Origin: Risungbinella massiliensis
Lineage (GTDB): Bacteria > Bacillota > Bacilli > Thermoactinomycetales > Thermoactinomycetaceae
Assembly: GCF_000942395.1 (NCBI RefSeq)
Contig: NZ_LN812103.1
Location: forward strand, 811,394-875,393
Direction: 5' to 3'
Length of the DNA stretch: 64,000 nt
In this document: positions 1-64,000 of the stretch, one piece after another
How positions within the stretch are numbered: position 1 is the stretch's first letter
Layout of the letters: each line of letters starts with the position of its first letter
Program-made: the position numbers and the translations under genes
The notes under the pieces: model-generated
The model's input: only the letters and a program-made list of their open reading frames with translations
Database searches by the model: none
Told to the model about the DNA's origin: nothing

Positions 1-2
1 AC

Positions 3-311
3 GAGGCCGCCGATATTGTGATGCAAGCTTCTCATCCAGAAGTAAATATGATCTTTGGAGCGGTAATCAACGAAAGTTTAAAAGATGAGATTCAAGTTAC
101 AGTAATCGCAACTGGTTTTGATGGACAAAAGAACAAAGAAGAGATGGAAGCAGGCCTTCTCAATTCCCAAACTAATGAAAAGAAAGGCAAACCACTCTTT
201 GGGATTGATCCAACGACCAATCCCATCAAAGAGAAGAAAAGTGGAAGCAAAATCTTAGATGTAGATAACTACGATATTCCGACATTTCTCCGCAATCAGT
301 ATAAAAAATAA
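3..311 (+). CDS. ftsZ: Cell division protein FtsZ, C-terminal part (5' end outside window)
   Basis: This is the 3' end of ftsZ, the tubulin-like GTPase that forms the cytokinetic ring; the GTP-binding half lies left of the window. The visible part starts in the C-terminal GTPase subdomain (EAADIV, then PEVNMIFGAVINESLKDEI and VTVIATGFD), typical of FtsZ. A polar, Lys-rich linker of about 40 residues follows. The end has the conserved C-terminal peptide DNYDIPTFLRNQYKK, the docking site for FtsA, SepF and other septal partners; sepF is encoded about 12 kb downstream. The frame is open to the window edge, so the start is not visible. A hairpin terminator follows directly. Identification is very secure. 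Confidence 0.97.
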   Translation, partial: EAADIVMQASHPEVNMIFGAVINESLKDEIQVTVIATGFDGQKNKEEMEAGLLNSQTNEKKGKPLFGIDPTTNPIKEKKSGSKILDVDNYDIPTFLRNQYKK

Positions 312-324
312 ATCCAGTAATACA

Positions 325-363
325 AAGAAAACTCCTAGTATGAATAGTTGGAGTTTTCTTTTG
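325..363 (+). terminator. Rho-independent terminator after ftsZ
   Basis: Inverted repeat AAGAAAACTCC / GGAGTTTTCTT around a 14-nt loop, ending in a T-rich tail. It closes the ftsZ transcript 14 nt after the stop codon. Confidence 0.85.
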
Positions 364-431
364 TTCGGTACTAACAGAGCTTCCCCTATTGTATACTTGA
401 TTTGTATGGAAGAGGAGAGGAGCTGTTACTT

Positions 432-899
432 ATGAAAGAAGCCAGTTTATACGAACAACTTGAGATGTATCGCTATTCTCTTGGCATTGCCATCAGTGAT
501 GTAACAGAAGAAGAAGCCAATATTATTCCGAAAGGATTTAACAATAACATCCGTTGGAATGTAGGTCATGTCTTAGTATCAACAGATGCTATGATTTTAA
601 CGATGGCTGGTTTTCCTTCCACGCTCCCTGAAGAGTGGGGACAATACTTTATGCGAGGAACAAGTCCGCAAAATTTTACAGATGAAACCCCAACACTTGC
701 GGAGTTACAAGAAGCATCTCAAGAGCAGATGAGAAAATTGCGTGCTTTAGTAGAAGGAAAGCTAGACACTCCTCTAGCCAACCCTTTTGAATTACCCAAG
801 ACGACAATTTATACTTCTGGAGATGGATTGACTTTCTGTATGTTTCATGAAGGACTGCATATGGGTCAGATACAAGGAATTCGCAAATTAGTGAAGTAA
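432..899 (+). CDS. DinB/YfiT-like four-helix-bundle protein (putative metal-dependent enzyme)
   Basis: A 155-residue protein of the DinB-like superfamily. Members are four-helix bundles with a divalent metal held by three histidines; some are thiol-dependent transferases or bacillithiol/mycothiol-related enzymes, and most are uncharacterised. Candidate ligands are the His in WNVGHV near the N-terminus and the His pair in FHEGLHMGQI near the C-terminus, the usual spacing of the family. The frame opens at a TTG at 402, but ATG 432 is preceded by a strong AGGAGAGGAG ribosome site at the right distance, so 432 is chosen. It is a single gene between two terminators, so it is transcribed alone. Substrate unknown. 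Confidence 0.8.
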   Translation: MKEASLYEQLEMYRYSLGIAISDVTEEEANIIPKGFNNNIRWNVGHVLVSTDAMILTMAGFPSTLPEEWGQYFMRGTSPQNFTDETPTLAELQEASQEQMRKLRALVEGKLDTPLANPFELPKTTIYTSGDGLTFCMFHEGLHMGQIQGIRKLVK

Positions 900-909
900 G
901 CTTGCGAAG

Positions 910-940
910 AGCCCCATCTTGATCAAGATGGGGTTTTCTT
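910..940 (+). terminator. Terminator after the DinB-like gene
   Basis: Perfect palindrome CCCCATCTTGATCAAGATGGGG followed by TTTTCTT, 10 nt past the stop codon. Confidence 0.9.
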
Positions 941-1002
941 GTACCAAAAAGTGTTTGATAGATTTGAACATCACAGACGAAACATAAAGGGAGAGACTAA
1001 TC

Positions 1003-1434
1003 TTGCAACTAAGAGAAGAACAGAAAAACTTGTTTTCGATGCCCGAAGAGTACTACTTAGCACACTGCATTTCAGCGGATGCTAAAATGGGAGCAGGCAT
1101 AGCCTTAGAATTTCGAAAAAAATTCCAATTAGATCCTCTACAGGTTCTAGCCAATATTAAATTGCTAGAAATAGGGAAGTGCTATCCGATGGGACGAACT
1201 TTTAATCTAGTAACCAAAATTCGTTATTGGCACAAACCAACCTATTCTAATCTAAAAGAAGCGATTCTCTCCATGAAGAACTATTGTTTGGAACGTGATT
1301 TAACATATTTAGCAATTCCCAAACTCGGTTGTGGTCTTGATCGATTGAAGTGGCAAAAGGTGAAAGGGATAATAGAAGAAGTTTTTCAAGATACCCAAAT
1401 GGAAATTGTCGTCTGTGATTGGAATGGGAACTAG
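1003..1434 (+). CDS. TARG1-like macrodomain protein (putative ADP-ribosyl hydrolase)
   Basis: A stand-alone macrodomain of 143 residues. The arrangement LAHCISADAKMGAGIALEF, then WHKPTYSNLK, then AIPKLGCGLDRLKW, then EIVVCDW resembles human TARG1/OARD1 (terminal ADP-ribose glycohydrolase) over its whole length, more than the MacroD or YmdB classes. In TARG1 a Lys and the Asp of the GCGLDRL loop are catalytic; the Asp is present here, and Lys residues occur just before the HKPTY segment. Expected role: removal of ADP-ribose from proteins or nucleic acids, as the DarG antitoxin does for DarT. No DarT-like toxin lies beside it. The start is TTG at 1003 with AAAGGGAGAG about 7 nt upstream; no better ATG exists before the conserved region. 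Monocistronic. The reaction is inferred from family similarity. Confidence 0.82.
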   Translation: MQLREEQKNLFSMPEEYYLAHCISADAKMGAGIALEFRKKFQLDPLQVLANIKLLEIGKCYPMGRTFNLVTKIRYWHKPTYSNLKEAILSMKNYCLERDLTYLAIPKLGCGLDRLKWQKVKGIIEEVFQDTQMEIVVCDWNGN

Positions 1435-1534
1435 ACGACCATCTAGAATGCGATCAAATGAGTTCGGAGTGATGGAAAGAAGTCAAGTGGAGGGATATTT
1501 GTTTTGGAAGTAGCTTCCCCACTTTTTTACTATA

Positions 1535-1566
1535 AAACCTGCTGCCACTTGGAAGCGGGTTTTTGA
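1535..1566 (+). terminator. Probable terminator after the macrodomain gene
   Basis: Stem AACCTGCT / AGCGGGTT (one G-T pair) then TTTTT, about 100 nt after the stop codon. Confidence 0.65.
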
Positions 1567-1675
1567 CTGTGGAATAGATCTACCGTGTTTGACGAACCCT
1601 ACATAATCGTGCCCAAAACATCGGATTGACTTCTTCCCTTCCTGCTATTCTTTTGATACGAGGGAGGTTATTCTT

Positions 1676-2548
1676 GTGGATTTACTCGACAAAATGAATG
1701 GAGCCTTAGCCTATATTGAAGAGAATCTTACTGAAGAATTGGACTATAAAGAAGTTGCAAGGCTGTCATGTTGTTCAGAGTATCACTTTAAAAGAATGTT
1801 TTCATTTCTTGCTGGGGTTACGCTGTCGGAGTACATCCGCCGAAGACGCCTTACTTTAGCAGCCTTTGAGCTTCAAAACCGCAACAAAAGGGTAATCGAT
1901 GTTGCTGTGAAATATCAATATAGCTCTCCAGATTCATTTACACGTGCTTTTCACAGTCTTCATGGGGTAACACCGACAGAAGCCAGAAGTTATGGTTCAT
2001 TTTTGAAAGCATACCCACGAATGACCTTCCAATTATCGATTAAAGGAGGAAGTGAAATGAACTATCGAATAGAAGAAAAAGAAGCATTTCACATCGTAGG
2101 GATCAAGAAAAGAGTTCCGATTATATTTCATGGAGTAAATCCAGAGATTGCCTCTATGTGGGAAAGTTTACATGTTGAAATGATCAATAAACTGAAGCAA
2201 CTTTCTAATGTAGAGCCTCAAGGCCTGCTTAGTGCATCGACGAACTTTTCGGAGGGTCGAATGGAGGAAAAAGGGGAGCTAGATCATTATATAGGAGTGG
2301 CAACAACGAAGGAGTGTCCAGATAATCTGATGAAACTTGAAGTTGCTGCGTCCACATGGGCTGTGTTTGAAGCAGTTGGACCATTTCCTGATACGCTTCA
2401 AGATGTCTGGGGACGGATCTATTCCGAATGGTTCCCATCCTCCAACTATGAACAAACAGAAGGGCCAGAGATTTTGTGGAATGAACATAAAGATGTCACT
2501 TCCCCGACTTTTAAAAGTGAGATATGGATTCCGATTTTAAAAAAGTAA
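1676..2548 (+). CDS. AraC-family regulator with C-terminal GyrI-like effector-binding domain
   Basis: A 290-residue regulator. Residues about 8-105 hold the double helix-turn-helix AraC domain ([15 protein letters not shown] in the first unit; [16 protein letters not shown] and VTPTEAR in the second). Residues about 125-290 form a GyrI/BmrR-type small-molecule-binding domain ([18 protein letters not shown], then [18 protein letters not shown]), as in Bacillus YdeE-type proteins. Such proteins usually activate genes in response to a hydrophobic or cationic ligand. Start is GTG 1676 behind AGGGAGG. No adjacent co-directional target gene is visible; ligand unknown. A second, free-standing GyrI-like protein is encoded at 31799-32290. 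Confidence 0.9.
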
Positions 2549-2605
2549 TGATTTAAATGCGCCTAACTCAAACAATTGCAATGGTTTGTTTTGTAATAAA
2601 CTGAT

Positions 2606-2631
2606 GAGCTGTTTCGACAGCTCTTTTTTTA
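2606..2631 (+). terminator. Terminator after the araC-type gene
   Basis: GAGCTGT-TTCG-ACAGCTC hairpin with a stable tetraloop and eight T residues. Confidence 0.92.
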
Positions 2632-2710
2632 TTTTAAATTCAAGAAATTCATCAGCAAAAAAGACAGATTCATATCGATTCTTTTTTAGAAATATTTTTA
2701 TTAGAGATTA

Positions 2711-2779
2711 TTCGACAAAACTTCTTACTAAATCCTTGGCAAGTTTCAACAAACTTTCTAATAGAGATTGAGATATACT
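2711..2779 (+). promoter_or_regulatory. spoIIG promoter with Spo0A boxes and 22-bp spacer
   Basis: Candidate Spo0A-dependent promoter of spoIIGA-sigE. A perfect 0A box in reverse orientation (TTCGACA, 2711-2717) and a one-mismatch box (TTCAACA, 2745-2751) lie upstream of a SigA-type -10 TATACT (2774-2779). If the -35 is TCAACA (2746-2751), overlapping the second 0A box, the spacer is exactly 22 bp. The B. subtilis spoIIG promoter likewise has a 22-bp spacer and a Spo0A site over the -35. The boxes and spacing are read directly; the function is inferred from that likeness. Confidence 0.7.
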
Positions 2780-2867
2780 AAGTCTCGCTTGGGAGTTGTT
2801 TCCTTTTGTTTAGGATCAAAACCATTGTCACCCGAGATCATGAAGATAGTGTTAGGAGGGTGCCTAA

Positions 2868-3779
2868 GTGACTGTCTATGCCGATGTTGTTTTCCTGCTC
2901 AATAGTTGCTTTGATTACCTTCTTTTATGGCTTACCTCGGGGATTCGTAAACAGCGAACTAAGGTTTGGCGATTACTGTTGGGAGCAACTGTCGGGGGGA
3001 TCTATGCAACGTTACATTTGTGGCAAGAGTTTACTCCCGCTTACTTCTTACCTATGAAACTGATTGTTTCCATGTTCATGATCTATCTCTCATTTGGTTT
3101 TGGAAATCTGATTGCTTACCTTCGTACCCTAGGAGTTTTTTATGTAACTTGCTTTCTGACAGGTGGGGCAATGATTGCACTTCACTTTATCTGGACCGGA
3201 GATCATCAGGTAGCAGGTGGTATCTTGTATACGGAATCGCCTTCGGGATGGGGATCTCCTGTATCGTGGCTTTTTCTCTGGATCGGATTTCCGCTCGTAT
3301 GGATTTATAGTCGTTTTTCACTCGGAACACTGCAAGAACGCCAGCAATTTGAGCAGTTTTTGACCCCACTGAAAATTACGACAGACGGTCAGGAGTTGGA
3401 ATGTACTGGACTGGTCGATACGGGAAATCAGCTACGAGATCCGTTAACTAGGGCGCCTGTATTACTTTTGGAGTTAGATGAATTGCGACCGTTTTTACCT
3501 GATACGGTAGTGAAGATGGCTTATGCCAAAGACTGGGAAGAAGGTTGGGCGGAGTTACCACCAGAGTGGATGGTAAAAATTCGTTTAGTACCATATCGGG
3601 CAGCTGGAAGAGAGCAAGAAGTGATGATTGCATACAAACCAGATCAGGTAGAGATATGGCAAGAAAATCAGTGGAATAATGTGGGGAAAGTACTCATAGG
3701 AATAGATGTCGGACGATTTTCGACCGATGGCACCTACCAAGCAATTATCCATCCCTCTTGCCTATCTGCCGTCAGTTGA
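2868..3779 (+). CDS. spoIIGA: Sigma-E processing peptidase SpoIIGA
   Basis: Membrane-embedded aspartic protease that cleaves pro-SigE in the mother cell after the forespore signal SpoIIR. The 303-residue protein has about five hydrophobic segments in residues 1-150 and a soluble C-terminal protease domain. The catalytic motif is GLVDTGNQLRDP, with the active Asp at residue 184, matching the single DTG of the family, which acts as a dimer. Start is GTG 2868 behind AGGAGGGTGC. sigE begins 18 nt after the stop codon, the canonical spoIIG operon. Very secure. Confidence 0.96.
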   Translation: MTVYADVVFLLNSCFDYLLLWLTSGIRKQRTKVWRLLLGATVGGIYATLHLWQEFTPAYFLPMKLIVSMFMIYLSFGFGNLIAYLRTLGVFYVTCFLTGGAMIALHFIWTGDHQVAGGILYTESPSGWGSPVSWLFLWIGFPLVWIYSRFSLGTLQERQQFEQFLTPLKITTDGQELECTGLVDTGNQLRDPLTRAPVLLLELDELRPFLPDTVVKMAYAKDWEEGWAELPPEWMVKIRLVPYRAAGREQEVMIAYKPDQVEIWQENQWNNVGKVLIGIDVGRFSTDGTYQAIIHPSCLSAVS

Positions 3780-3797
3780 GAAAGGGGGCTATCAGCC

Positions 3798-4520
3798 ATG
3801 TTGGCAAAATGGAAATTGAACGTGAATTTATTTTGGTATCGCATGTTGATTTACTTGGGTGTAAAAGGAGAAGAGATCTATTACATCGGAGGAAGTGAGG
3901 CACTGCCACCACCACTTACTCGCGAAGAAGAGGAACATCTTCTGTATCGACTCCCAAACGGCGATGCAGCTGTACGAGCGATGCTAATCGAACGAAACTT
4001 GAGGTTAGTGGTCTATATAGCTCGCAAGTTTGAGAATACGGGAATCAACATTGAAGATCTCGTTTCCATTGGGACAATTGGTCTGATTAAAGCAGTCAAT
4101 ACGTTTGATCCTTCCAAAAAGATCAAGCTAGCAACTTATGCCTCACGTTGTATCGAAAATGAAATCTTAATGTTCTTACGACGCAACAACAAGATTCGCT
4201 CCGAGGTTTCACTCGATGAACCACTCAATATCGATGTAGATGGCAATGAGCTTTTATTGTCCGATGTACTAGGAACGGAGAATGACACCATCTATCGTGA
4301 CTTAGAAGATCAAGTGGACAAAAAGATTTTGATTACTGCTCTAGAGACATTAAATGACCGAGAGCGAAGAATCATGGTACTCCGTTTTGGATTAGAGGGC
4401 GGAGAAGAAAAAACACAAAAAGATGTCGCTGATTTACTGGGAATTTCGCAATCGTACATTTCGCGATTGGAAAAGCGAATTATAAAAAGACTACGCAAAG
4501 AATTCAATAAAATGGTTTAA
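3798..4520 (+). CDS. sigE: RNA polymerase sporulation sigma factor SigE (pro-form)
   Basis: Mother-cell sigma factor made as an inactive precursor. Residues 1-28 are the basic/hydrophobic pro-sequence; the [14 protein letters not shown] motif carries the cleavage site between Tyr28 and Tyr29 by analogy with B. subtilis Tyr27/Tyr28. Sigma region 2 follows ([49 protein letters not shown]) and region 4 has the helix-turn-helix [20 protein letters not shown]. Length 240 aa is standard. ATG 3798 has GAAAGGGGGC upstream. It is co-transcribed with spoIIGA, whose product activates it. Confidence 0.98.
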
Positions 4521-4605
4521 ATTACAGATAGTTCCTCTGTATTATAAATTTCCCTCTGTAGGAGATACTGAATGACGTTACTTCATCTGAGGAGGGACCA
4601 CATCT

Positions 4606-5382
4606 ATGGCGCGAAACAAAGTAGAGATCTGTGGAGTAGACACTTCCAAACTTCCTGTACTTAAGAACCAAGAGATGCGCATCTTGTTTCGCGAATTGCA
4701 GTCAGGGGAGCTTTCTGCTAGAGAAACGCTCGTCAACGGCAATTTACGTCTCGTTTTAAGTGTGATCCAACGTTTTAACAACCGTGGGGAATGCGTCGAC
4801 GATCTATTTCAAGTCGGTTGCATCGGTTTGATGAAAGCAATTGACAACTTTGATCTCGGTCAAAACGTGAAATTTTCCACGTATGCTGTTCCCATGATTA
4901 TTGGGGAGATTCGGAGATATTTACGTGATAACAATCCGATTCGTGTCTCTCGCTCATTACGAGATATTGCCTATAAGGCGTTGCAAATACGAGACCAATT
5001 GACCAATCGGTTTAACCGAGAACCAACCATCATGGAAATATCTCGAGAATTAAATGTTCCAAAAGAGGATGTCGTTTTTGCACTAGATGCGATTCAAGAT
5101 CCTGTCTCCATGTTTGAACCCGTCTATCAAGATGGAGGAGATCCGATCTATGTAATGGATCAAATAAGTGATGATAAGACAAAAGATGCTCAATGGCTAG
5201 AAGAAATAGCTTTGAAAGAGGGTCTGGGGCGTTTAAATGATCGAGAAAAAATGATCTTGTCGATGCGCTTTTTTGAGGGGAAGACCCAAATGGAAGTGGC
5301 GGATGAGATTGGGATCTCACAAGCACAAGTTTCTCGTCTGGAAAAAGCAGCGATCCAACAGATGAACCGCTATATTACCTAG
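4606..5382 (+). CDS. sigG: RNA polymerase sporulation sigma factor SigG
   Basis: Late forespore sigma factor, 258 aa. The N-terminus VEICGVDTSKLPVL is the SigG signature involved in anti-sigma (SpoIIAB/CsfB) contact. Region 2 (ECVDDLFQVGCIGLMKAI, FSTYAVPMIIGEIRRYLRD), region 3 and the region 4 helix-turn-helix (MEVADEIGISQAQVSRLEKAA) are complete. ATG 4606 follows GAGGAGGGACC. The 85-nt gap from sigE could hold the forespore promoter, but I saw no clear SigF/SigG consensus. A strong terminator ends the cluster. Confidence 0.98.
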   Translation: MARNKVEICGVDTSKLPVLKNQEMRILFRELQSGELSARETLVNGNLRLVLSVIQRFNNRGECVDDLFQVGCIGLMKAIDNFDLGQNVKFSTYAVPMIIGEIRRYLRDNNPIRVSRSLRDIAYKALQIRDQLTNRFNREPTIMEISRELNVPKEDVVFALDAIQDPVSMFEPVYQDGGDPIYVMDQISDDKTKDAQWLEEIALKEGLGRLNDREKMILSMRFFEGKTQMEVADEIGISQAQVSRLEKAAIQQMNRYIT

Positions 5383-5407
5383 ATTTCAACAGGATAAAGA
5401 ACGTAGA

Positions 5408-5446
5408 GAAGGACTGTGGCATGAAGGTGCTACAGTCCTTCTTTGT
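5408..5446 (+). terminator. Terminator after sigG
   Basis: GAAGGACTGT ... ACAGTCCTTC stem with a 14-nt loop and a T-rich tail. Confidence 0.88.
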
Positions 5447-5521
5447 TATGTTTGGGTTCACCTATAGCCAACAACCTGTATATAGTGATCATGAAAATAA
5501 GCTTATAACGAGGTGTGTTAG

Positions 5522-5743
5522 ATGAAGAAAAAACAAGGAAGATACCCAACGATACAGGAATATCCTGATTTTGCCGAATCTTCTATTGGGCCATCCTATA
5601 TAGAAGAACAAGATCAATTAGATACTGATCTCGAAACGCAACAATTTTTTAGACGCCGTCGTCGCTTTATCCACCCATTTTTCTTTTTTCCGCGTTTCTT
5701 TGTGATACCATTTCGTCGTTTTCGTCGCTTTCGCCGTTGGTAA
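5522..5743 (+). CDS. Small hypothetical protein with Arg/Phe-rich C-terminal tail
   Basis: A 73-residue protein not recognised as a known family. The N-terminal half is polar and acidic (YIEEQDQLDTDLETQQ). The C-terminal 33 residues are almost only Arg, Phe, Pro and His, such as FFRRRRRF, HPFFFFPRFF and FRRFRRFRRW. ATG 5522 has a GAGGTG ribosome site, and a terminator follows the stop, so it looks like a real single gene. The tail could bind nucleic acid, acidic polymer or membrane. Its place directly after sigG suggests, but does not show, a spore role. It could also be a DNA-condensing or coat-associated peptide. Confidence 0.55.
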   Translation: MKKKQGRYPTIQEYPDFAESSIGPSYIEEQDQLDTDLETQQFFRRRRRFIHPFFFFPRFFVIPFRRFRRFRRW

Positions 5744-5760
5744 ATAGGGAAAATTAATTG

Positions 5761-5792
5761 GACACTGGTAACTATTATCAGTGTCTCTTTTA
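5761..5792 (+). terminator. Terminator after the Arg/Phe-rich gene
   Basis: GACACTG ... CAGTGTC stem (inner GTAA/TTAT extends it), followed by TCTTTTATT. Confidence 0.8.
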
Positions 5793-5940
5793 TTCGATTA
5801 AGAAAATGTTGTACTGATTTTTCTTTTTTGTTTATCATAAGTCATTAGTAAATTAGAAAACTTAAATCATTTTGTTTACTATTATTTCTAATGCATTCTT
5901 TTTATATTATGTGAATGTGTTAGAGTTTGTTCTGAGTGTG

Positions 5941-5970
5941 TTGGAAGAGCATTAGAATGTATTCTATATA
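5941..5970 (+). promoter_or_regulatory. Candidate promoter of the RNA-repair operon
   Basis: TTGGAA (5941-5946), 18-bp spacer, TATATA (5965-5970). It is the best SigA-like match in the 240-bp AT-rich gap before the DUF4288 gene. A 9-bp inverted pair TTCTAATGC / GCATTAGAA flanks the region and could be a regulator site. Tentative. Confidence 0.4.
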
Positions 5971-5992
5971 AGGTAAGTAGAGGAGTGAATAA

Positions 5993-6388
5993 ATTATTAA
6001 AAAAAGTTGGTATGGGGTGAAGGTTTTATTTAAATCAGTTTACAGTGGTGAGCCAAATCCAGAAAAAATAGACTCTCATTATCAAAATAAAAGCTGTATG
6101 TATGAAGAGGTTACCTATCTGATACAAGCAGTATCAGATGAGGATGCTTCCAAGCAGGCTCTTATAATAGCTAGGGAAGCAGAGACGGAGTACTTTAATA
6201 GATATGATGAGAAAGTTCGCGTTGTGGATCAAGTAGATTACTGCTTTCAACTATTAGATGATCAGATAGGACATGGAACGGAAGTATTTACCCGATTTCT
6301 TGAATTTCCTAAAGATGTATCGGATCAAGAAGTGATCGAGCGTTTATATCCTGAGATTCCAGATGATGCGGTCGAATTAGATGGATAA
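5993..6388 (+). CDS. DUF4288-family protein (start ambiguous; possible frameshift at A7 tract)
   Basis: Protein of about 130 residues resembling the DUF4288 family: an N-terminal SWYGVKVLFKSVYSGEP strand, a middle YEEVTYLIQAVSDEDASKQA section and GTEVFTRFLEF near the end. Function unknown. The conserved Trp-Tyr start is encoded upstream of the first standard start codon in this frame (GTG 6017), which would cut it off. In frame, only ATT codons (5993, 5996) follow the upstream stop at 5990-5992, and ATT 5993 sits 7 nt after AGAGGAG. Alternatively GTG 5985 in another frame would reach this frame by a -1 shift on the seven-A run 5999-6005. It is the first gene of an apparent operon with hen1 and pnkp; the second DUF4288 copy overlaps its 3' end. 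Confidence 0.65.
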   Translation: MIKKSWYGVKVLFKSVYSGEPNPEKIDSHYQNKSCMYEEVTYLIQAVSDEDASKQALIIAREAETEYFNRYDEKVRVVDQVDYCFQLLDDQIGHGTEVFTRFLEFPKDVSDQEVIERLYPEIPDDAVELDG

Positions 6389-6559
6389 ACAAGGTTGGTA
6401 TGCAGTAAAGGTATTGTTCAAGGCTCATATTTTGGATGAACCAAATCCCGAAAAATAGATGATGGTTACGAAGATGAGACACAATTACCGAAATCATTAA
6501 GTAATGATCAAGTGATGGAACGTTTATACCCGGAAATGTTTGAAGAGGAAGAAGATTAA
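6381..6559 (+). pseudogene. Decayed second DUF4288 copy
   Basis: ATG 6381 overlaps the end of the preceding gene and encodes QGWYAVKVLFK and DEPNPEK, a close match to the N-terminus of the upstream DUF4288 protein, before a stop at 6456-6458. In the next frame the homology continues (IDDGYEDE), then jumps to LPKSLSNDQVMERLYPEM, matching the C-terminus of the first copy (FPKDVSDQEVIERLYPEI). So this copy has a one-base shift in an A-run and an internal deletion of roughly 55-60 codons. It is a tandem duplicate that has degenerated, or a heavily shortened gene. Confidence 0.7.
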
Positions 6560-6588
6560 TTAATACATTATTAGGTGAGTGATATTTC

Positions 6589-7974
6589 ATGTTATTTACC
6601 CTAACCTATGAAGGGCAAGATGCCACCGACTTAGGCTATCTCTTACATAAGAATCCGAGTCGAGTACAGGAATTTGAACTTCCATTTGGCAAGGTGCACC
6701 TGTTTTATCCTGAAGCGACGGAGACACGCTGCACGTTTGCCATGTTACTCGATATTGATCCAATCTCCTTATCTCGTGTGGAAGAGAAAGGAAATCGTCG
6801 TTCTCCCTTAGAACCATATGTAAATGATCGTCCTTATGTAGCTTCCTCTTATTTTACGACTATGCTAAGTAAAGTGTTAAGTACAGCACTAAATGGTACT
6901 TGTAATAAACGCCCTGAGCTGGTGGAGGCAGCACTGGATCTTACTGCTGAGTTATCGGTTCTTCCAAGTCGAGGAGGAGAAGGATTGTTACGCCGACTTT
7001 GGGAACCTCTTGGTTATCAACTAGAACTTACGAGACTAGCACTTGATCCTACTTTCCCACAATGGGGAGACAGTCCTTATTATCAATTGATCCTTCGCCA
7101 AAAGATACGTTTATCTGAATTACTCTCCCATCTTTATGTGTTAGTTCCGGTGCTAGATAATGACAAGCATTACTTTACTAGTGAAGATGAACTAGAGAAG
7201 CTACAACGTCATGGAGGAGAATGGTTAGCAAATCATCCGGAAAAGGAAATTATAGTAGGAAGATATTTGCGGCATCAAAAGAAGTTGGCAAAACAAGTAC
7301 TAAAAGATTTATCACCAGTAGAGGGGCAACTAGAGAACTCAGAATCGATGTTGGATTCAGAGAAAACTGTTCGTTTACATGAGTTACGCCATCAGATAGT
7401 AGTAGATAAACTGGTAGAACTAGGTGTTCGATCCGTATTGGATTTAGGATGTGGGTCTGGACAACTGTTACAAAAACTAAGGCAAGTACGCACTTTTGAG
7501 CGAATTGCTGGAACGGATGTTTCCTTATCTGTACTTCAAAAGACACAGAATAAATTAGAGCGTTGGGAAGATCCTCGTATACAACTTTTTCAGAGTTCCC
7601 TCCTGTATGGAGATAAGCGCCATCAAGGCTATGAAGCTACCGTTTTAGTAGAGGTATTGGAGCATATCGAGTTGGACCGGCTCCCAATGGTAGAGCATCA
7701 ACTTTTCCGTGAGATTCGTTCTCCATACATCTTGTTGACGACCCCTAATAGAGAATATAACCAACTGTATGAAGGGTTAAAGGATGGGGGTTTTCGCCAT
7801 CCAGATCATCGTTTTGAATGGACACGAAATGATTTTCAGAGTTGGGGAGAGAGGATCGCGAAAGAATATGGTTATCAAGTGCGCTTTTTTCCATTAGGAG
7901 AAGAAGATGAGACTTTAGGGGCACCTTCCCAGATGGCTCTATTTCATATAGTAGAGAAGGAGATATTACGATGA
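6589..7974 (+). CDS. hen1: Hen1 3'-terminal RNA ribose 2'-O-methyltransferase
   Basis: Bacterial Hen1, 461 aa. The N-terminal half (about 1-245) is the bacteria-specific Hen1 domain (MLFTLTYEGQDATDLGYLLHKNP opening, typical) that contacts and activates the Pnkp ligase. The C-terminal half is a SAM methyltransferase with VLDLGCGSGQLLQKL near residue 283 and the metal-site stretch VEVLEHIELDRL. It 2'-O-methylates the 3' end of cleaved RNA before sealing, so that repaired tRNA cannot be cut again at that bond. ATG 6589 has AGGTGAG upstream. It overlaps pnkp by 4 nt (ATGA), indicating translational coupling and a fixed stoichiometry. Confidence 0.95.
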   Translation: MLFTLTYEGQDATDLGYLLHKNPSRVQEFELPFGKVHLFYPEATETRCTFAMLLDIDPISLSRVEEKGNRRSPLEPYVNDRPYVASSYFTTMLSKVLSTALNGTCNKRPELVEAALDLTAELSVLPSRGGEGLLRRLWEPLGYQLELTRLALDPTFPQWGDSPYYQLILRQKIRLSELLSHLYVLVPVLDNDKHYFTSEDELEKLQRHGGEWLANHPEKEIIVGRYLRHQKKLAKQVLKDLSPVEGQLENSESMLDSEKTVRLHELRHQIVVDKLVELGVRSVLDLGCGSGQLLQKLRQVRTFERIAGTDVSLSVLQKTQNKLERWEDPRIQLFQSSLLYGDKRHQGYEATVLVEVLEHIELDRLPMVEHQLFREIRSPYILLTTPNREYNQLYEGLKDGGFRHPDHRFEWTRNDFQSWGERIAKEYGYQVRFFPLGEEDETLGAPSQMALFHIVEKEILR

Positions 7975-10484
7975 GATGGAAGATCCCAAATTTAGCATTA
8001 GTTGTATTAATCGGACCATCTGGTTCTGGGAAATCGACCTTTGCCAAGCGGCATTTTCGTCCGACAGAAATTTTGTCTAGCGATACGTTTCGTGGTCTTG
8101 TCTCGGATGATGAGATGAATCAAAGCGTCTCCAAAGAAGCATTTGCTGCCCTTCATTTTATTTTAGAGAAACGATTACAGATAGGGCGGCTTACCGTTGT
8201 CGATGCGACCAATCTCCGAGCGGATGCAAGAGCTGAGCTACGACAATTAGCCAAACAATATCATGTTCCTGTGGTAGCGATTGTGTTGGACCTACCTGAG
8301 TCTATCTGCCAAGCATGGAACAAACAACGAGGAGAGAAAGCTCTTCCCACTCGTGTGATTCGCCGGCATTCCCAGATTCTAAAACAAGAGATGAGCAAGA
8401 TTCGCAAAGAGTTTCGGGGACTTCTTCGTATTCGTAATGTAGAAGAATGGGAGGCAACAGAAATCGTGCGGGTACCACTTCACGTCGATCGTCGATATGA
8501 GGAAGGTCCATTTGACATCATCGGAGATGTTCATGGATGCGTAGACGAGCTTTTGGAGCTAATCGATCAGCTTGGATATTCATTAGAGCAACACAAAGAT
8601 GGCTATCAATTGACTCATCCAGATGTGCGTAAGTTGATCTTTGTAGGCGATTTAGTGGATCGGGGTCCAGATAGCCCAGCAGTTTTACGATTAGTACGAG
8701 ACTTGGTCATGAATGGACAGGCTCTGTGTGTGGTGGGCAACCATGATGATAAGCTTTTACGCAAACTAAAAGGTGGCAAGGTGAAAGTGCAACATGGGTT
8801 AGAGACCACCATGAAGCAACTAGCTGGAGCTTCTCAACAAGAACTAGAGCAACATCAGGAGTTTCTGGAGAACTTACCTCACCATCTAATGCTTGATCAA
8901 GGAAAACTAGTGGTAGCTCATGCTGGACTAAAGCAAGAATTCCACGGACGATCCTCAGGAGCTGTTCGTTCGTTTGCTTTATATGGGGAGACTACAGGTC
9001 AGTTAGATGAAGAAGGCTATCCTGTACGGCTAGACTGGGCATTAGATTATGCAGGAGAAGCTTTTGTTGTTTATGGACATACTCCCCAAGCGGAACCTTA
9101 TTGGTTAGGCAATACGGTCAATATCGATACAGGTTGTGTGTTTGGTGGGCGTCTGACGGCTTTACGTTATCCAGAGAAGACCATGGTTTCGGTTTCAGCG
9201 AAGCAAGAATACGCTAAGTATCGACGCTCCCTCCAAGCGGAACATTCAAATGAACTTAAAATTGGTGATCTAAAAGATAAACCTATTCTAACGCGGTACC
9301 TGCCGCCGATTCGTCTGAAAGAAAATCAGATTGCACCCGCATTGGAGATTATGAGTCAGCATACCGTTCATCCAAATTGGCTAATCTATTTGCCACCGAC
9401 GATGTCACCAACGGAGACATCTGATCTGCCGGATTATCTTGAGCACCCAAAAGAAGCTTTTCGATATTATCAAGAATTAGGGGTTCAAGAAGTAATCTGT
9501 GAAGAGAAACATATGGGATCACGAGCTCTTCTAGTTGTATGTCGTACTCCAGAGGTTGCTATTCGTCGTTTTCGAATGAAAGAACAAAGTTATGGAGTCA
9601 TCTACACCCGAACTGGACGTCCATTTTTCTCAGATCGCAAACGAGAGCAAGAGATTTTACAGCGTACTTCCGAAGCGATCTCCAAGTCTGGCTTATGGGA
9701 AGAGTTACAGACAGACTGGGTATTACTTGATGCAGAAATTCTCCCATGGTCTGAAAAAGCGATGGAGCTTTTGCGAACACAGTATGCTGCGGTTGGGGCA
9801 GCGGCAAATGCCTCCATGACTCGTTCGGTAGAAGTGCTTCAAAAAGCTAAAGGGAACGGATTGCCAGTAGACGAGCTTTTGAACAAGTATCAATCAAGAC
9901 AACATGCAAGCCAACAATTTGTCGCCTCCTATCAACCCTACTGCTGGGAAGTGGAATCAGTGGAAGATATTCGAATTGCCCCGTTTCATTTGTTAGCCAG
10001 CGAACGAAAAGTACACCACGATCGGGAGCACCTCTGGCACTTACATAAGATCGAGAGTTTTTGCAAACATGAATCTCTCCTCCAAGTTACCAATTACATC
10101 CAAGTAGATCTCCAAAATCAAGAGAGTATACAAGAAGCAATTGTAACTTGGAAAAAGTGGACTAGCTCGGATGGAGAAGGGATGGTTGTCAAGCCAAAGC
10201 AGTTTTTATGGAAACAAGATGCCGGTATCGTTCAACCAGCGATCAAAGTTAGGGGAAAAGAATACTTACGCATTATCTATGGTCCAGAGTATACGCTTCC
10301 TGAAAACTTAGAAAGACTACGTAAACGTAACGTTCGTCGTAAACGTTGGTTAGCGTTACAAGAGTTTTGTCTTGGATTAGAGGGATTAGAGCGTTTTGTT
10401 AACCAGGAACCACTTCGTAGAGTACATGAATGTGCCTTTGCGGTTTTAGCGTTCGAAACGGATCCAATTGATCCACGTTTGTAA
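7971..10484 (+). CDS. pnkp: Polynucleotide kinase-phosphatase-ligase Pnkp (RNA repair)
   Basis: Three-domain RNA repair enzyme of 837 aa, close to the 850-870 aa of the Clostridium thermocellum prototype. Kinase (about 1-170): P-loop LIGPSGSGKSTFAKRHF. Metallophosphatase (about 178-430): IIGDVHGCVDEL, FVGDLVDRGPDS, VVGNHDDKLLRK, YGHTP, removing 2',3'-cyclic phosphate ends. Ligase-type nucleotidyltransferase (about 475-837): EEKHMGSRALL with candidate adenylate-accepting Lys513, and GEGMVVKPK as a later motif. With Hen1 it heals and seals broken tRNAs, such as those cut by anticodon ribotoxins. All three active sites look intact. Confidence 0.96.
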   Translation: MRWKIPNLALVVLIGPSGSGKSTFAKRHFRPTEILSSDTFRGLVSDDEMNQSVSKEAFAALHFILEKRLQIGRLTVVDATNLRADARAELRQLAKQYHVPVVAIVLDLPESICQAWNKQRGEKALPTRVIRRHSQILKQEMSKIRKEFRGLLRIRNVEEWEATEIVRVPLHVDRRYEEGPFDIIGDVHGCVDELLELIDQLGYSLEQHKDGYQLTHPDVRKLIFVGDLVDRGPDSPAVLRLVRDLVMNGQALCVVGNHDDKLLRKLKGGKVKVQHGLETTMKQLAGASQQELEQHQEFLENLPHHLMLDQGKLVVAHAGLKQEFHGRSSGAVRSFALYGETTGQLDEEGYPVRLDWALDYAGEAFVVYGHTPQAEPYWLGNTVNIDTGCVFGGRLTALRYPEKTMVSVSAKQEYAKYRRSLQAEHSNELKIGDLKDKPILTRYLPPIRLKENQIAPALEIMSQHTVHPNWLIYLPPTMSPTETSDLPDYLEHPKEAFRYYQELGVQEVICEEKHMGSRALLVVCRTPEVAIRRFRMKEQSYGVIYTRTGRPFFSDRKREQEILQRTSEAISKSGLWEELQTDWVLLDAEILPWSEKAMELLRTQYAAVGAAANASMTRSVEVLQKAKGNGLPVDELLNKYQSRQHASQQFVASYQPYCWEVESVEDIRIAPFHLLASERKVHHDREHLWHLHKIESFCKHESLLQVTNYIQVDLQNQESIQEAIVTWKKWTSSDGEGMVVKPKQFLWKQDAGIVQPAIKVRGKEYLRIIYGPEYTLPENLERLRKRNVRRKRWLALQEFCLGLEGLERFVNQEPLRRVHECAFAVLAFETDPIDPRL

Positions 10485-10657
10485 TGACGTTCCTCCTATT
10501 TACCGTTTTAGAAAAGACATCTTACACAAAATATCGGAGTGAGCGAAGCTACAAGGGAAAGAAAGGTTCTGATTTTTGGTTTTGAATAGCTTCTAGTACA
10601 TTTCCATTACTTCCTACATATACATAGACAAAGCCCAGCTAGATGGGGGGAGTATGG

Positions 10658-10945
10658 ATGAAAATAACGGATTTACAGACCAAAGATGTGATCAATATTG
10701 CAGATGGACGAAAACTAGGGCAGATCCATGACTTAGATATTGACATGAGTAAAGGTGTGATTCGAGCCATCGTCATTCCAAGTGAAACAAGATTGTTTGG
10801 TTGGGTTTCTGGAGGCGAAGAATTTACCATTCCTTGGCGTCAAATCGTGAAAATTGGGTCTGATGTGATTTTGGTTCGTCTGGATTCGAAAACAGCAATA
10901 TCGTATTCTCGATCTACCAATATGTATGAGGAAGAAGATCGATAG
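10658..10945 (+). CDS. ymxH: YlmC/YmxH-family PRC-barrel protein
   Basis: A 95-residue PRC-barrel protein (MKITDLQTKDVINIADGRKLGQIHDLDIDM, then EEFTIPWRQIVKIGSDVILV when read in pieces). The family occurs in spore formers as YlmC and YmxH; mutants of relatives affect sporulation mildly, molecular role unknown. The open frame begins at ATG 10643, but ATG 10658 matches the family start and has GGGGGGAG 5 nt upstream. It sits at the ylmC position of the B. subtilis sigG-ylm cluster. Confidence 0.88.
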   Translation: MKITDLQTKDVINIADGRKLGQIHDLDIDMSKGVIRAIVIPSETRLFGWVSGGEEFTIPWRQIVKIGSDVILVRLDSKTAISYSRSTNMYEEEDR

Positions 10946-10958
10946 ACGTTTCTATAAT

Positions 10959-10995
10959 AGACCGTTTTAATTCAAAAAAAGACGGTCTTTTTTTG
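10959..10995 (+). terminator. Terminator after ymxH
   Basis: AGACCGT / ACGGTCT stem with a 16-nt AT-rich loop and eight T residues. Confidence 0.9.
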
Positions 10996-11003
10996 TGCCT
11001 TTT

Positions 11004-11032
11004 TTGGGAGAGATCGATCTGTATGTTAAAAT
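11004..11032 (+). promoter_or_regulatory. Candidate SigA promoter of the pgeF-yggS-sepF operon
   Basis: TTGGGA (11004-11009), 17-bp spacer, TAAAAT (11027-11032), immediately after the ymxH terminator and about 125 nt before pgeF. Confidence 0.55.
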
Positions 11033-11157
11033 AAGAGAATAGTAAAGTTAAGATTACATAAGTGTGCAATCCACTATTTGTGAAGCAAAATGGTAGTAAG
11101 ACCACCATGTTTGCTTACCATAAGTTTTCATAGCTCACTCGAAGGAGGACAGAAAAA

Positions 11158-11982
11158 ATGGAGCCATTTCAGTATCAAATACTAGAAGGAATTCCTTTTT
11201 TTCGTTTAACCGCTTGGGAAAAGAAATATCCTCATCTAGTGGCAGGGTTTAGCGCCAGAGTGAAAGAAAGAGATAATTATCAACAAAATTATGCTTTGCA
11301 TGTAGGAGAGAATCCAGAGCAGGTATTAGATAATCGACAAAAATTATCTGATGCCCTTGGAATGTCACTATCATCTTGGACTTGTGGAGAACAAGTTCAT
11401 GGTGTCTCCATTCAAGAAGCAAAAGCTTCTGATAGAGGGAAAGGGAATCGCTCTCGTACTGATGCATTTGCTGATACGGATGGGCTTTTGACTGATCAGG
11501 AAAACCTTTTGTTGGCAGCCTACTATGCAGATTGTGTTCCATTATATTTTTATAGTCCAGATCTAGAAGTGGTGGCAGTGGCACATGCTGGTTGGAAGGG
11601 AACTGTTGGCAAGATTGGGCCCAATATGATCGAAGAATTGGTTCGACGTGGTGCAAATCGGGAACAGATAGAAGTGGCGATCGGTCCTTCGATCGGATCT
11701 TGCTGCTATGAGGTGGATGAGAATGTAATAAATCCACTGAGAGAAGCCCTTAGCAAAGATCCATCTGAAGAGATTGCTAAACCTACAGATAAGAGTCACT
11801 GGAGACTGGATCTTAAGCTAGCCAATCGTGAGCTGTTTCGACTAGCAGAGATCCCCGATCGTAATATTTTGGTTACATCATACTGTACAAGCTGTGAAGA
11901 TTCCTTTTTTTACTCCCATCGGAGAGATCATGGAGATACAGGACGAATGGTTGCACTGATTGGAAAGAGGAATAAGTCATGA
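11158..11982 (+). CDS. pgeF: Peptidoglycan editing factor PgeF (laccase-domain, YlmD)
   Basis: Laccase-domain/DUF152 protein of 274 aa. Conserved pieces: WTCGEQVHGVSI, TDGLLTDQENLLLAAYYADCVPL, VAHAGWKGTV, IGPSIGSCCYEV and a Cys/His end EDSFFYSHRRDHGDTGRM. Homologues cleave or correct wrongly made muropeptide precursors (PgeF) and act on purine nucleosides (YfiH); Zn or Cu is held by Cys/His residues. ATG 11158 follows GAAGGAGGAC. It overlaps yggS by 4 nt and is in the ylmD-ylmE-sepF order of B. subtilis. Confidence 0.93.
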   Translation: MEPFQYQILEGIPFFRLTAWEKKYPHLVAGFSARVKERDNYQQNYALHVGENPEQVLDNRQKLSDALGMSLSSWTCGEQVHGVSIQEAKASDRGKGNRSRTDAFADTDGLLTDQENLLLAAYYADCVPLYFYSPDLEVVAVAHAGWKGTVGKIGPNMIEELVRRGANREQIEVAIGPSIGSCCYEVDENVINPLREALSKDPSEEIAKPTDKSHWRLDLKLANRELFRLAEIPDRNILVTSYCTSCEDSFFYSHRRDHGDTGRMVALIGKRNKS

Positions 11983-12662
11983 AAACTGTTAGACAAAACT
12001 ATGAACAAGTCCAGACCAAAATCCGACAAGCCTGTGCTCGAGCAGGTCGAAATCCTCAAGAAGTACAAGTAGTGGCGGTTACCAAATACGTCGATTTGGA
12101 AACTACCAAAGAAACCTTAGATGCTGGGATCCTTCATATTGGGGAGAGCAAAGTTCAAGATGGGATCCCAAAATGGAAGGAACTAGGTGATCGTGGCACG
12201 TGGCATTTTATTGGTCACTTACAACGAAAAAAAAGTAAAGACGTAGTAGGACGATTTCGTTATCTCCATTCTCTAGATCGCCTCTCGCTTGCAGATGAGT
12301 TAGAGCGACGTCTAGAAGTGATAGGAGACGAACTAAATGTATTTATCCAAGTAAATATCTCAGGGGAAGAGACAAAATACGGAATTTCTCCAAAAGAATT
12401 AGAAGATTTTGTGCAAGCGATGTCGAAGTATAAATTTATAAAGCCGATCGGTTTAATGACGATGGCTCCTCATACCGAAAATCAGTCCCTGATTAGGGAG
12501 ATTTTCCAAGAATTAAAATATCGTCAAGTCCAAATACAAAATACGGTTCTACCAACACTCTCGGAACTCTCCATGGGAATGTCTCAAGATTATGAGATTG
12601 CTGTGGAAGAGGGCGCGACCTTTGTCCGACTTGGTTCCACCTTGACGGGAGGGAGACCGTGA
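11979..12662 (+). CDS. yggS: YggS/YlmE PLP-binding homeostasis protein
   Basis: A 227-residue single-domain alanine-racemase-fold protein that binds pyridoxal phosphate without racemase activity and buffers the PLP pool. PLP Lys lies in VVAVTKYVDLET; other family motifs are LHIGESKVQDG, WHFIGHLQRKKSK, IQVNISGEETKYG and SMGMSQDYEIAVEEGATFVRLGS in pieces. It shares ATGA with pgeF and precedes sepF by 28 nt. Confidence 0.95.
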   Translation: MKTVRQNYEQVQTKIRQACARAGRNPQEVQVVAVTKYVDLETTKETLDAGILHIGESKVQDGIPKWKELGDRGTWHFIGHLQRKKSKDVVGRFRYLHSLDRLSLADELERRLEVIGDELNVFIQVNISGEETKYGISPKELEDFVQAMSKYKFIKPIGLMTMAPHTENQSLIREIFQELKYRQVQIQNTVLPTLSELSMGMSQDYEIAVEEGATFVRLGSTLTGGRP

Positions 12663-12690
12663 GTAGGTGGGAAAAGAGGAGGAACGAGAA

Positions 12691-13113
12691 GTGACTATCA
12701 AAGATCGCTTCTTACATTTTTTAGGAATGAATGATGATGAAGAATATTACGAAGAGATCGTTGAACAACAGCCAGAGGCAGCAACCGCTTCACCACAATC
12801 TACAAAAGGGAAGAGTAATATCGTGTCTATCCACACTCAAAAAAATATTCGACTCGTCTTAATAGAGCCCCGTACTTTTGAGGAAGTGAATGAGATCAGT
12901 GATCATCTAAAAAGTCATCGACCTATTGTAGTCAATCTACATCGTTTGCGTCGTGATCATGCACAACGAATCATTGATTTTCTGAGCGGAACCGTATATG
13001 CTCTTGGGGGACATGTTCAAAAGCTCGGTCCGCATATATTTATCTTTACTCCTGCAAATGTAGACGTTCAAGGAAGTATTACGGAGATTCTACAAGACGA
13101 CTCTTTTCAATAA
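12691..13113 (+). CDS. sepF: Cell division protein SepF
   Basis: SepF, about 140 aa, bundles FtsZ filaments and anchors them to the membrane. N-terminal amphipathic membrane-targeting helix (VTIKDRFLHFLGM), an acidic and Gln/Ser linker, then the C-terminal SepF fold (RLVLIEPRTFEEVNEI, VNLHRLRRDHAQRIIDFL, GTVYALGGHVQKLG, IFIFTP). The frame opens at GTG 12667, but GTG 12691 is preceded by AGAGGAGGAA at 6-7 nt and gives the usual short helix start. The FtsZ partner is at the left edge of the window. Confidence 0.94.
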   Translation: MTIKDRFLHFLGMNDDEEYYEEIVEQQPEAATASPQSTKGKSNIVSIHTQKNIRLVLIEPRTFEEVNEISDHLKSHRPIVVNLHRLRRDHAQRIIDFLSGTVYALGGHVQKLGPHIFIFTPANVDVQGSITEILQDDSFQ

Positions 13114-13142
13114 GCAATAGAATTCGGGGTGACTCGTAGCAC

Positions 13143-13433
13143 ATGACAGTCGTTACCATATCGAATGCGATCGTATGGATTTTTGAAATCTATCGATATG
13201 CATTGATCTTTTACTTTATCTTGTCTTTTTTCCCACAAGCCGGACAGGTTCCGCTTACACGATATCTTGCGATGGTTACAGAACCATACCTTGCTATATT
13301 TCGTCGCTTTATTCCGCCGATTGGTATTTTGGATCTCTCTGCGCTTGTTGGATATATTGCAACATATTTCGTTCAGAGTGGTGTCATTTCGGTTGTAGTA
13401 TGGATTTATGAATTAATAGGGAAGGTTTCGTGA
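13143..13433 (+). CDS. yggT: YggT/YlmG membrane protein
   Basis: A 96-residue YggT-family membrane protein with two main hydrophobic helices (around 5-28 and 65-92) and the conserved link RFIPPIGILDLSALVG. In cyanobacteria and plastids relatives influence nucleoid or thylakoid organisation and division; the bacterial role is unclear. ATG 13143 has only a weak GGGGTGA site. Its stop overlaps the ylmH start, within the sepF-ylmG-ylmH order. Confidence 0.9.
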   Translation: MTVVTISNAIVWIFEIYRYALIFYFILSFFPQAGQVPLTRYLAMVTEPYLAIFRRFIPPIGILDLSALVGYIATYFVQSGVISVVVWIYELIGKVS

Positions 13434-14212
13434 TGAAGAACCGTTCCCTTTTTGTGCATTTTGCTAAGGAAGAGCATGCTTTTGTAGAAAGAGCGTTTGA
13501 TTGGGTGCGCAAAGCTCTGGCTCATGATATTGTAACAACTCCGTTTCTTGACCCCCGGGAGCGAGACATCTTAGAATCATTAGTGAACCGCGAACAAGAT
13601 CTGCTTGTTCAGTCTCAGGGAGGAGCACCACATGCAGAAAGGCAACGCGTAGTCCTTGCTCCAGATTATGTCGTGGATATTCCGTTGGAAAAGTTTGGTT
13701 TGACTTTCTTTCGGGTTTTGACAGAGAGGGAAACGGAGCTCAAACATCCTGATGTACTTGGAGCATTGCTTGGACTAGGGATCCGTCGTGATAAATTGGG
13801 AGATATTTATTCAACCAAAGAGGGTGCGGATCTGGTCGTAGCTAGTGAATTAAAAGGGTTCTTTCTCACCGAACTTCAACAGATCGGAAGAGAACGGATT
13901 CGCATCGAAGAAATAGAGATGGATGAGTTATCCAAGCAACTAGAAGAGACCGAGGAAAAGTCCGTGACCGTTTCTTCGCTGCGGATCGATGTCGTCTTAA
14001 GTGCTGCTCATCGTTTGTCTCGTACTCTTTCGACAAGTATGGTCAAAAGTGGCAAGGCTAAGCTCAACTGGCGTATAGTAGAAGATCCCAGTACATTAGT
14101 AAATGAGGGAGACATGCTATCTTTACGACAATATGGCAGGATCAGAATAAGTGCCATAGAAGGTACTACTAAAAAAGGTCGAGTGATTCTCAAAATATCC
14201 TCCTTTAACTAA
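13433..14212 (+). CDS. ylmH: YlmH, S4-domain RNA-binding protein
   Basis: A 259-residue YlmH protein: N-terminal region, a YlmH-type RNA-binding fold in the middle (HPDVLGALLGLGIRRDKLGDI) and a C-terminal S4 domain (LRIDVVLSAAHRLSRTLSTS ... KLNW ... EGDMLSLRQYGRI). Recent work on B. subtilis links YlmH to ribosome-associated quality control, interesting here because rqcH is encoded at 46.3-48.0 kb. ATG 13433 is preferred over GTG 13430, with AATAGGGAAGG upstream. It overlaps yggT by one base. Confidence 0.92.
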   Translation: MKNRSLFVHFAKEEHAFVERAFDWVRKALAHDIVTTPFLDPRERDILESLVNREQDLLVQSQGGAPHAERQRVVLAPDYVVDIPLEKFGLTFFRVLTERETELKHPDVLGALLGLGIRRDKLGDIYSTKEGADLVVASELKGFFLTELQQIGRERIRIEEIEMDELSKQLEETEEKSVTVSSLRIDVVLSAAHRLSRTLSTSMVKSGKAKLNWRIVEDPSTLVNEGDMLSLRQYGRIRISAIEGTTKKGRVILKISSFN

Positions 14213-14312
14213 AAATTTCCATCTAATTTTGGAGATTCGTGTAGAAAGAGCAAAGGATATCTGTTAATATTGTCGAATAGAAGAGGCATGTAATTTTTAT
14301 GGAGGTGCGTTC

Positions 14313-15215
14313 ATGTTATCGCCTTACGATATACACAATAAGGAATTTAAGCGTTCATTCCGCGGATACGACGTTGACGAAGTGAACGATTTTTTAGACC
14401 AGATTATTAAAGATTTTGAGTTATTGACTCGTGAAAAATTAGAATTGGAAGCAGAAAATGAGCAGCTGCAAGCTGAATTAGAACGGGTAATGGAAAATGA
14501 TTCGATGTTTGCAACTGGTCCACAAGCTGCTCCAGAGCATTCTGCTCCACACGGACATTATCAAGAATCACCACAGCTACAACCACAAATGCCGCCACAA
14601 ATGCCACAACAAATGCAACAAACGATGCAACAACAAACGATGCAACAATCTACCGCAGCACTTGCTTCGATGGAACAAAGCATTCACAAATCGATTCGTG
14701 TGGCACAAGAAGTGGCAGAAGAAGTACGTCTGAACGCTAAGAAAGAAGCTGAATTGATCGTTCAAGAAGCCGAGAAAAATGCAGACCGAATTATTAACGA
14801 GGCTCTACAAAAAGCTCGTGCAATCCATAGTGAGCTTCTCGACCTCAAACAAAAAGCAACCATCTATCGTGCACGTTTCCGTAACTTGGTTCAATCTCAT
14901 TTGGATATCTTGGAAAACTCCGACTGGGAGTCTTTGGAAGAGATTGAAGGAGATTTAGAAGAGCATGGTAAGCAGTTAGAGCATCATGCAGAGCCAATCG
15001 ATACAACAAACCCAGATCTGATGATGGATCATCTTCATCATACTCTTCCGATGGACGAGCCTAGTTTTGGTGTTTCAGAGGACACCGACTTTGGCTTCAA
15101 CATCAACACGATGGAAGAAGTGGCACCAACATTCCTCGACGAATCACATGAAGAGGAGCGACCTCGTGAACTGCGTCGTACGAGTCGCAAGCTGAAGAAA
15201 AAAGCAATGTTCTAA
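14313..15215 (+). CDS. divIVA: Septum/pole-site protein DivIVA (long form with Q/M-rich insert)
   Basis: DivIVA marks negatively curved membrane at septa and poles. N-terminal lipid-binding domain (LSPYDIHNKEFKRSFRGYD; the Phe16-Arg17 pair matches the membrane-insertion pair of B. subtilis), a coiled coil, then an unusual Gln/Met/Pro-rich stretch at about residues 87-113, a second coiled coil (about 125-190) and an acidic C-tail ending in basic RTSRKLKKKAMF. At 300 aa it is almost twice the 164 aa of B. subtilis, nearer to actinobacterial Wag31 length. ATG 14313 has ATGGAGGTGCG. Possible scaffold for filamentous or branching growth (inference). Confidence 0.94.
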   Translation: MLSPYDIHNKEFKRSFRGYDVDEVNDFLDQIIKDFELLTREKLELEAENEQLQAELERVMENDSMFATGPQAAPEHSAPHGHYQESPQLQPQMPPQMPQQMQQTMQQQTMQQSTAALASMEQSIHKSIRVAQEVAEEVRLNAKKEAELIVQEAEKNADRIINEALQKARAIHSELLDLKQKATIYRARFRNLVQSHLDILENSDWESLEEIEGDLEEHGKQLEHHAEPIDTTNPDLMMDHLHHTLPMDEPSFGVSEDTDFGFNINTMEEVAPTFLDESHEEERPRELRRTSRKLKKKAMF

Positions 15216-15232
15216 TTTAGATAAATAAGCAA

Positions 15233-15273
15233 AACGTTCTTTTGGACAAAATCTAAAAGAACGTTCTTTTTTT
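15233..15273 (+). terminator. Terminator after divIVA
   Basis: AACGTTCTTTT / AAAAGAACGTT stem with an 11-nt loop and seven T residues. Confidence 0.92.
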
Positions 15274-15283
15274 GATCATGATG

Positions 15284-15312
15284 TTAACATTCCTCAAAAA
15301 AACGTATATAAT
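15284..15312 (+). promoter_or_regulatory. SigA promoter of the ileS T-box leader
   Basis: TTAACA (15284-15289), 17-bp spacer, TATAAT (15307-15312): near-consensus promoter placed just before the T-box leader. Confidence 0.85.
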
Positions 15313-15335
15313 ATTACTACTTGAAAAATACATCA

Positions 15336-15588
15336 AATAAGAGCATGGAAAGGGAAGAGTAAGAGACGTACTTCTTGCATAGCGAGTTAGGGAGAGTGGG
15401 AGCCTAACCAAGAAACGTTTTTGAAAATCGCCCTGGAGCTGTTACCTGAAATGGTGAGTAAGGTTAACCGTGTTATTCACGTTACGAATGAAAACAAGTG
15501 GTAAGGAATTTTATCATTCCTTACTATTAGGGTGGTACCACGAGAGTCCCTCGTCCCTAGCGGATGAGCGGGCTCTTTTTTGTTTCAT
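15336..15588 (+). ncRNA. T-box riboswitch leader (Ile) upstream of ileS
   Basis: The leader contains the T-box core AGGGTGGTACCACG (15529-15542) and a terminator AGAGTCCC ... GGGCTCT with seven T residues (15543-15585). In Stem I the segment GAAAATCGCCCTGGAGC places ATC (15427-15429) at the specifier, an isoleucine codon that agrees with ileS downstream. Uncharged tRNA-Ile should pair with specifier and T-box, favour the antiterminator and switch ileS on. Confidence 0.93.
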
Positions 15589-15751
15589 TCAAGCGAGTCT
15601 CCTATAAAGCTCGATGAATTCAAAAACTTAGGTTTGGATCCATTATCCGTGAGAACCCGATTGGTTAACTAACATGAAGTGGTGGATGAAAGAAAATATC
15701 CACTAAAATGAAGTTCACTTTATTGTTTGGATACAAAAGGAGGAGAAAGAG

Positions 15752-18535
15752 ATGGCGGATTACAGTAAAACACTCCATCTACCAAAAACAGATTTCCCTA
15801 TGCGAGGAAATCTCCCGAATCGAGAACCAGAGATGCAGAACTGGTGGAAGGAAATTAATTTGTATCAACAATTGCGGGAAAATCGTTCTGGAAAACCAAA
15901 ATTTATTCTGCATGATGGACCACCTTATGCCAATGGTGACATTCATATTGGACATGCGCTCAACAAAACATTAAAAGATTTCATCACTCGTTACAAATCA
16001 GCAAAAGGTTATGACGCGCCTTATGTGCCAGGTTGGGATACTCATGGTCTTCCGATTGAGCATGCGATTGTGACCAAGAAAAAGATCGATCGTAATTCGG
16101 TAAGCCCTGTTGAATTCCGTGAGCTTTGTAGTGAGTATGCTTGGTCTTTTGTGAACAAGCAGTCAGAACAATTCCAACGGATCGGGATTTTGGGAGATTG
16201 GGAAAATCCTTACGTGACCCTAAGACCTGAATATGAGGCGAGACAAGTTCGCGTATTTGGCGAAATGGTGGCAAAAGGTCATATTTATCGGGGGATGAAG
16301 ACGATCTATTGGTCCCCTACTTCGGAAACTGCTTTAGCAGAAGCAGAGATCGAATATCAAGATAAACGTTCTGCTTCTATTTATGTAGCTTTCCCAGTAA
16401 AAGATGGCAAGGGAGTATTGCCGGTAGAGAACACCCATGTAGTGATCTGGACTACCACTCCATGGACTATTCCAGCTAACTTAGGGATCGCACTTAATGC
16501 AGAATTTGAATATAGTCTTGTCCGTGCAGGAGACAAACAGTATCTTCTTGCTAAAGAACTCGTTGCACAAGTGATGCAAAAAGCAGAGATCGAAGAGTAC
16601 GAAGAAGTAGCAGTCTTCCGTGGACAAGATCTAGAAGGAGTAATTTGTCAACACCCTCTATATGATCGAGAAAGCCCACTTCTTTTAGGTGAGCATGTCA
16701 CCCTAGATGCTGGTACAGGCTGTGTTCATACGGCTCCTGGTCATGGGGAAGATGATTTTTGGTTAGGTCAAAAATATGGTTTAGACGTACTCTGCCCAGT
16801 CGATGAAAAAGGAGTTTTAACCAAACAAGCTCCTGGTTTTGAAGGTCTGTTCTATGACAAAGCGAACAAGCCGATCACTGAAAAATTAGCCGAAAAAGGC
16901 TTACTTCTCAAAATGGAATTTATCACTCACCAATATCCACATGATTGGCGTACCAAAAAACCAGTTATCTTCCGTGCTACCGAGCAATGGTTTGCTTCGA
17001 TCGATGGATTCCGCCAAGACATGCTCAAAGCAATTGAAGGAGTGAAATGGACTCCAACATGGGGCGAAGTTCGTCTGTCTAATATGATTCGTGATCGTGG
17101 AGACTGGTGTATTTCTCGACAACGTATCTGGGGTGTTCCGTTACCAATTTTCTATTGTCGTGATTGTGGAGAACCTCATATCAATGAGGAGACAGTAGAT
17201 TTTATTGCCAATCTCTTTGCAGCAGAAGGGTCAAATGCTTGGTATGCCAAAGAGACCAAAGAATTGATGCCAGTTAACCAATCTTGTGGTCAATGTGGAG
17301 GAACTGATTTCCGTAAAGAGACTGATACGATGGATGTTTGGTTTGACTCTGGTAGTAGCCAAGCAGCAGTATTACAACAACGTCCAGAACTACAATGGCC
17401 AGCTGATATTTATTTAGAGGGTTCAGACCAGTATCGCGGCTGGTTTAACTCATCGCTATCCACCTCAGTTGCGACCACAGGTCAAGCACCATACAAACAA
17501 GTATTGAGTCATGGCTTTACCTTAGATGGCGAAGGACGTAAAATGTCCAAGTCACTTGGTAATGTAGTGGTACCAGAGAAAGTGATGAAACAATATGGTG
17601 CAGATATCTTGCGTCTGTGGGTATCTTCTGTCGATTATCAAGCGGATATGCGTCTATCTGATAATATTCTTAAGCAGATTGCAGAGGCGTACCGCAAAAT
17701 GCGTAATACGTTCCGTTTCTTGTTAGGGAACTTGGAAGGATTTGACCCAGAAACACATCGTGTGGAGACAAACCAATTGACTGATCTAGATCGTTTTGCT
17801 GCGATTCAGCTACAACGTCTGGTTCAAAAAGTGACCAAAGCATATGATCACTATGAGTTCAACCAAGTCTATCATTTGCTCCATACTTATTGTACGGTTT
17901 TCTTAAGCCAGTTCTATCTGGATGTATTAAAAGACCGTCTATATGTAGAGGCAAGTCATTCACATGTTCGCCGATCCGCCCAAACAGTGCTCTATGATAC
18001 CTTGGTTGCCCTTGTCAAAATGGTAGGTCCGATCATGCCACATACGGCAGAAGAAGTTTGGAAGCATACTCCAGGAGTTGCAGAGATGAGCGTCCATATG
18101 GCATTGTTCCCAGAGGTAGAGGAAAGTGTTCTCGATGATAAACTGGAACAAACTTGGAATGAGCTGTTAGAAGTACGCGATGTCGTGCTAAAATCGCTAG
18201 AAGAGGCTCGTGCTAGCAAACTGATTGGGAACTCACTCGGTGCGAAGCTCATGTTAACTCCAAATGAGAAGACAGCAGCATTACTTCAGCAAGTGGATTC
18301 ATTGGAACAATTCTTTATCGTTTCGCAAGTGGAGGTCCAAGCTGCTTCCAGCGATGTTTCCGCAGAGCAAAAATTACTGGTAGAAGTCTCACCAGCTGAA
18401 GGGGAAAAATGCGAACGTTGCTGGAATATCCTTCCGACAGTTGGGGAAAGCGACAAGCATCCAACCCTTTGCAACCGTTGCGTAGAGGTAGTGGAGAAAG
18501 ATTATCCAGAGTTTGAAGTAGTTGAACAAGATTAA
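15752..18535 (+). CDS. ileS: Isoleucyl-tRNA synthetase
   Basis: Class I aminoacyl-tRNA synthetase of 927 aa charging tRNA-Ile. The HIGH motif is residues 65-68 ([11 protein letters not shown]), the CP1 editing domain follows ([28 protein letters not shown]), KMSKS is residues 597-601, then the anticodon-binding domain and a C-terminal zinc finger (EKCERCWN ... LCNRC). This is the bacterial (IleS1-type) form. ATG 15752 has AAAGGAGGAG upstream. Controlled by the preceding T-box. No break seen. Confidence 0.98.
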
Positions 18536-18542
18536 ATAATGA

Positions 18543-18577
18543 GAGGCAGCCTGATGAGATGGCTGCCTCTTTTTTAT
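18543..18577 (+). terminator. Terminator after ileS
   Basis: GAGGCAGCC / GGCTGCCTC stem with a 9-nt loop and six T residues. Confidence 0.93.
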
Positions 18578-18682
18578 GTTACTTACAAATCTGTTATATA
18601 ATAATCCCCTTATGATCGGGGAAATGGGAGCGATAAGATGGATAAAGTTCCGATAATGTTTTGGTATGAGTTGTAGGAAAGA

Positions 18683-18922
18683 TTATTTTTTGCGTTTGCC
18701 AGATATCAAGTTTTTTGGATTGGTATATCGAGATAAGGATACCCAGAAAAGGTACATTTCCCAGTATGCTTCTGAAGAATGATCATGCTCGATAAAGTCA
18801 AACGATATCTTCTTATACATGTTTTGTAGATCGAGTGGTATTTCTTCTTCTTGTGGATTACGAAGAAAAATTCGAATTGATTCGTAAACGGAGCTATCTG
18901 AATTATAACGCTCGCTAATATA
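18683..18922 (-). pseudogene. Possible gene remnant (start-less open frame, unknown family)
   Basis: An 80-codon stretch open on the minus strand without a start codon. Its composition is protein-like, with segments such as SVYESIRIFLRNPQEEEIP, HDHSSEAYWEMYLFW and a basic end LISGKRKK. The frame is closed upstream by TAG. No family was recognised. It may be the 3' piece of a lost gene; chance openness cannot be excluded at this length. It lies in a 490-nt region after ileS that otherwise holds only hairpins. Confidence 0.3.
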
Positions 18923-18945
18923 CTAAGTAGTTAATAGCCAAACAT

Positions 18946-18993
18946 GTGAAAAGATCCGGATAAGTTTTCAAGAGACTTTGCGGATCTTTTCAC
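18946..18993. terminator. Perfect 13-bp inverted repeat, probable bidirectional terminator
   Basis: GTGAAAAGATCCG and CGGATCTTTTCAC flank a 22-nt loop. It lies 33 nt beyond the stop of the minus-strand DUF1540 gene, and the arm supplies the T-run. Confidence 0.7.
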
Positions 18994-19026
18994 GAATTTA
19001 TCTTGTAGTGTTTTTTACCATCCGTC

Positions 19027-19209
19027 TTACATTAAGTCAGCGTCTGGTGTAGTGATAGAATTCGGTTTAAACGTATTGCAGTCTGTTTCATGAGAATCTC
19101 TAGCTCTACTTCCGCGATGGCTTACCACAAAGATTTCATCAGCTTGGCAAAGGTTTCCTTTACCCCAATAAGTGCAGTTGTTGACTTCACAAAGTACTCG
19201 TCTTGGCAT
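19027..19209 (-). CDS. DUF1540 Cys-rich small protein
   Basis: A 60-residue protein with the DUF1540 pattern VLCEVNNCTYWGKGNLCQAD, a variable centre and HETDCNTFKP. Four Cys residues (CxxxxxC, C, C) suggest a bound metal ion or disulfides; the family is frequent in spore-forming Firmicutes with unknown function. ATG at 19209 has AAAGGGGGAA upstream on the minus strand. It is divergent from ylyA/yteA and ends before a hairpin. Confidence 0.85.
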   Translation of the reverse strand: MPRRVLCEVNNCTYWGKGNLCQADEIFVVSHRGSRARDSHETDCNTFKPNSITTPDADLM

Positions 19210-19359
19210 GCAAAATTCCCCCTTTCGTTTTGCTTATGGTGCTCAAGAAATAAGTTCTACAGTCAATTGTTTGCATAACTTTTTCTTCCAATAGAAAACT
19301 CAATAAGCAGAAGCGAAACAGGAAAAGATAACAAGAGCATGAAAACGGGAGGAAAAATA

Positions 19360-20067
19360 ATGGAACCAACGCAACTAGGCAAGCTACGTGAAAAACTGAT
19401 TCAAGAAAAAGAAAATGTATTGAACCATGAAACTCAAAATGAAAATTATGGTCTTGATAATTCGATGAGAGACTCCATTGGAGAGCTGTCTACTAATGAC
19501 AATCATCCAGCTGATATCGGTTCGGAGCTTTTTGAACGAGGAAAGGATTTGGCGCTTCAAGATGCGGAAGAACATCATTTACATGATGTGGTAAACGCGT
19601 TGGAGAGAATGAATGAGGGAACTTATGGTGTGTGTGTCGTATGTAAGAATGAGATTCCATACGAACGCCTAGAAGCAGTCCCCTGGACACGCTATTGTAA
19701 AGAGCACACACCAGAGCAACATTCCTCCGAACGTCGTCCAGTTGAAGAAGCAGCATTGCGTAGCTATACTCATAGCTTTCGAAACGATAATGATTATATC
19801 GGTTATGATGGGGAAGATGCATGGCAAGAGGTAGAACGTTATGGAACCTCCAATCCTCCAGATTTTTTCCGTGAGGGGGAAGACTACAACGAGCTTTGGA
19901 TCAACAGTGATGAGCAGGATAGCTATGTTGATCTGACTGAAGGATTTGCCATTGTCGATATTTCTGGAAGACCAGAAGTGTATCCAGAGATAGCCCATAA
20001 CGAGGCTTATCGTAAAAAGGCATTAGAGGAATACGAAGGGTCCACTGGTGATGATTTAGAGGGATAA
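19360..20067 (+). CDS. yteA: YteA/YlyA-family TraR/DksA-type zinc-finger protein
   Basis: A 235-residue sporulation-type TraR/DksA protein. N-terminal helical part with DNHPADIGSELFERGKDLAL, typical of YteA; zinc finger YGVCVVCKNEIPYERL ... TRYCKEH at about 89-116; a long acidic C-terminal part with DSYVDLTEGFAIVDISGRPE in pieces. Such proteins probably enter the RNA polymerase secondary channel. The position between ileS and lspA is that of B. subtilis ylyA, so it is likely the positional ylyA homologue. ATG 19360 (GGGAGGAAAA upstream) is preferred over the earlier ATG 19339. Confidence 0.85.
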   Translation: MEPTQLGKLREKLIQEKENVLNHETQNENYGLDNSMRDSIGELSTNDNHPADIGSELFERGKDLALQDAEEHHLHDVVNALERMNEGTYGVCVVCKNEIPYERLEAVPWTRYCKEHTPEQHSSERRPVEEAALRSYTHSFRNDNDYIGYDGEDAWQEVERYGTSNPPDFFREGEDYNELWINSDEQDSYVDLTEGFAIVDISGRPEVYPEIAHNEAYRKKALEEYEGSTGDDLEG

Positions 20068-20074
20068 AATAAAG

Positions 20075-20107
20075 GAGATACCGTCCGATTGGATGGTATC
20101 TCTTTGC
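20075..20107 (+). terminator. Terminator after yteA
   Basis: GAGATACC / GGTATCTC stem and short T-run, 7 nt after the stop. Confidence 0.8.
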
Positions 20108-20113
20108 TGGTGG

Positions 20114-20539
20114 TTACTGTTGTGTTTGGTTTTGAGATTTGATATTGATTTTTTGGCATTTAATACAATATGTGTTGGCTAAAACGAAGAGGAATAACAA
20201 TATTGTGAATGTGCCCACTTGTGCTGGAATATTTGTTGCTTCGATCGGTAGAAAAACCAATACAAGATTTGTAAAGACATATGATGCAAATAAAATTACT
20301 AAAAGTAGGCTATGTAACAAGAGGGATAATCCTTTTATTACTCGTTTTGCTGTAACTTGTGTGATGATAGTTGATCCCATAGTGAGAAGAAGTATGACCC
20401 AAAAGCAATGTTCGTAAAATGAGACATCTTCTGGATTTAATCCCGGAAGGAATATGTCCCTTTTTTGCTTAAGATACTCCTCTGCTATGACTGCTCCTGC
20501 TAATACTACTCCTAAAATTCCTACTACTTTTGACTTCAT
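20114..20539 (-). CDS. Hypothetical four-helix membrane protein
   Basis: A 141-residue integral membrane protein with hydrophobic segments at about 5-20, 46-62, 68-90 and 102-125 and a short polar C-tail with CIKCQK. No family recognised. ATG at 20539 has a strong TTAGGAGGTAG ribosome site on the minus strand. It is convergent with yteA and monocistronic. The upstream side carries the AGGAGGT-containing inverted repeats described separately. Confidence 0.6.
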   Translation of the reverse strand: MKSKVVGILGVVLAGAVIAEEYLKQKRDIFLPGLNPEDVSFYEHCFWVILLLTMGSTIITQVTAKRVIKGLSLLLHSLLLVILFASYVFTNLVLVFLPIEATNIPAQVGTFTILLFLFVLANTYCIKCQKINIKSQNQTQQ

Positions 20540-20570
20540 TTTAACTACCTCCTAAGATTTAATAAATAAT

Positions 20571-20682
20571 CATAGGAGGTAAGCCAACAATTGCTAGATA
20601 TTTACCAGCAAATCTGTTTAGATGGCCTACCTCCTATGAGATCAACACACTAGTTCTTAGTAAGCTGATCTCATAGGAGGTA
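20571..20682. repeat. Nested inverted repeats carrying AGGAGGTA, mutually exclusive hairpins
   Basis: Arm 2 (TACCTCCTATGAGATCA, 20628-20644) is a perfect 17-bp complement of arm 3 (20666-20682) and also pairs with arm 1 (CATAGGAGGTAAGCC, 20571-20585). Only one hairpin can form at a time. Arms 1 and 3 are followed by the similar CCAACAA. The CCTCCTA motif also occurs as the ribosome site of the adjacent minus-strand gene. Role unknown. Confidence 0.65.
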
Positions 20683-20786
20683 AAACCAACAAACAAATAC
20701 ATCATACCATGAATTGCAACTGACTTCGTAATCAATTATGACATTTATTAAAATTGGAAATAAGATCTCCGCTTTTAGTCCTTTCC

Positions 20787-20815
20787 TTGCCCCAACGCAA
20801 CCCCAATGCTAAAAT
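20787..20815 (+). promoter_or_regulatory. Promoter of lspA-rluD
   Basis: TTGCCC (20787-20792), 17-bp spacer, TAAAAT (20810-20815) with an extended -10 TG two bases upstream. Confidence 0.65.
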
Positions 20816-20848
20816 CAGTAAAGACTAATAGCGCGGGAGGAAGACCGA

Positions 20849-21337
20849 GTGTATTATATTTTATTGGTTCTAGCGATTATTGGGATAGACCAGTATTCCA
20901 AGCATTTAGTAGTGACAAAAATGTCCCTTTATGAATCAATCCCTGTGATACAGGACTTTTTTTATCTCACTTCTCATCGTAATCGAGGAGCAGCATTTGG
21001 AATTTTACCAAATCAACAGTGGCTATTTATTACCGTTACGATCGGAGTAGTATTATTTTTGATTTACTATATGAGAGCAAATTACCGTCAGGAGCCGGGA
21101 GCGGTTTGGGCTTTTTCTCTAATCTTGGGTGGGGCGATTGGGAATTTAATAGATCGTATTCGAACAGGAGAAGTAGTAGATTTCTTCCATTTTATTTTTG
21201 GTGACTTTTCCTTTGCCATTTTCAATGTGGCAGATGCAGCTATCTCTGTAGGAGTAGCATTCTTGATTTTGCTTACATTATTTAGTAAAGAAAGAAACGA
21301 GAGTGTAAACCCAGCAATACAATCGGAGGAATCTTGA
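20849..21337 (+). CDS. lspA: Lipoprotein signal peptidase (signal peptidase II)
   Basis: Aspartic membrane protease of 162 aa that removes signal peptides from diacylglyceryl-prolipoproteins, such as the SCO1-type lipoprotein at 61.2-61.8 kb. Four hydrophobic helices; catalytic Asp residues in GNLIDRIRTGEVVDF and FNVADAAISVG. GTG 20849 is used, with GGGAGGAAG upstream. Its stop overlaps the rluD start (TGATG), so the two are coupled, as in the B. subtilis lspA-ylyB order. Confidence 0.96.
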   Translation: MYYILLVLAIIGIDQYSKHLVVTKMSLYESIPVIQDFFYLTSHRNRGAAFGILPNQQWLFITVTIGVVLFLIYYMRANYRQEPGAVWAFSLILGGAIGNLIDRIRTGEVVDFFHFIFGDFSFAIFNVADAAISVGVAFLILLTLFSKERNESVNPAIQSEES

Positions 21338-22272
21338 TGGAATCGGTAGAACAACTTACATTTGGAATAGAAGAAAATCAAGCAGGTGAGCGTCTTGACA
21401 AGGCGGTCACTTCTTTTGATGAAGAATGGTCTCGAGTGCGAGTGCAAGAGTGGATAGCGGAGGGACGAGTCACGGTAGACGGCATAGTCAAAAAGGCTAA
21501 CTATCGACTGCGTGGTGGAGAGCAAATTATTGTTCAGATTCCACCAATTGAAGAATTGAACATGACGCCTGAACCGATGAATCTTGATATTGCCTATGAA
21601 GATGAAGAAGTGATCGTGGTGAACAAACCACGGGGGATGGTGGTTCATCCTGGTCCAGGCAATACAGAGAATACACTAGTTCATGGTTTGTTGCATCACT
21701 GTAGAGGACAGTTGTCTGGTATTGGCGGCGTAGCCCGACCTGGTATCGTGCATCGAATTGATAAAGATACATCCGGGCTTTTGATGGTGGCCAAGACGGA
21801 TCGGGCACACCAGTCGCTAGTTCAGCAGTTAAAAGATCATTCCGTCACCAGACGTTATATTGCTGTAGTCAATGGGATTATCCCACATGAGAAGGGGACA
21901 ATTGATGCTCCAATTGGTCGTGATCCGAAAAATAGACAGCGGATGGCTGTAGTGGAACGAAACGGGAAAGAGGCAATTACTCACTTTTTAATTCAGGAAC
22001 GTTTTCAACAGCACACATTGATCGAATGTCAATTGGAGACAGGAAGAACACACCAGATTCGAGTGCACATGAAATATATTGGACATCCATTGTTAGGGGA
22101 TCCGGTTTATTCTTCTTCGCACAAGAAAAGCGGTTTCTCAATCAAAGGACAAGCTCTACACGCAGCAATAATTGGGTTTGACCATCCTGTGTCAGGTAAG
22201 AGAATAATGTTGGAAGCACCCATTCCGGAGGATATGGAGAAAGTGATACGTGGGATCCGAGCTAGCCAATAA
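21337..22272 (+). CDS. rluD: RluD-family 23S rRNA pseudouridine synthase (YlyB)
   Basis: A 311-residue RluA/RluD-type enzyme that isomerises uridines in RNA. N-terminal S4 domain (GERLDKAVTSF ... VQEWIAEGRVTVDG) followed by the catalytic domain: VNKPRGMVVHPGPG, then HRIDKDTSGLLMVAKT with the catalytic Asp, and ETGRTHQIRVH. ATG 21337 with CGGAGGAA is preferred to TTG 21334. A terminator overlaps the stop. Confidence 0.94.
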   Translation: MESVEQLTFGIEENQAGERLDKAVTSFDEEWSRVRVQEWIAEGRVTVDGIVKKANYRLRGGEQIIVQIPPIEELNMTPEPMNLDIAYEDEEVIVVNKPRGMVVHPGPGNTENTLVHGLLHHCRGQLSGIGGVARPGIVHRIDKDTSGLLMVAKTDRAHQSLVQQLKDHSVTRRYIAVVNGIIPHEKGTIDAPIGRDPKNRQRMAVVERNGKEAITHFLIQERFQQHTLIECQLETGRTHQIRVHMKYIGHPLLGDPVYSSSHKKSGFSIKGQALHAAIIGFDHPVSGKRIMLEAPIPEDMEKVIRGIRASQ

Positions 22273-22290
22273 TTTGGCTAGCTTTTATTT
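22260..22290 (+). terminator. Terminator after rluD
   Basis: AGCTAGCC / GGCTAGCT stem around AATAATTT, then TTTATTT; the stop codon lies in the loop. Confidence 0.85.
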
Positions 22291-22496
22291 ATCTATTATA
22301 GCGGAGAATACTCCCACTTCTAAGCATAGCGAAAGTGGGAGATGAATCTGCGTCGGACGAGGAAGGGTTTCTATCCTCCCGCAAGTCCGACCTATTTTGG
22401 TGTTTTTCCCTTCATGAATTTCTTGACCTCCCGTCATTGACATTATTCTGAAGAGTTGTAAAATATTTTCTACTGCTTATAGGGAGGTGAATTCCA

Positions 22497-23626
22497 ATGC
22501 ATAAGGCCTTTCAGTTTCGGATCTACCCTACTAAGGAACAAGTACGATTGATAAATCAATCGATCGGTTGTAGTCGCTTTGTTTTTAACTATTTCTTAGC
22601 CAAATGGCAAGAAGCCTATCGGGAAACGAAGAAAGGACTCACCTATCCTACTTGTTCTCGTTTGTTAACACAACTCAAAAAAGAAAGGGAATGGTTACGA
22701 GAAGTAGATTCCACTTCTCTCCAAAACTCCTTAAAGAATTTAGCAGATGCTTTTCGTCGTTTTTTCCAAAAACAAAATGACCGACCACGATGGAAAAGCA
22801 AACGGAATCCAGTACAGTCTTATACCAGTCAATGTAATTATCCCAAGAAGAGCAATCCAAGTATTGAAGTGTTGGGGAACAAAGTCAAACTTCCAAGCTA
22901 GGCTGGGTAACGTTTGCCAAATCTCGAGAAGTAGAAGGGAAGATCCTTTCTGCTACCATTCGTAGAAACCCTACTGGCAAATACTTTGTTTCCATTCTTT
23001 GTGAGTTACACCAATGCCCTTACCATCCAGTAGATCCTGACCAAGCGATGGGGATTGATTTGGGACTGAAAGATTTTGCAGTTTGTTCCAACGGAACAAA
23101 AGATCCAGCTCCTCGGTATTTTCGACAATATGAACAGAAGCTAGCGAAAGCCCAAAGAACCATGTCGAGACGTACTAAAGGGGGTTCTAACTGGAACAGA
23201 GCACGAATCCGAGTCGCCAAAATCCATGAAAAGATCGTGAATGCGAGACATGATTTTCTCCATCCACTTTCTACTAAGCTCATCCGTGAAAACCAAACGA
23301 TTTGCTTGGAAGATCTACCAATTAAAAACATGGTGAAAAATCATTCCTTAGCCAAATCCATTACCGATGCTTCTTGGTCGGAGTTTGTTACCATGCTAAC
23401 CTATAAGGCAAAGTGGTTCGGAAGAACCATCGTGAAAGTAGGTCAAACGTTTCCCTCTAGTCAGCTTTGTTCCTGCTGTGGCTATCAAAATAAAGAGGTG
23501 AAAAACCTAAATCTTCGAAGTTGGACATGCCCTGAGTGTCGGGTAGAACATGATCGAGACCTTCATGCTGCTCAGAATATAGTAAAAGAAGGTCTAAGAC
23601 TTCTTGCCGTAGGAACTACGGTTTGA
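22497..23626 (+). pseudogene. tnpB: tnpB, RNA-guided nuclease, broken by one frameshift
   Basis: TnpB of about 377 codons. The first 133 codons run in one frame (HKAFQFRIYPTKEQ opening, GCSRFVFNYFLAKWQ) to a stop at 22899-22901. The homology continues one base back: [16 protein letters not shown], then [14 protein letters not shown]. Restoring one A in CCAAG (22893-22897) rejoins them. The RuvC-like residues look intact: Asp in GIDLG, Glu in CLEDLP, Asp in [10 protein letters not shown]; the zinc finger is CSCCG ... CPEC. So the gene was recently inactivated, or the base is a read error. Confidence 0.88.
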
Positions 23627-23705
23627 GCTTGGTGCATTTCCTATCGGTAGATGGGATTACCCAAGAATCCCTCACTTCTTAGCGTTAGCGTAGGTGGGAG
23701 AGCGT
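23560..23705 (+). ncRNA. Putative omega-RNA (reRNA) at the right end of the TnpB element
   Basis: In TnpB elements the guide RNA overlaps the 3' end of tnpB and the right-end hairpin, with the guide taken from flanking DNA. Here the tnpB 3' end is followed by GCCGTAGGAACTACGGT (a hairpin) and the right-end stem. Boundaries are approximate; transcription is inferred from the family. Confidence 0.4.
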
Positions 23706-23805
23706 TCAATGGATAAACGAATAACAATGTGAAAAGAAGGAAATTCAGAGAAGTCACCACTAAACCGGCAGTTTTTCAAATCAGGTAAATTAGGATCAAA
23801 AGAGA

Positions 23806-25032
23806 TTACTTCTCCCAACTTGGTATGCCTTTATCACTATATTTTTTCCACTTAAAAATTTTGTTGAGGTATTCAAATACTCGTTTGGATTCTTTGGTTA
23901 ATAGGGGTCCTAGTATAGCTAGTATCAATACATATAAAGCAGCAAAAGGTTTTAAACTAGCCGACAAACCACCAGATATCCCTAAGTTCGCCATGATGAT
24001 AGAAAATTCTCCTCTAGACACAATGGTTAGTCCAATATTAGAAGAGGCCTTATGGGATAACGCTGCTCTTCTTCCTGCGATCATGCCTGCCACAAAATTT
24101 CCAATAATGGTTAACACGACAGCTCCAAGCGCAAGCCAGACTGATTGACCCAATGAAAAGGGATCGATACTCAATCCAAAACTAAAGAAGAAAATTGCAC
24201 CAAAGAAATCACGGAACGGAATAACAAGATGTTCAATTCGTTTACCCTGCTCTGTCTCGGAAAAAACCAATCCTAATAGCAAGGCTCCAATTGCTTCTGC
24301 TACATGGATTGTTTCGGAGAATCCTGCCACAAAGAACAGGGTAGCAAATACAACAAGGATAAAGATTTCGTCTGATGAGATATTGAGTAATCTATTGAAA
24401 AGCGGAGTAGCTTTTCGAGCTAGAACAAAGAACAATAGCATATAAATCAAAGCTATTCCCACAGATAGTAATGTTCCGCTTAGGGATGCCGTGCCGCCAA
24501 GTATTAACCCTGAAATTACGGATAGGTAAACAGCTAAAAATATATCTTCAAACATGATAATCCCTAGTATTAATTCTGTTTCAGGATTGGCTGTTCTTCG
24601 TAAATCGACTAATACTTTTGCTACGATAGCACTAGAGGAAATGGTAATCACTCCAGCGATAATCAGGATTTCAAGAATAGAAAAACCTGCTATGTATCCA
24701 TATATTAAGCCAAGGCTAAAGTTAATCAGAATATAAATAGATCCTCCAATGGCAATGGAACGCCCGGATTTGATTAACTTACCGATGGAGAATTCTAAAC
24801 CAAGATAAAATAGTAAAAACAATACTCCAATCCGCCCGAAGAATTCAATAATCTCAGAGCTCTCGACGAAGGTAAGATCAATAATGCCAAATTGAGGAGC
24901 ATGAGGACCTACTGCCATTCCCAACAAAATTAAAAAGGGGATGATAGAAAATTTTAGTTTTCCTGCCAGTAGGGCAGCTATTGCAACTAGAATCAAAGCT
25001 GTACCGACTTCTAGAACCAAATGATTCATCAT
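23806..25032 (-). CDS. khtU: CPA2-type K+/H+ antiporter, KhtU-like
   Basis: A 408-residue monovalent cation:proton antiporter-2 subunit with about 12 hydrophobic helices. Typical pieces are LLGMAVGPHAPQFG, FLLFYLGLEFSIGKL and AEAIGALLLGLVFSETEQG. It lacks a C-terminal RCK domain; that function is supplied by the neighbouring KhtT-like protein, as in B. subtilis KhtTU, which exports K+ at high pH or high K+. The gene follows khtT by 7 nt on the minus strand. Two adjacent ATG codons (25032 or 25029) are possible starts. Confidence 0.9.
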   Translation of the reverse strand: MMNHLVLEVGTALILVAIAALLAGKLKFSIIPFLILLGMAVGPHAPQFGIIDLTFVESSEIIEFFGRIGVLFLLFYLGLEFSIGKLIKSGRSIAIGGSIYILINFSLGLIYGYIAGFSILEILIIAGVITISSSAIVAKVLVDLRRTANPETELILGIIMFEDIFLAVYLSVISGLILGGTASLSGTLLSVGIALIYMLLFFVLARKATPLFNRLLNISSDEIFILVVFATLFFVAGFSETIHVAEAIGALLLGLVFSETEQGKRIEHLVIPFRDFFGAIFFFSFGLSIDPFSLGQSVWLALGAVVLTIIGNFVAGMIAGRRAALSHKASSNIGLTIVSRGEFSIIMANLGISGGLSASLKPFAALYVLILAILGPLLTKESKRVFEYLNKIFKWKKYSDKGIPSWEK

Positions 25033-25039
25033 AAACCCA

Positions 25040-25537
25040 TTAAGACCGCCTTCCAGTTAGCAATTCTTTGACCATATTTTTTACTTGTGTACGCACGCCG
25101 GACATAATAAGTGTGTCTCCTTCTTCTAGGCGGTTTTCGGGACCAGGGGTATGAATTTTTTGATGGTTTCGTTTTACAATGGCGATAATATTTACATCAA
25201 AAGATTGCCGAATATTTAGCTGTCCAATAGATTGATTGGCTGCTTTAGCACCTGACTCCACTTTGAACCATTCGATAACTAACTCATCAAAAGCTAGATC
25301 AAGGGTCTCTAAAGCTTTGGGCTTATAGGTCAAACCACCAATGATCGCGGCAATTTGTCTAGCTTCAGAATCGTCAAAGGATACATTGGCAGTACACTCT
25401 TCGAAATCTCCTTGATTGAAATAATAAATTTCTCTCCGCCCACTATCATGAATGACAATAACAACTTTATCGTTATTTCTTGTTATGATTTCAAACTTTT
25501 TTCCTACTCCAGGAAGTTCGCACTCTCGAATATTCAT
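25040..25537 (-). CDS. khtT: KhtT-like RCK-C regulatory subunit of the K+/H+ antiporter
   Basis: Cytoplasmic regulator of 165 aa. N-terminal domain (about 1-70, MNIRECELPGVGKKFEI) and a C-terminal TrkA-C/RCK-C domain (about 75-160: GAKAANQSIGQLNIRQSFDV, EEGDTLIMSGVR in pieces). In B. subtilis KhtT binds c-di-AMP and nucleotides and gates KhtU. ATG 25537 has AGAGGAGGAA upstream. First gene of a two-gene operon. Confidence 0.9.
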   Translation of the reverse strand: MNIRECELPGVGKKFEIITRNNDKVVIVIHDSGRREIYYFNQGDFEECTANVSFDDSEARQIAAIIGGLTYKPKALETLDLAFDELVIEWFKVESGAKAANQSIGQLNIRQSFDVNIIAIVKRNHQKIHTPGPENRLEEGDTLIMSGVRTQVKNMVKELLTGRRS

Positions 25538-26284
25538 TATAATTCCTCCTCTAAATTCTTTTATTTTCGTGATGGATTAAGCGTAATTTTCAAAGGACAA
25601 CATCTATTTCCGCTCTAATTTTTATCTTTGGAAATCCCAAGATATTGAAGAGTTTCAGATGAAGTGGAATGATAAAAGTGTTTTCAAGTAATGAAATAGC
25701 AACTCCTTATTTGTACATATAGGATTAGTTACAATTCTTTTTCTTTTAACTACTCTCTTTATATTGAATGGAAAAATGAAATAAGCTAACTTTGCTTATG
25801 TTTTTATAGCTTCTACATATTGCATATGTAACATTCCATTCGGGAGTTGTTTATCAAAAGATTTCATTTGGATTTGTTATAATGGTATCCAAAAAAATAT
25901 TTCAAAACATCGGCTGACATTTTAAGGAATAGACCCCCTGCTTTTAAGCGGAAACTCTAAATCAAATAAAAAAATAAAATTACTATTTTCTTAGTGTTCC
26001 GAATGAACAGCTGATTTATGTTGGAATCTATTTATTTTACTAATTTTAGATTTTTGTTTTGGGTATTAAAACAACAATAATTTTAGTTAAATTTTCAGAT
26101 CTATTAACGTAATTGTCAAAATTAACAGAATAATATAAAATGTGATTAGAATATCAAAAGGGGGGATGAAATACACTTACTTTGTTTTTCATTGCTCTAC
26201 TAATCTACGAAACTAACATACTTTTCGTTTCAGAAATATTTCTTCGGATTTGCCTTTTTATAATCAAAACTAAGGGGGAATTTG
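25538..26284. other. Gene-free AT-rich region between khtTU and the first thermitase gene
   Basis: About 750 nt without a convincing gene. The left part should hold the khtT promoter (minus strand). The right part holds the candidate thermitase-1 promoter TTGTCA (26113-26118), 15-bp spacer, TATAAA (26134-26139), and a purine-rich AAAAGGGGGG (26156-26165). The same layout recurs upstream of the second thermitase gene. An isolated TATAAT at 25878 has no clear -35. Confidence 0.5.
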
Positions 26285-27460
26285 ATGAAACGTTTTCTGT
26301 CCATGTTTATGGTGTTGATGTTAGTTGCGTTATTAGTCGTACCTGCCTCTGTTTCTGCTGATTCACAAGTAGACTCAGCAGCTTCTAAGTATGTTCCAGG
26401 TGAGTTAATTGTGAAGTTCAAAGATGGAGTTATGTCTGCTCAATCTGACTCTTTGCATAAGAAAAACAAAACAAAAGTGAAAGAAAAAAGTACCAAGTTA
26501 GGTGTAGAAGTAGTTGAGTTTGATAAAAAGACTTCTGTTGAAGCGATGATGAAAAAATATAAGCACGACCCAAATGTGGAATATGTAGAGCCTAACTACT
26601 ATTTCCACGCTAGTTGGATTCCCAATGACCCTTATTTTAGTACTCAACAATGGGGTCCACAAAAAATTCAAGCACCAGCAGCTTGGGATATTACGAGAAG
26701 TAGCAGTAGTGTCAAAATCGCTATTGTAGATACTGGTGTGCAATCTAATCACCCAGATCTAAGTGGGAAAGTGATAAATGGATATGACTTTGTAGATAAT
26801 GACACGATCGCACAAGACGGAAACGGACATGGTACACACTGTGCGGGAATTGCTGCCGCGCTCACCAATAATGGGGTAGGAATCTCTGGTGTTGCACCGA
26901 ATGCACAAATTTTAGCAGTTCGTGTTCTAGATAATAATGGTAGTGGTACATTGTTAGATGTGGCGGATGGAATTATTTTCTCCGCAGATAGCAATGCACA
27001 AGTTATTAGCTTAAGCCTAGGTGGAAGTTCTGGAACCCAAACGTTAAAGAATGCTGTTGACTATGCTTGGAATAACGGATCTGTTGTAGTTGCAGCTGCT
27101 GGAAACAGTGGTTCGACAAGCCCAAGTTATCCTGCTTATTACACCAACTCCATTGCTGTCGCTTCCACCGATTCCAATGATGTAAAATCCTACTTCTCCA
27201 ATTATGGTAGCAGCTGGGTAGATGTTACTGCACCAGGTTCTGGGATCTATTCTACCTACACAGGTAGCAGCTATCGTTCCTTGAGTGGTACGTCTATGGC
27301 AACTCCGCATGTTGCAGGGATCGCTGCCCTACTCGCAGCCCAAGGGAAAAATAACCAACAAATTCGAGCTGCCATTGAGAACTCAGCTGATAAAATTTCG
27401 GGAACAGGTACCTACTGGAAATACGGTCGTGTCAATGCATACAAGGCTGTCACCTACTAA
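26285..27460 (+). CDS. Secreted thermitase-like subtilisin (copy 1)
   Basis: S8 serine protease of 392 codons. Signal peptide in residues 1-25 (KRFLSMFMVLMLVALLVVP, then SVSADS); I9-like propeptide to about residue 110 (PGELIVKFKDG ... DPNVEYVEPNY); mature part starts near WIPNDPYF, as in thermitase YTPNDPYF. Catalytic triad Asp149 (IVDTGVQSNHPDL), His182 (NGHGTHCAG), Ser337 (GTSMATPHVAG), oxyanion Asn in AAAGNSG. A single Cys beside the His is as in thermitase. ATG 26285 has AAGGGGGAATTTG upstream, preferred to TTG 26282. Tandem paralogue downstream. Confidence 0.95.
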   Translation: MKRFLSMFMVLMLVALLVVPASVSADSQVDSAASKYVPGELIVKFKDGVMSAQSDSLHKKNKTKVKEKSTKLGVEVVEFDKKTSVEAMMKKYKHDPNVEYVEPNYYFHASWIPNDPYFSTQQWGPQKIQAPAAWDITRSSSSVKIAIVDTGVQSNHPDLSGKVINGYDFVDNDTIAQDGNGHGTHCAGIAAALTNNGVGISGVAPNAQILAVRVLDNNGSGTLLDVADGIIFSADSNAQVISLSLGGSSGTQTLKNAVDYAWNNGSVVVAAAGNSGSTSPSYPAYYTNSIAVASTDSNDVKSYFSNYGSSWVDVTAPGSGIYSTYTGSSYRSLSGTSMATPHVAGIAALLAAQGKNNQQIRAAIENSADKISGTGTYWKYGRVNAYKAVTY

Positions 27461-27511
27461 AAACAGTTTGATATACCAACAGTTGAGTATATAGGGGATG
27501 TTAAATGAACA

Positions 27512-27549
27512 GGTCACTATTCAAAGCGGATAGTGACTTTTCTTTTGCA
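27512..27549 (+). terminator. Terminator after thermitase copy 1
   Basis: GTCACTATTC / GATAGTGAC stem with T-rich tail; nearly the same hairpin follows copy 2. Confidence 0.88.
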
Positions 27550-27944
27550 GTGTGTCTTCAGTGTGAGGAATAATGTTCAGGTTCTAGGCCAAAGCGCGAA
27601 GTGTACTATTAGACTAAGATAAGGTCCTCTGTGAGATGTGGAGGAGGGCAAGAACATGACTTTAATATAGATATGGAGACTTGAATAATACGAGATGGCT
27701 CAGGTTAAATGATCGTTAGTTTCAAGTAATATTTTATTAAAAAATGAAATAGTTATAATTATATTTTAATTCTGAAAATATAATTGTTATAATTAACAGA
27801 ATCATATAAAATACAGTTAGAAAAACATAAGGGGGTGCAATGAATCAGTCTTTCTTCTAACCATCATACAAATAAATGCACCTTTCATTGTGGGACTATT
27901 TCTTCCGAGTTGCCTTTCTACGATCAAATCAAAGGGGGCATTTG
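27550..27944. other. Intergenic region upstream of thermitase copy 2
   Basis: No gene seen. Contains the duplicated promoter candidate TTGTTA (27784-27789), 15-bp spacer, TATAAA (27805-27810), and AAGGGGGTG (27829-27837) near the expected 5' end of the mRNA. The last 45 nt before the ribosome site match the copy-1 leader (TATTTCTTC, GTTGCCTTT and similar). Confidence 0.5.
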
Positions 27945-29117
27945 ATGAAACGTTTTCTATCCATGTTTATGGTGTTGATGTTAGTCGCATTGTTAGTGGT
28001 TCCTGTTTCTGTTTCAGCTGATTCACATGCAGATACGACAGTATCTCAATATGCTCCAGGTGAGTTAATTGTGAAGTTTAAAGATGGAATTATGTCTGCC
28101 CAATCTGACTCTTTGCATAAGAAAAACAAAACAAAAGTGAAAGAAAAAAGTACTAAGTTAGGTGTGGAAGTAGTTGAGTTTGATAAAAAGACTTCTGTTG
28201 AAGAGATGATGAAAAAATATAAGCAAGATCCAAATGTAGAATATGTAGAACCTAACTACTATTTCCATGCAACTTGGATTCCAAATGACCCTTATTTTGG
28301 TACTCAACAATGGGGTCCACAAAAAATTCAAGCACCAGCAGCTTGGGATATTACAAGAAGTAGCAGTAGCGTAAAAATTGCTATTGTAGATACTGGTGTG
28401 CAATCTAACCACCCAGATCTGAGTGGGAAAGTGATTAATGGATATGACTTTGTAGATAATGACACGATCGCTCAGGATGGAAATGGACATGGTACCCATT
28501 GTGCGGGAATTGCTGCCGTACTCACCAATAATGGGGTAGGAATCTCTGGTGTGGCTCCTGATGCACAAATTTTAGCAGTTCGTGTTCTAGACAATAACGG
28601 TAGCGGAACGTTGCTAGATGTTGCAGATGGAATTATCTTCTCTGCAGACAGCAATGCCCAAGTCATCAGTTTAAGTCTGGGTGGAAGTACTGGAAGCAAA
28701 ACATTAAAGAATGCAGTTGACTATGCTTGGAATAAAGGTTCCGTCATTGTTGCAGCAGCAGGAAACAGCGGTAATAAACAACGACACTATCCAGCTTATT
28801 ATGCTAATTCTATCGCCGTTGCTTCCACCGATTCCAATGATGAAAAATCGTATTTCTCTACCTACGGTAATTGGGTAGATGTTACTGCTCCAGGTTCTGG
28901 TATCTACTCTACCTATATTGGTAGCAGCTATCGTTCCTTGAGTGGTACATCTATGGCAACTCCGCATGTTGCAGGTATAGCTGCCTTACTCGCAGCTCAA
29001 GGGAAAAATAACCAACAAATTCGAGCTGCCATCGAGAAAACTGCTGATCAAATTCCAGGAACTGGTACCTATTGGAGATTCGGTCGTGTCAATGCATACA
29101 AGGCTGTCACCTACTAA
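27945..29117 (+). CDS. Secreted thermitase-like subtilisin (copy 2)
   Basis: Paralogue of the upstream protease with the same signal peptide, propeptide and thermitase-like mature part; triad motifs IVDTGVQSNHPDL, NGHGTHCAG and GTSMATPHVAG are intact. It differs in the mid-mature surface region (GNKQRHYPAYY instead of GSTSPSYPAYY, and a shorter YFSTYGNWVDV), which may shift substrate range. The frame is open from 27876, but ATG 27945 matches copy 1 and has AAAGGGGGCATTTG before it. Promoter, leader and terminator were duplicated with it (unit about 1.66 kb). Confidence 0.95.
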   Translation: MKRFLSMFMVLMLVALLVVPVSVSADSHADTTVSQYAPGELIVKFKDGIMSAQSDSLHKKNKTKVKEKSTKLGVEVVEFDKKTSVEEMMKKYKQDPNVEYVEPNYYFHATWIPNDPYFGTQQWGPQKIQAPAAWDITRSSSSVKIAIVDTGVQSNHPDLSGKVINGYDFVDNDTIAQDGNGHGTHCAGIAAVLTNNGVGISGVAPDAQILAVRVLDNNGSGTLLDVADGIIFSADSNAQVISLSLGGSTGSKTLKNAVDYAWNKGSVIVAAAGNSGNKQRHYPAYYANSIAVASTDSNDEKSYFSTYGNWVDVTAPGSGIYSTYIGSSYRSLSGTSMATPHVAGIAALLAAQGKNNQQIRAAIEKTADQIPGTGTYWRFGRVNAYKAVTY

Positions 29118-29169
29118 AAACAGTTTGATATACAAATAGTTAAGTAGATAGGGAATGAATAAGAACCTA

Positions 29170-29204
29170 AAAAGTCGCTATTCAAAGTGGATAGTGACTT
29201 TTTT
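29170..29204 (+). terminator. Terminator after thermitase copy 2
   Basis: AAAAAGTCGCTATTC / GGATAGTGACTTTTT stem, duplicated from copy 1. Confidence 0.88.
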
Positions 29205-29351
29205 GTGTGATCAAAATTTTATCTTAAAAAAATGAAAAAGAGGCTCGCAGAGTACCAGTTGATTTGCAACGTGCTAGGGAAATCGTGCTACTGGTTAAGG
29301 GCCAATAGGAAAAATGAAATAAGTTAGTATATATACTAACTCTACAAAGAG

Positions 29352-29395
29352 AAAAAGGACCCTGCTGTATCCCAGATGCAGAAAGTCCTTTTTAT
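29352..29395 (-). terminator. Terminator of the ankyrin-repeat gene (works in both directions)
   Basis: AAAAAGGAC ... CTGC ... GCAG ... GTCCTTTTT. The symmetrical A/T runs give a T-tail on either strand; the minus-strand gene stops 15 nt away. Confidence 0.85.
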
Positions 29396-29409
29396 GAATA
29401 TTAGTATCT

Positions 29410-31230
29410 CTATTGAAAAAAATCAGATGCCCAAACTTCTTCTAGACCTCTTAGTTGGCATTCGTTTAGATATTGGTTTAATCGTTGGAAATTGTTTGAT
29501 TTTGTTTGATTGGAGTACGTGAATAATATATCGCCACTAGTTGCTACATAATAATCGTAGGTTTCATTTTGAGCTCTCCAATAATCATAGTAATAAGAAA
29601 CGATTTGTTCTTCCATTTCTTTAGAGCATCGAATATGCACTTGGGTCCAGTTATAGTCTGAATCTAGGTCCCATGATCGAATCATCGAAAGAAGATATTG
29701 AGGATTGGTTGGATGAAATGCTAGTGTATGTTCCACAGAGAATTCTTCAGCGAATGAAAGGTCCTTTTCTAAAAGTCCATGTTCATTGAAAGAAAAATGT
29801 TTTACTTGGTCTTGATCTAAATAATAACTTGTTTGGTAAATCGATGAGAAGCCGAATTTTTTGGCAAATGCGATAAAATCTTTTAATCGAAAACGGAAAA
29901 AGACCCAATTATTGATATCATCTATATGATAAATATTTAGCAAATTGTTTTGCAGATCAAAGATAGATTGCTTGCCTTCCTCTGAACTCAATGGTTTCTC
30001 AATTTTGGGTAAATCTTGATTCTGTTCAGCGAAATAGGTGTCAAACATTTGACAAATTGAGGTTCGTAATTTCATTACAGCATACTGATATGGTGTTAAT
30101 CCCAATTGATCTTCGACAGTGGGATCGGCACCATTATGTAAAAGAATCTCTAATAAAGCTTTATTATTATTTATTACCGCAATATGTAAAGGGGTAAGTC
30201 CATCTGAGTTTTTTTGATTGACGTCTGCTCCTAATTGGATTAACAAATCTACTATTGGCTGATTTCGAATGTCGATTGCTTTGTGAAGAGGTGACTCATT
30301 ATGATGAATATAATGAAGGAGTTCGGGCTTTTTTTGAACTAACATTTCTACGATTCTCAGGTGGTTTTGATTGGTCTGATCAGGTCGTCTGATTGCATCA
30401 TGAAGAAGATATTTTTTATCAAGTGGAGCACCATAGTCAATATATTCTTGGACTAAGGTACTATCACCCACGTTCACAATCGCTTCCCACAATGCCGTAT
30501 CTAAATTTTCTGGAGTTGCTTTTGTATCGTAAGAGTGTAATAAACGTGCAGTTCCTACATTGTAAACTTCTCTATATAGATTGGGATGAAGATTTGGGTT
30601 GGCGCCGTGTTCTAGCAACAAGCGAGCGATCTCTACATAGCCGATATATACGGCATGACGAAGCGGAGTTTTATAATGGTCATCTAGCATGTAATCCTCA
30701 TGGTTTAGTAGATTGGGATCAACACCTGCTTGGAGTAGATAGCGAATTACTTCTGTCTTTCCTTTTTCGGCTGCTACATAGATTGATAAGTTATGCAGAG
30801 AAGGATCGAAGTCTAAGGGTTGTGGATCAGTGTCTAAAAGGTATGCAATCTCAGGAGTGATGGCGAGTTGCAAAGGTGTCTGCTCCCAACGGTTTTTTGT
30901 TTGGCGATCAGCACCAAGTGATAGGAGCTCTGTTACTACCTCTTTATGTCCAGCCAATGCGGCAAAATGCAGAGGTGTATTATTTTGGTCGTCCATCACA
31001 TGAAGGTCTAGCCCTAGCTCAACGAGCAGACATGCTTTATCAGCAGAACCAACTAGGTGTAATAAACTAACTTGGTACAACTCCTCTTTTACTCCAACTG
31101 TTTTCTGATGTAAATGTTGTGGATGTTCCAGCAATCTCTCTCTCAGTTCTTCTACAGAACCACTGATCACGAGCCGACAAGTATCCCAAAATACAGGATC
31201 ATCTTTTTTGATTTTATTTACGATGTTCAT
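29410..31230 (-). CDS. Ankyrin-repeat protein with unknown C-terminal domain
   Basis: A 606-residue cytoplasmic protein. After a 50-residue helical N-terminus, about eight ankyrin repeats run to about residue 410 (NNTPLHFAALAGHKEVVTEL, KTPLRHAVYIGYVEIARLL, DGLTPLHIAVINNNKALLEI). The last 185 residues are not ankyrin and are rich in aromatic residues (WDLDSDYNWTQVHIRCSKEM, SYYYDYWRAQNETYDYYV); no family recognised. No signal peptide or membrane segment. ATG 31230 has CTGGAGGATT upstream. A LexA-type palindrome lies 55 nt upstream. Likely a protein-protein interaction scaffold; partner unknown. Confidence 0.85.
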   Translation of the reverse strand: MNIVNKIKKDDPVFWDTCRLVISGSVEELRERLLEHPQHLHQKTVGVKEELYQVSLLHLVGSADKACLLVELGLDLHVMDDQNNTPLHFAALAGHKEVVTELLSLGADRQTKNRWEQTPLQLAITPEIAYLLDTDPQPLDFDPSLHNLSIYVAAEKGKTEVIRYLLQAGVDPNLLNHEDYMLDDHYKTPLRHAVYIGYVEIARLLLEHGANPNLHPNLYREVYNVGTARLLHSYDTKATPENLDTALWEAIVNVGDSTLVQEYIDYGAPLDKKYLLHDAIRRPDQTNQNHLRIVEMLVQKKPELLHYIHHNESPLHKAIDIRNQPIVDLLIQLGADVNQKNSDGLTPLHIAVINNNKALLEILLHNGADPTVEDQLGLTPYQYAVMKLRTSICQMFDTYFAEQNQDLPKIEKPLSSEEGKQSIFDLQNNLLNIYHIDDINNWVFFRFRLKDFIAFAKKFGFSSIYQTSYYLDQDQVKHFSFNEHGLLEKDLSFAEEFSVEHTLAFHPTNPQYLLSMIRSWDLDSDYNWTQVHIRCSKEMEEQIVSYYYDYWRAQNETYDYYVATSGDILFTYSNQTKSNNFQRLNQYLNECQLRGLEEVWASDFFQ

Positions 31231-31285
31231 ATAATCCTCCAGTAATGTGGTGAAAATATTGAAACTGCAAGTATTTGATCAATAA

Positions 31286-31297
31286 GAACATTTGTTC
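31286..31297. promoter_or_regulatory. LexA/DinR-like box upstream of the ankyrin gene
   Basis: On the minus strand the sequence is GAAC-AAAT-GTTC, fitting the core GAAC-RNRY-GTTC of the Gram-positive LexA box. It is part of a 45-nt segment repeated at 31743-31787. Confidence 0.5.
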
Positions 31298-31343
31298 TAT
31301 TCTAGTCTAGCACAAAACAAAGTTATTAGGGAATAGACTTATC

Positions 31344-31700
31344 CTAATGGATTTTTTCCAAAGCGTCCCCATAATATTGGGAATAATTTATCCAATCATC
31401 TTCTTCCCAATCAAATTCGATCTCGTCCGCTGGCTTTAGTCCTTTTTTGTCGAGTTCTTCCAACATCTCCTCGTATATGTCATCATCCCAGTCAGTATCA
31501 CCTGTCTTTTTCAGCGAATAGGCCTCTAATCCTACTGAAAGTAAGTCTTCATTTTGCGGAAATCCTTCCTCATCTAAATAGGAATTCAAAGTCCAAAATT
31601 TCCCCCATTGCTTTTTGGGTTAGTACCTCTGTCAACCACTCTGTCTAATTCTCGAATTTTCGATATCTTCAATTAAACTCCAGAATTCTCTTTTATCCAA
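31344..31700 (-). pseudogene. Decayed DUF4240-like gene
   Basis: On the minus strand TTG 31700, behind AGGGAGAG, starts MDKREFWSLIEDIENS, the typical opening of DUF4240 proteins, then stops after 22 codons. The next frame continues WLTEVLTQKAMGEILDFEF and stops again. The third piece (31344-31589) is an open frame of 81 codons with NEDLLSVGLEAYSLKKTGD and an acidic C-terminus, resembling the end of DUF4240 proteins; the central part is missing. The piece alone could be read as a small acidic ORF from TTG 31589, but the order of the fragments points to a frameshifted, internally deleted gene. Confidence 0.6.
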
Positions 31701-31743
31701 TGTGTTCTCTCCCTTTCTCTGATATAATAGAAATATCGAAAGG

Positions 31744-31755
31744 GAACGTTTGTTC
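31744..31755. promoter_or_regulatory. LexA/DinR-like box between the DUF4240 pseudogene and the GyrI-like gene
   Basis: Minus-strand sequence AGAAC-AAAC-GTTCC matches the B. subtilis LexA consensus CGAACRNRYGTTYC at all but the first base. It sits upstream of both the minus-strand pseudogene and the plus-strand gene at 31799. Confidence 0.5.
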
Positions 31756-31798
31756 TATATTAGTCTAACAGAAAGACAAACTTATTTGGAGGTTTTGA

Positions 31799-32290
31799 AT
31801 GATGTCTATATCCATAACAGAGAGTAGAGTCATACTACTTCATTCTTTCACATTGATCGGGACTTCTAAGACCACAAGCAATACAGCAGAAATGAGTGGC
31901 AATGGGATCATTGCAAAACAATGGGAAAATTTTTATCAAAACAATATACATGCCCAAATACTAAATAAAAAAGATACTTCCATTCTTGCGTTATATACAG
32001 ACTATGAATCAGATGAGACGGGAAGCTATACTTATGCTCTTGGTGCACAAGTAGAGGATACTGTTGATGTACCAGAAGGTATGGAGAAAATTATCATTCC
32101 ACCAGCCAAGTATGTGGTTTTCACTACTAGCAAAGGACCGCTTCAAGAAGTGAGTGTCGAGGCGTGGAAATATATTTGGGAATGGTCGAAACAAAATGAG
32201 CGAGCTTTTTTAGCTGACTTTGAGGTCTATGACGAGCGAGCAAGTGATCCGCAAAATGCGCAGGTAGACATATACATATCGATTAAATAA
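31799..32290 (+). CDS. Stand-alone GyrI-like effector-binding protein
   Basis: A 163-residue single-domain protein of the GyrI/AraC effector-binding superfamily (integron-cassette Cass2-like). Segments: ILLHSFTLIGTSKTTS, ALYTDYESDETGSYTYALG, then IIPPAKYVVFTTSKGP and EAWKYIWEWSKQNERAFLADFEVYDER in pieces. Such proteins bind cationic or amphipathic small molecules or serve as ligand sensors; no DNA-binding part is present. The start is ATG 31799 or the adjacent 31802 behind TTTGGAGGT. Possibly SOS-linked through the upstream LexA-like box, but that box may serve the other strand. Confidence 0.82.
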   Translation: MMSISITESRVILLHSFTLIGTSKTTSNTAEMSGNGIIAKQWENFYQNNIHAQILNKKDTSILALYTDYESDETGSYTYALGAQVEDTVDVPEGMEKIIIPPAKYVVFTTSKGPLQEVSVEAWKYIWEWSKQNERAFLADFEVYDERASDPQNAQVDIYISIK

Positions 32291-32374
32291 GCTACGCCAT
32301 CCAACTAAATATCAGATTAAGTTCCCGCTTCAATTTTCGCAATCCATCTTCTTTTCCTTTTATTCGAGAACCCT

Positions 32375-32403
32375 TTGACAAAATCCGACTCCTCCTGCAT
32401 AAT
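32375..32403 (+). promoter_or_regulatory. SigA promoter of the pyr operon
   Basis: TTGACA (32375-32380), 17-bp spacer, CATAAT (32398-32403): consensus -35 and five of six at -10. Confidence 0.9.
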
Positions 32404-32415
32404 AGCTATAGTTAA

Positions 32416-33111
<696 letters not shown>

Positions 33112-33133
33112 TAGTGGAACCCTTTTAATAGAC

Positions 33134-33223
33134 AGTCCCGTGAGACTGGCAAAGGGAGATACACACTTAGCAGGAAATTAGTGTGCGATCTGTCTCTTTG
33201 CCATGCGGTAAAGAGCTTTTTTT
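33134..33223 (+). promoter_or_regulatory. Second PyrR-dependent attenuator, between pyrR and pyrP
   Basis: AGTCCCGTGAGACT (33134-33147), one mismatch to the PyrR loop, then terminator CTCTTTGCC / GGTAAAGAG with seven T residues (33194-33223). Confidence 0.9.
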
Positions 33224-33256
33224 ATGCCGCAAAGCAAACAAAAGGAGATGGAATAG

Positions 33257-34654
33257 ATGAAAAAGATGCAGATGCGGATGGATGTACACGAGAAGCCAAA
33301 ATGGCATCAATGGATTTTACTTAGCTTTCAGCACTTATTCGCCATGTTTGGAGCAACGATATTGGTCCCGATTTTGACAGGGCTAGAACCAGCAATTGCC
33401 CTTCTGGCAAGTGGGATTGGGACACTTGCTTACCTGATCGTCACAAAAGGGCAAATACCAGCCTATCTTGGATCTTCCTTTGCCTTCATCGTCCCGTTGA
33501 TTACGGTAGGACAGAATGGAACACACATCGGAGAAGCGATGTTTGGGTGTTTGCTAGTCGGGATCACTTTTGGAATTGTCTCCTTGGTTATCTATAAAGC
33601 AGGGGTAGGCTGGCTCAATAAGATTCTCCCACCAGTCGTAATTGGCTCTGTTGTCATCGTAATCGGTTTGGCACTTGCAGGTACGGCAGTAGATATGGCT
33701 TCCAAAGAGACTGTAACCCAAGCAATGCCAAAATCAGCGCAGGAGTGGCAAGCGCTGGGTGGCGCAATTCAAGGTGTTGACCCATCAGCAGGAACAGTAA
33801 CGGTAAAACAATACTCCTTGACGGCATTTTTAGTAGCACTTGCTACCTTGATCCTATCGATCGTAGCATCCATCTTCTTTCGTGGATTTTTCAATGTCAT
33901 CCCAGTTTTGATCGGAATTGTCGGTGGTACGGTGATTGCTTACTTCGCTGGAATGGTAGATTTCACGCCAGTGATGGAAGCAAAATGGTTCGCTATGCCT
34001 GAGTTTACGAGTCCGGTTGTCTCATGGAAAGCTGCATGGATTATCGTACCAGTTACTTTGGTTGTGATAGCAGAGCATATTGGACACATAGTGGTAACGA
34101 GTAACGTCATGGGACGTGATCTCACGAAGAAGCCTGGTCTTCATCGCTCACTCTTGGGTGATGGAATCTCGACTACCATCTCCTCGCTACTAGGTGGGCC
34201 TCCTTCTACCACTTACGGAGAAAACATCGGTGTGATGGCAATCACTCGAATCTTTAGTGTCTGGGTGATCGGGGGAGCAGCGGTAATGGCAATTGCTTTC
34301 TCCTTCATCGGAAAATTATCGGCTCTAATCCAGACCATCCCTACACCAGTCATGGGAGGCGTCTCCATCCTGCTCTTTGGGATAATCGCTTCATCCGGTC
34401 TACGAATGTTGATCGAAAATCGTGTCGACTTAAATGAAAAACGTAATCTTGTGATCGCTTCGGTGATCTTGGTAATCGGAATCGGTGGAGCAATACTGAA
34501 ATTAACCGCTATCCATTTGGAGCTAGAAGGTATGGCTCTGGCAACAATCGTCGGGATTCTACTCAACTTAATCTTGCCAAAGTCTGCTGAGGAAAAAGCA
34601 GAAGAGAACAAACAAGATGGTGCAGTAAATTCTCCTGCTACAGATTTAGCCTAA
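33257..34654 (+). CDS. pyrP: Uracil permease
   Basis: NCS2/UraA-type uracil:proton symporter with about 14 hydrophobic helices, 465 aa. N-terminal QWILLSFQHLFAMFGATILVP, then GSSFAFIVPL, the conserved VVIAEHIGHI segment and GGPPSTTYGENIGVMAIT, characteristic of UraA. ATG 33257 has AAAAGGAGATGG. It brings in uracil for salvage and is placed after the second attenuator as in Bacillus. Confidence 0.96.
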   Translation: MKKMQMRMDVHEKPKWHQWILLSFQHLFAMFGATILVPILTGLEPAIALLASGIGTLAYLIVTKGQIPAYLGSSFAFIVPLITVGQNGTHIGEAMFGCLLVGITFGIVSLVIYKAGVGWLNKILPPVVIGSVVIVIGLALAGTAVDMASKETVTQAMPKSAQEWQALGGAIQGVDPSAGTVTVKQYSLTAFLVALATLILSIVASIFFRGFFNVIPVLIGIVGGTVIAYFAGMVDFTPVMEAKWFAMPEFTSPVVSWKAAWIIVPVTLVVIAEHIGHIVVTSNVMGRDLTKKPGLHRSLLGDGISTTISSLLGGPPSTTYGENIGVMAITRIFSVWVIGGAAVMAIAFSFIGKLSALIQTIPTPVMGGVSILLFGIIASSGLRMLIENRVDLNEKRNLVIASVILVIGIGGAILKLTAIHLELEGMALATIVGILLNLILPKSAEEKAEENKQDGAVNSPATDLA

Positions 34655-34667
34655 GGGGGACAAGCGG

Positions 34668-35600
34668 ATGATTACAGTATTAGATAGACAACAAAAAAGA
34701 CACTTACTAGATACGAAATATCTGAGTTATAACGAAATGAATGAGATTTTAGAACGTGCGAGCTTCTGGGAGAAGAGCCAACAAACTGGCTCCTCTCCAC
34801 TTACACACCGTTTTGTAGCGAATTTATTCTATGAACCAAGTACGAGAACTCGTTTCTCCTTTGAAGTAGCAGAGAAAAGACTAGGGCTACAAGTGCTAAA
34901 CTTTTCCGCAGATACGTCGAGTGCTACCAAAGGTGAAACGATCTACGATACGGTGAAAACCCTCTCGTCCATTGGAGTAGATGCAATTGTTATGCGCCAC
35001 GAGAGTGAGACTGCGATCATGGAACTGGCAGAGCAAAATACGGGGTGTGTCCTAATCAATGCAGGAGCAGGAAAAGCAGCTCATCCAACTCAAGCTTTAC
35101 TCGATCTATACACCATAACCAAACAGTTTGGAACGAATTTAAAAGGCTTAAAAGTAGGAATCATAGGAGATATCAAACACAGTCGGGTAGTGCGCTCTAA
35201 CTTATGGACGCTGAAATCATTTGGAGCAGAAGTATTTGTCAGTGGACCAGAAGAGATGAGAGACCCAGAAGTAGAGCAGATTGCGCCTTATGTTTTGTTT
35301 GATAGATTGGTTTGTGAAGCAGACGTAGTAATGATGCTTCGTGTACAACTTGAAAGACATGAAGCAGAAGTTTTTGGCGGAGTGGAAGCATACCACCAAG
35401 CATATGGACTGACATTAGGACGACAACAACAGATGAAAACGAATGCGATTATCATGCATCCTGCTCCAGTAAACCGTGGAGTAGAGATCGCAGATGAGCT
35501 AGTAGAACATCCACAGTCCAAGATCTTTGAGCAGATGGCAAATGGGGTTGCGATTCGGATAGCAGTTTTAGAGAGAGCACTAATGGGAGGGAACGCATAG
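34668..35600 (+). CDS. pyrB: Aspartate carbamoyltransferase, catalytic chain
   Basis: Committed step of de novo pyrimidine synthesis: carbamoyl phosphate + aspartate to carbamoyl-aspartate. 310 aa; carbamoyl-phosphate motif FYEPSTRTRFSFE, then HPTQALLDLYTI, VGIIGDIKHSRVVRSN and HPAPVNRGVEI. No PyrI chain, as in Bacillus. AAGGGGGAC precedes ATG 34668. No attenuator lies between pyrP and pyrB (13-nt gap), unlike B. subtilis. Confidence 0.97.
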   Translation: MITVLDRQQKRHLLDTKYLSYNEMNEILERASFWEKSQQTGSSPLTHRFVANLFYEPSTRTRFSFEVAEKRLGLQVLNFSADTSSATKGETIYDTVKTLSSIGVDAIVMRHESETAIMELAEQNTGCVLINAGAGKAAHPTQALLDLYTITKQFGTNLKGLKVGIIGDIKHSRVVRSNLWTLKSFGAEVFVSGPEEMRDPEVEQIAPYVLFDRLVCEADVVMMLRVQLERHEAEVFGGVEAYHQAYGLTLGRQQQMKTNAIIMHPAPVNRGVEIADELVEHPQSKIFEQMANGVAIRIAVLERALMGGNA

Positions 35601-36875
35601 ATGAAACGGATTTTAAAAAATGGAAGCATGTTTGTCGAAAGAGAACTAGTGCAACGAGATATTTTAATTGACGGAGACCAGATTGTGGAGATCTCAGAAG
35701 AGATTGTGGCAGAAGATGCACAAGTAATTGATCTCACAGGAAAATTTGTTTCTGCTGGCTTTATCGATATGCATGTTCATCTTCGCGAACCTGGGTTTGA
35801 GAAAAAGGAAACGATTGAAACAGGATCTCGCTCTGCTGCCAAAGGTGGTTTTACGACCATCGCTTGTATGCCCAATACTCGACCAGTAACGGATAGTCCA
35901 GAGGTGGTAGAACGGATCTATCAGGCAGCAGACAAAGCTGGCTATGCTCGGGTCCTTCCATTAGGAGCCATTACCGTTCGGGAACTTGGCAGAGAGTTGA
36001 CCGATTTTGCAGCCCTTCAAAATTCTGGAATTGTGGCATTGTCTGATGATGGTGTAGGAGTCCAAAGTAGTTACATGATGAAACAAGCAATGCGAAAAGC
36101 ACATGAACTAGGTTTGGCAGTAGTGGCTCACTGCGAAGATGATACCTTAGTGCAAAAGGGGTGTGTCCATGACGGTGAATTTGCCAAAAAACATAACTTG
36201 CCTGGCATACCGAGTGAATGTGAAGCAATTCATGTAGGCCGCGACATCTTACTCGCTGAGGATATCGGGGTACATTACCATGTCTGCCACATCAGTGCAG
36301 AACAGTCGGTACGCCTAGTACGCGAAGCGAAATCACGTGGGCAAAAGGTGACAGCAGAAGTAACCCCTCATCACTTGCTCTTGAGCGATGCAGATATCCC
36401 AGCTCCAGAGGGGAATTGGAAAATGAATCCGCCTCTGCGCTCACCTAAAGACCGCCAAGCACTGATCGAAGGATTAAAAGATGGCACGATTGATATCATC
36501 GCCACCGACCATGCCCCTCATACAGCGGAGGAAAAGGCGATGTCCATGGAAGAGGCACCGTTTGGAATTGTAGGTCTGGAAACTGCTTTTCCACTCCTTT
36601 ACACCCATTTGGTAGAGACGGGCGAACTGACATTATATGAGCTTGTCGACAAAATGACTCGCAAACCGGCAGAACTGTTCGGACTTTCTTATGGCACTTT
36701 GGAGGAAGGGCAAGTAGCAGATATCGTAGTCCTCGATCTAGACAAAGAGCAAGAGATTGATCCAGACACATTTGTCTCTAAAGGAAAGAACACACCGTTT
36801 GGTGGATGGAAAGTAAAAGGATGGCCAATCATGACTTTCTATCGTGGTCTCATAACCTGGAATGACTTGGTGTAG
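35601..36875 (+). CDS. pyrC: Dihydroorotase
   Basis: Zn-dependent amidohydrolase of 424 aa closing carbamoyl-aspartate to dihydroorotate. Metal motif DMHVHLREPGFE, VVAHCED, then CHISAEQSVRLV and ATDHAPHT. ATG 35601 follows the pyrB stop directly, with GGGAGGGAACG inside pyrB as ribosome site. Confidence 0.97.
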   Translation: MKRILKNGSMFVERELVQRDILIDGDQIVEISEEIVAEDAQVIDLTGKFVSAGFIDMHVHLREPGFEKKETIETGSRSAAKGGFTTIACMPNTRPVTDSPEVVERIYQAADKAGYARVLPLGAITVRELGRELTDFAALQNSGIVALSDDGVGVQSSYMMKQAMRKAHELGLAVVAHCEDDTLVQKGCVHDGEFAKKHNLPGIPSECEAIHVGRDILLAEDIGVHYHVCHISAEQSVRLVREAKSRGQKVTAEVTPHHLLLSDADIPAPEGNWKMNPPLRSPKDRQALIEGLKDGTIDIIATDHAPHTAEEKAMSMEEAPFGIVGLETAFPLLYTHLVETGELTLYELVDKMTRKPAELFGLSYGTLEEGQVADIVVLDLDKEQEIDPDTFVSKGKNTPFGGWKVKGWPIMTFYRGLITWNDLV

Positions 36876-37115
36876 AGAACATTAATAAAAAGTCAGTGTG
36901 TCGGTTTCAAGATTAGGAGCAGATTTTTAGTCTGAAATGCTTTTGTAACACTTCAAAGCGGAACCTCGCCTGGAACGGGCTGGTGGAGCGGCCTTTCTCC
37001 CTTCTTCGTAAGGTAAAACCTGCATGGAAGGCCAAAATCATGCTCTAGGCTCAGCTGTAAAAATTAGATGATGAACACTCATAATAAAAATCTTTTTGCT
37101 AATGGGGGAAGGAAG
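36876..37115 (+). other. pyrC-carA intergenic region with possible RNA structure
   Basis: A 240-nt gap inside the pyr operon. No PyrR loop (AGTCC...GAGGCT) was found. A GC-rich part has GGCCTTTC (36989-36996) pairing with GGAAGGCC (37025-37032), and no T-run. It could be a processing or stabilising structure, or relic sequence. Confidence 0.35.
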
Positions 37116-38213
37116 ATGAAGAAAGCAAGATTACTGCTCCAAGACGGAACAATATTTGAAGGTACTTCCTTTGGAACAGAAGGAGAGAGTATTGGAGAGG
37201 TCGTTTTTAATACCAGTATGACTGGTTACCAAGAGATTTTGACTGATCCATCCTACTGCGGACAGATGATTACCATGACCTACCCGTTAATTGGAAATTA
37301 TGGTTTTAGTCGAGATGATGATGAATCTCGCCAATCCTTTGCACATGGTCTCATCGTTCGAGAGCATGCCGAATATATGAGCAATTGGCGTCAAGAAATA
37401 TCTGTAGATGAATGGTGCCGAGAGCAAGGTGTAATCGGAATCAGTGGAATTGATACTCGGATGCTGACCAAAAAAATCCGTGTACACGGTACGATGCGTT
37501 GTCTGCTAACAACAGGCAGCGAAGATATCACCAACCTAAAAGAAAAGTTGGCAAACGCTCCCCAAATGCGAGATCAAGTAGCAAGGACGAGTACCAAAAG
37601 CACCTATATTGCCCCGAACAATGGAAAACGAGTGGTGTTGGTCGATTTTGGTGCCAAGTATAACATTCAGCGAGAACTGGTAGAACGCGGCTGTGAAGTG
37701 ATCACCGTACCATATAATACTACCGCAGCAGAGATTCGCCGCTATCGTCCTGATGGGGTACTTCTCAGTAATGGACCTGGAGATCCAAAAGATGTTCCAG
37801 AAGCTCAGCAGATGATTCGCGAATTGCTAGGAGAAATCCCGATCTTTGGAATTTGCCTCGGACACCAGCTTTTTGCTCTCGCTTGTGGAGCTGATACCGA
37901 AAAACTGAAATTTGGACACCGTGGTGGAAATCATCCGGTCAAAGAACTAGCTACGGATCGTACGGTAATGACTTCTCAGAATCACAGCTATGCAGTGAAA
38001 GAAGACTCCATTCAAGGATTGCCTCTCAAAGTAAGTCATATTGCGCTTAATGATGGTACGGTAGAAGGTTTGGAGCACACCGAATACCCGGTCTTTTCGG
38101 TGCAATATCATCCGGAATCTGCTCCAGGACCACAAGACTCTGGGTACTTGTTTGACCGCTTTTTAGAAAAGATCGAGACATCTATCCGGAAGGGAGAAAC
38201 AGTTCATGCCTAA
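37116..38213 (+). CDS. carA: Carbamoyl-phosphate synthase small subunit
   Basis: Glutamine amidotransferase subunit of 365 aa that feeds ammonia to CarB. Class I GATase motifs: [15 protein letters not shown] with the nucleophile Cys, NHSYAV, and [12 protein letters not shown] with His and Glu. ATG 37116 has GGGGGAAGGAAG; the earlier in-frame ATG 37068 lacks a ribosome site. It overlaps carB by 8 nt. As part of the pyr operon it is the pyrimidine-specific PyrAA. Confidence 0.96.
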
Positions 38214-41200
38214 AGATCCAACACTCAAAAAAATTCTCGTAATCGGTTCGGGTCCCATTATCATCGGGCAAGCTGCAGAGTTTGATTATGCTGGTACTCA
38301 AGCATGCCAAGCATTAAAAGAAGAAGGTATGGAAGTAGTTCTCATCAATAGTAACCCAGCTACGATTATGACCGATACGAATATGGCGGACCGTGTCTAC
38401 ATCGAGCCACTGACTCCCGAATTTGTGACCCAGATCATTCGCAAAGAACGCCCTGATGGACTTCTTCCAACTCTAGGTGGTCAGACGGGGCTAAATTTGG
38501 CAGTAGAGCTAGCCAAACAAGGTGTCCTCGAACGGGAGGGAGTCCGGCTTTTAGGTACGGATCTCCGTGCAATCACATGTGCTGAAGACCGTGACGAGTT
38601 TCGTAACTTAATGTTTAAACTAAATGAGCCAGTACCGTCTAGCGAAATTGTCAACACAATAGAAGAAGCAGTCTCCTTTGCCAACGAGATTGGCTACCCA
38701 GTTATTGTACGTCCTGCTTATACACTGGGAGGAACAGGGGGCGGGATTGCTCACAACGAAGCCGAGCTTCGCGAAACAGTGGATAATGGACTTCGTTATA
38801 GCCCAATCTCTCAATGTTTGATTGAGCAAAGTATTGCTGGTTTCAAAGAGATCGAGTATGAAGTAATGCGTGATAGCAAAGACAATAGCATCATTGTCTG
38901 TAACATGGAGAACTTTGACCCGGTTGGAGTACACACGGGTGATAGCATCGTCTTTGCCCCTAGCCAAACGTTGTCTGACAAGGAATACCATATGCTCCGC
39001 AGTTCCGCACTCAAGATCATACGGGCACTCAATATTCAAGGTGGCTGTAATGTCCAGTATGCACTCGACCCACACAGCTTCCAATACCATGTGATCGAGG
39101 TAAACCCACGGGTTAGTCGCTCTAGTGCCTTGGCATCGAAAGCGACCGGTTATCCGATTGCCCGGATCGCTGCCAAAATCGCCATCGGTTATACCTTGGA
39201 TGAGTTAGAAAACCCCGTAACTGGCGAGACTTACGCTAGTTTTGAACCAGCACTAGATTATGTAGTAAGTAAAATTCCACGCTGGCCGTTTGACAAATTT
39301 ACTTCTGCAAACCGTCGCCTCGGTACTCAAATGAAAGCGACTGGAGAAGTGATGGCAATCGGACGGACACTGGAAGAATCTCTACTGAAAGCAGTTCGTT
39401 CGTTGGAGATTGGATTACATCATTTGGAGCTACCAGAAGCAAAAGATCTAAGTCAAGCAGAGTTAGAAAAACGCTTAGCGGCTCCAGATGATGAGCGAGT
39501 CTATCTAGTTGCGGAGTGGTTTCGCCGAGGATTGGAATTAGAAGAATTACACCAACTGACCAAAATTGACCGCTTCTTCTTGTACAAAATCGATCGGATT
39601 ATCCAGTTGGAGAAGAAATTGAAACAAGAGGAACTTACTACGGACTCTCTAAAGCTAGCCAAACAGTTTGGTTTTACAGATCGTAAGGTTGGGGAACTGG
39701 CCGCGAAATCGGAGCAAGAAGTGAGAGCACTTCGCCAAGAGACGAACATCCTACCTGTCTACAAAATAGTGGATACATGTGCAGCAGAGTTTGAAGCCGA
39801 AACGCCTTATTACTACTCTACCTATGAACAAGAAGACGAAGTAAAACAAACAACGAAAAAATCAGTGCTTGTCTTGGGGTCAGGTCCGATCAGGATTGGT
39901 CAAGGGGTCGAGTTTGACTACGCAACCGTTCATGCTATCTGGGCAATTCGTGAGGCTGGTTATGAAGCAGTAATTATCAATAACAATCCGGAGACCGTCT
40001 CAACGGACTTTAATACTTCAGACCGTCTCTACTTTGAACCGCTGTACAAAGAAGATGTGATGAACATCATTGAAAAAGAACAGCCTGTCGGAGTGATTGT
40101 ACAATTTGGTGGTCAGACAGCACTCAACTTGGCACGAGATCTAAAAGAAGAGGGAATTCAGATCTTAGGTACTTCTCTTACGGAGATAGATCGTGCTGAG
40201 GATCGGGAAAAATTCGAGAAGTTGCTTAAGAGTATTGGGGTTGCTCAACCACCAGGTGAAGCAGTTACTTCCCTAGAAGCAGCAGTACAAACTGCAACCA
40301 AGCTTGGTTATCCAGTTCTGGTGCGTCCTTCCTATGTAATCGGAGGTCGGGCAATGGAAATCGTCTACGGTGAAAATGATTTACGAAATTACATGGAGCA
40401 AGCGGTAAAAGTAAACCCAGACCATCCTGTTCTCATCGATCGTTATCTTCAAGGGAAAGAGTTAGAAGTAGATGCAATCTGTGATGGAGAGCGTGTCCTG
40501 ATTCCAGGAATTATGGAACATATTGAGCGAGCGGGTGTTCACTCTGGGGACTCGATCGCAGTTTATCCACCACAATCACTGACAAAAGAACAAAAAGATC
40601 GTCTAGTGGAGATGACGACTCAGATTGCTACGGCACTTAATACTCGTGGACTGATTAACATCCAGTTTGTTCTACATCAAGAAGAAGTCTATGTCTTGGA
40701 AGTAAATCCACGAGCTTCCCGTACGGTACCTTTCTTGAGTAAAGTGACGGGAATTCCGATGGCACAAGTAGCGACTCGCATCATGTTAGGGGAGAATTTA
40801 AAACAACAAGGTTACGAGAGTGGACTCGCACCTGAGAGTGTGGAAGTAGCAGTAAAAGCACCAGTCTTCTCCTTTGCAAAATTGCGTCGGGTCGACGTCC
40901 TGCTTGGACCTGAGATGAAGTCTACTGGCGAAGTGATGGGGCGAGATCGAGACTATGCTCGTGCGGTATACAAAGGGCTGATTGCGTCGGGCATTTCTTT
41001 ACCACGCTTCGGTACCATTGTAGCGACAATTGGAAACAAAGAAAAATCAGAAGCATTACCTCTTCTACGTCGATTCTATCAACTTGGTTATCAGATCGTC
41101 GCAACTCAAGGTACAGCAGATTACTTGGAGAGCAAAGGACTTTTAGTACGTCGTGTAAACAAACTAACCGATGGGTCTCCTAACATCTTGGATCTCATCC

Positions 41201-41394
41201 GTAAAGGAGAAGCGGACCTCGTCGTCAACACATGGACAAGAGGTAAAACTCCAGAACGCGATGGCTTCCGAATTCGTCGTGAAGCAGTAGAGCATGGAAT
41301 TGCTTGTCTCACTTCTTTAGATACGGTAAATGCACTTCTTACTACGCTGGAATCAATCCATCTGTCTGCAGAACCGATTGGTGCTGGTAGATAA
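38206..41394 (+). CDS. carB: Carbamoyl-phosphate synthase large subunit
   Basis: Tandem ATP-grasp synthase of 1062 aa. Two homologous halves start with [20 protein letters not shown] and [18 protein letters not shown]; each has its ATP-grasp domain ([29 protein letters not shown]). A C-terminal MGS-like allosteric domain follows ([19 protein letters not shown]), where UMP is expected to act. Length normal, no break. Confidence 0.98.
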
Positions 41395-41410
41395 ATAGAA
41401 GTGGTGAAAA

Positions 41411-41442
41411 GGGAAGAGCTTTTTTACAAGGATGCTCTTCCC
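41411..41442 (+). other. Intercistronic hairpin between carB and pyrF
   Basis: GGGAAGAGC / GCTCTTCCC stem around TTTTTTACAAGGAT. No T-run follows, so probably not a strong terminator; may be an mRNA processing or stability element at the site where pyrK-pyrD would be in Bacillus. Confidence 0.5.
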
Positions 41443-41511
41443 TCCATAGTGACTTAAGTGATTAGTTGAGAAATTTATTAGACAAATGAATAAAAAGGGA
41501 GTGTAGGAAAA

Positions 41512-42207
41512 ATGGAGAAGAGTCCTGTCATCATTGCCCTTGATTTACCTAGTCAACAAGAGGCAGAGAACTTTTTGGATCGCTTTCAAGGAGCAGAAAA
41601 GCCATTTATTAAAATAGGGTATCAGCTTTTTTATCGGGTAGGTCCTACTTGGGTGAGAGAGAAAAAAGAACAGGGTTACTCCATCTTCCTCGACCTCAAA
41701 TTACATGACATCCCAAATACTGTTCAAAAGGGAGTTTCTTCCCTCTTGGAGCTTGGTATCGATTTTCTTACGATTCATGCAGCGGGTGGAAGCGAGATGA
41801 TTCGTGCAGCGCGAGAAGTGATCGATCAAGCACAGAGTAATCTACAGTTACTAGCTGTTACACAACTGACTAGCACAGACCAGACCATGTTGAACAATGA
41901 GCTGGGAATACCTGGTACCATAGCGGAAAGTGTAGTCAACTATGCACTGCTGGCTGAGAAAGCTGGCGCACATGGAGTAATCTGCTCTGCTCAAGAGGCG
42001 AAGTCCATCAAAAAGAGCACTTCCGGTTCTTTCTTAGCAGTTACCCCAGGAATTCGCCTAGCAGGTACCGATGTACAAGACCAGAAACGTGTTATGACTC
42101 CTGCTTTAGCAATAGAAAATGGAGCAGATTATTTAGTAGTAGGTAGACCAATTACACAAGCGGCTGATCCGGTAGCGGTGTACCAAGGGATTTTGGAACA
42201 AATTTAA
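41512..42207 (+). CDS. pyrF: Orotidine-5'-phosphate decarboxylase
   Basis: TIM-barrel enzyme converting OMP to UMP, 231 aa. Active-site pattern DLKLHDIPNT with catalytic Lys63, then TIHAAGG, VTPGIRLAG and VVGRPITQA phosphate-binding end. ATG 41512 with AAAGGGAGTGTAGG upstream. It comes directly after carB, because pyrK and pyrD are absent. Confidence 0.97.
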   Translation: MEKSPVIIALDLPSQQEAENFLDRFQGAEKPFIKIGYQLFYRVGPTWVREKKEQGYSIFLDLKLHDIPNTVQKGVSSLLELGIDFLTIHAAGGSEMIRAAREVIDQAQSNLQLLAVTQLTSTDQTMLNNELGIPGTIAESVVNYALLAEKAGAHGVICSAQEAKSIKKSTSGSFLAVTPGIRLAGTDVQDQKRVMTPALAIENGADYLVVGRPITQAADPVAVYQGILEQI

Positions 42208-42248
42208 ATCGAATGAAACGTACTCAATATGGAGAGGAAGCATGGAAC

Positions 42249-42821
42249 ATGACATGGAGTGTAACAGAAGCAATGGAACGTACTGGCGTTTTGCATAACG
42301 GACACTTTTTACTAACTTCTGGAAAACACAGTAAACAATATATGCAATGCGCTCAACTCCTACAGTACCCTACGGAAGCAGAAGAAGCTGGCAAAGCGAT
42401 CGCTGAACTCTTTACAGATTATGAGATTGATGTAGTAGTAGGTCCTGCTCTCGGTGGGGTTATCATAGCACATGAAGTTGCGAGAGCTTTGGGTGTACGC
42501 TGTTTGTTTGCAGAGCGGAAAGAAGGAATCATGGAGATGCGTCGAGGTTTTTCGGTAGAGCCTGGAGAGCGTGTGTTGGTTGTAGAAGATGTTGTTACCA
42601 CGGGAGGGTCAGTCAAAGAAGTGATTACCCTACTGGAAGAACAAAATGCCAACGTCGTAGCAGTAGGCTCGATCGTGGATCGAACAGGTGGTAACAAACC
42701 GTTTACTGTTCCGTTTCGTGCGGTTCAACCAGTTGAGATTGAAACGTTTGAAGCAGAGGACTGTCCTCTGTGTGCCGCAGGTAGTGTTCCAGTTAAGCCT
42801 GGTAGTAGAACAAACAAATAG
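42249..42821 (+). CDS. pyrE: Orotate phosphoribosyltransferase
   Basis: Transfers ribose phosphate from PRPP to orotate; about 190 aa. FLLTSGKHSKQYMQCAQLL start region, VVGPALGGVIIAHEVARAL, and PRPP motif RVLVVEDVVTTGGSVKE. The frame opens at ATG 42213, but ATG 42249 has GGAGAGGAAG at the right distance and gives the normal family N-terminus. Last gene of the operon, before a terminator. Confidence 0.95.
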   Translation: MTWSVTEAMERTGVLHNGHFLLTSGKHSKQYMQCAQLLQYPTEAEEAGKAIAELFTDYEIDVVVGPALGGVIIAHEVARALGVRCLFAERKEGIMEMRRGFSVEPGERVLVVEDVVTTGGSVKEVITLLEEQNANVVAVGSIVDRTGGNKPFTVPFRAVQPVEIETFEAEDCPLCAAGSVPVKPGSRTNK

Positions 42822-42840
42822 AGATATATAGAATGTCGTG

Positions 42841-42876
42841 AAAAGTCTTCTCTTCCATAGAGAGGACTTTTTTTAT
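42841..42876 (+). terminator. Terminator of the pyr operon
   Basis: AAAAGTCTTCTC / GAGAGGACTTTT stem with one mismatch and seven T residues. Confidence 0.9.
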
Positions 42877-42966
42877 GTTCTGCGCCTTTTTCTAGGGTTT
42901 TGATGAACCGCTATCTTCCCAATTTCATAATTTACTAGAGTACAAGATGAAAGGGAGGAAGATCAG

Positions 42967-44067
42967 ATGGCGCTCGGAATGGAAAAAACGGATCAGCCAT
43001 TTGCATTGAACCAGATGCTAATAAAGATGAAAAAAGAGGTCGCGGTAAATGAGAAAAATCAGTTTTACCACAATTTAAAAGGAACAGTGTTAAAACGAAA
43101 TAAAGAGCTGGATTTTGAAGTAATGGAATTGGAAGTGGGAGAGGACATAGAAAGAAAAGTAAAGATGCTCCAACTGGATGAGAAGGTAGAGTATGTGGAA
43201 CCTAATTATACCTATACAACACAAGCGATCCCAAATGATCCCTTCCAAGGGTTTCAATATGGACTTACTTATGCGAAAGCCCATGATGCTTGGAATTATT
43301 CAACAGGTTTTAACCTTAAGATTGCTATTTTAGATACAGGAGTTCAAACAGATCATCCTGATTTAATGGGGAAATTGGTAACTGGATATAACGTAGTGAA
43401 TGGTACTACCGATGTTACAGACATCAGCGGTCATGGTACTCATGTAGCTGGGATCTGTGGTGCTGTTACCAATAACAACTTGGGAGTTGCTGGGATGGCA
43501 CCTAGTGCATCCATCATGCCCATTAAAGTGCTAAGTGATAATGGTATGGGATTTGTAAATCACATTGCCGAAGGGATCATATATGCAATTGAACAAGGAT
43601 GTAAAGTGATCAATTTGAGCCTAGGTGGTCCATATAACAGTATTACGTTGCAAAATGCGATCAATTACGCTTGGAGTCGTGGTGCAGTTGTCGTAGCTGC
43701 TGCTGGGAATAGCGGTAGTTTTGCAGCAACGTATCCTGCTACTTATCCTAATGTTATTTCAGTAGCAGCCACGAATCAGTTTGATCAACGTGCTTATTTT
43801 TCTAACTTTGGACCCTGGGTAGATGTAGCAGCACCAGGGGTAGATATTTTGTCTACCTATTTGGCTAGTAACTATGCTTTTCTGAGTGGTACCTCTATGG
43901 CAACTCCGTTTGTCTCAGGGTTAGCTGCCATCCTTCTGGCACAAGGACGAGATAACACTAACGTACGAGCAGTAATTCAATTATTCGCTGATCGGATTGC
44001 GGGGACAGGTATTTATTGGCAATATGGACGAATTAACGCTTTAAGATCAGTAATGGATGGATTGTAA
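42967..44067 (+). CDS. Subtilase without signal peptide (intracellular or non-classically exported)
   Basis: S8 protease of 366 aa. Residues 1-85 resemble an I9-type propeptide (FALNQMLIKMKKEVAV ... DEKVEYVEPNYTY). The catalytic part has Asp123 (ILDTGVQTDHPDL), His156 (SGHGTHVAG), Ser310 (GTSMATPFVSG), and AAAGNSG. No hydrophobic signal segment precedes the propeptide, and the start is fixed by AAGGGAGGAAG before ATG 42967. This differs from the two secreted thermitase-like copies in the window. Known Bacillus intracellular proteases have a short inhibitory N-terminus; here the propeptide is of the extracellular kind. Target unknown. Confidence 0.9.
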   Translation: MALGMEKTDQPFALNQMLIKMKKEVAVNEKNQFYHNLKGTVLKRNKELDFEVMELEVGEDIERKVKMLQLDEKVEYVEPNYTYTTQAIPNDPFQGFQYGLTYAKAHDAWNYSTGFNLKIAILDTGVQTDHPDLMGKLVTGYNVVNGTTDVTDISGHGTHVAGICGAVTNNNLGVAGMAPSASIMPIKVLSDNGMGFVNHIAEGIIYAIEQGCKVINLSLGGPYNSITLQNAINYAWSRGAVVVAAAGNSGSFAATYPATYPNVISVAATNQFDQRAYFSNFGPWVDVAAPGVDILSTYLASNYAFLSGTSMATPFVSGLAAILLAQGRDNTNVRAVIQLFADRIAGTGIYWQYGRINALRSVMDGL

Positions 44068-44258
44068 ATTGGTAAGAGAAAACACACAGATGAATCACTC
44101 CATGCTCGTTTTGGCGAATAGATTCTGATAACATATTAGAAAGAATTTTTGTAATAATATATATATTTATAAATTAATAATCTTTTATTTTTTCAATAAT
44201 TAGTTATAATAAATCTGGTTGTACTAGTTTTGAAATGAATATCAAAGGGGTATGGAAT

Positions 44259-44666
44259 TTGAATTATTCTATTTGGTTCTTGCGTATATCTGTTTTGTGG
44301 TTCTTATTTGGAATTGGTTTTGGAGAATATGCTTCATTTACTCATGTTTTCGATTTTACATCAGTTCATGTTCATATGAACTTAATCGGCTGGGTCTCTA
44401 TGGCGCTTATGGGGGTTATCTACTACCTTTTCCCACAGGCAGCTAATAGCGCACTAGGAAAAGTCCATTTCTGGTTGATAACTGTGTGCTTACCGATCAT
44501 GATGGGTGCACTTTATTTAACAATAAAAGGAAATCAGTTTGTAGCCAAGTATCTAGCCTTTACAGGTACAGGAGTAGCATTAGCTGTACTTCTTTTTGCG
44601 ATTAATGTATGGATGAATGTGAAAGCACCACAAGAAGTGAAAAAAGAAGAGAAAGAAGCCGCATAA
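44259..44666 (+). CDS. Small haem-copper-oxidase subunit I-like membrane protein
   Basis: A 135-143 residue membrane protein with four hydrophobic segments. The stretch VHVHMNLIGWVSMALMGVIY resembles the His-containing helix of NorB/CcoN-type oxidase subunits. The length is only a quarter of a full subunit I, so it cannot hold a complete active site; similar small proteins occur in Bacilli. A TTG at 44259 has AAAGGGG 9 nt upstream; ATG 44235 in the same frame has no ribosome site. C-terminus is charged (QEVKKEEKEAA). Terminator follows. Function unknown, perhaps haem- or NO-related. Confidence 0.65.
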   Translation: MNYSIWFLRISVLWFLFGIGFGEYASFTHVFDFTSVHVHMNLIGWVSMALMGVIYYLFPQAANSALGKVHFWLITVCLPIMMGALYLTIKGNQFVAKYLAFTGTGVALAVLLFAINVWMNVKAPQEVKKEEKEAA

Positions 44667-44690
44667 TAATAGAATAATTAATGGAATTAT

Positions 44691-44714
44691 AGCCCCTTAT
44701 GAAGGGGTTTTTAT
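44691..44714 (+). terminator. Terminator after the oxidase-like gene
   Basis: CCCCTT-ATG-AAGGGG then TTTTTATT. Confidence 0.88.
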
Positions 44715-44932
44715 TATGAAAATAAATAATCCCCATCAGTGGGGGATGATTCGGAACATTGGGCATCTTGTAAGGGGATTTTAGACGACTTTGATGTGAA
44801 AGCTACTCCCCTTTAGATATTAGTATATTATATAACGAATAATCTGAAAAATAAAAATGGTCAATTAAGAGAGGAGGCATTTTAGGTTTAATGGATCTTT
44901 ATATTAATTTGTTGTAAATACTGTAGTGAGTA

Positions 44933-44993
44933 TTGAACTATCTGTAAATAGAACTTACAATAAAACAGATGGTAGTAAGTACTCACTACCATC
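44933..44993 (+). promoter_or_regulatory. Promoter and operator of the tetR-HXXEE operon
   Basis: TTGAAC (44933-44938), 17-bp spacer, TACAAT (44956-44961). A 26-bp imperfect palindrome GATGGTAGTAAGT / ACTCACTACCATC (44968-44993) covers the expected start of transcription, and a related half-site GTAGTGAGTA lies just upstream of the -35. This is a typical autorepressor layout. The 300 nt before it hold only small hairpins. Confidence 0.72.
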
Positions 44994-45017
44994 CATATAA
45001 TTGGAAAGGACCTATAC

Positions 45018-45575
45018 ATGAAGGATACACAAACTCGCTTATTGGATGCTGCATTGGACCTAATAGAAAGAGAAGGGATTCGGGGTACGACTACACAAAA
45101 AATTGCAGAAAAAGCAGGTGTCAGTGAAAATACTTTATTCCGTCATTTTGGAAGTAAAAAGAAACTTTTAACGGAAGCATTGCGAAGAGAAACAGAGATT
45201 TTGGGGAAAAATGTGTTCTCTTATACAGATAATATAGAAGAAGATTTAGAGTCATTTATCTCAAAGTACCTTCTATTTATCCAGAAATTTAGTCGGGTTC
45301 TACCAGTCATTTATGCAGAACTACCACGTTATCCAGAGTATGCTACACTTCTGGACGCACCTAAAAAGGAGCTTGAGAATATCGCCGCTTTCCTAGAACA
45401 CTATCAACAAAAAGGTTATTTACATAATGAATCACCAGTAAAAGCGTTGGCAGCTTTGATCGGTCCTCTTGTTTTTGGCGCAATGTTGCAAAGACTTTCA
45501 CCTGATTTAGACGCATTACCCAATGCAACAGATCATGTCCATGCTTTTCTTTATGGGCGACAACATAAGGAGTGA
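45018..45575 (+). CDS. TetR-family transcriptional regulator
   Basis: A 185-residue repressor. N-terminal helix-turn-helix at about residues 10-56 (GTTTQKIAEKAGVSENTLF, RHFGSKKKLLTEAL); C-terminal helical ligand domain. GGAAAGGACC precedes ATG 45018. It is followed by an HXXEE-domain gene, with a palindromic operator directly upstream, so it probably represses its own operon. Ligand unknown. Confidence 0.9.
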   Translation: MKDTQTRLLDAALDLIEREGIRGTTTQKIAEKAGVSENTLFRHFGSKKKLLTEALRRETEILGKNVFSYTDNIEEDLESFISKYLLFIQKFSRVLPVIYAELPRYPEYATLLDAPKKELENIAAFLEHYQQKGYLHNESPVKALAALIGPLVFGAMLQRLSPDLDALPNATDHVHAFLYGRQHKE

Positions 45576-45580
45576 CAAGA

Positions 45581-46078
45581 ATGTTTTCGATCTCTTTCCT
45601 TCAACTTCAATGGTTGTTTCCTGTTATCGTAACTCTGCATAACCTCGAAGAAGCTATTTGGTTACCTGGATGGTCTAAAAAAGCGGGAAAGTGGCATGTA
45701 AAAGTGGGGAAGCGTGAGTTTCAATTTGCTGTAGTGGTATTAACTGTGCTGGCGTATGGTCTAACGTATTTAAGTTGGTCAACAGGACCGGAAAGTATCT
45801 GGACCTATCTGAATTGTGGCTATATGCTGGCTATGCTATTAAATGTGTTTTTCCCTCACCTTTTAGCTACTATGGTGTTACGTCAATATGCACCAGGGGT
45901 AGTAACAGGTATTTTGATAAATCTACCCATTAATTTTCTTTTGCTCTCCTTAGCTTTTCAAGAGAAATGGTTCATAAAGGAGAAATTCCTTTTAATAGCT
46001 CCAATCACCGTATTAGCTATTTTACTCTCCATACCAGTCCTGTTTTTTCTAGGTAGAAAAATATTTGGTACTGAGTAA
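45581..46078 (+). CDS. HXXEE-domain membrane protein
   Basis: A 166-residue integral membrane protein with five to six hydrophobic helices and the HNLEEAIW motif that names the HXXEE family; the conserved His and two Glu suggest a metal site in the membrane. Function unknown. ATG 45581 has AAGGAG from the tetR end at the right distance; GTG 45572 in the same frame is less likely. It is coupled with tetR, so it is the probable regulated target. Confidence 0.82.
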   Translation: MFSISFLQLQWLFPVIVTLHNLEEAIWLPGWSKKAGKWHVKVGKREFQFAVVVLTVLAYGLTYLSWSTGPESIWTYLNCGYMLAMLLNVFFPHLLATMVLRQYAPGVVTGILINLPINFLLLSLAFQEKWFIKEKFLLIAPITVLAILLSIPVLFFLGRKIFGTE

Positions 46079-46227
46079 GAGAGTAAGTATTATAGATCTA
46101 ATATTTAGACAGCTACCTGTATACAGACTTAAGTTGGATTGGTAGTCCATGATGTGGTTATAAATGATCAATATCTATTTGTTTGGTCGGCCGGGTGAAC
46201 CCTAGTAAATTATTTTTATATAAAATA

Positions 46228-46272
46228 AACGCACCTCCTAAAGATTGAAGAACCTAGGAGGTGCATTTTTCA
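46228..46272. terminator. Bidirectional terminator between HXXEE gene and rqcH
   Basis: GCACCTCCTA / TAGGAGGTGC perfect 10-bp stem; ATTTTT follows on the plus strand, GTTTATTTT on the minus strand. Confidence 0.85.
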
Positions 46273-46284
46273 CTTTATTTCACT

Positions 46285-48015
46285 TTATTTCACTTTAGTA
46301 GTACGTTGCTCAAGATGCTCGATCGCTTCTTCAGATGGGGTGACGTATAGTGTTTGTTGATGCGTGTAGATGACAAACCCCGGTTTGGCCCCGCTTGGTT
46401 TTTTCACGTGTTTAATGTAGGTGTAATCAACAGGAACTTGGCTTGAAAGACGAGCTTTACTGAAGTAGGCTGCCAAGGTCGCTGCTTCCCGTAGAGTCTC
46501 TTCAGAGCCGTTATATTGTCTGATGACTACATGAGAACCGGGAATCTCTTTGGTATGTAGCCACATATCTTGTGAATGAGCCATACGGTGGGTGAGATAA
46601 TCGTTTTGTTTGTTATTTTTTCCTACTAAGATCGTTGTCCCATCTGTTGCAGTATAGCTGGATGGAAGAGGTAATGTCTGTTTTCGCTTCGGACCTTTCT
46701 TGGCCATCGGCTTGAGCAATCCTTCTTCTACTAACTCATCTTGAATCTGTTCTAGCTCAGCTAACGAGGCTTGTCCTAGCTGTACTAGTAACGTTTCTAG
46801 ATATTGATTCTCCTCTAAGGCAATTGTGATCTGTTCTTTGTTCCACTTTCTCGCTGCTTTTGCCTTCTTATACCGTAGGAAATAGCTTTGAGCATTTTCT
46901 AGTACAGACTTTTTTGGATCAAGGGGGATTGTCAGTTCGGTACCTTCAGCATCGTAGTAGTTTATGACGGTTGTTTCGGTACTACCAGCAGGAATTTGAT
47001 AGGAATAGGCGGTAAGTAACTCCCCATACTGCTGGAATCGATCTGCTGTTTTCCCTTCTTCAAGCTCTTCCTGTAAGACCAGCACTTTCTTCTTATTTTT
47101 CTCGATCTCATTTTGCAGACGCTTGGTTAACTCTTTGGTAAATTGTCGATTCCGTTCACGTTCTGCCTTGCCTAGATAGATTTTGTCTAGAAGTTGGGAG
47201 ACAAAGTCAAAAGAAGAGACTTCCCCTTTTACCGATGTCAGAGTAGTAATCGCAAATACGAGCTTTTCTCCTGTATCGACTAGAGTTGGCTGGTACTGAT
47301 TTTCCTGTAACTGTTGCTGAAATGGAGCGAAAGCTGCCCATAACTTAGCTCGATCTCCGACACCTGCTCGAGCAATGATTTCCCGGGCAATGACAGGACC
47401 GATACCTGTATAACGATTCATCAATTGGCGATCTAATTTACCTTGATTGTAATCAAAACCAGCGATAAATTGTTCCTCCGTTACATCCAGAGGTGATCGT
47501 TTCTCTTGAGAGGGTGGAAATTGATAGTTAAGACCAGGTAAGACTTGTCGAACTTGGCTGATTGCATAGGGAATTCGATGGATTGAGTCTAGGATTTTCT
47601 GACTCTCTGTATCAATTAAGATGATGTTACTATGACGGCCCATTGTTTCTACAATGAGTTGTCTCGTAACGTCATCCCCCAGTTCATTGCGCGTTTGGAT
47701 TTGAAAGAGGGTGATTCGTTCCATTTCTATTTGACGAATCTCTCGAATGATTCCACCTTCCAAATGTTTGCGCAAATACATACAAAACATAGGTGGTTCT
47801 TTGGGGTGTTCTGGATTCCATTTAGTTAATTGAAGTCTCGCATTTGCTGGATGTGCCGATAGAAGGAGCTTCTGATTTTGTCCCTTTGCTCGTATGGTAA
47901 GTAACAGTTCGTAGTTGGTTGGTTGATAGATTTTGGAGATTCTCCCGCCGGTCAGCTTCTCCTTTAGTTCGTGTACGACTGCTCGTACCATTGTTCCGTC
48001 AAATGACATCGGCAT
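46285..48015 (-). CDS. rqcH: Ribosome quality control protein RqcH (NFACT family, YloA/FbpA)
   Basis: Rqc2/NEMF homologue of 576 aa that binds 50S subunits blocked by peptidyl-tRNA and recruits tRNA-Ala for C-terminal alanine tails. NFACT-N domain from MSFDGTMVRAVVHEL, helix-hairpin part, coiled coil (about 285-325) and C-terminal NFACT-R domain (LTHRMAHSQDMWLHTKEIPG, VVIRQYNG). Numbering from the second Met, residues 97-98 are Glu-Arg where B. subtilis has the functional Asp-Arg pair as I recall it. Start is ATG 48015 or 48009. Divergent from yloB as in the B. subtilis yloA-yloB locus. Confidence 0.94.
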   Translation of the reverse strand: MPMSFDGTMVRAVVHELKEKLTGGRISKIYQPTNYELLLTIRAKGQNQKLLLSAHPANARLQLTKWNPEHPKEPPMFCMYLRKHLEGGIIREIRQIEMERITLFQIQTRNELGDDVTRQLIVETMGRHSNIILIDTESQKILDSIHRIPYAISQVRQVLPGLNYQFPPSQEKRSPLDVTEEQFIAGFDYNQGKLDRQLMNRYTGIGPVIAREIIARAGVGDRAKLWAAFAPFQQQLQENQYQPTLVDTGEKLVFAITTLTSVKGEVSSFDFVSQLLDKIYLGKAERERNRQFTKELTKRLQNEIEKNKKKVLVLQEELEEGKTADRFQQYGELLTAYSYQIPAGSTETTVINYYDAEGTELTIPLDPKKSVLENAQSYFLRYKKAKAARKWNKEQITIALEENQYLETLLVQLGQASLAELEQIQDELVEEGLLKPMAKKGPKRKQTLPLPSSYTATDGTTILVGKNNKQNDYLTHRMAHSQDMWLHTKEIPGSHVVIRQYNGSEETLREAATLAAYFSKARLSSQVPVDYTYIKHVKKPSGAKPGFVIYTHQQTLYVTPSEEAIEHLEQRTTKVK

Positions 48016-48142
48016 CCGCCCCTCTCTCTTTTCTCGATTCTCTCATCATACCATAGGGCTCGTCTGAATAGAATAAAGGAGCAAATCATCACGGCTTGCC
48101 TGATCAGGTAGTCGGAGGTGATCTCGGAGAGGGAGGAGACAG

Positions 48143-50857
48143 GTGGTAGATTATGTAAGGATGAAAGCAACGGAACTAGCAGATTCTCTAGGTGTTTCTA
48201 TAGAGAAAGGGCTTCACGAAAAAGAAGTTCAAAAGCGTCGTCGCAATGTAGGTTCCAATCAGTTGCAAGAAGGCAAGAAAAGTTCTGTTTTCTCAATATT
48301 TATCAAACAATTCCAAGACTTTATGGTAATCATACTACTAGTTGCAATGGCATTCTCTGCTTGGCTAGGCGAGACTTTGGATGCGGTCGCGATCCTGGCG
48401 ATCATTCTTCTGAATGCAGTATTAGGAACGGTACAAGAAGTGAGAGCGGAGAATTCGCTAAACGCTTTGATGAAATTGTCGGCTCCATTGGCGTTTGTAC
48501 TACGAGAGGGGGAGTGGAAACGTCTTGAAGCAGTTGATTTGGTGCCGGGAGATATTGTTCAACTAGAAAGTGGTAATCGAATACCAGCCGATGTGCGTTT
48601 TATTAAGGCAGAGAGCTTGTCGATAGAGGAGTCAGCACTGACGGGGGAATCGATTGCAGTCGATAAAACGGACGAGCCACTCCAAGGTACTAACATTCCT
48701 CTTGCTGACCAGCGAAATATGGGATTTATGGGTACGATGGTAGTGAGAGGAAAAGCGTTAGCAATCGTTGTAGCTACAGGAATGAAGACCGAGATGGGCA
48801 AGATTGCAAATTTGATTCAAACAGCAGAGACGATGGAAACACCATTACAACGACGTTTGGAACAGCTTGGTAAAATACTTGTAGTGGTAGCTCTGCTCCT
48901 TACGGTGCTCGTCGTTCTAACAGGGATCTGGCAAGGACAAGATGTATATCAGATGTTTCTAGCAGGAGTAAGTCTTGCAGTTGCAGCCATTCCAGAAGGT
49001 CTTCCGGCAATAGTGACAATTGCTTTGGCACTTGGAGTACAACGGATGATTAAGCGAAATGCGATCGTACGGAAACTGCCCTCTGTAGAGACTTTGGGTT
49101 GTGCAACGATTATCTGCTCTGATAAGACTGGCACATTAACTCAAAATCAGATGACGGTTCAAAAGATGTGGGTGCCAACTGAAACGATGGATGTAAGTGG
49201 AGTAGGATATCAGCCAGTTGGGAAATTTGTGCGCAGTGGGAAGGAAGTTATCCCTACCGAGCATAGCTCTTTTTGCCGGTTATTAGAGATTGCAGTTCTA
49301 TGTAATAACGCCGTTTTTAAACAATCCGAAGAATGGCAAGTAGACGGAGACCCTACCGAAGGTGCCTTGCTCGTAGTTGGGAAAAAGGCAGGTCTAGAGA
49401 AAAGTGAATTGTTAAAGTCTTATTCCAAAGAAAAAGAATATCCTTTTGACTCTGCGAGGAAAATGATGACAGTTCTTTGTCGTTCTTCAAAGGGACAACA
49501 GCTTGCTATGGTAAAAGGTGCACCCGATATTTTACTAGACAAATGTACTCACTATTTGCAAAACGGAAAGGTAAGTCGTTTAACAGATACAGTTCGTAAA
49601 CAAATTCAATCCCAGAACGATCTTATGGCGAAAAAGGCGCTGAGGGTGCTTGCTTTTGCCTTTCGAGAAGGACGATTCTCTCTTTCGCAAGGGGTCCGAA
49701 CGGTAGAGGAACAGCTTATTTTCGTTGGGTTGATGGGAATGGTCGATCCACCTCGTGAAGAGGTAAAAGAGGCGATCGAGCGTTGCCGTATTGCAGGAAT
49801 TCGTACCGTCATGATTACAGGAGATCATCAAGCGACAGCAGAGGCAATCGCAGAGCAGTTGGGAATGCGTAGATCGTTTGGACTCACGCTTACTGGTCAG
49901 GATATGGCAACGATGAAAGAACGGGAATTCGAAGAGCTAGTGGAAAAGGTAGATGTTTTTGCCAGAGTTACTCCTGAACATAAACTTCTCATCGTCAAAG
50001 CTTTACAAGCAAAAGGTCATGTTGTAGCAATGACCGGAGATGGAGTCAATGATGCACCAGCGATTAAATCGGCAGATATCGGGATCGCGATGGGAAAAAC
50101 GGGTACAGATGTCTCCAAAGAAGCTTCTTCCCTTATTCTGGCCGACGATAACTTTTCTACGATTGTTTCGGCGATTGAAGAGGGACGAAACATCTATGAT
50201 AACATTCGCAAGTTTATTAGCTATTTACTAGCCAGTAACGTTGGAGAGATCTTAATCATGTTCTTTGCTATGCTTGGTGGTCTACCTATTCCTCTTGTCC
50301 CGATCCAGATCTTGTGGGTCAATCTTGTCACAGATGGGTTACCTGCGATGGCATTAGGGGTAGATCCAGCGGAAGAAGATGCAATGAAACGTTCCCCACG
50401 CAATGCCAAAGAAGGTATTTTCGCAAGGGGAATCGGCTGGAAGATTGTAACGAGAGGTCTACTGATCGGTCTTGCCTCCTGGCTTGCATTCTGGGTAGCT
50501 TATACGGAGCCTGGTAGCGACTTGACCAGAGCGCAAACGATCGCATTTGCTACGTTAGTCTTTGCTCAGCTCGTTTATGTATTTGATTGTCGATCCGAGA
50601 CTACCATATTTGGACGTAACCCGTTATCTAATCGTCCTTTGTTGCTAGCCGTCGCATCGAGTGTTGTCCTTTTATTGGTCGTAGTCTATCTTCCAAGTTT
50701 GCAGCCTATTTTCCATACTACCGCGTTAGGACTACGTGATTGGGTGTTGATCACTGTTACTTCTTGTCTACCTGTTATCGTAGCAGGTTTGTTGGATCAA
50801 GTTTTCCGTCGCAAACAGATGATGGCAACAGCGAGTGCAGCGAGAAATGTAGGTTAA
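48143..50857 (+). CDS. yloB: P-type calcium-transporting ATPase (YloB)
   Basis: P2A-type Ca2+ pump of 904 aa. N-terminal cation-ATPase domain, actuator motif [11 protein letters not shown], helix with [18 protein letters not shown], phosphorylation site [11 protein letters not shown] with Asp327, nucleotide domain [10 protein letters not shown], and hinge [20 protein letters not shown]. Ten membrane helices expected. GTG 48143 has GGGAGGAGAC upstream. In B. subtilis YloB is a spore-associated Ca2+ pump. The gene is complete. Confidence 0.95.
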
Positions 50858-50868
50858 GTATAGAAAAA

Positions 50869-50917
50869 GGAAACGCCACTTTACTACCATTAGGAGATAA
50901 GTTGGCGTTTCTTTCTC
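50869..50917 (+). terminator. Terminator after yloB
   Basis: GAAACGCCACTT / AAGTTGGCGTTTC stem (one bulge) then TTTCT. Confidence 0.78.
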
Positions 50918-51018
50918 AGTTTTTTGAACATTTTATAATATTTTTATTAACGGGAGGAGGTTCTCCTATCATCTTGTTTCTACATAGAAAGATTTCATTC
51001 CTATTCTTTCTACATAAC

Positions 51019-51047
51019 AAAAAACGAAGGAGTAAAACTCCCTCGTT
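51019..51047 (-). terminator. Terminator of the NSS transporter gene
   Basis: AACGAGGGAGT-TTT-ACTCCTTCGTT on the minus strand, followed by TTTTTTG. Confidence 0.85.
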
Positions 51048-51054
51048 TCTTCTT

Positions 51055-52392
51055 TTAAATTATCCCTAGAACATCTAAGAACACAATAATGATCGCGATC
51101 GGAGCAAGGTAACGGAGTAATAATAGCCAGACGATAAATAAGGTATATCCTTTCTGTTTACTTACTCCTAGTTCTCTCATCAATACATCTTTTTTTATCT
51201 TAAGTGGTACAAAGATAGAAACCAATAATACTCCGAGTGGCATTAAGACATTACTCACGGTGAAATCTGCTAGGTCAAAAACGGTTTTTCCGAACAATTG
51301 AACGTCACTTAATACACCGAATGATAATGCAGATGGAACGCCTACGACAAAGATAAGTAGACCAATGATTAGGGAGATCGTCCCTCGTTTTTTCGTCTCT
51401 TTGGTAACAAGTGATGCCACGCTAATTTCTAACATCGAAATAGCGGATGTAATGGTTGCAAAGAAAAATAGCAACAAGAAAACAACGAAAAAGATTTTTC
51501 CAAATGCCATCTTACTGAAGATCGCTGGTAAGACGATAAATAATAGACCTGGTCCTTGTGTTGGTTCCATTCCAAATGCGAATACGACTGGGAAAATTGC
51601 GAGGCCTGAAAATAGTGTAATCAAGAGAGTTAAACTAACAATAGAGAATGCAGATCTCGGCAAGCTCTCTTCTTTTGATAGGTAGGAGCTGTATGTTACC
51701 ATTACTGCGACACCAACGGATAACGAGAAGAAGGATTGTCCCATTGCATATAAGATAATCTCCGAGGTAACGTTTGAAAAATTTGGTTGTAAAAAGAATC
51801 GAATCCCTTCAGCCGCTCCTTCCAAAGTAAGGGAACGTCCAATTAAAATAATAAATAGAACAAATAAGGCCGGCATGAAATATTTGTTTACTTTCTCAAC
51901 ACCTTGTTGAACTCCTTTACTAACAATGAGAACAGTAATCAGCATGAACAATAATTGTGAACCTACGGCTAAGTAAGGATTGGCAATGATTTCGTTAAAT
52001 ACAGCTTCATATGCACCATTTCCTTCCCATAGCTTTCCTGTTAGAGCATTCCACAAATATAGTAAAATCCAGCCTCCGACCACACTGTAGAAGGACAGTA
52101 AAATAAAACATGTCACTATCCCCAATTTACCGATCCATGGCCATAATGATTTTGGAGCAATTTGACGATACGCTTCGACTGCTTCTTTTTGCGTGCTTCG
52201 ACCAATGACAAACTCGGCTAAAAGTAGAGGTAACCCGATGAGCAAGGTGAATCCGATAAAAATGAGAAAGAACGCACCTCCCCCTCCAATGCCAGCCATA
52301 TAAGGAAATTTCCAAATCGCTCCGAGACCGATGGCTGATCCAGCCGCTGCTAAAATAAAGCCAATTTTTGAAGTCCATTGCTGTGAATTCAT
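51055..52392 (-). CDS. Neurotransmitter:sodium symporter (NSS/SNF) family transporter
   Basis: Na+-coupled amino-acid importer of 445 aa, LeuT-like. N-terminal signature [21 protein letters not shown] with the unwound Na+/substrate helix 1, then helix 6 region [16 protein letters not shown]. About 11-12 membrane helices, normal length. ATG 52392 has AAAGGGG upstream. Expression is under a T-box leader whose specifier aligns to TTC, so phenylalanine (or another aromatic amino acid) is the predicted substrate. Bacterial NSS members with aromatic substrates are known (TnaT, Tyt1). Confidence 0.93.
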
Positions 52393-52424
52393 TTCATTTT
52401 CCCCTTTCGCATCCCTTATAAAAT

Positions 52425-52765
52425 AAAAAATCGTCCCTACGGATCATGTAGGGACGATTGAAAATCGCGGTACCACCCTAGTTGTGAAGAAACAACTAAG
52501 AAGCCTATGCCTACAATAAAAAATCGCCCCTACGAAAATGTAGGGGCGATAAAATATCGCGGTACCACCCTAGTTGTGAAAACATTCTTCACCACTTTAT
52601 TTGATATCGGTATGGGACTACCGTCTCTCGCTTCCTCATGATGAGATTCACGAAAGATGCTCCAGGACGAATTTCATGAAAAATCTATATGCTGATTTGC
52701 ACCAACCATCAGCTCTCTGAGATAGGGAGATTTTCACTACTGTACCCCTTCATCGCGTTATATGT
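52425..52765 (-). ncRNA. T-box leader (probable Phe) with two tandem antiterminator/terminator modules
   Basis: On the minus strand one Stem I region (about 52760-52640) is followed by two T-box cores AGGGTGGTACCGCG (plus-strand 52558-52571 and 52466-52479), each with its own terminator: ATCGCCCCTAC / GTAGGGGCGAT (52523-52550) and ATCGTCCCTAC / GTAGGGACGAT (52430-52458), both with T-runs. The Stem I piece GAAATTCGTCCTGGAGC aligns with GAAAATCGCCCTGGAGC of the ileS leader, putting TTC (52669-52671) at the specifier. Two barriers from one Stem I should give tighter control. Confidence 0.88.
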
Positions 52766-52790
52766 AATTTTCTAATTTTATTAGTATCCA

Positions 52791-52819
52791 TTTTTAACAC
52801 ATATAAAAATAACTGTCAA
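52791..52819 (-). promoter_or_regulatory. Candidate promoter of the NSS T-box transcript
   Basis: Minus strand TTGACA (52819-52814), 17-bp spacer, TAAAAA (52796-52791): consensus -35, weak -10. Confidence 0.5.
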
Positions 52820-53163
52820 TGATTTCGAATGATATTATCTATAATTCTAATAAAATTATACTATGCTAATGTGATTATGATGAAAAGAGAATTACCAGCT
52901 AGTCTGGTAGAGAGAAATCTTAGATAGAAAATATCGTTTTCAATATTACCATTTGGTTAAGACTCATTGGCTATGGGAATGCACCTAAGATAAGATTTGG
53001 ATCTTTCATCGTAGATAGGTGTCTAAGCAGGAGATGTGTAGATTTTGTAATCGAGTAGGAGGTAATCACCCCTTATTTATAGATATAGAAACCATGAAGT
53101 ATCGTTTATAATATAGTTGGTTTTATTATGGAATCGTTGTGGTTGGATTAAGGAGAGAGAACC

Positions 53164-53994
53164 ATGCAATTTACTAAAATGCACGGATTAGGTAATGATT
53201 TTGTTATTGTACAAAGTAGGCAAGTTCCAGAACATGTTGCCGATCTAGCAAAAAAAATCTGTCATCGTCGAACAGGTGTGGGTGCAGATGGATTAGTATA
53301 TATCTTGCCATCTTCTAAAGCTTGTTTCCAGATGAGGATTTTTAATTCTGATGGAACGGAATCGCAACAATGTGGTAATGCTCTTCGGTGTGTTGCCAAA
53401 TATTATTATGAACGAATGGATTCTTCTTCATCAGAGATTACGGTGGAAACTCAGATTGGAGTACAATCAGTATGGTTGGAAGTAATGGATCGAGTAGTGA
53501 ACTCGATTAAAGTCGATATGGGAGCTCCTATATTAGTTGCAGAGCAAGTGCCGATGATTGCCAAGCAAGAAAAAGCGATTGAAGAGGAGATCGAAGTAGA
53601 AGGACAATCTTTTAGTCTTACAGCTGTCTCGATGGGCAATCCACATGCTGTGATCGAAGTGCCAGATCCAGGTGAATTCGATGTAACAAGGTGGGGACCT
53701 AAACTGGAAACTCATCCTGCTTTCCCAGAAAAAGTGAATGTGGAGTTTGTCACTTTTTCTTCTTCATCAGAGATTCAGATGCGTGTATGGGAGCGGGGAG
53801 CAGGTGAGACACAAGCATGTGGTTCTGGAGCATGTGCCGTTTTGGTAGCGGGTGTGCTCCAAAATAAGGTAGCTCGCAAGGCGACTGTCCATTTGCTTGG
53901 GGGAGATTTACTGATTGAGTGGGATGAACAAAATAATCATGTTTATATGACAGGTCCAGCAGCAAACGTATACAAAGGGCAATGGTTAGAATAG
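53164..53994 (+). CDS. dapF: Diaminopimelate epimerase
   Basis: PLP-independent racemase of 276 aa making meso-diaminopimelate for lysine and peptidoglycan. Start MQFTKMHGLGNDFVIVQ; catalytic Cys70 (QQCGNALRC) and Cys219 (TQACGSGACAV). AAGGAGAGAG precedes ATG 53164. Monocistronic, with its own terminator. In B. subtilis dapF is elsewhere, so this is a lineage-specific arrangement. About 370 nt upstream, between the divergent T-box and dapF, holds no gene. Confidence 0.96.
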   Translation: MQFTKMHGLGNDFVIVQSRQVPEHVADLAKKICHRRTGVGADGLVYILPSSKACFQMRIFNSDGTESQQCGNALRCVAKYYYERMDSSSSEITVETQIGVQSVWLEVMDRVVNSIKVDMGAPILVAEQVPMIAKQEKAIEEEIEVEGQSFSLTAVSMGNPHAVIEVPDPGEFDVTRWGPKLETHPAFPEKVNVEFVTFSSSSEIQMRVWERGAGETQACGSGACAVLVAGVLQNKVARKATVHLLGGDLLIEWDEQNNHVYMTGPAANVYKGQWLE

Positions 53995-54011
53995 ATGCAA
54001 GTCTATAAGGG

Positions 54012-54043
54012 AAAGTTCGTCCACAGGTGGGCGAACTTTTTTG
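54012..54043 (+). terminator. Terminator after dapF
   Basis: AAAGTTCGTCCAC / GTGGGCGAACTTT stem and T-run. Confidence 0.9.
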
Positions 54044-54156
54044 ATGGAAACTCTTTTGCATACAGAGCACCATTTCCGCAAAAAGTAACAAAGATACAAG
54101 TTTCATACGACCTCTTTTTTCAACGCTTTTAAACAGCTCAGGAGGTTTCCTAGCAA

Positions 54157-55485
54157 ATGAATCCCTACATTACCGCATTTTTGCAGATACTTTTAGTGTT
54201 TGTACTGGTTTTTTTAAACGGATTTTTTGTGGCAGCAGAGTTTGCCATTGTCCAAGTGAGATCTACTCGCCTTGCACAGAACCAAACAGCCCGTGGTCGT
54301 GTGGCTCAGCGAATCGTTGCCAATTTAGATCCCTATCTATCGGCTACGCAGTTGGGGATTACACTTGCTTCTCTAGGATTAGGATGGGTGGGAGAACCAG
54401 CGATTGCAAGATTACTGGAACCGCTATTACATCTCTTTCACTTACCAGAGATTGCGATTCATACAATCTCCTTTATCATTGCTTTCTCGATTATTACTTT
54501 TTTACATATCGTAATTGGAGAAATGGCACCAAAGTCCTTGGCAATTCGTGAAGCAGAAAAGGTAACTCTCTGGACTGCGTATTGGTTAAATGCTTTTTAT
54601 CGATTATTTCGTCCGTTTATTTATGTATTAAATAGCTCTGCCAACTATTTTCTACGTATTGCTGGTTATGAATTTCATGAGGAACATCAGACAGCTCATA
54701 CGGAAGAAGAGATTCGGATGCTAATTCAACAGAGTCACAAGAGTGGGATGATTGACCAAACGGAATTAGCTTTGTTTGACAATGTCTTTGATTTTACCGA
54801 ACGTGTGGCAAGGGAAGTAATGGTGCCTCGTACAGAGATGGTCTGCCTCTATTTAGAAGATACATTTGAAGAAAATTTAAATGTGATGCAACAAGCGAAC
54901 TATACTCGATTTCCGCTATGTGGGGAAGATAAGGACGATATAAGAGGATTCATACACATTCGGAATGCGTATGAGATGTTTTTTTCTCAGCAACAGAACA
55001 AATTAGAAGAGATCGCCAGACCAGTCGTGATGGTTCCCGAGACGATGGAAGTAAAAGACGTACTACGCAAACTACAGAAAAGTCATGCTGGGATGGCAAT
55101 AGTGGTCGACGAGTATGGTGGGACATCGGGTCTGATTACAACAGAAGATATTATCGAGGAGATCTTTGGAGAGATTCAAGACGAATTTGATAATGAAATA
55201 CCCTTCTTCCAAGCTACGGGAGAAGATACCTCTATTGACGGAAAGCTCTTGATCCAGGAAGTGAACGCCTATTTTCAACTTCAATTAGAAGATGAAGATA
55301 ACGATACCATTGGAGGTTGGCTCTTTTCTCGACTCAATAAAATACCAGAAATCGGGGATGTGTATGAGTATAATGGGTATCGTTTTGAAGTACTAGAAGT
55401 GAAAAATAGAAGTATACACCGAATGCTGGTGAAATCCTTAGAACAAAAAAAGATAGACATCGAAAACGATCTCGATCCTAGTTGA
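54157..55485 (+). CDS. CNNM/CorC (HlyC-type) family membrane protein with CBS domains
   Basis: A 442-residue protein: DUF21/CNNM membrane domain (about 1-200, FLNGFFVAAEFAIVQVRSTR and QLGITLASLGLGWVGEPAI), a CBS pair (about 215-345: REVMVPRTEMVCLYLED; VVDEYGGTSGLITTEDIIEE), and a C-terminal CorC/HlyC domain. Homologues export or regulate Mg2+ (MpfA/YhdP type) rather than act as haemolysins. CAGGAGG precedes ATG 54157. Single gene between dapF and pgi. Confidence 0.92.
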   Translation: MNPYITAFLQILLVFVLVFLNGFFVAAEFAIVQVRSTRLAQNQTARGRVAQRIVANLDPYLSATQLGITLASLGLGWVGEPAIARLLEPLLHLFHLPEIAIHTISFIIAFSIITFLHIVIGEMAPKSLAIREAEKVTLWTAYWLNAFYRLFRPFIYVLNSSANYFLRIAGYEFHEEHQTAHTEEEIRMLIQQSHKSGMIDQTELALFDNVFDFTERVAREVMVPRTEMVCLYLEDTFEENLNVMQQANYTRFPLCGEDKDDIRGFIHIRNAYEMFFSQQQNKLEEIARPVVMVPETMEVKDVLRKLQKSHAGMAIVVDEYGGTSGLITTEDIIEEIFGEIQDEFDNEIPFFQATGEDTSIDGKLLIQEVNAYFQLQLEDEDNDTIGGWLFSRLNKIPEIGDVYEYNGYRFEVLEVKNRSIHRMLVKSLEQKKIDIENDLDPS

Positions 55486-55640
55486 CTAAGTCCAAAACAT
55501 CAAAACGAGTCAGATCAAGTTTTCGAAGTATATTTAGCAAAAAGGGTAAAACGCAGTTCTTTTTTTCGGTACAATAGGGACGGACGGAAAAGACAGCTCT
55601 ATAAAAGCATCCAGTTGTTTACATAATGGGAGGATACAGC

Positions 55641-56993
55641 ATGTCACAATTACGTTTTGATTATCAAACAGCACTTTCTTTTTTTGGAGAACATGAACTA
55701 GGACAGATGGAGCCTGCTGTAAAAGTAGCTCACGAATTACTACATAACGGTACCGGAGCAGGATCTGATTATCTTGGGTGGATTGATCTTCCTACTCAAC
55801 ATGATCGTGACGAGTTTGAGCGGATTCAAGCAGCTGCCAAACGGATTCAAGAAAACTCCGATGTTTTAATCGTGATTGGAATCGGGGGTTCCTACCTTGG
55901 TGCTCGCGCTACAATTGAAGCATTGTCGCACTCTTTTTATAATCAGTTATCAGCGTCAAAACGGAAAACACCTGAAATTTACTATGTCGGGAATCATATT
56001 AGTGCTGACTATGTCGCACATCTATTAGACTTAATCGAAGGGAAAGAAGTAAGTGTCAATGTTATCTCCAAATCTGGCACTACTACGGAACCTGCAATTG
56101 CTTTCCGGATCTTCCGAGATTATCTCGAAAAACGATATGGAAAAGAAGAAGCGAAAAATCGTATCTTTGCTACTACTGACCGTACGAAAGGTGCATTGAA
56201 GCAGGTTGCAGATGATAATGGCTATGCGACGTTTGTCATTCCAGATGATGTTGGCGGTCGCTATTCGGTACTTACCGCAGTAGGACTTCTCCCAATTGCA
56301 GTAGCAGGGATCGATATTACCGAATTAATGAAAGGGGCTCAATTTGGTGCAGAGCGTTTTTCCAACCCAAATCTTGCGGAGAACCCAGCTTATCAATATG
56401 CAGCTGTACGAAATATATTGCATCGAAAAGGAAAGACAGTAGAGTTGTTGGTAAACTATGTACCACAGCTGCAATACTTCTCAGAGTGGTGGAAACAACT
56501 CTTTGGGGAAAGTGAAGGAAAAGATCAAAAAGCACTTTTCCCAGCATCGGTCAACTTTACTACGGATCTACATTCGATGGGTCAATATATCCAAGAAGGG
56601 TTGCGCAATCTGATCGAGACAGTGGTTGTGGTGGACAAGTCTCATCACCGAGTTTTGATCGAGAAGGCAGAGGATAATCTGGATGGTCTAGATTATCTAG
56701 TTGGCAAAGATATGGATTTCGTCAATCGTAAAGCGTTTGAAGGAACTTTGCTTGCGCATACAGATGGGGGAGTACCTAATTTACTCGTGAGTGTTCCATC
56801 TTTGACACCTGCTTATTTTGGCGAGCTTCTGTACTTCTTTGAAAAAGCTTGTGGAATCTCTGGGTATTTGCTGGGAGTAAATCCATTTGACCAACCGGGT
56901 GTAGAAGCATATAAAAAGAATATGTTTGCACTTTTAGGCAAACCAGGATTCGAAGAAGAGAAGGCGAAATTGGAACAACGTCTTTCGAAGTAA
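55641..56993 (+). CDS. pgi: Glucose-6-phosphate isomerase
   Basis: Glycolytic isomerase of 450 aa, short Gram-positive form. [53 protein letters not shown], then [18 protein letters not shown] and [14 protein letters not shown]. The frame starts at ATG 55626, but GGGAGG lies just before ATG 55641, which is the usual start. A strong terminator follows. Confidence 0.97.
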
Positions 56994-57005
56994 ATATATA
57001 GGATA

Positions 57006-57042
57006 AAACCCGCTACATCATATAAATGTAGCGGGTTTTTGT
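57006..57042 (+). terminator. Terminator after pgi
   Basis: AAACCCGCTACAT / ATGTAGCGGGTTT stem with TTTTT tail. Confidence 0.93.
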
Positions 57043-57140
57043 ATAGATTGAGCACGATATCAAAAGGAAGGTAATAACTAGCCGTTGAAAGGGTAAGTTT
57101 TTTGGAAAAATAGTTGGGAAGTATTTCTTTACAAAAACAA

Positions 57141-57168
57141 TTGACTTTAATTATAAATTTACTATAAT
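57141..57168 (+). promoter_or_regulatory. Promoter of the amino-acid permease gene
   Basis: TTGACT (57141-57146), 16-bp spacer, TATAAT (57163-57168) in AT-rich DNA. Confidence 0.75.
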
Positions 57169-57246
57169 TACTTCATATATTTATATAAATTAGTAAAAAA
57201 TACAATTTTAAATTGTTGAATAAATGAAAAAATGATGGAGGAAACC

Positions 57247-58638
57247 ATGGATCTTTTTCGACGAAAAAGTGTACACAACTTAATTTCAGAAGCAAATACA
57301 GCAAGTGGTTTAAAGAGGGTTATGACTTCTTTTGACCTAGCCTTACTCGGTGTCGGAGCAATTATTGGAGCGGGCATTTTTGTGATTACAGGGACGGCAG
57401 CAGTACAGACCGGACCTGCATTGGTTCTCTCTTTTGTATTGGCTGGACTAGCATGTTTTTTTGCAGCACTTTGTTATGCAGAGTTTGCTTCTACCGTACC
57501 GGCTTCTGGTTCTGTCTATACCTACAGTTATGCTACCTTAGGTGAATTTGTAGCTTGGGTAATCGGTTGGGACCTTGTATTAGAGTATCTCCTAGCAGTA
57601 AGTTCAATTGCAGCCGGATGGTCCGGTTATTTTCAAAACTTCCTAAAGAACTTTGGTGTCACTCTACCTGAGGTGTTCACTGCAGCACCTGGTACCAAAG
57701 CAGGCATTAGCACTGTGATGGATGTCCCAGCTTTTGTTATTATCATACTAATCACGTTCTTGTTATCACGTGGAGTAAGTACGTCTAAAATAGTAAATAA
57801 CATTATGGTTTTTATGAAAGTAGCAGTCATTTTGCTCTTCCTTGCAGTCGGGGTCTTCCATATTGAACCGACAAATTATCAGCCATTTATGCCGTTTGGT
57901 GTGCACGGGGTATTACTCGGAGCTGCCTCGGTGTTTTTTGCTTATATTGGTTTTGATGCAGTCGCATCTGCTGCTGAAGAGACGAAAAATCCTCAAAGAG
58001 ACCTGCCTCGTGGCTTACTGTGGTCACTTGGTATCAGTACGATCCTCTATGTAGTTGTTTCTGCAGTGATGACTGGTGTTGTTCCGTTTATGGACTATGA
58101 AGGAGTGAATCACCCCGTTACCTTGGCACTAGATCGTACAGGAGAAATGTGGGCTTCACGTATCGTTGATATTGGTGCTATTTTTGGACTGATGACGGGT
58201 TTGATTGTGATGCTATATGGTCAGACACGGATCTTTTTCTCCATGTCTCGAGATGGGTTGTTACCTAAATTTTTCTCTCAAGTTCACTCCAAATTTCAGA
58301 CACCTTTTCGTTCGACCTGGTTGTTAGGAGCTTTAGCAGCATTCATCGCAGCATTTGTCCCTCTTGGCAACTTGGCAGAATTGGTAAATATCGGGACTCT
58401 CTTTGCCTTTACATTAGTGGCAGTTGGCGTCCTAGTATTACGCAAAACACAACCTGATTTACCTCGTGGCTTCCGGACTCCATTTGTTCCACTTGTTCCA
58501 TTAATCGCCATCGGTCTCTGCCTATTCTTGATGACACAGCTGGCAGTGATTACGTGGTTGGCATTTGGGATCTGGCTTGTGATCGGGCTTGCTATATACT
58601 TCCTGTATTCACGAAAGCATTCTAGATTGAATGAGTAA
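57247..58638 (+). CDS. APC-superfamily amino-acid permease (CAT/YfnA-like)
   Basis: A 463-residue importer with 12 hydrophobic helices. Typical start DLFRRKSVHNLISEA, LLGVGAIIGAGIFVITGTAA in helix 1, YAEFASTVPASGSVYTYSYA in helix 3 and YIGFDAVASAAEETKNPQRD. This resembles cationic amino acid transporter-type permeases (B. subtilis YfnA, MhqN not related). Substrate not predictable. ATG 57247 has ATGGAGGAAACC before it; the ATG at 57232 is part of that site. Confidence 0.92.
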   Translation: MDLFRRKSVHNLISEANTASGLKRVMTSFDLALLGVGAIIGAGIFVITGTAAVQTGPALVLSFVLAGLACFFAALCYAEFASTVPASGSVYTYSYATLGEFVAWVIGWDLVLEYLLAVSSIAAGWSGYFQNFLKNFGVTLPEVFTAAPGTKAGISTVMDVPAFVIIILITFLLSRGVSTSKIVNNIMVFMKVAVILLFLAVGVFHIEPTNYQPFMPFGVHGVLLGAASVFFAYIGFDAVASAAEETKNPQRDLPRGLLWSLGISTILYVVVSAVMTGVVPFMDYEGVNHPVTLALDRTGEMWASRIVDIGAIFGLMTGLIVMLYGQTRIFFSMSRDGLLPKFFSQVHSKFQTPFRSTWLLGALAAFIAAFVPLGNLAELVNIGTLFAFTLVAVGVLVLRKTQPDLPRGFRTPFVPLVPLIAIGLCLFLMTQLAVITWLAFGIWLVIGLAIYFLYSRKHSRLNE

Positions 58639-58662
58639 TTGGTTCAAAAAAGCGAATTAGGG

Positions 58663-58700
58663 AAAAGCTACAGTTATTTAAGACTGTGGCTTTTTCTTTT
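58663..58700 (+). terminator. Terminator after the permease gene
   Basis: AAAAGCTACAGT / ACTGTGGCTTTT stem (one mismatch) with T-run. Confidence 0.87.
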
Positions 58701-58811
58701 TGGGAAAAAACAATAAAATGATTATTTCTAAATTTTATTACTTACTTTTCCTCACTGACTTATTATAGTATAGTAAGCGAAAAGAAATAACTTACACTTG
58801 AGGTGACGAAG

Positions 58812-59453
58812 ATGTCCGTTTTAACAAACAATCAATGGGAAATTTTAAAAGATATACTGAAGTCACGTGGAAGCGTGAAGCGATATGATACAAACTACGA
58901 GTTACCAACAGGAGAATTAGAAGAGATACTGGAAGCAGCTAGTTTGGCACCTTCTTCTTGGAATCTTCAACACTGGCGTTTTATGGTGTTTCAAGGAAAA
59001 GACGAACAAGAAGAACTAGCAAAACTGGCTTATAACCAACCACAGGTTAGTGAATCCTCTGCAGTGGTGGCTATTTTGGGTGACTTGCGTGCAGACTTGG
59101 TAGCAGAACATGTTTTTTCTCCAGTGAAAGAAGCTGGTTTTTTGACAGAAGAAGCATACCAAAATCTGATCAATAATATTTCGGTGACATATCAAGACGA
59201 CAGACGTGCACGTGATGAAGCTTTCCTCAATGCTTCTCTGGCTGCGATGCAATTGATGCTTACTGCTAAAGCAAAGGGACTGGATACTTGTCCGATAGGT
59301 GGATTTGACCGTTCAGGATTTATAGAAAAATATCAAGTAGATGAACGATATGCACCAGTTATGCTGATCTCCATTGGGAAACCAGCAGAGCCAGCTCGTC
59401 CAAGCAGTCGTATGAAATTGGATCAATTGATTTTGCCTAAAGGAAAAAATTAA
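58812..59453 (+). CDS. Nitroreductase-family FMN oxidoreductase
   Basis: A 213-residue NAD(P)H/FMN nitroreductase. RGSVKRYDTNYELP and AASLAPSSWNLQHWRFMVF for FMN binding, then AMQLMLTAKAKGLDTCPIGGF. Similar to B. subtilis YdgI/YodC. Physiological substrate unknown; such enzymes reduce quinones or nitro compounds. ATG 58812 behind GAGGTGA is preferred to GTG 58803. An imperfect palindrome around 58758-58780 in the promoter region may be a regulator site. Confidence 0.93.
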   Translation: MSVLTNNQWEILKDILKSRGSVKRYDTNYELPTGELEEILEAASLAPSSWNLQHWRFMVFQGKDEQEELAKLAYNQPQVSESSAVVAILGDLRADLVAEHVFSPVKEAGFLTEEAYQNLINNISVTYQDDRRARDEAFLNASLAAMQLMLTAKAKGLDTCPIGGFDRSGFIEKYQVDERYAPVMLISIGKPAEPARPSSRMKLDQLILPKGKN

Positions 59454-59556
59454 CTAATCGATACTCCATTTTATTGAAAGTGTAGGGCTTTTAGGTAGTT
59501 AGCGCACTTGATCCATTTCTGCTTCGTGGAACTGACAAGATCAATGTTGCCTAATC

Positions 59557-59623
59557 AACCCATTCCGATTAAGGAAAGATGATACCAAAGTATATCTTCT
59601 CTCCTTATTGGGATGGGTTTTTA
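59557..59623 (+). terminator. Terminator after the nitroreductase gene
   Basis: Long imperfect stem AACCCATTCCGATTAAGGA against TCCTTATTGGGATGGGTT, closed by an inner hairpin, then TTTTT. On the minus strand the T-run is missing. Confidence 0.75.
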
Positions 59624-59626
59624 TTA

Positions 59627-60265
59627 TTAAACCCACCCCTGTTCATAAGCATATCGTGTGAGTTGAACTCTGTTGCTCAGATGTAACTTTTGCATAATAT
59701 TTTTCAAATGATTCTTTACGGTATGTTCCGATATGATCAAATGTGTGGCAATTTCTTTATTACTCCATCCTTTCGCCACTAATGCTAAAATTTCTTGTTC
59801 CCGTGGAGTGAGCGTATTGTTTTTTGCTGAACCAGAAATCTGGTTAAATTCATTTAAAATACGATGAGCTATCTCACGAGGCATAGGAACTTCATCTGTT
59901 ATTAGTGAGTGTAAATATTCCAGCCAAACCTGAGGATTTAAGTTTTTGAGAAGGTATCCTTGTGCTCCTTTTTTTAAAGCTTCAAATAAATCGGCAGCAT
60001 CATCCGAGACAGTCACAATCACGATTTTGACATGTGGAAAACGCTCTTTAATAATCCTTGTTGCTTGAAGACCATTCAGTATTGGCATGTTAATATCCAT
60101 TAAAATGAAATCAGGCGAGAAACGTTCGGTTAGTTGGATCGCTTCTTGGCCATTTGTTGCTTCTCCTATGATTTTAAAAGCAGGATCACTCTCTATGATC
60201 ATTCGCATCGCTTTACGCGCATGTTCGTGATCATCTCCGATCACCACTCGATAGGGAATACCCAT
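59627..60265 (-). CDS. NarL/FixJ-type response regulator
   Basis: A 212-residue regulator. Receiver domain (about 5-125) with acidic pair DD11-12, phospho-acceptor Asp57 (LMDINMP) and Lys in YLLKNL; LuxR-type helix-turn-helix (about 148-205: LTPREQEILALVAKGWSNKE, HTVKNHLKNIMQKL). It overlaps the kinase gene upstream by 35 nt, so both are translationally coupled. Regulon unknown; the SCO1-type lipoprotein gene upstream could be related. Confidence 0.94.
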   Translation of the reverse strand: MGIPYRVVIGDDHEHARKAMRMIIESDPAFKIIGEATNGQEAIQLTERFSPDFILMDINMPILNGLQATRIIKERFPHVKIVIVTVSDDAADLFEALKKGAQGYLLKNLNPQVWLEYLHSLITDEVPMPREIAHRILNEFNQISGSAKNNTLTPREQEILALVAKGWSNKEIATHLIISEHTVKNHLKNIMQKLHLSNRVQLTRYAYEQGWV

Positions 60266-61091
60266 TTTCGTTATCTCCTTTGTAAATTACTAACTTCGTC
60301 TTCCCTTGATCTCGTGAAAAAGTTACAGTCGCTTGTATTTCACTCACCCGTTCTTGTATAATTCTCATCCCAAATCGATTAGGTTGTTGAAATGGATTTC
60401 CTATATATCCTTGACCATTATCTTCCACTACCAAACTCCATCCTTGTTTGGTAGAGCCTAGTAGGATAGTAACTTTTGTAGCCTGAGCATGCTTTTGAAT
60501 ATTGGTTAACGCTTCATGAATGCAGGCAAACAGTTCAATTTTTTCTTTAGCGGTAAGATGGGTTTCTTCCAATTCCAATTGTAAATCCACTAATACTCCA
60601 GTATTTAAACGAAACTGCTCTACCAATTCTTCGAGATGAACCTTCCATGCAGTAGCTGGAGTGGGAGCAGGAGTACTTTTTAGATTGGATATCGAGTAAC
60701 GAACGTAGTCATGAATTTGGCGTAAACTTTTATCTAACTCTTCCCATTCCTGATCACTTGGCTGCTTCCGTTTCATTTGGTTGACTTGAACCGAACATAA
60801 GAACAAAGACTGGGCAATTCCATCATGTAGCTCACGGGCAATTCGTTCTCGCTCTTGCAATACTGCTTTCTCAGCTCGCTCTTTTTTTAGCTGCTCTTGT
60901 AGTTTTTCATATCTCCTAAATAGTGGAACGAGAAAGGTCATAGTAACAAAAAAAACAATCACAGGTGATAGCCAGTTTCCAAGCTCCATGGAGATGTAAG
61001 AAAGGAGAAATTCGTGACGAACATATTCCCATAGTCCTATGACAATAGTAGGGATGATGAGAATTAACCATTTTATGTGTTTATCAGACAT
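60231..61091 (-). CDS. Sensor histidine kinase, NarL-partner (HisKA_3) type
   Basis: A 286-residue membrane kinase. Two hydrophobic helices at about 7-22 and 41-58 with a short outside loop and no large sensor domain; coiled linker; dimerisation/phospho-acceptor helix RERIARELHDGIAQSLF with His89; ATPase domain with NIQKHAQA, VVEDNGQGY and FGMRIIQERV. It resembles DesK/LiaS-like kinases that sense the membrane. ATG 61091 has AAGGAGTAAT. Confidence 0.93.
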   Translation of the reverse strand: MSDKHIKWLILIIPTIVIGLWEYVRHEFLLSYISMELGNWLSPVIVFFVTMTFLVPLFRRYEKLQEQLKKERAEKAVLQERERIARELHDGIAQSLFLCSVQVNQMKRKQPSDQEWEELDKSLRQIHDYVRYSISNLKSTPAPTPATAWKVHLEELVEQFRLNTGVLVDLQLELEETHLTAKEKIELFACIHEALTNIQKHAQATKVTILLGSTKQGWSLVVEDNGQGYIGNPFQQPNRFGMRIIQERVSEIQATVTFSRDQGKTKLVIYKGDNENGYSLSSGDRR

Positions 61092-61136
61092 GTCTATTAC
61101 TCCTTGTATATTAGATGTCTATCTGTGAAGTGAGAA

Positions 61137-61170
61137 AGCCGATTCTAACCTATAATGGCTAGAATCGGCT
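61137..61170 (-). terminator. Hairpin after the SCO1-type gene
   Basis: AGCCGATTCTA / TAGAATCGGCT perfect stem; the minus strand continues with TTTCTC, a weak T-run, so some read-through into the kinase genes is possible. Confidence 0.65.
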
Positions 61171-61173
61171 ACT

Positions 61174-61830
61174 TTATGATGTTGGAACCGACTGGATCTC
61201 TTGAAGCATGTGATGATAATCTGGCTCGGTTCCATCGAATTCCTTCACAACTTTTCCCGACGTATCAATAATGTAAAAGCTTCTTCCATGTTTTACACCT
61301 GAATCCATTTGGATTAGTTCTTGTCCAAAACTACTCTTAGCAAACTTTTGGATTTGCTCGAAAGAATATCCCGTTAAATAATGAGATTTATGAAGGTCAT
61401 CTGAGTACTTTTTGGCAAAATCCTTCAAGACAACTGGAGAATCATGATCAGGTTCAACGGTAAAGGAAACAAATGGAACATCTAGTCCCTTCTTCCTTAG
61501 CTCCTGATCTAATTTTACCTTGATCGGCATGGTTAGAGGGCATATATGCGTACAACGAGTGAAGATAAAATCAGCTACCCAAACTTTTCCCTTTAGATCT
61601 TGAAGACCAAACTCTTTGCCTTCTTGATCTGTGAAGCGAAAATCTTTTACTTGACTTCCTAGAGTTGCAGTAGGTTGAAAAGACTGATGTGTCATCGATG
61701 CAGACTCATGGCTAGTTACTTGCATTTCTTTCTCTCCAGAGGAATGGTCGTGGGCTGTCTGGTTACATCCAACTAGAACAATGAAAAAACAGGACAGCAA
61801 GGCAACGAATCCTTTTTTCCACTTTTTCAT
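61174..61830 (-). CDS. SCO1/SenC-type copper-chaperone lipoprotein
   Basis: A 218-residue thioredoxin-fold lipoprotein for copper delivery to cytochrome oxidase CuA. Signal peptide with lipobox LVGC, lipid Cys22, to be processed by LspA. A His-rich spacer (HDHSSGEKE, HESASMTHQS) may bind metal. Copper site Cys93 and Cys97 (FTRCTHICPLTMP) plus His181 (VKHGRSFYIID). ATG 61830 has TTGGAGAGATG. It is upstream of the two-component pair on the same strand. Confidence 0.93.
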   Translation of the reverse strand: MKKWKKGFVALLSCFFIVLVGCNQTAHDHSSGEKEMQVTSHESASMTHQSFQPTATLGSQVKDFRFTDQEGKEFGLQDLKGKVWVADFIFTRCTHICPLTMPIKVKLDQELRKKGLDVPFVSFTVEPDHDSPVVLKDFAKKYSDDLHKSHYLTGYSFEQIQKFAKSSFGQELIQMDSGVKHGRSFYIIDTSGKVVKEFDGTEPDYHHMLQEIQSVPTS

Positions 61831-62035
61831 TTTTCATCTCTCCAAGCTAGTTTTTATTTTTCATCATCCAGTGTAACAAGATTTGTATTTTTCCACATGA
61901 CACGATCGGGCTATAAAACGGGTTGATTAGCATTGTACTTGACAAAAAGAGGCTCTCAAATAGATCGACTATCATAATATCAATTAAAGAATTATGTGAT
62001 TGATTTCGTCAGTGTGATTAGAAAAGGTTTGGAAA

Positions 62036-62073
62036 CAAAAAACCAGCTTCCAAGTGAGGAGCTGGTTTTTTGC
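62036..62073 (-). terminator. Bidirectional terminator beside the SpoVB-like gene
   Basis: AAAAAACCAGCT / AGCTGGTTTTTT perfect 12-bp stem with an 11-nt loop. Confidence 0.93.
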
Positions 62074-63791
62074 TATGTGCGTTTATTAGGAACAAAGCGT
62101 AGTAGACGTGTACCCATCGGTAAAGAGCGTATATCGTCTTCTTTTAGCGTTCTTGTCCATATGAGAGTAAAGAAATAAAGAATAGCTGCTATCATTCCTG
62201 CTACTGCTACGACCACAAAATAAAGGATACGAGACGGTTCTTGCAAGAATAGATCAGCAAGTAAATGGTAGGTTCCGTAAATTACAAAACCAAACAAGAC
62301 GGCAGATAACACAGGTTTAAAAACATTGTCCTTCCATGCAAATTTGATCTCAGATTTGCGAATAACGGTCCACATATTTAGTATGCAAACTGTAGCAAAG
62401 CAGACAACCATGGCAAAGGCTGAACCCTCTAGTCCATACTTTGGAATCAAGAGGAAGTTTCCTGCCACTTTGATCGTAGCACCGATTAGCAGGTGTCTTA
62501 CTGGGATGTTGTTATGCCCCATTCCTTGTAAGATACCAGAGCTGGTTACAGCTAATGTGCTAAATACAGCAGAGAAAGCTAAAATAGACATAGTGGATGA
62601 TCCAAGTGCATTCTTATTGAATGCGATGTTGATTGGTTCTGCTAATAAAGAAAGAGCCAAACTACATGGCAAACTAATAACCAATGTCATCAACCACGAT
62701 TGTTGAATGCGATTTTCTACTTCTTGGAATTCTTTTTTGGCAATATGAGCAGAAATTGCTGGGATCAATACCAAGGTAAGTGAGCTAGAAAAGACTGATA
62801 TAACATTGATCAATGGATCTGTTCGATAGTAAATTCCATATTGTCGAGTTGCTTCTGTAGTTGTCATTCCAAGATCTTGTAAAATTCTCGGAACAGTGGC
62901 TGCATCAGCTACACCTAAAAGAGGTAGAACTAAAGTAGCCAGCGAAATTGGGATGGCATAAGTAATAATTTTTTTGGAAAGCCCCCAATAACTTTCTTTT
63001 ACTTCGGAGCGTAGTGGAGTCCCTCCATTTATCAAAGGAGAAGAGTGAAGTGGACCCTTTTGCTTTTTGTCGCGTCGGTTATACCAAAGAACTACTAACA
63101 GTCCTCCGATTGCTCCAAAAAAAGCTCCTGAAGTAGCACCTGCGGCAATATCCGCATCGGTAAAACGGGCTTCTCCTTGATTAACCAGTTTATGAATCTC
63201 CGCATCTGTAATTTTGGGATTGTCTGCCTTTAATTGATCAATAAATGGTTGATTAGCATTGACCATATAAAGTGTAATACAAATCAAGACACCTACCCGA
63301 ATCACTTGCTCTACAAACTGGGAGAGACCAGTGGGCATCATTTCTTGATGACCCTGAAAATAGCCTCGAAGAACTCCCATTACTGGGACGATGAGAATAG
63401 AAAGAGCCAGAACTTTGAGGGAAGGAACGGTCACCAAAGCTTTGTCGTCTAAGACCATTCTAGCGATAAATTCCGATCCAAAATACAAAAAAGCAGATGA
63501 GATCAATCCTGTTAAGCTTAACAGGATTGAACCAGTACGAAGCACTTTTCTTGCACCAAGTGTATCGTTCTTGGCTAGTCGCTCTGCAACAAACTTAGAA
63601 ATAGTTATTGGTATACCTGCAGAAGCGATCATTAACAAGATATTGTAAAAGGGAAAGGATTGACGATAGACCCCAATTACATCATCTCCGGCGATATTTT
63701 GAAAGGGAATCCAAAAAAAGAACCCTATCACTTTGGTAAGGAGAACCATCCCACTTAGGACCAGCGTTCCTTTTACTACTTTGTTTGACAT
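62073..63791 (-). CDS. SpoVB-like polysaccharide/lipid flippase (MOP superfamily)
   Basis: A 572-residue membrane protein with about 14 helices of the MurJ/Wzx/SpoVB group (MSNKVVKGTLVLSGMVLLTK in pieces, GIPITISKFVAERLAK, VLRGYFQGHQEMMPTG). A charged loop in the middle (RRDKKQKGPLHSSP) separates two halves. B. subtilis relatives are SpoVB and YtgP/MurJ, which flip lipid II for cortex or wall. Which subtype cannot be decided from sequence. ATG 63791 has AAGAAGGTAG. Divergent from yicC. Confidence 0.9.
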   Translation of the reverse strand: MSNKVVKGTLVLSGMVLLTKVIGFFFWIPFQNIAGDDVIGVYRQSFPFYNILLMIASAGIPITISKFVAERLAKNDTLGARKVLRTGSILLSLTGLISSAFLYFGSEFIARMVLDDKALVTVPSLKVLALSILIVPVMGVLRGYFQGHQEMMPTGLSQFVEQVIRVGVLICITLYMVNANQPFIDQLKADNPKITDAEIHKLVNQGEARFTDADIAAGATSGAFFGAIGGLLVVLWYNRRDKKQKGPLHSSPLINGGTPLRSEVKESYWGLSKKIITYAIPISLATLVLPLLGVADAATVPRILQDLGMTTTEATRQYGIYYRTDPLINVISVFSSSLTLVLIPAISAHIAKKEFQEVENRIQQSWLMTLVISLPCSLALSLLAEPINIAFNKNALGSSTMSILAFSAVFSTLAVTSSGILQGMGHNNIPVRHLLIGATIKVAGNFLLIPKYGLEGSAFAMVVCFATVCILNMWTVIRKSEIKFAWKDNVFKPVLSAVLFGFVIYGTYHLLADLFLQEPSRILYFVVVAVAGMIAAILYFFTLIWTRTLKEDDIRSLPMGTRLLRFVPNKRT

Positions 63792-63932
63792 GACGTTATA
63801 CTACCTTCTTATTCGTTCTTTTTTTGACCCTTCTATTTTAGCAGTTTCTTCTAAAAAATCATATGAACACGTGAAGAAGATTCGTTTCTTCTTGGCTTGC
63901 ATTAAGATAGAAGAATAGGATTAAATGAGATT

Positions 63933-64000
63933 ATGAAAACTTATGCGAACATACATAGTATGACAGGTTTTGGACGAGCCCAAAAAGAAAGAGAAGGATG
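63933..64000 (+). CDS. yicC: YicC/YloC-family endoribonuclease, N-terminus only
   Basis: First 22 codons of a YicC-type protein, cut by the window edge: the signature IHSMTGFGRAQ is the standard start of the family. ATG 63933 is chosen because the Ile before SMTGFGR is conserved; ATG 63960 is an in-frame alternative. In B. subtilis yloC follows yloB directly; here it comes 13 kb later. Confidence 0.85.
   Translation, partial: MKTYANIHSMTGFGRAQKEREG

Follow-up and report, generated by a model that had tools for sequence, protein, structure and literature searches.

One Stem I and two antiterminator/terminator modules precede an NSS transporter gene

The window analyzed here is a stretch of 64,000 nucleotides from Risungbinella massiliensis (contig NZ_LN812103.1, positions 811,394 to 875,393). 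On its minus strand lies a transporter gene, and a whole T-box element is found 5' of this gene on the same strand (Table 1). A preceding interpretation made from the letters alone (the sequence-only reading) had called the gene an NSS transporter and had placed the element, with no mention of its strand, at positions 52425-52765; both statements were correct. The gene product scored 173.4 bits against PF00209 (cut-off, 27; E = 1e-50), and its closest solved relative was 4us3 ("TRANSPORTER"; E = 4e-107).

Table 1. Features of the NSS transporter locus, with the evidence for each
Feature	Coordinates	Strand	Evidence or remark
NSS (SNF) family sodium-dependent amino-acid symporter, 445 aa	51055..52392	-	Pfam PF00209; nearest solved structure 4us3
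Complete T-box leader: Stem I, Stem II, IIA/B region, Stem III, antiterminator 1	52539..52762	-	Rfam RF00230
Distal Stem I, AGAGA and GGUUGGUG motifs (tRNA elbow contact)	52691..52719	-	Rfam alignment
Specifier codon UUC (Phe); Stem I loop sequence CAUGAAA-UUC-G	52669..52671	-	Rfam alignment
Stem III of module 1, not pairing the core AGGG	52572..52598	-	No upstream pairing of AGGG in any of 11 first modules
Antiterminator 1, T-box core AGGGUGGUACCGCG, 7-nt bulge UGGUACC	52541..52572	-	Rfam and folding
Terminator 1, hairpin and U tract	52518..52550	-	Terminator scan (52550-52523) and folding, -20.9 kcal/mol
Hairpin ahead of module 2, pairing part of the core 2 AGGG strand	52477..52500	-	Possible anti-antiterminator
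Antiterminator 2, core AGGGUGGUACCGCG, exactly as core 1	52449..52480	-	Permissive Rfam search, repeat search, folding
Terminator 2, hairpin and U tract	52425..52459	-	Terminator scan (52459-52429) and folding, -18.7 kcal/mol
Probable sigma-A promoter: -35 TTGACA (52819-52814), 17-nt spacer, -10 TAAAAA (52796-52791)	52791..52819	-	Consensus scan

An Rfam covariance search revealed a full match of the leader to the T-box model RF00230 (153.9 bits; E = 9.6e-35; model positions 1-219; gathering cut-off, 93). Two such matches had been anticipated. The first was found at the leader, but the second core (52483-52450) appeared only in a permissive search, in which it aligned to model positions 183-216 alone and scored 16.9 bits, far below the cut-off of 93. 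The two modules, of which the second spans 52480-52425, are direct repeats 92 nt apart, with two stretches, of 43 and 23 nt, that are each 91% identical. Folded alone, both antiterminators took the canonical form, with A1 and A2 helices and a 7-nt bulge, at -10.1 kcal/mol (module 1) and -8.3 kcal/mol (module 2). Four terminator-like sites were scored in the region versus 0.3 expected in shuffled sequences, and terminators 1 and 2 were the strongest. In each module, the antiterminator and the terminator are predicted from overlapping sequence and would be mutually exclusive. The full match, the core-only second match, the direct repeats, and the folding all bear out the claim that one Stem I is followed by two complete antiterminator/terminator modules.

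No second Stem I was found before core 2, nor a second full Rfam match; the interval between terminator 1 and core 2, ∼40 nt, is too short to hold a Stem I. The fully tandem T-box class was therefore rejected for this leader, and its two modules behind one Stem I are those of a partially tandem T-box. The features of RF00230 that we looked for were all present: the full covariance match, the specifier/tRNA match, the UGGN bulge, and the antiterminator and terminator predicted to exclude each other. Within the host genome, a whole-genome core-spacing search found two cores this close at this locus only. The roles of the AGAGA and GGUUGGUG motifs of the distal Stem I are general knowledge; they are also set out in PMC7583486.

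The promoter in Table 1 is probable. The scan itself scored a register with an 18-nt spacer (AAAAAT), at a level expected by chance and weak alone; TTGACN-17-TAAAAA-like strings lie 5' of most orthologous leaders. A 15-nt inverted repeat (93%; 52773-52787 and 52844-52858) flanks the promoter; it is a possible operator and could be due to chance.

The specifier codon is UUC, and tRNA-Phe matches both cores

The specifier had been read as TTC (Phe), and three observations uphold this reading. The Rfam alignment places UUC in the specifier loop. UUC is invariant in 10 other leaders, in which it was read from the sequences (the automatic match missed that of L024 only), while the base 5' of it is A, G, or U. 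Lastly, the other T-box of the window (15337-15561, plus strand), an ordinary element with an isoleucine specifier that served as a control, has AUC in the corresponding column of the alignment; the gene that follows this T-box starts as isoleucyl-tRNA synthetase (ileS). The covariance alignment yielded no specifier other than UUC for the NSS leader. Both tRNA-Phe genes of the host carry the anticodon GAA and discriminator base A, and therefore the ACCA end matches the UGGU of both cores. Elsewhere in the window, a PyrR binding site was identified on the plus strand (32419-32545; Rfam RF00515; 70.3 bits).

Can the substrate of the transporter be deduced from its leader? Phenylalanine uptake had been predicted on this ground. 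The phenylalanine specifier stands, but uptake of phenylalanine only does not follow from it. The structure 4us3 is that of MhsT from Bacillus halodurans, and MhsT is a multi-substrate hydrophobic amino-acid transporter. Control by tRNA-Phe thus does not exclude other hydrophobic amino acids, the substrate being deduced from T-box specificity.

Orthologous leaders carry arrays of two to four modules

To place the leader among its relatives, we surveyed the best 80 NSS relatives in other genomes, with cores recognized at up to two mismatches. The nine closest transporter orthologues (82-87% identical, all in other genera) each had two to four modules behind one Stem I: three or four in Lysinibacillus, two or three in Paenibacillus, and three in Priestia taiwanensis. 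None of these nine had fewer than two, and their cores lay 87-92 nt apart. Two modules were found in a more distant relative from Bacillus infantis (L040; 65% identical). Each of these orthologous leaders gave a single full T-box match. In a further Lysinibacillus genome the array had four modules. The period of the array was 82-92 nt in all relatives except one Lysinibacillus array (L027), which is interrupted by an insert of ∼130 nt between modules 3 and 4, 5' of the transporter gene. The insert, perhaps a small mobile element, has an almost perfect inverted repeat at its start (AACTTCTTTTAGTGGGT...ACCCGCTAAAAGAAGTT). Bacillaceae-1 RNA elements (RF01690) also lie near the NSS locus in L040 (250-316 and 991-1057) and in L024 (4988-5056).

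Brevibacillus NSS relatives have two complete tandem T-boxes instead (L031, 1404-1931; L032, 1401-1931). Set against the module arrays, these full tandems mean that there are two architectural routes to extra switches at an NSS transporter, the Brevibacillus doubling being an independent route to doubled control in the same transporter family. The host genome also has two complete tandem T-boxes, 5' of trpE (C6:979734-980309). Full tandems at both places would fit the view that the window leader, too, is a pair of separate T-boxes, the Stem I of the second having degenerated or escaped notice. We regard this as extremely improbable: it is contradicted by the spacing of ∼40 nt between terminator 1 and core 2, the second core aligns to Rfam positions 183-216 only, and the period of 82-92 nt is common to the relatives, the one insert-bearing array apart.

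The distribution of the transporter bears on where the array came from. Only 1 of 22 other genomes of the host family has a transporter relative at 49% identity, and that one is without a T-box; the remaining genomes have relatives at 35% identity or less, or none. The array is patchy in the other genera as well (6 of 32 Lysinibacillus, 2 of 19 Paenibacillus, and 1 of 19 Priestia genomes). Glucose-6-phosphate isomerase of Lysinibacillus, Paenibacillus, and Priestia is 50-71% identical to that of the window, compared to 82-87% for the transporter. Because the host family almost lacks this transporter, the cassette was probably acquired horizontally; joint transfer of the transporter and its leader is the simplest reading of these comparisons. 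The best plasmid match (Bacillus velezensis, 61.6%) was without a T-box, and a plasmid origin of the cassette was rejected. The module pair had been put down to a probable local tandem duplication. This holds for the sequence, but not as an event private to the host genome: orthologous leaders have two to four modules, and the array was thus probably inherited with the transporter.

Closely spaced double cores are rare and favor aromatic biosynthesis and transport genes

We then asked how often two cores lie too close together for a second Stem I. Such pairs were found in 9 of 398 genomes of a phylum-wide sample and in 8 of 399 of a class-wide sample, the host being in both; a reversed spacing pattern, used as a control, gave 0 matches in ∼800 genomes. 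The layout is therefore unusual, as claimed, in frequency (∼2% of sampled genomes) but not as a novelty, because partially tandem T-boxes are a recognized class (PMC7583486). Among the unrelated loci (L112-L128), L122, L124, L126, and L127 follow two complete T-boxes, which gives three terminators.

The downstream gene was readable at 16 unrelated double-core loci. Eleven encode aromatic biosynthesis enzymes (seven DAHP synthases, two TrpE, and two chorismate mutases), five encode transport proteins, and none encodes a tRNA synthetase. In the host, by comparison, 13 of 20 T-box leaders belong to synthetase genes (13/20 versus 0/16; Fisher P = 5e-5, with one genome as the baseline). The absence of synthetases means that doubled switches sit on genes open to complete shut-off. 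These data suggest that dispensable genes, namely, those for aromatic biosynthesis and uptake, have been selected for a tight off state.

Downstream modules retain the tRNA-binding bulge

All 33 intact modules of 11 leaders were predicted to fold into a bulged antiterminator and a U-tract terminator (-17 to -24 kcal/mol). When downstream modules were compared over 217 between-genome pairs, the 14-nt core and the 7-nt bulge were 0% different, although the cores had themselves served to recognize the modules (≤2 mismatches allowed). In the same pairs, the spacer differed by 21%, the antiterminator loop by 22%, and the terminator loop by 22%. Neither the preceding hairpin, the antiterminator, nor the terminator had a base pair in which both partners differed from the commonest pair; the relatives are too similar for covariation, and the case rests on the contrast between regions. 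In the antiterminator this bulge stays single stranded, and it is known to serve as the binding site for the tRNA 3' end. Given this role, its invariance suggests that downstream modules most likely bind tRNA. Judging from the contrast with the ∼21% divergent loops and spacer, the extra switches are probably in use.

One alternative is neutral slippage, in which recombination multiplies the repeats, the copies are tolerated, and module 1 alone matters. Several features of the arrays would fit this view. Copy number varies from two to four across relatives, and decayed modules occur, at the 3' ends of arrays only (L022, L025, and L027). Modules within one array are 6.3% different versus 11% between genomes, and some are nearly identical (L024 and L175), so arrays turn over; we take this as a sign that continued duplication or conversion keeps the modules similar, which explains part of the similarity between modules. 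However, a second intact terminator necessarily affects transcription, every close orthologue has at least two modules, the downstream bulges are invariant next to loops that diverge, and T-boxes of this class are found again on aromatic genes of distant lineages. We therefore find neutral slippage improbable.

A further feature distinguishes downstream from first modules. In all 22 downstream modules, but in 0 of 11 first modules, the AGGG strand of the core can pair into a preceding hairpin, which brings a gain of -2.5 to -7.2 kcal/mol; 13 of 16 unrelated double-core loci show the same tendency. Shuffled spacers equaled the pairing gain in 1 to 26 of 300 trials in four cases and in 188 of 300 in L040. 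Because shuffled spacers reach the same gain often enough, we keep the hairpin as a lead only, as a possible anti-antiterminator predicted by folding.

Serial fail-safe termination as a candidate mechanism

The anatomy of the leader, its UUC specifier, the tRNA match, the conservation of downstream cores, and the array family are all read from sequence and comparison. They pose a puzzle: the polymerase has two to four terminators to pass, but the single Stem I binds one tRNA. The explanation that we favor, with moderate confidence, is serial fail-safe control, in which two consecutive terminators would give a tighter off state, whichever way the second gate opens. We infer leak suppression as the function, as we do the opening of gate 2. 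With charged tRNA, terminator 1 would halt most polymerases, and those that leak through would meet an independent terminator 2, so that leakage would be multiplied down. With uncharged tRNA-Phe on Stem I, the ACCA end would pair with the UGGU of antiterminator 1. Two routes past terminator 2 can be envisaged. In the relay route, terminator 1 would refold behind the polymerase, and the anchored tRNA would redock its 3' end on antiterminator 2. In the cross-helix route, antiterminator 1 would stay closed and leave the 3' strand of terminator 1 (T1-3') free; this strand, which is nearly identical to that of terminator 2 (T2-3') and transcribed earlier, would capture the 5' strand of terminator 2 (T2-5'). 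By either route, gate 2 would open only after the tRNA had opened gate 1; in the off state, terminator 1 would hold its own strand and terminator 2 would act as a back-up.

Partition-function folding was applied to the cross-helix route. With antiterminator 1 engaged, the pairing probability of T1-3' with T2-5' in the nascent RNA was 1.0 until most of T2-3' was out, and it was 0.77 for the window leader at full length. The cross-helix won (>0.5) in 17 of 21 module pairs of the NSS array family and lost to the terminator's own helix in L028 and L040. In unrelated double-core leaders it won in 4 of 14 (versus 17 of 21; Fisher P = 0.004). The cross-helix was rejected as a general mechanism of partially tandem T-boxes, since the own terminator wins at most unrelated loci, and within the arrays it is partly an unavoidable product of repeat identity.

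Could the tRNA act at module 1 alone, each opened terminator disarming the next by its free 3' strand and downstream modules being nothing but back-up terminators? The 17 of 21 module pairs would fit, and no base pair of the T1-3'/T2-5' register is lost in the window (one is G-U), compared to a C-A mismatch in the reverse T1-5'/T2-3' register. This account leaves the invariance of an unpaired tRNA-binding bulge in downstream cores unexplained, however, and the own terminator prevails in L028, L040, and most unrelated cases; we judge it unlikely. Invariant downstream cores fit the relay better than the cross-helix alone, as the relay route would explain the invariant bulge.

The relay in its strict form, without the cross-helix, amounts to an AND gate. 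Every antiterminator would have to recapture the tRNA 3' end, readthrough would, in either state, equal the efficiencies of the gates multiplied together, and the array would give up maximum expression for a steeper response. We hold this as a tentative possibility. The NCCA-binding bulge is invariant in every intact downstream module, downstream antiterminators are as stable as the first, and the downstream AGGG strand is held in a hairpin, so help from the tRNA would be needed. Against it, the free T1-3' strand is predicted to seize the shared antiterminator 2/terminator 2 strand first for as long as the antiterminator 1-tRNA complex persists, and much expression would be lost with four serial gates. 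A memory-passing ("domino") array can also be envisaged, in which one tRNA binding event at the first switch would free a terminator strand that disarms the next terminator, and so forth for up to four terminators, and leakage would drop with each copy while the on state went unpenalized; we consider this version doubtful.

Relation to known T-box arrangements

The window leader is a member of the recognized partially tandem T-box class. It shares with the common T-box riboswitch (RF00230) the Stem I specifier, the distal AGAGA/GGUUGGUG motifs, Stem III, the antiterminator with a 7-nt bulge, and the competing terminator, and it adds a second module that lacks a Stem I of its own and falls under the Rfam threshold. 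T-boxes with duplicated terminator-antiterminator elements were reportedly first described by Vitreschak et al. in RNA in 2008. A 2020 review (PMC7583486) names partially tandem T-boxes as a class and lists their working as unknown; no mechanism for them was found in the literature that we searched. One sensor and a duplicated antiterminator/terminator are common to the class, whereas the NSS family described here is phenylalanine specific, has up to four modules, and keeps a period of 82-92 nt. The terminators of unrelated partially tandem cases are mostly insulated from each other; the near-identical strands of the NSS arrays, in contrast, predict cross-pairing. In fully tandem T-boxes (thrZ and trpE), serial switches also act on one transcript and recur on amino-acid genes, but no unit lacks a sensor of its own. 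Contiguous riboswitches as defined in PMC12452182 need at least two aptamers, a definition that leaves out the partially tandem form.

For the Bacillus cereus group, a phenylalanine T-box has been predicted before NSS transporters (PMC2494555), and the same paper counts "sodium symporter (4x)" among T-boxes whose distance to the start codon is unusually large (300-480 nt). The specifier amino acid and the transporter family are those of the window; the number of modules is absent from that paper.

Core-only modules score far below the Rfam cut-off (16.9 versus 93 bits here), so searches with the full covariance model miss such modules, which makes for a blind spot. What may be new are the length of the arrays (up to four modules), their joint spread with one transporter, and the prediction of a cross-helix. 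The NSS family provides natural leaders with two, three, and four near-identical modules behind one Stem I, for which dose, relay, and cross-helix models predict different behavior.
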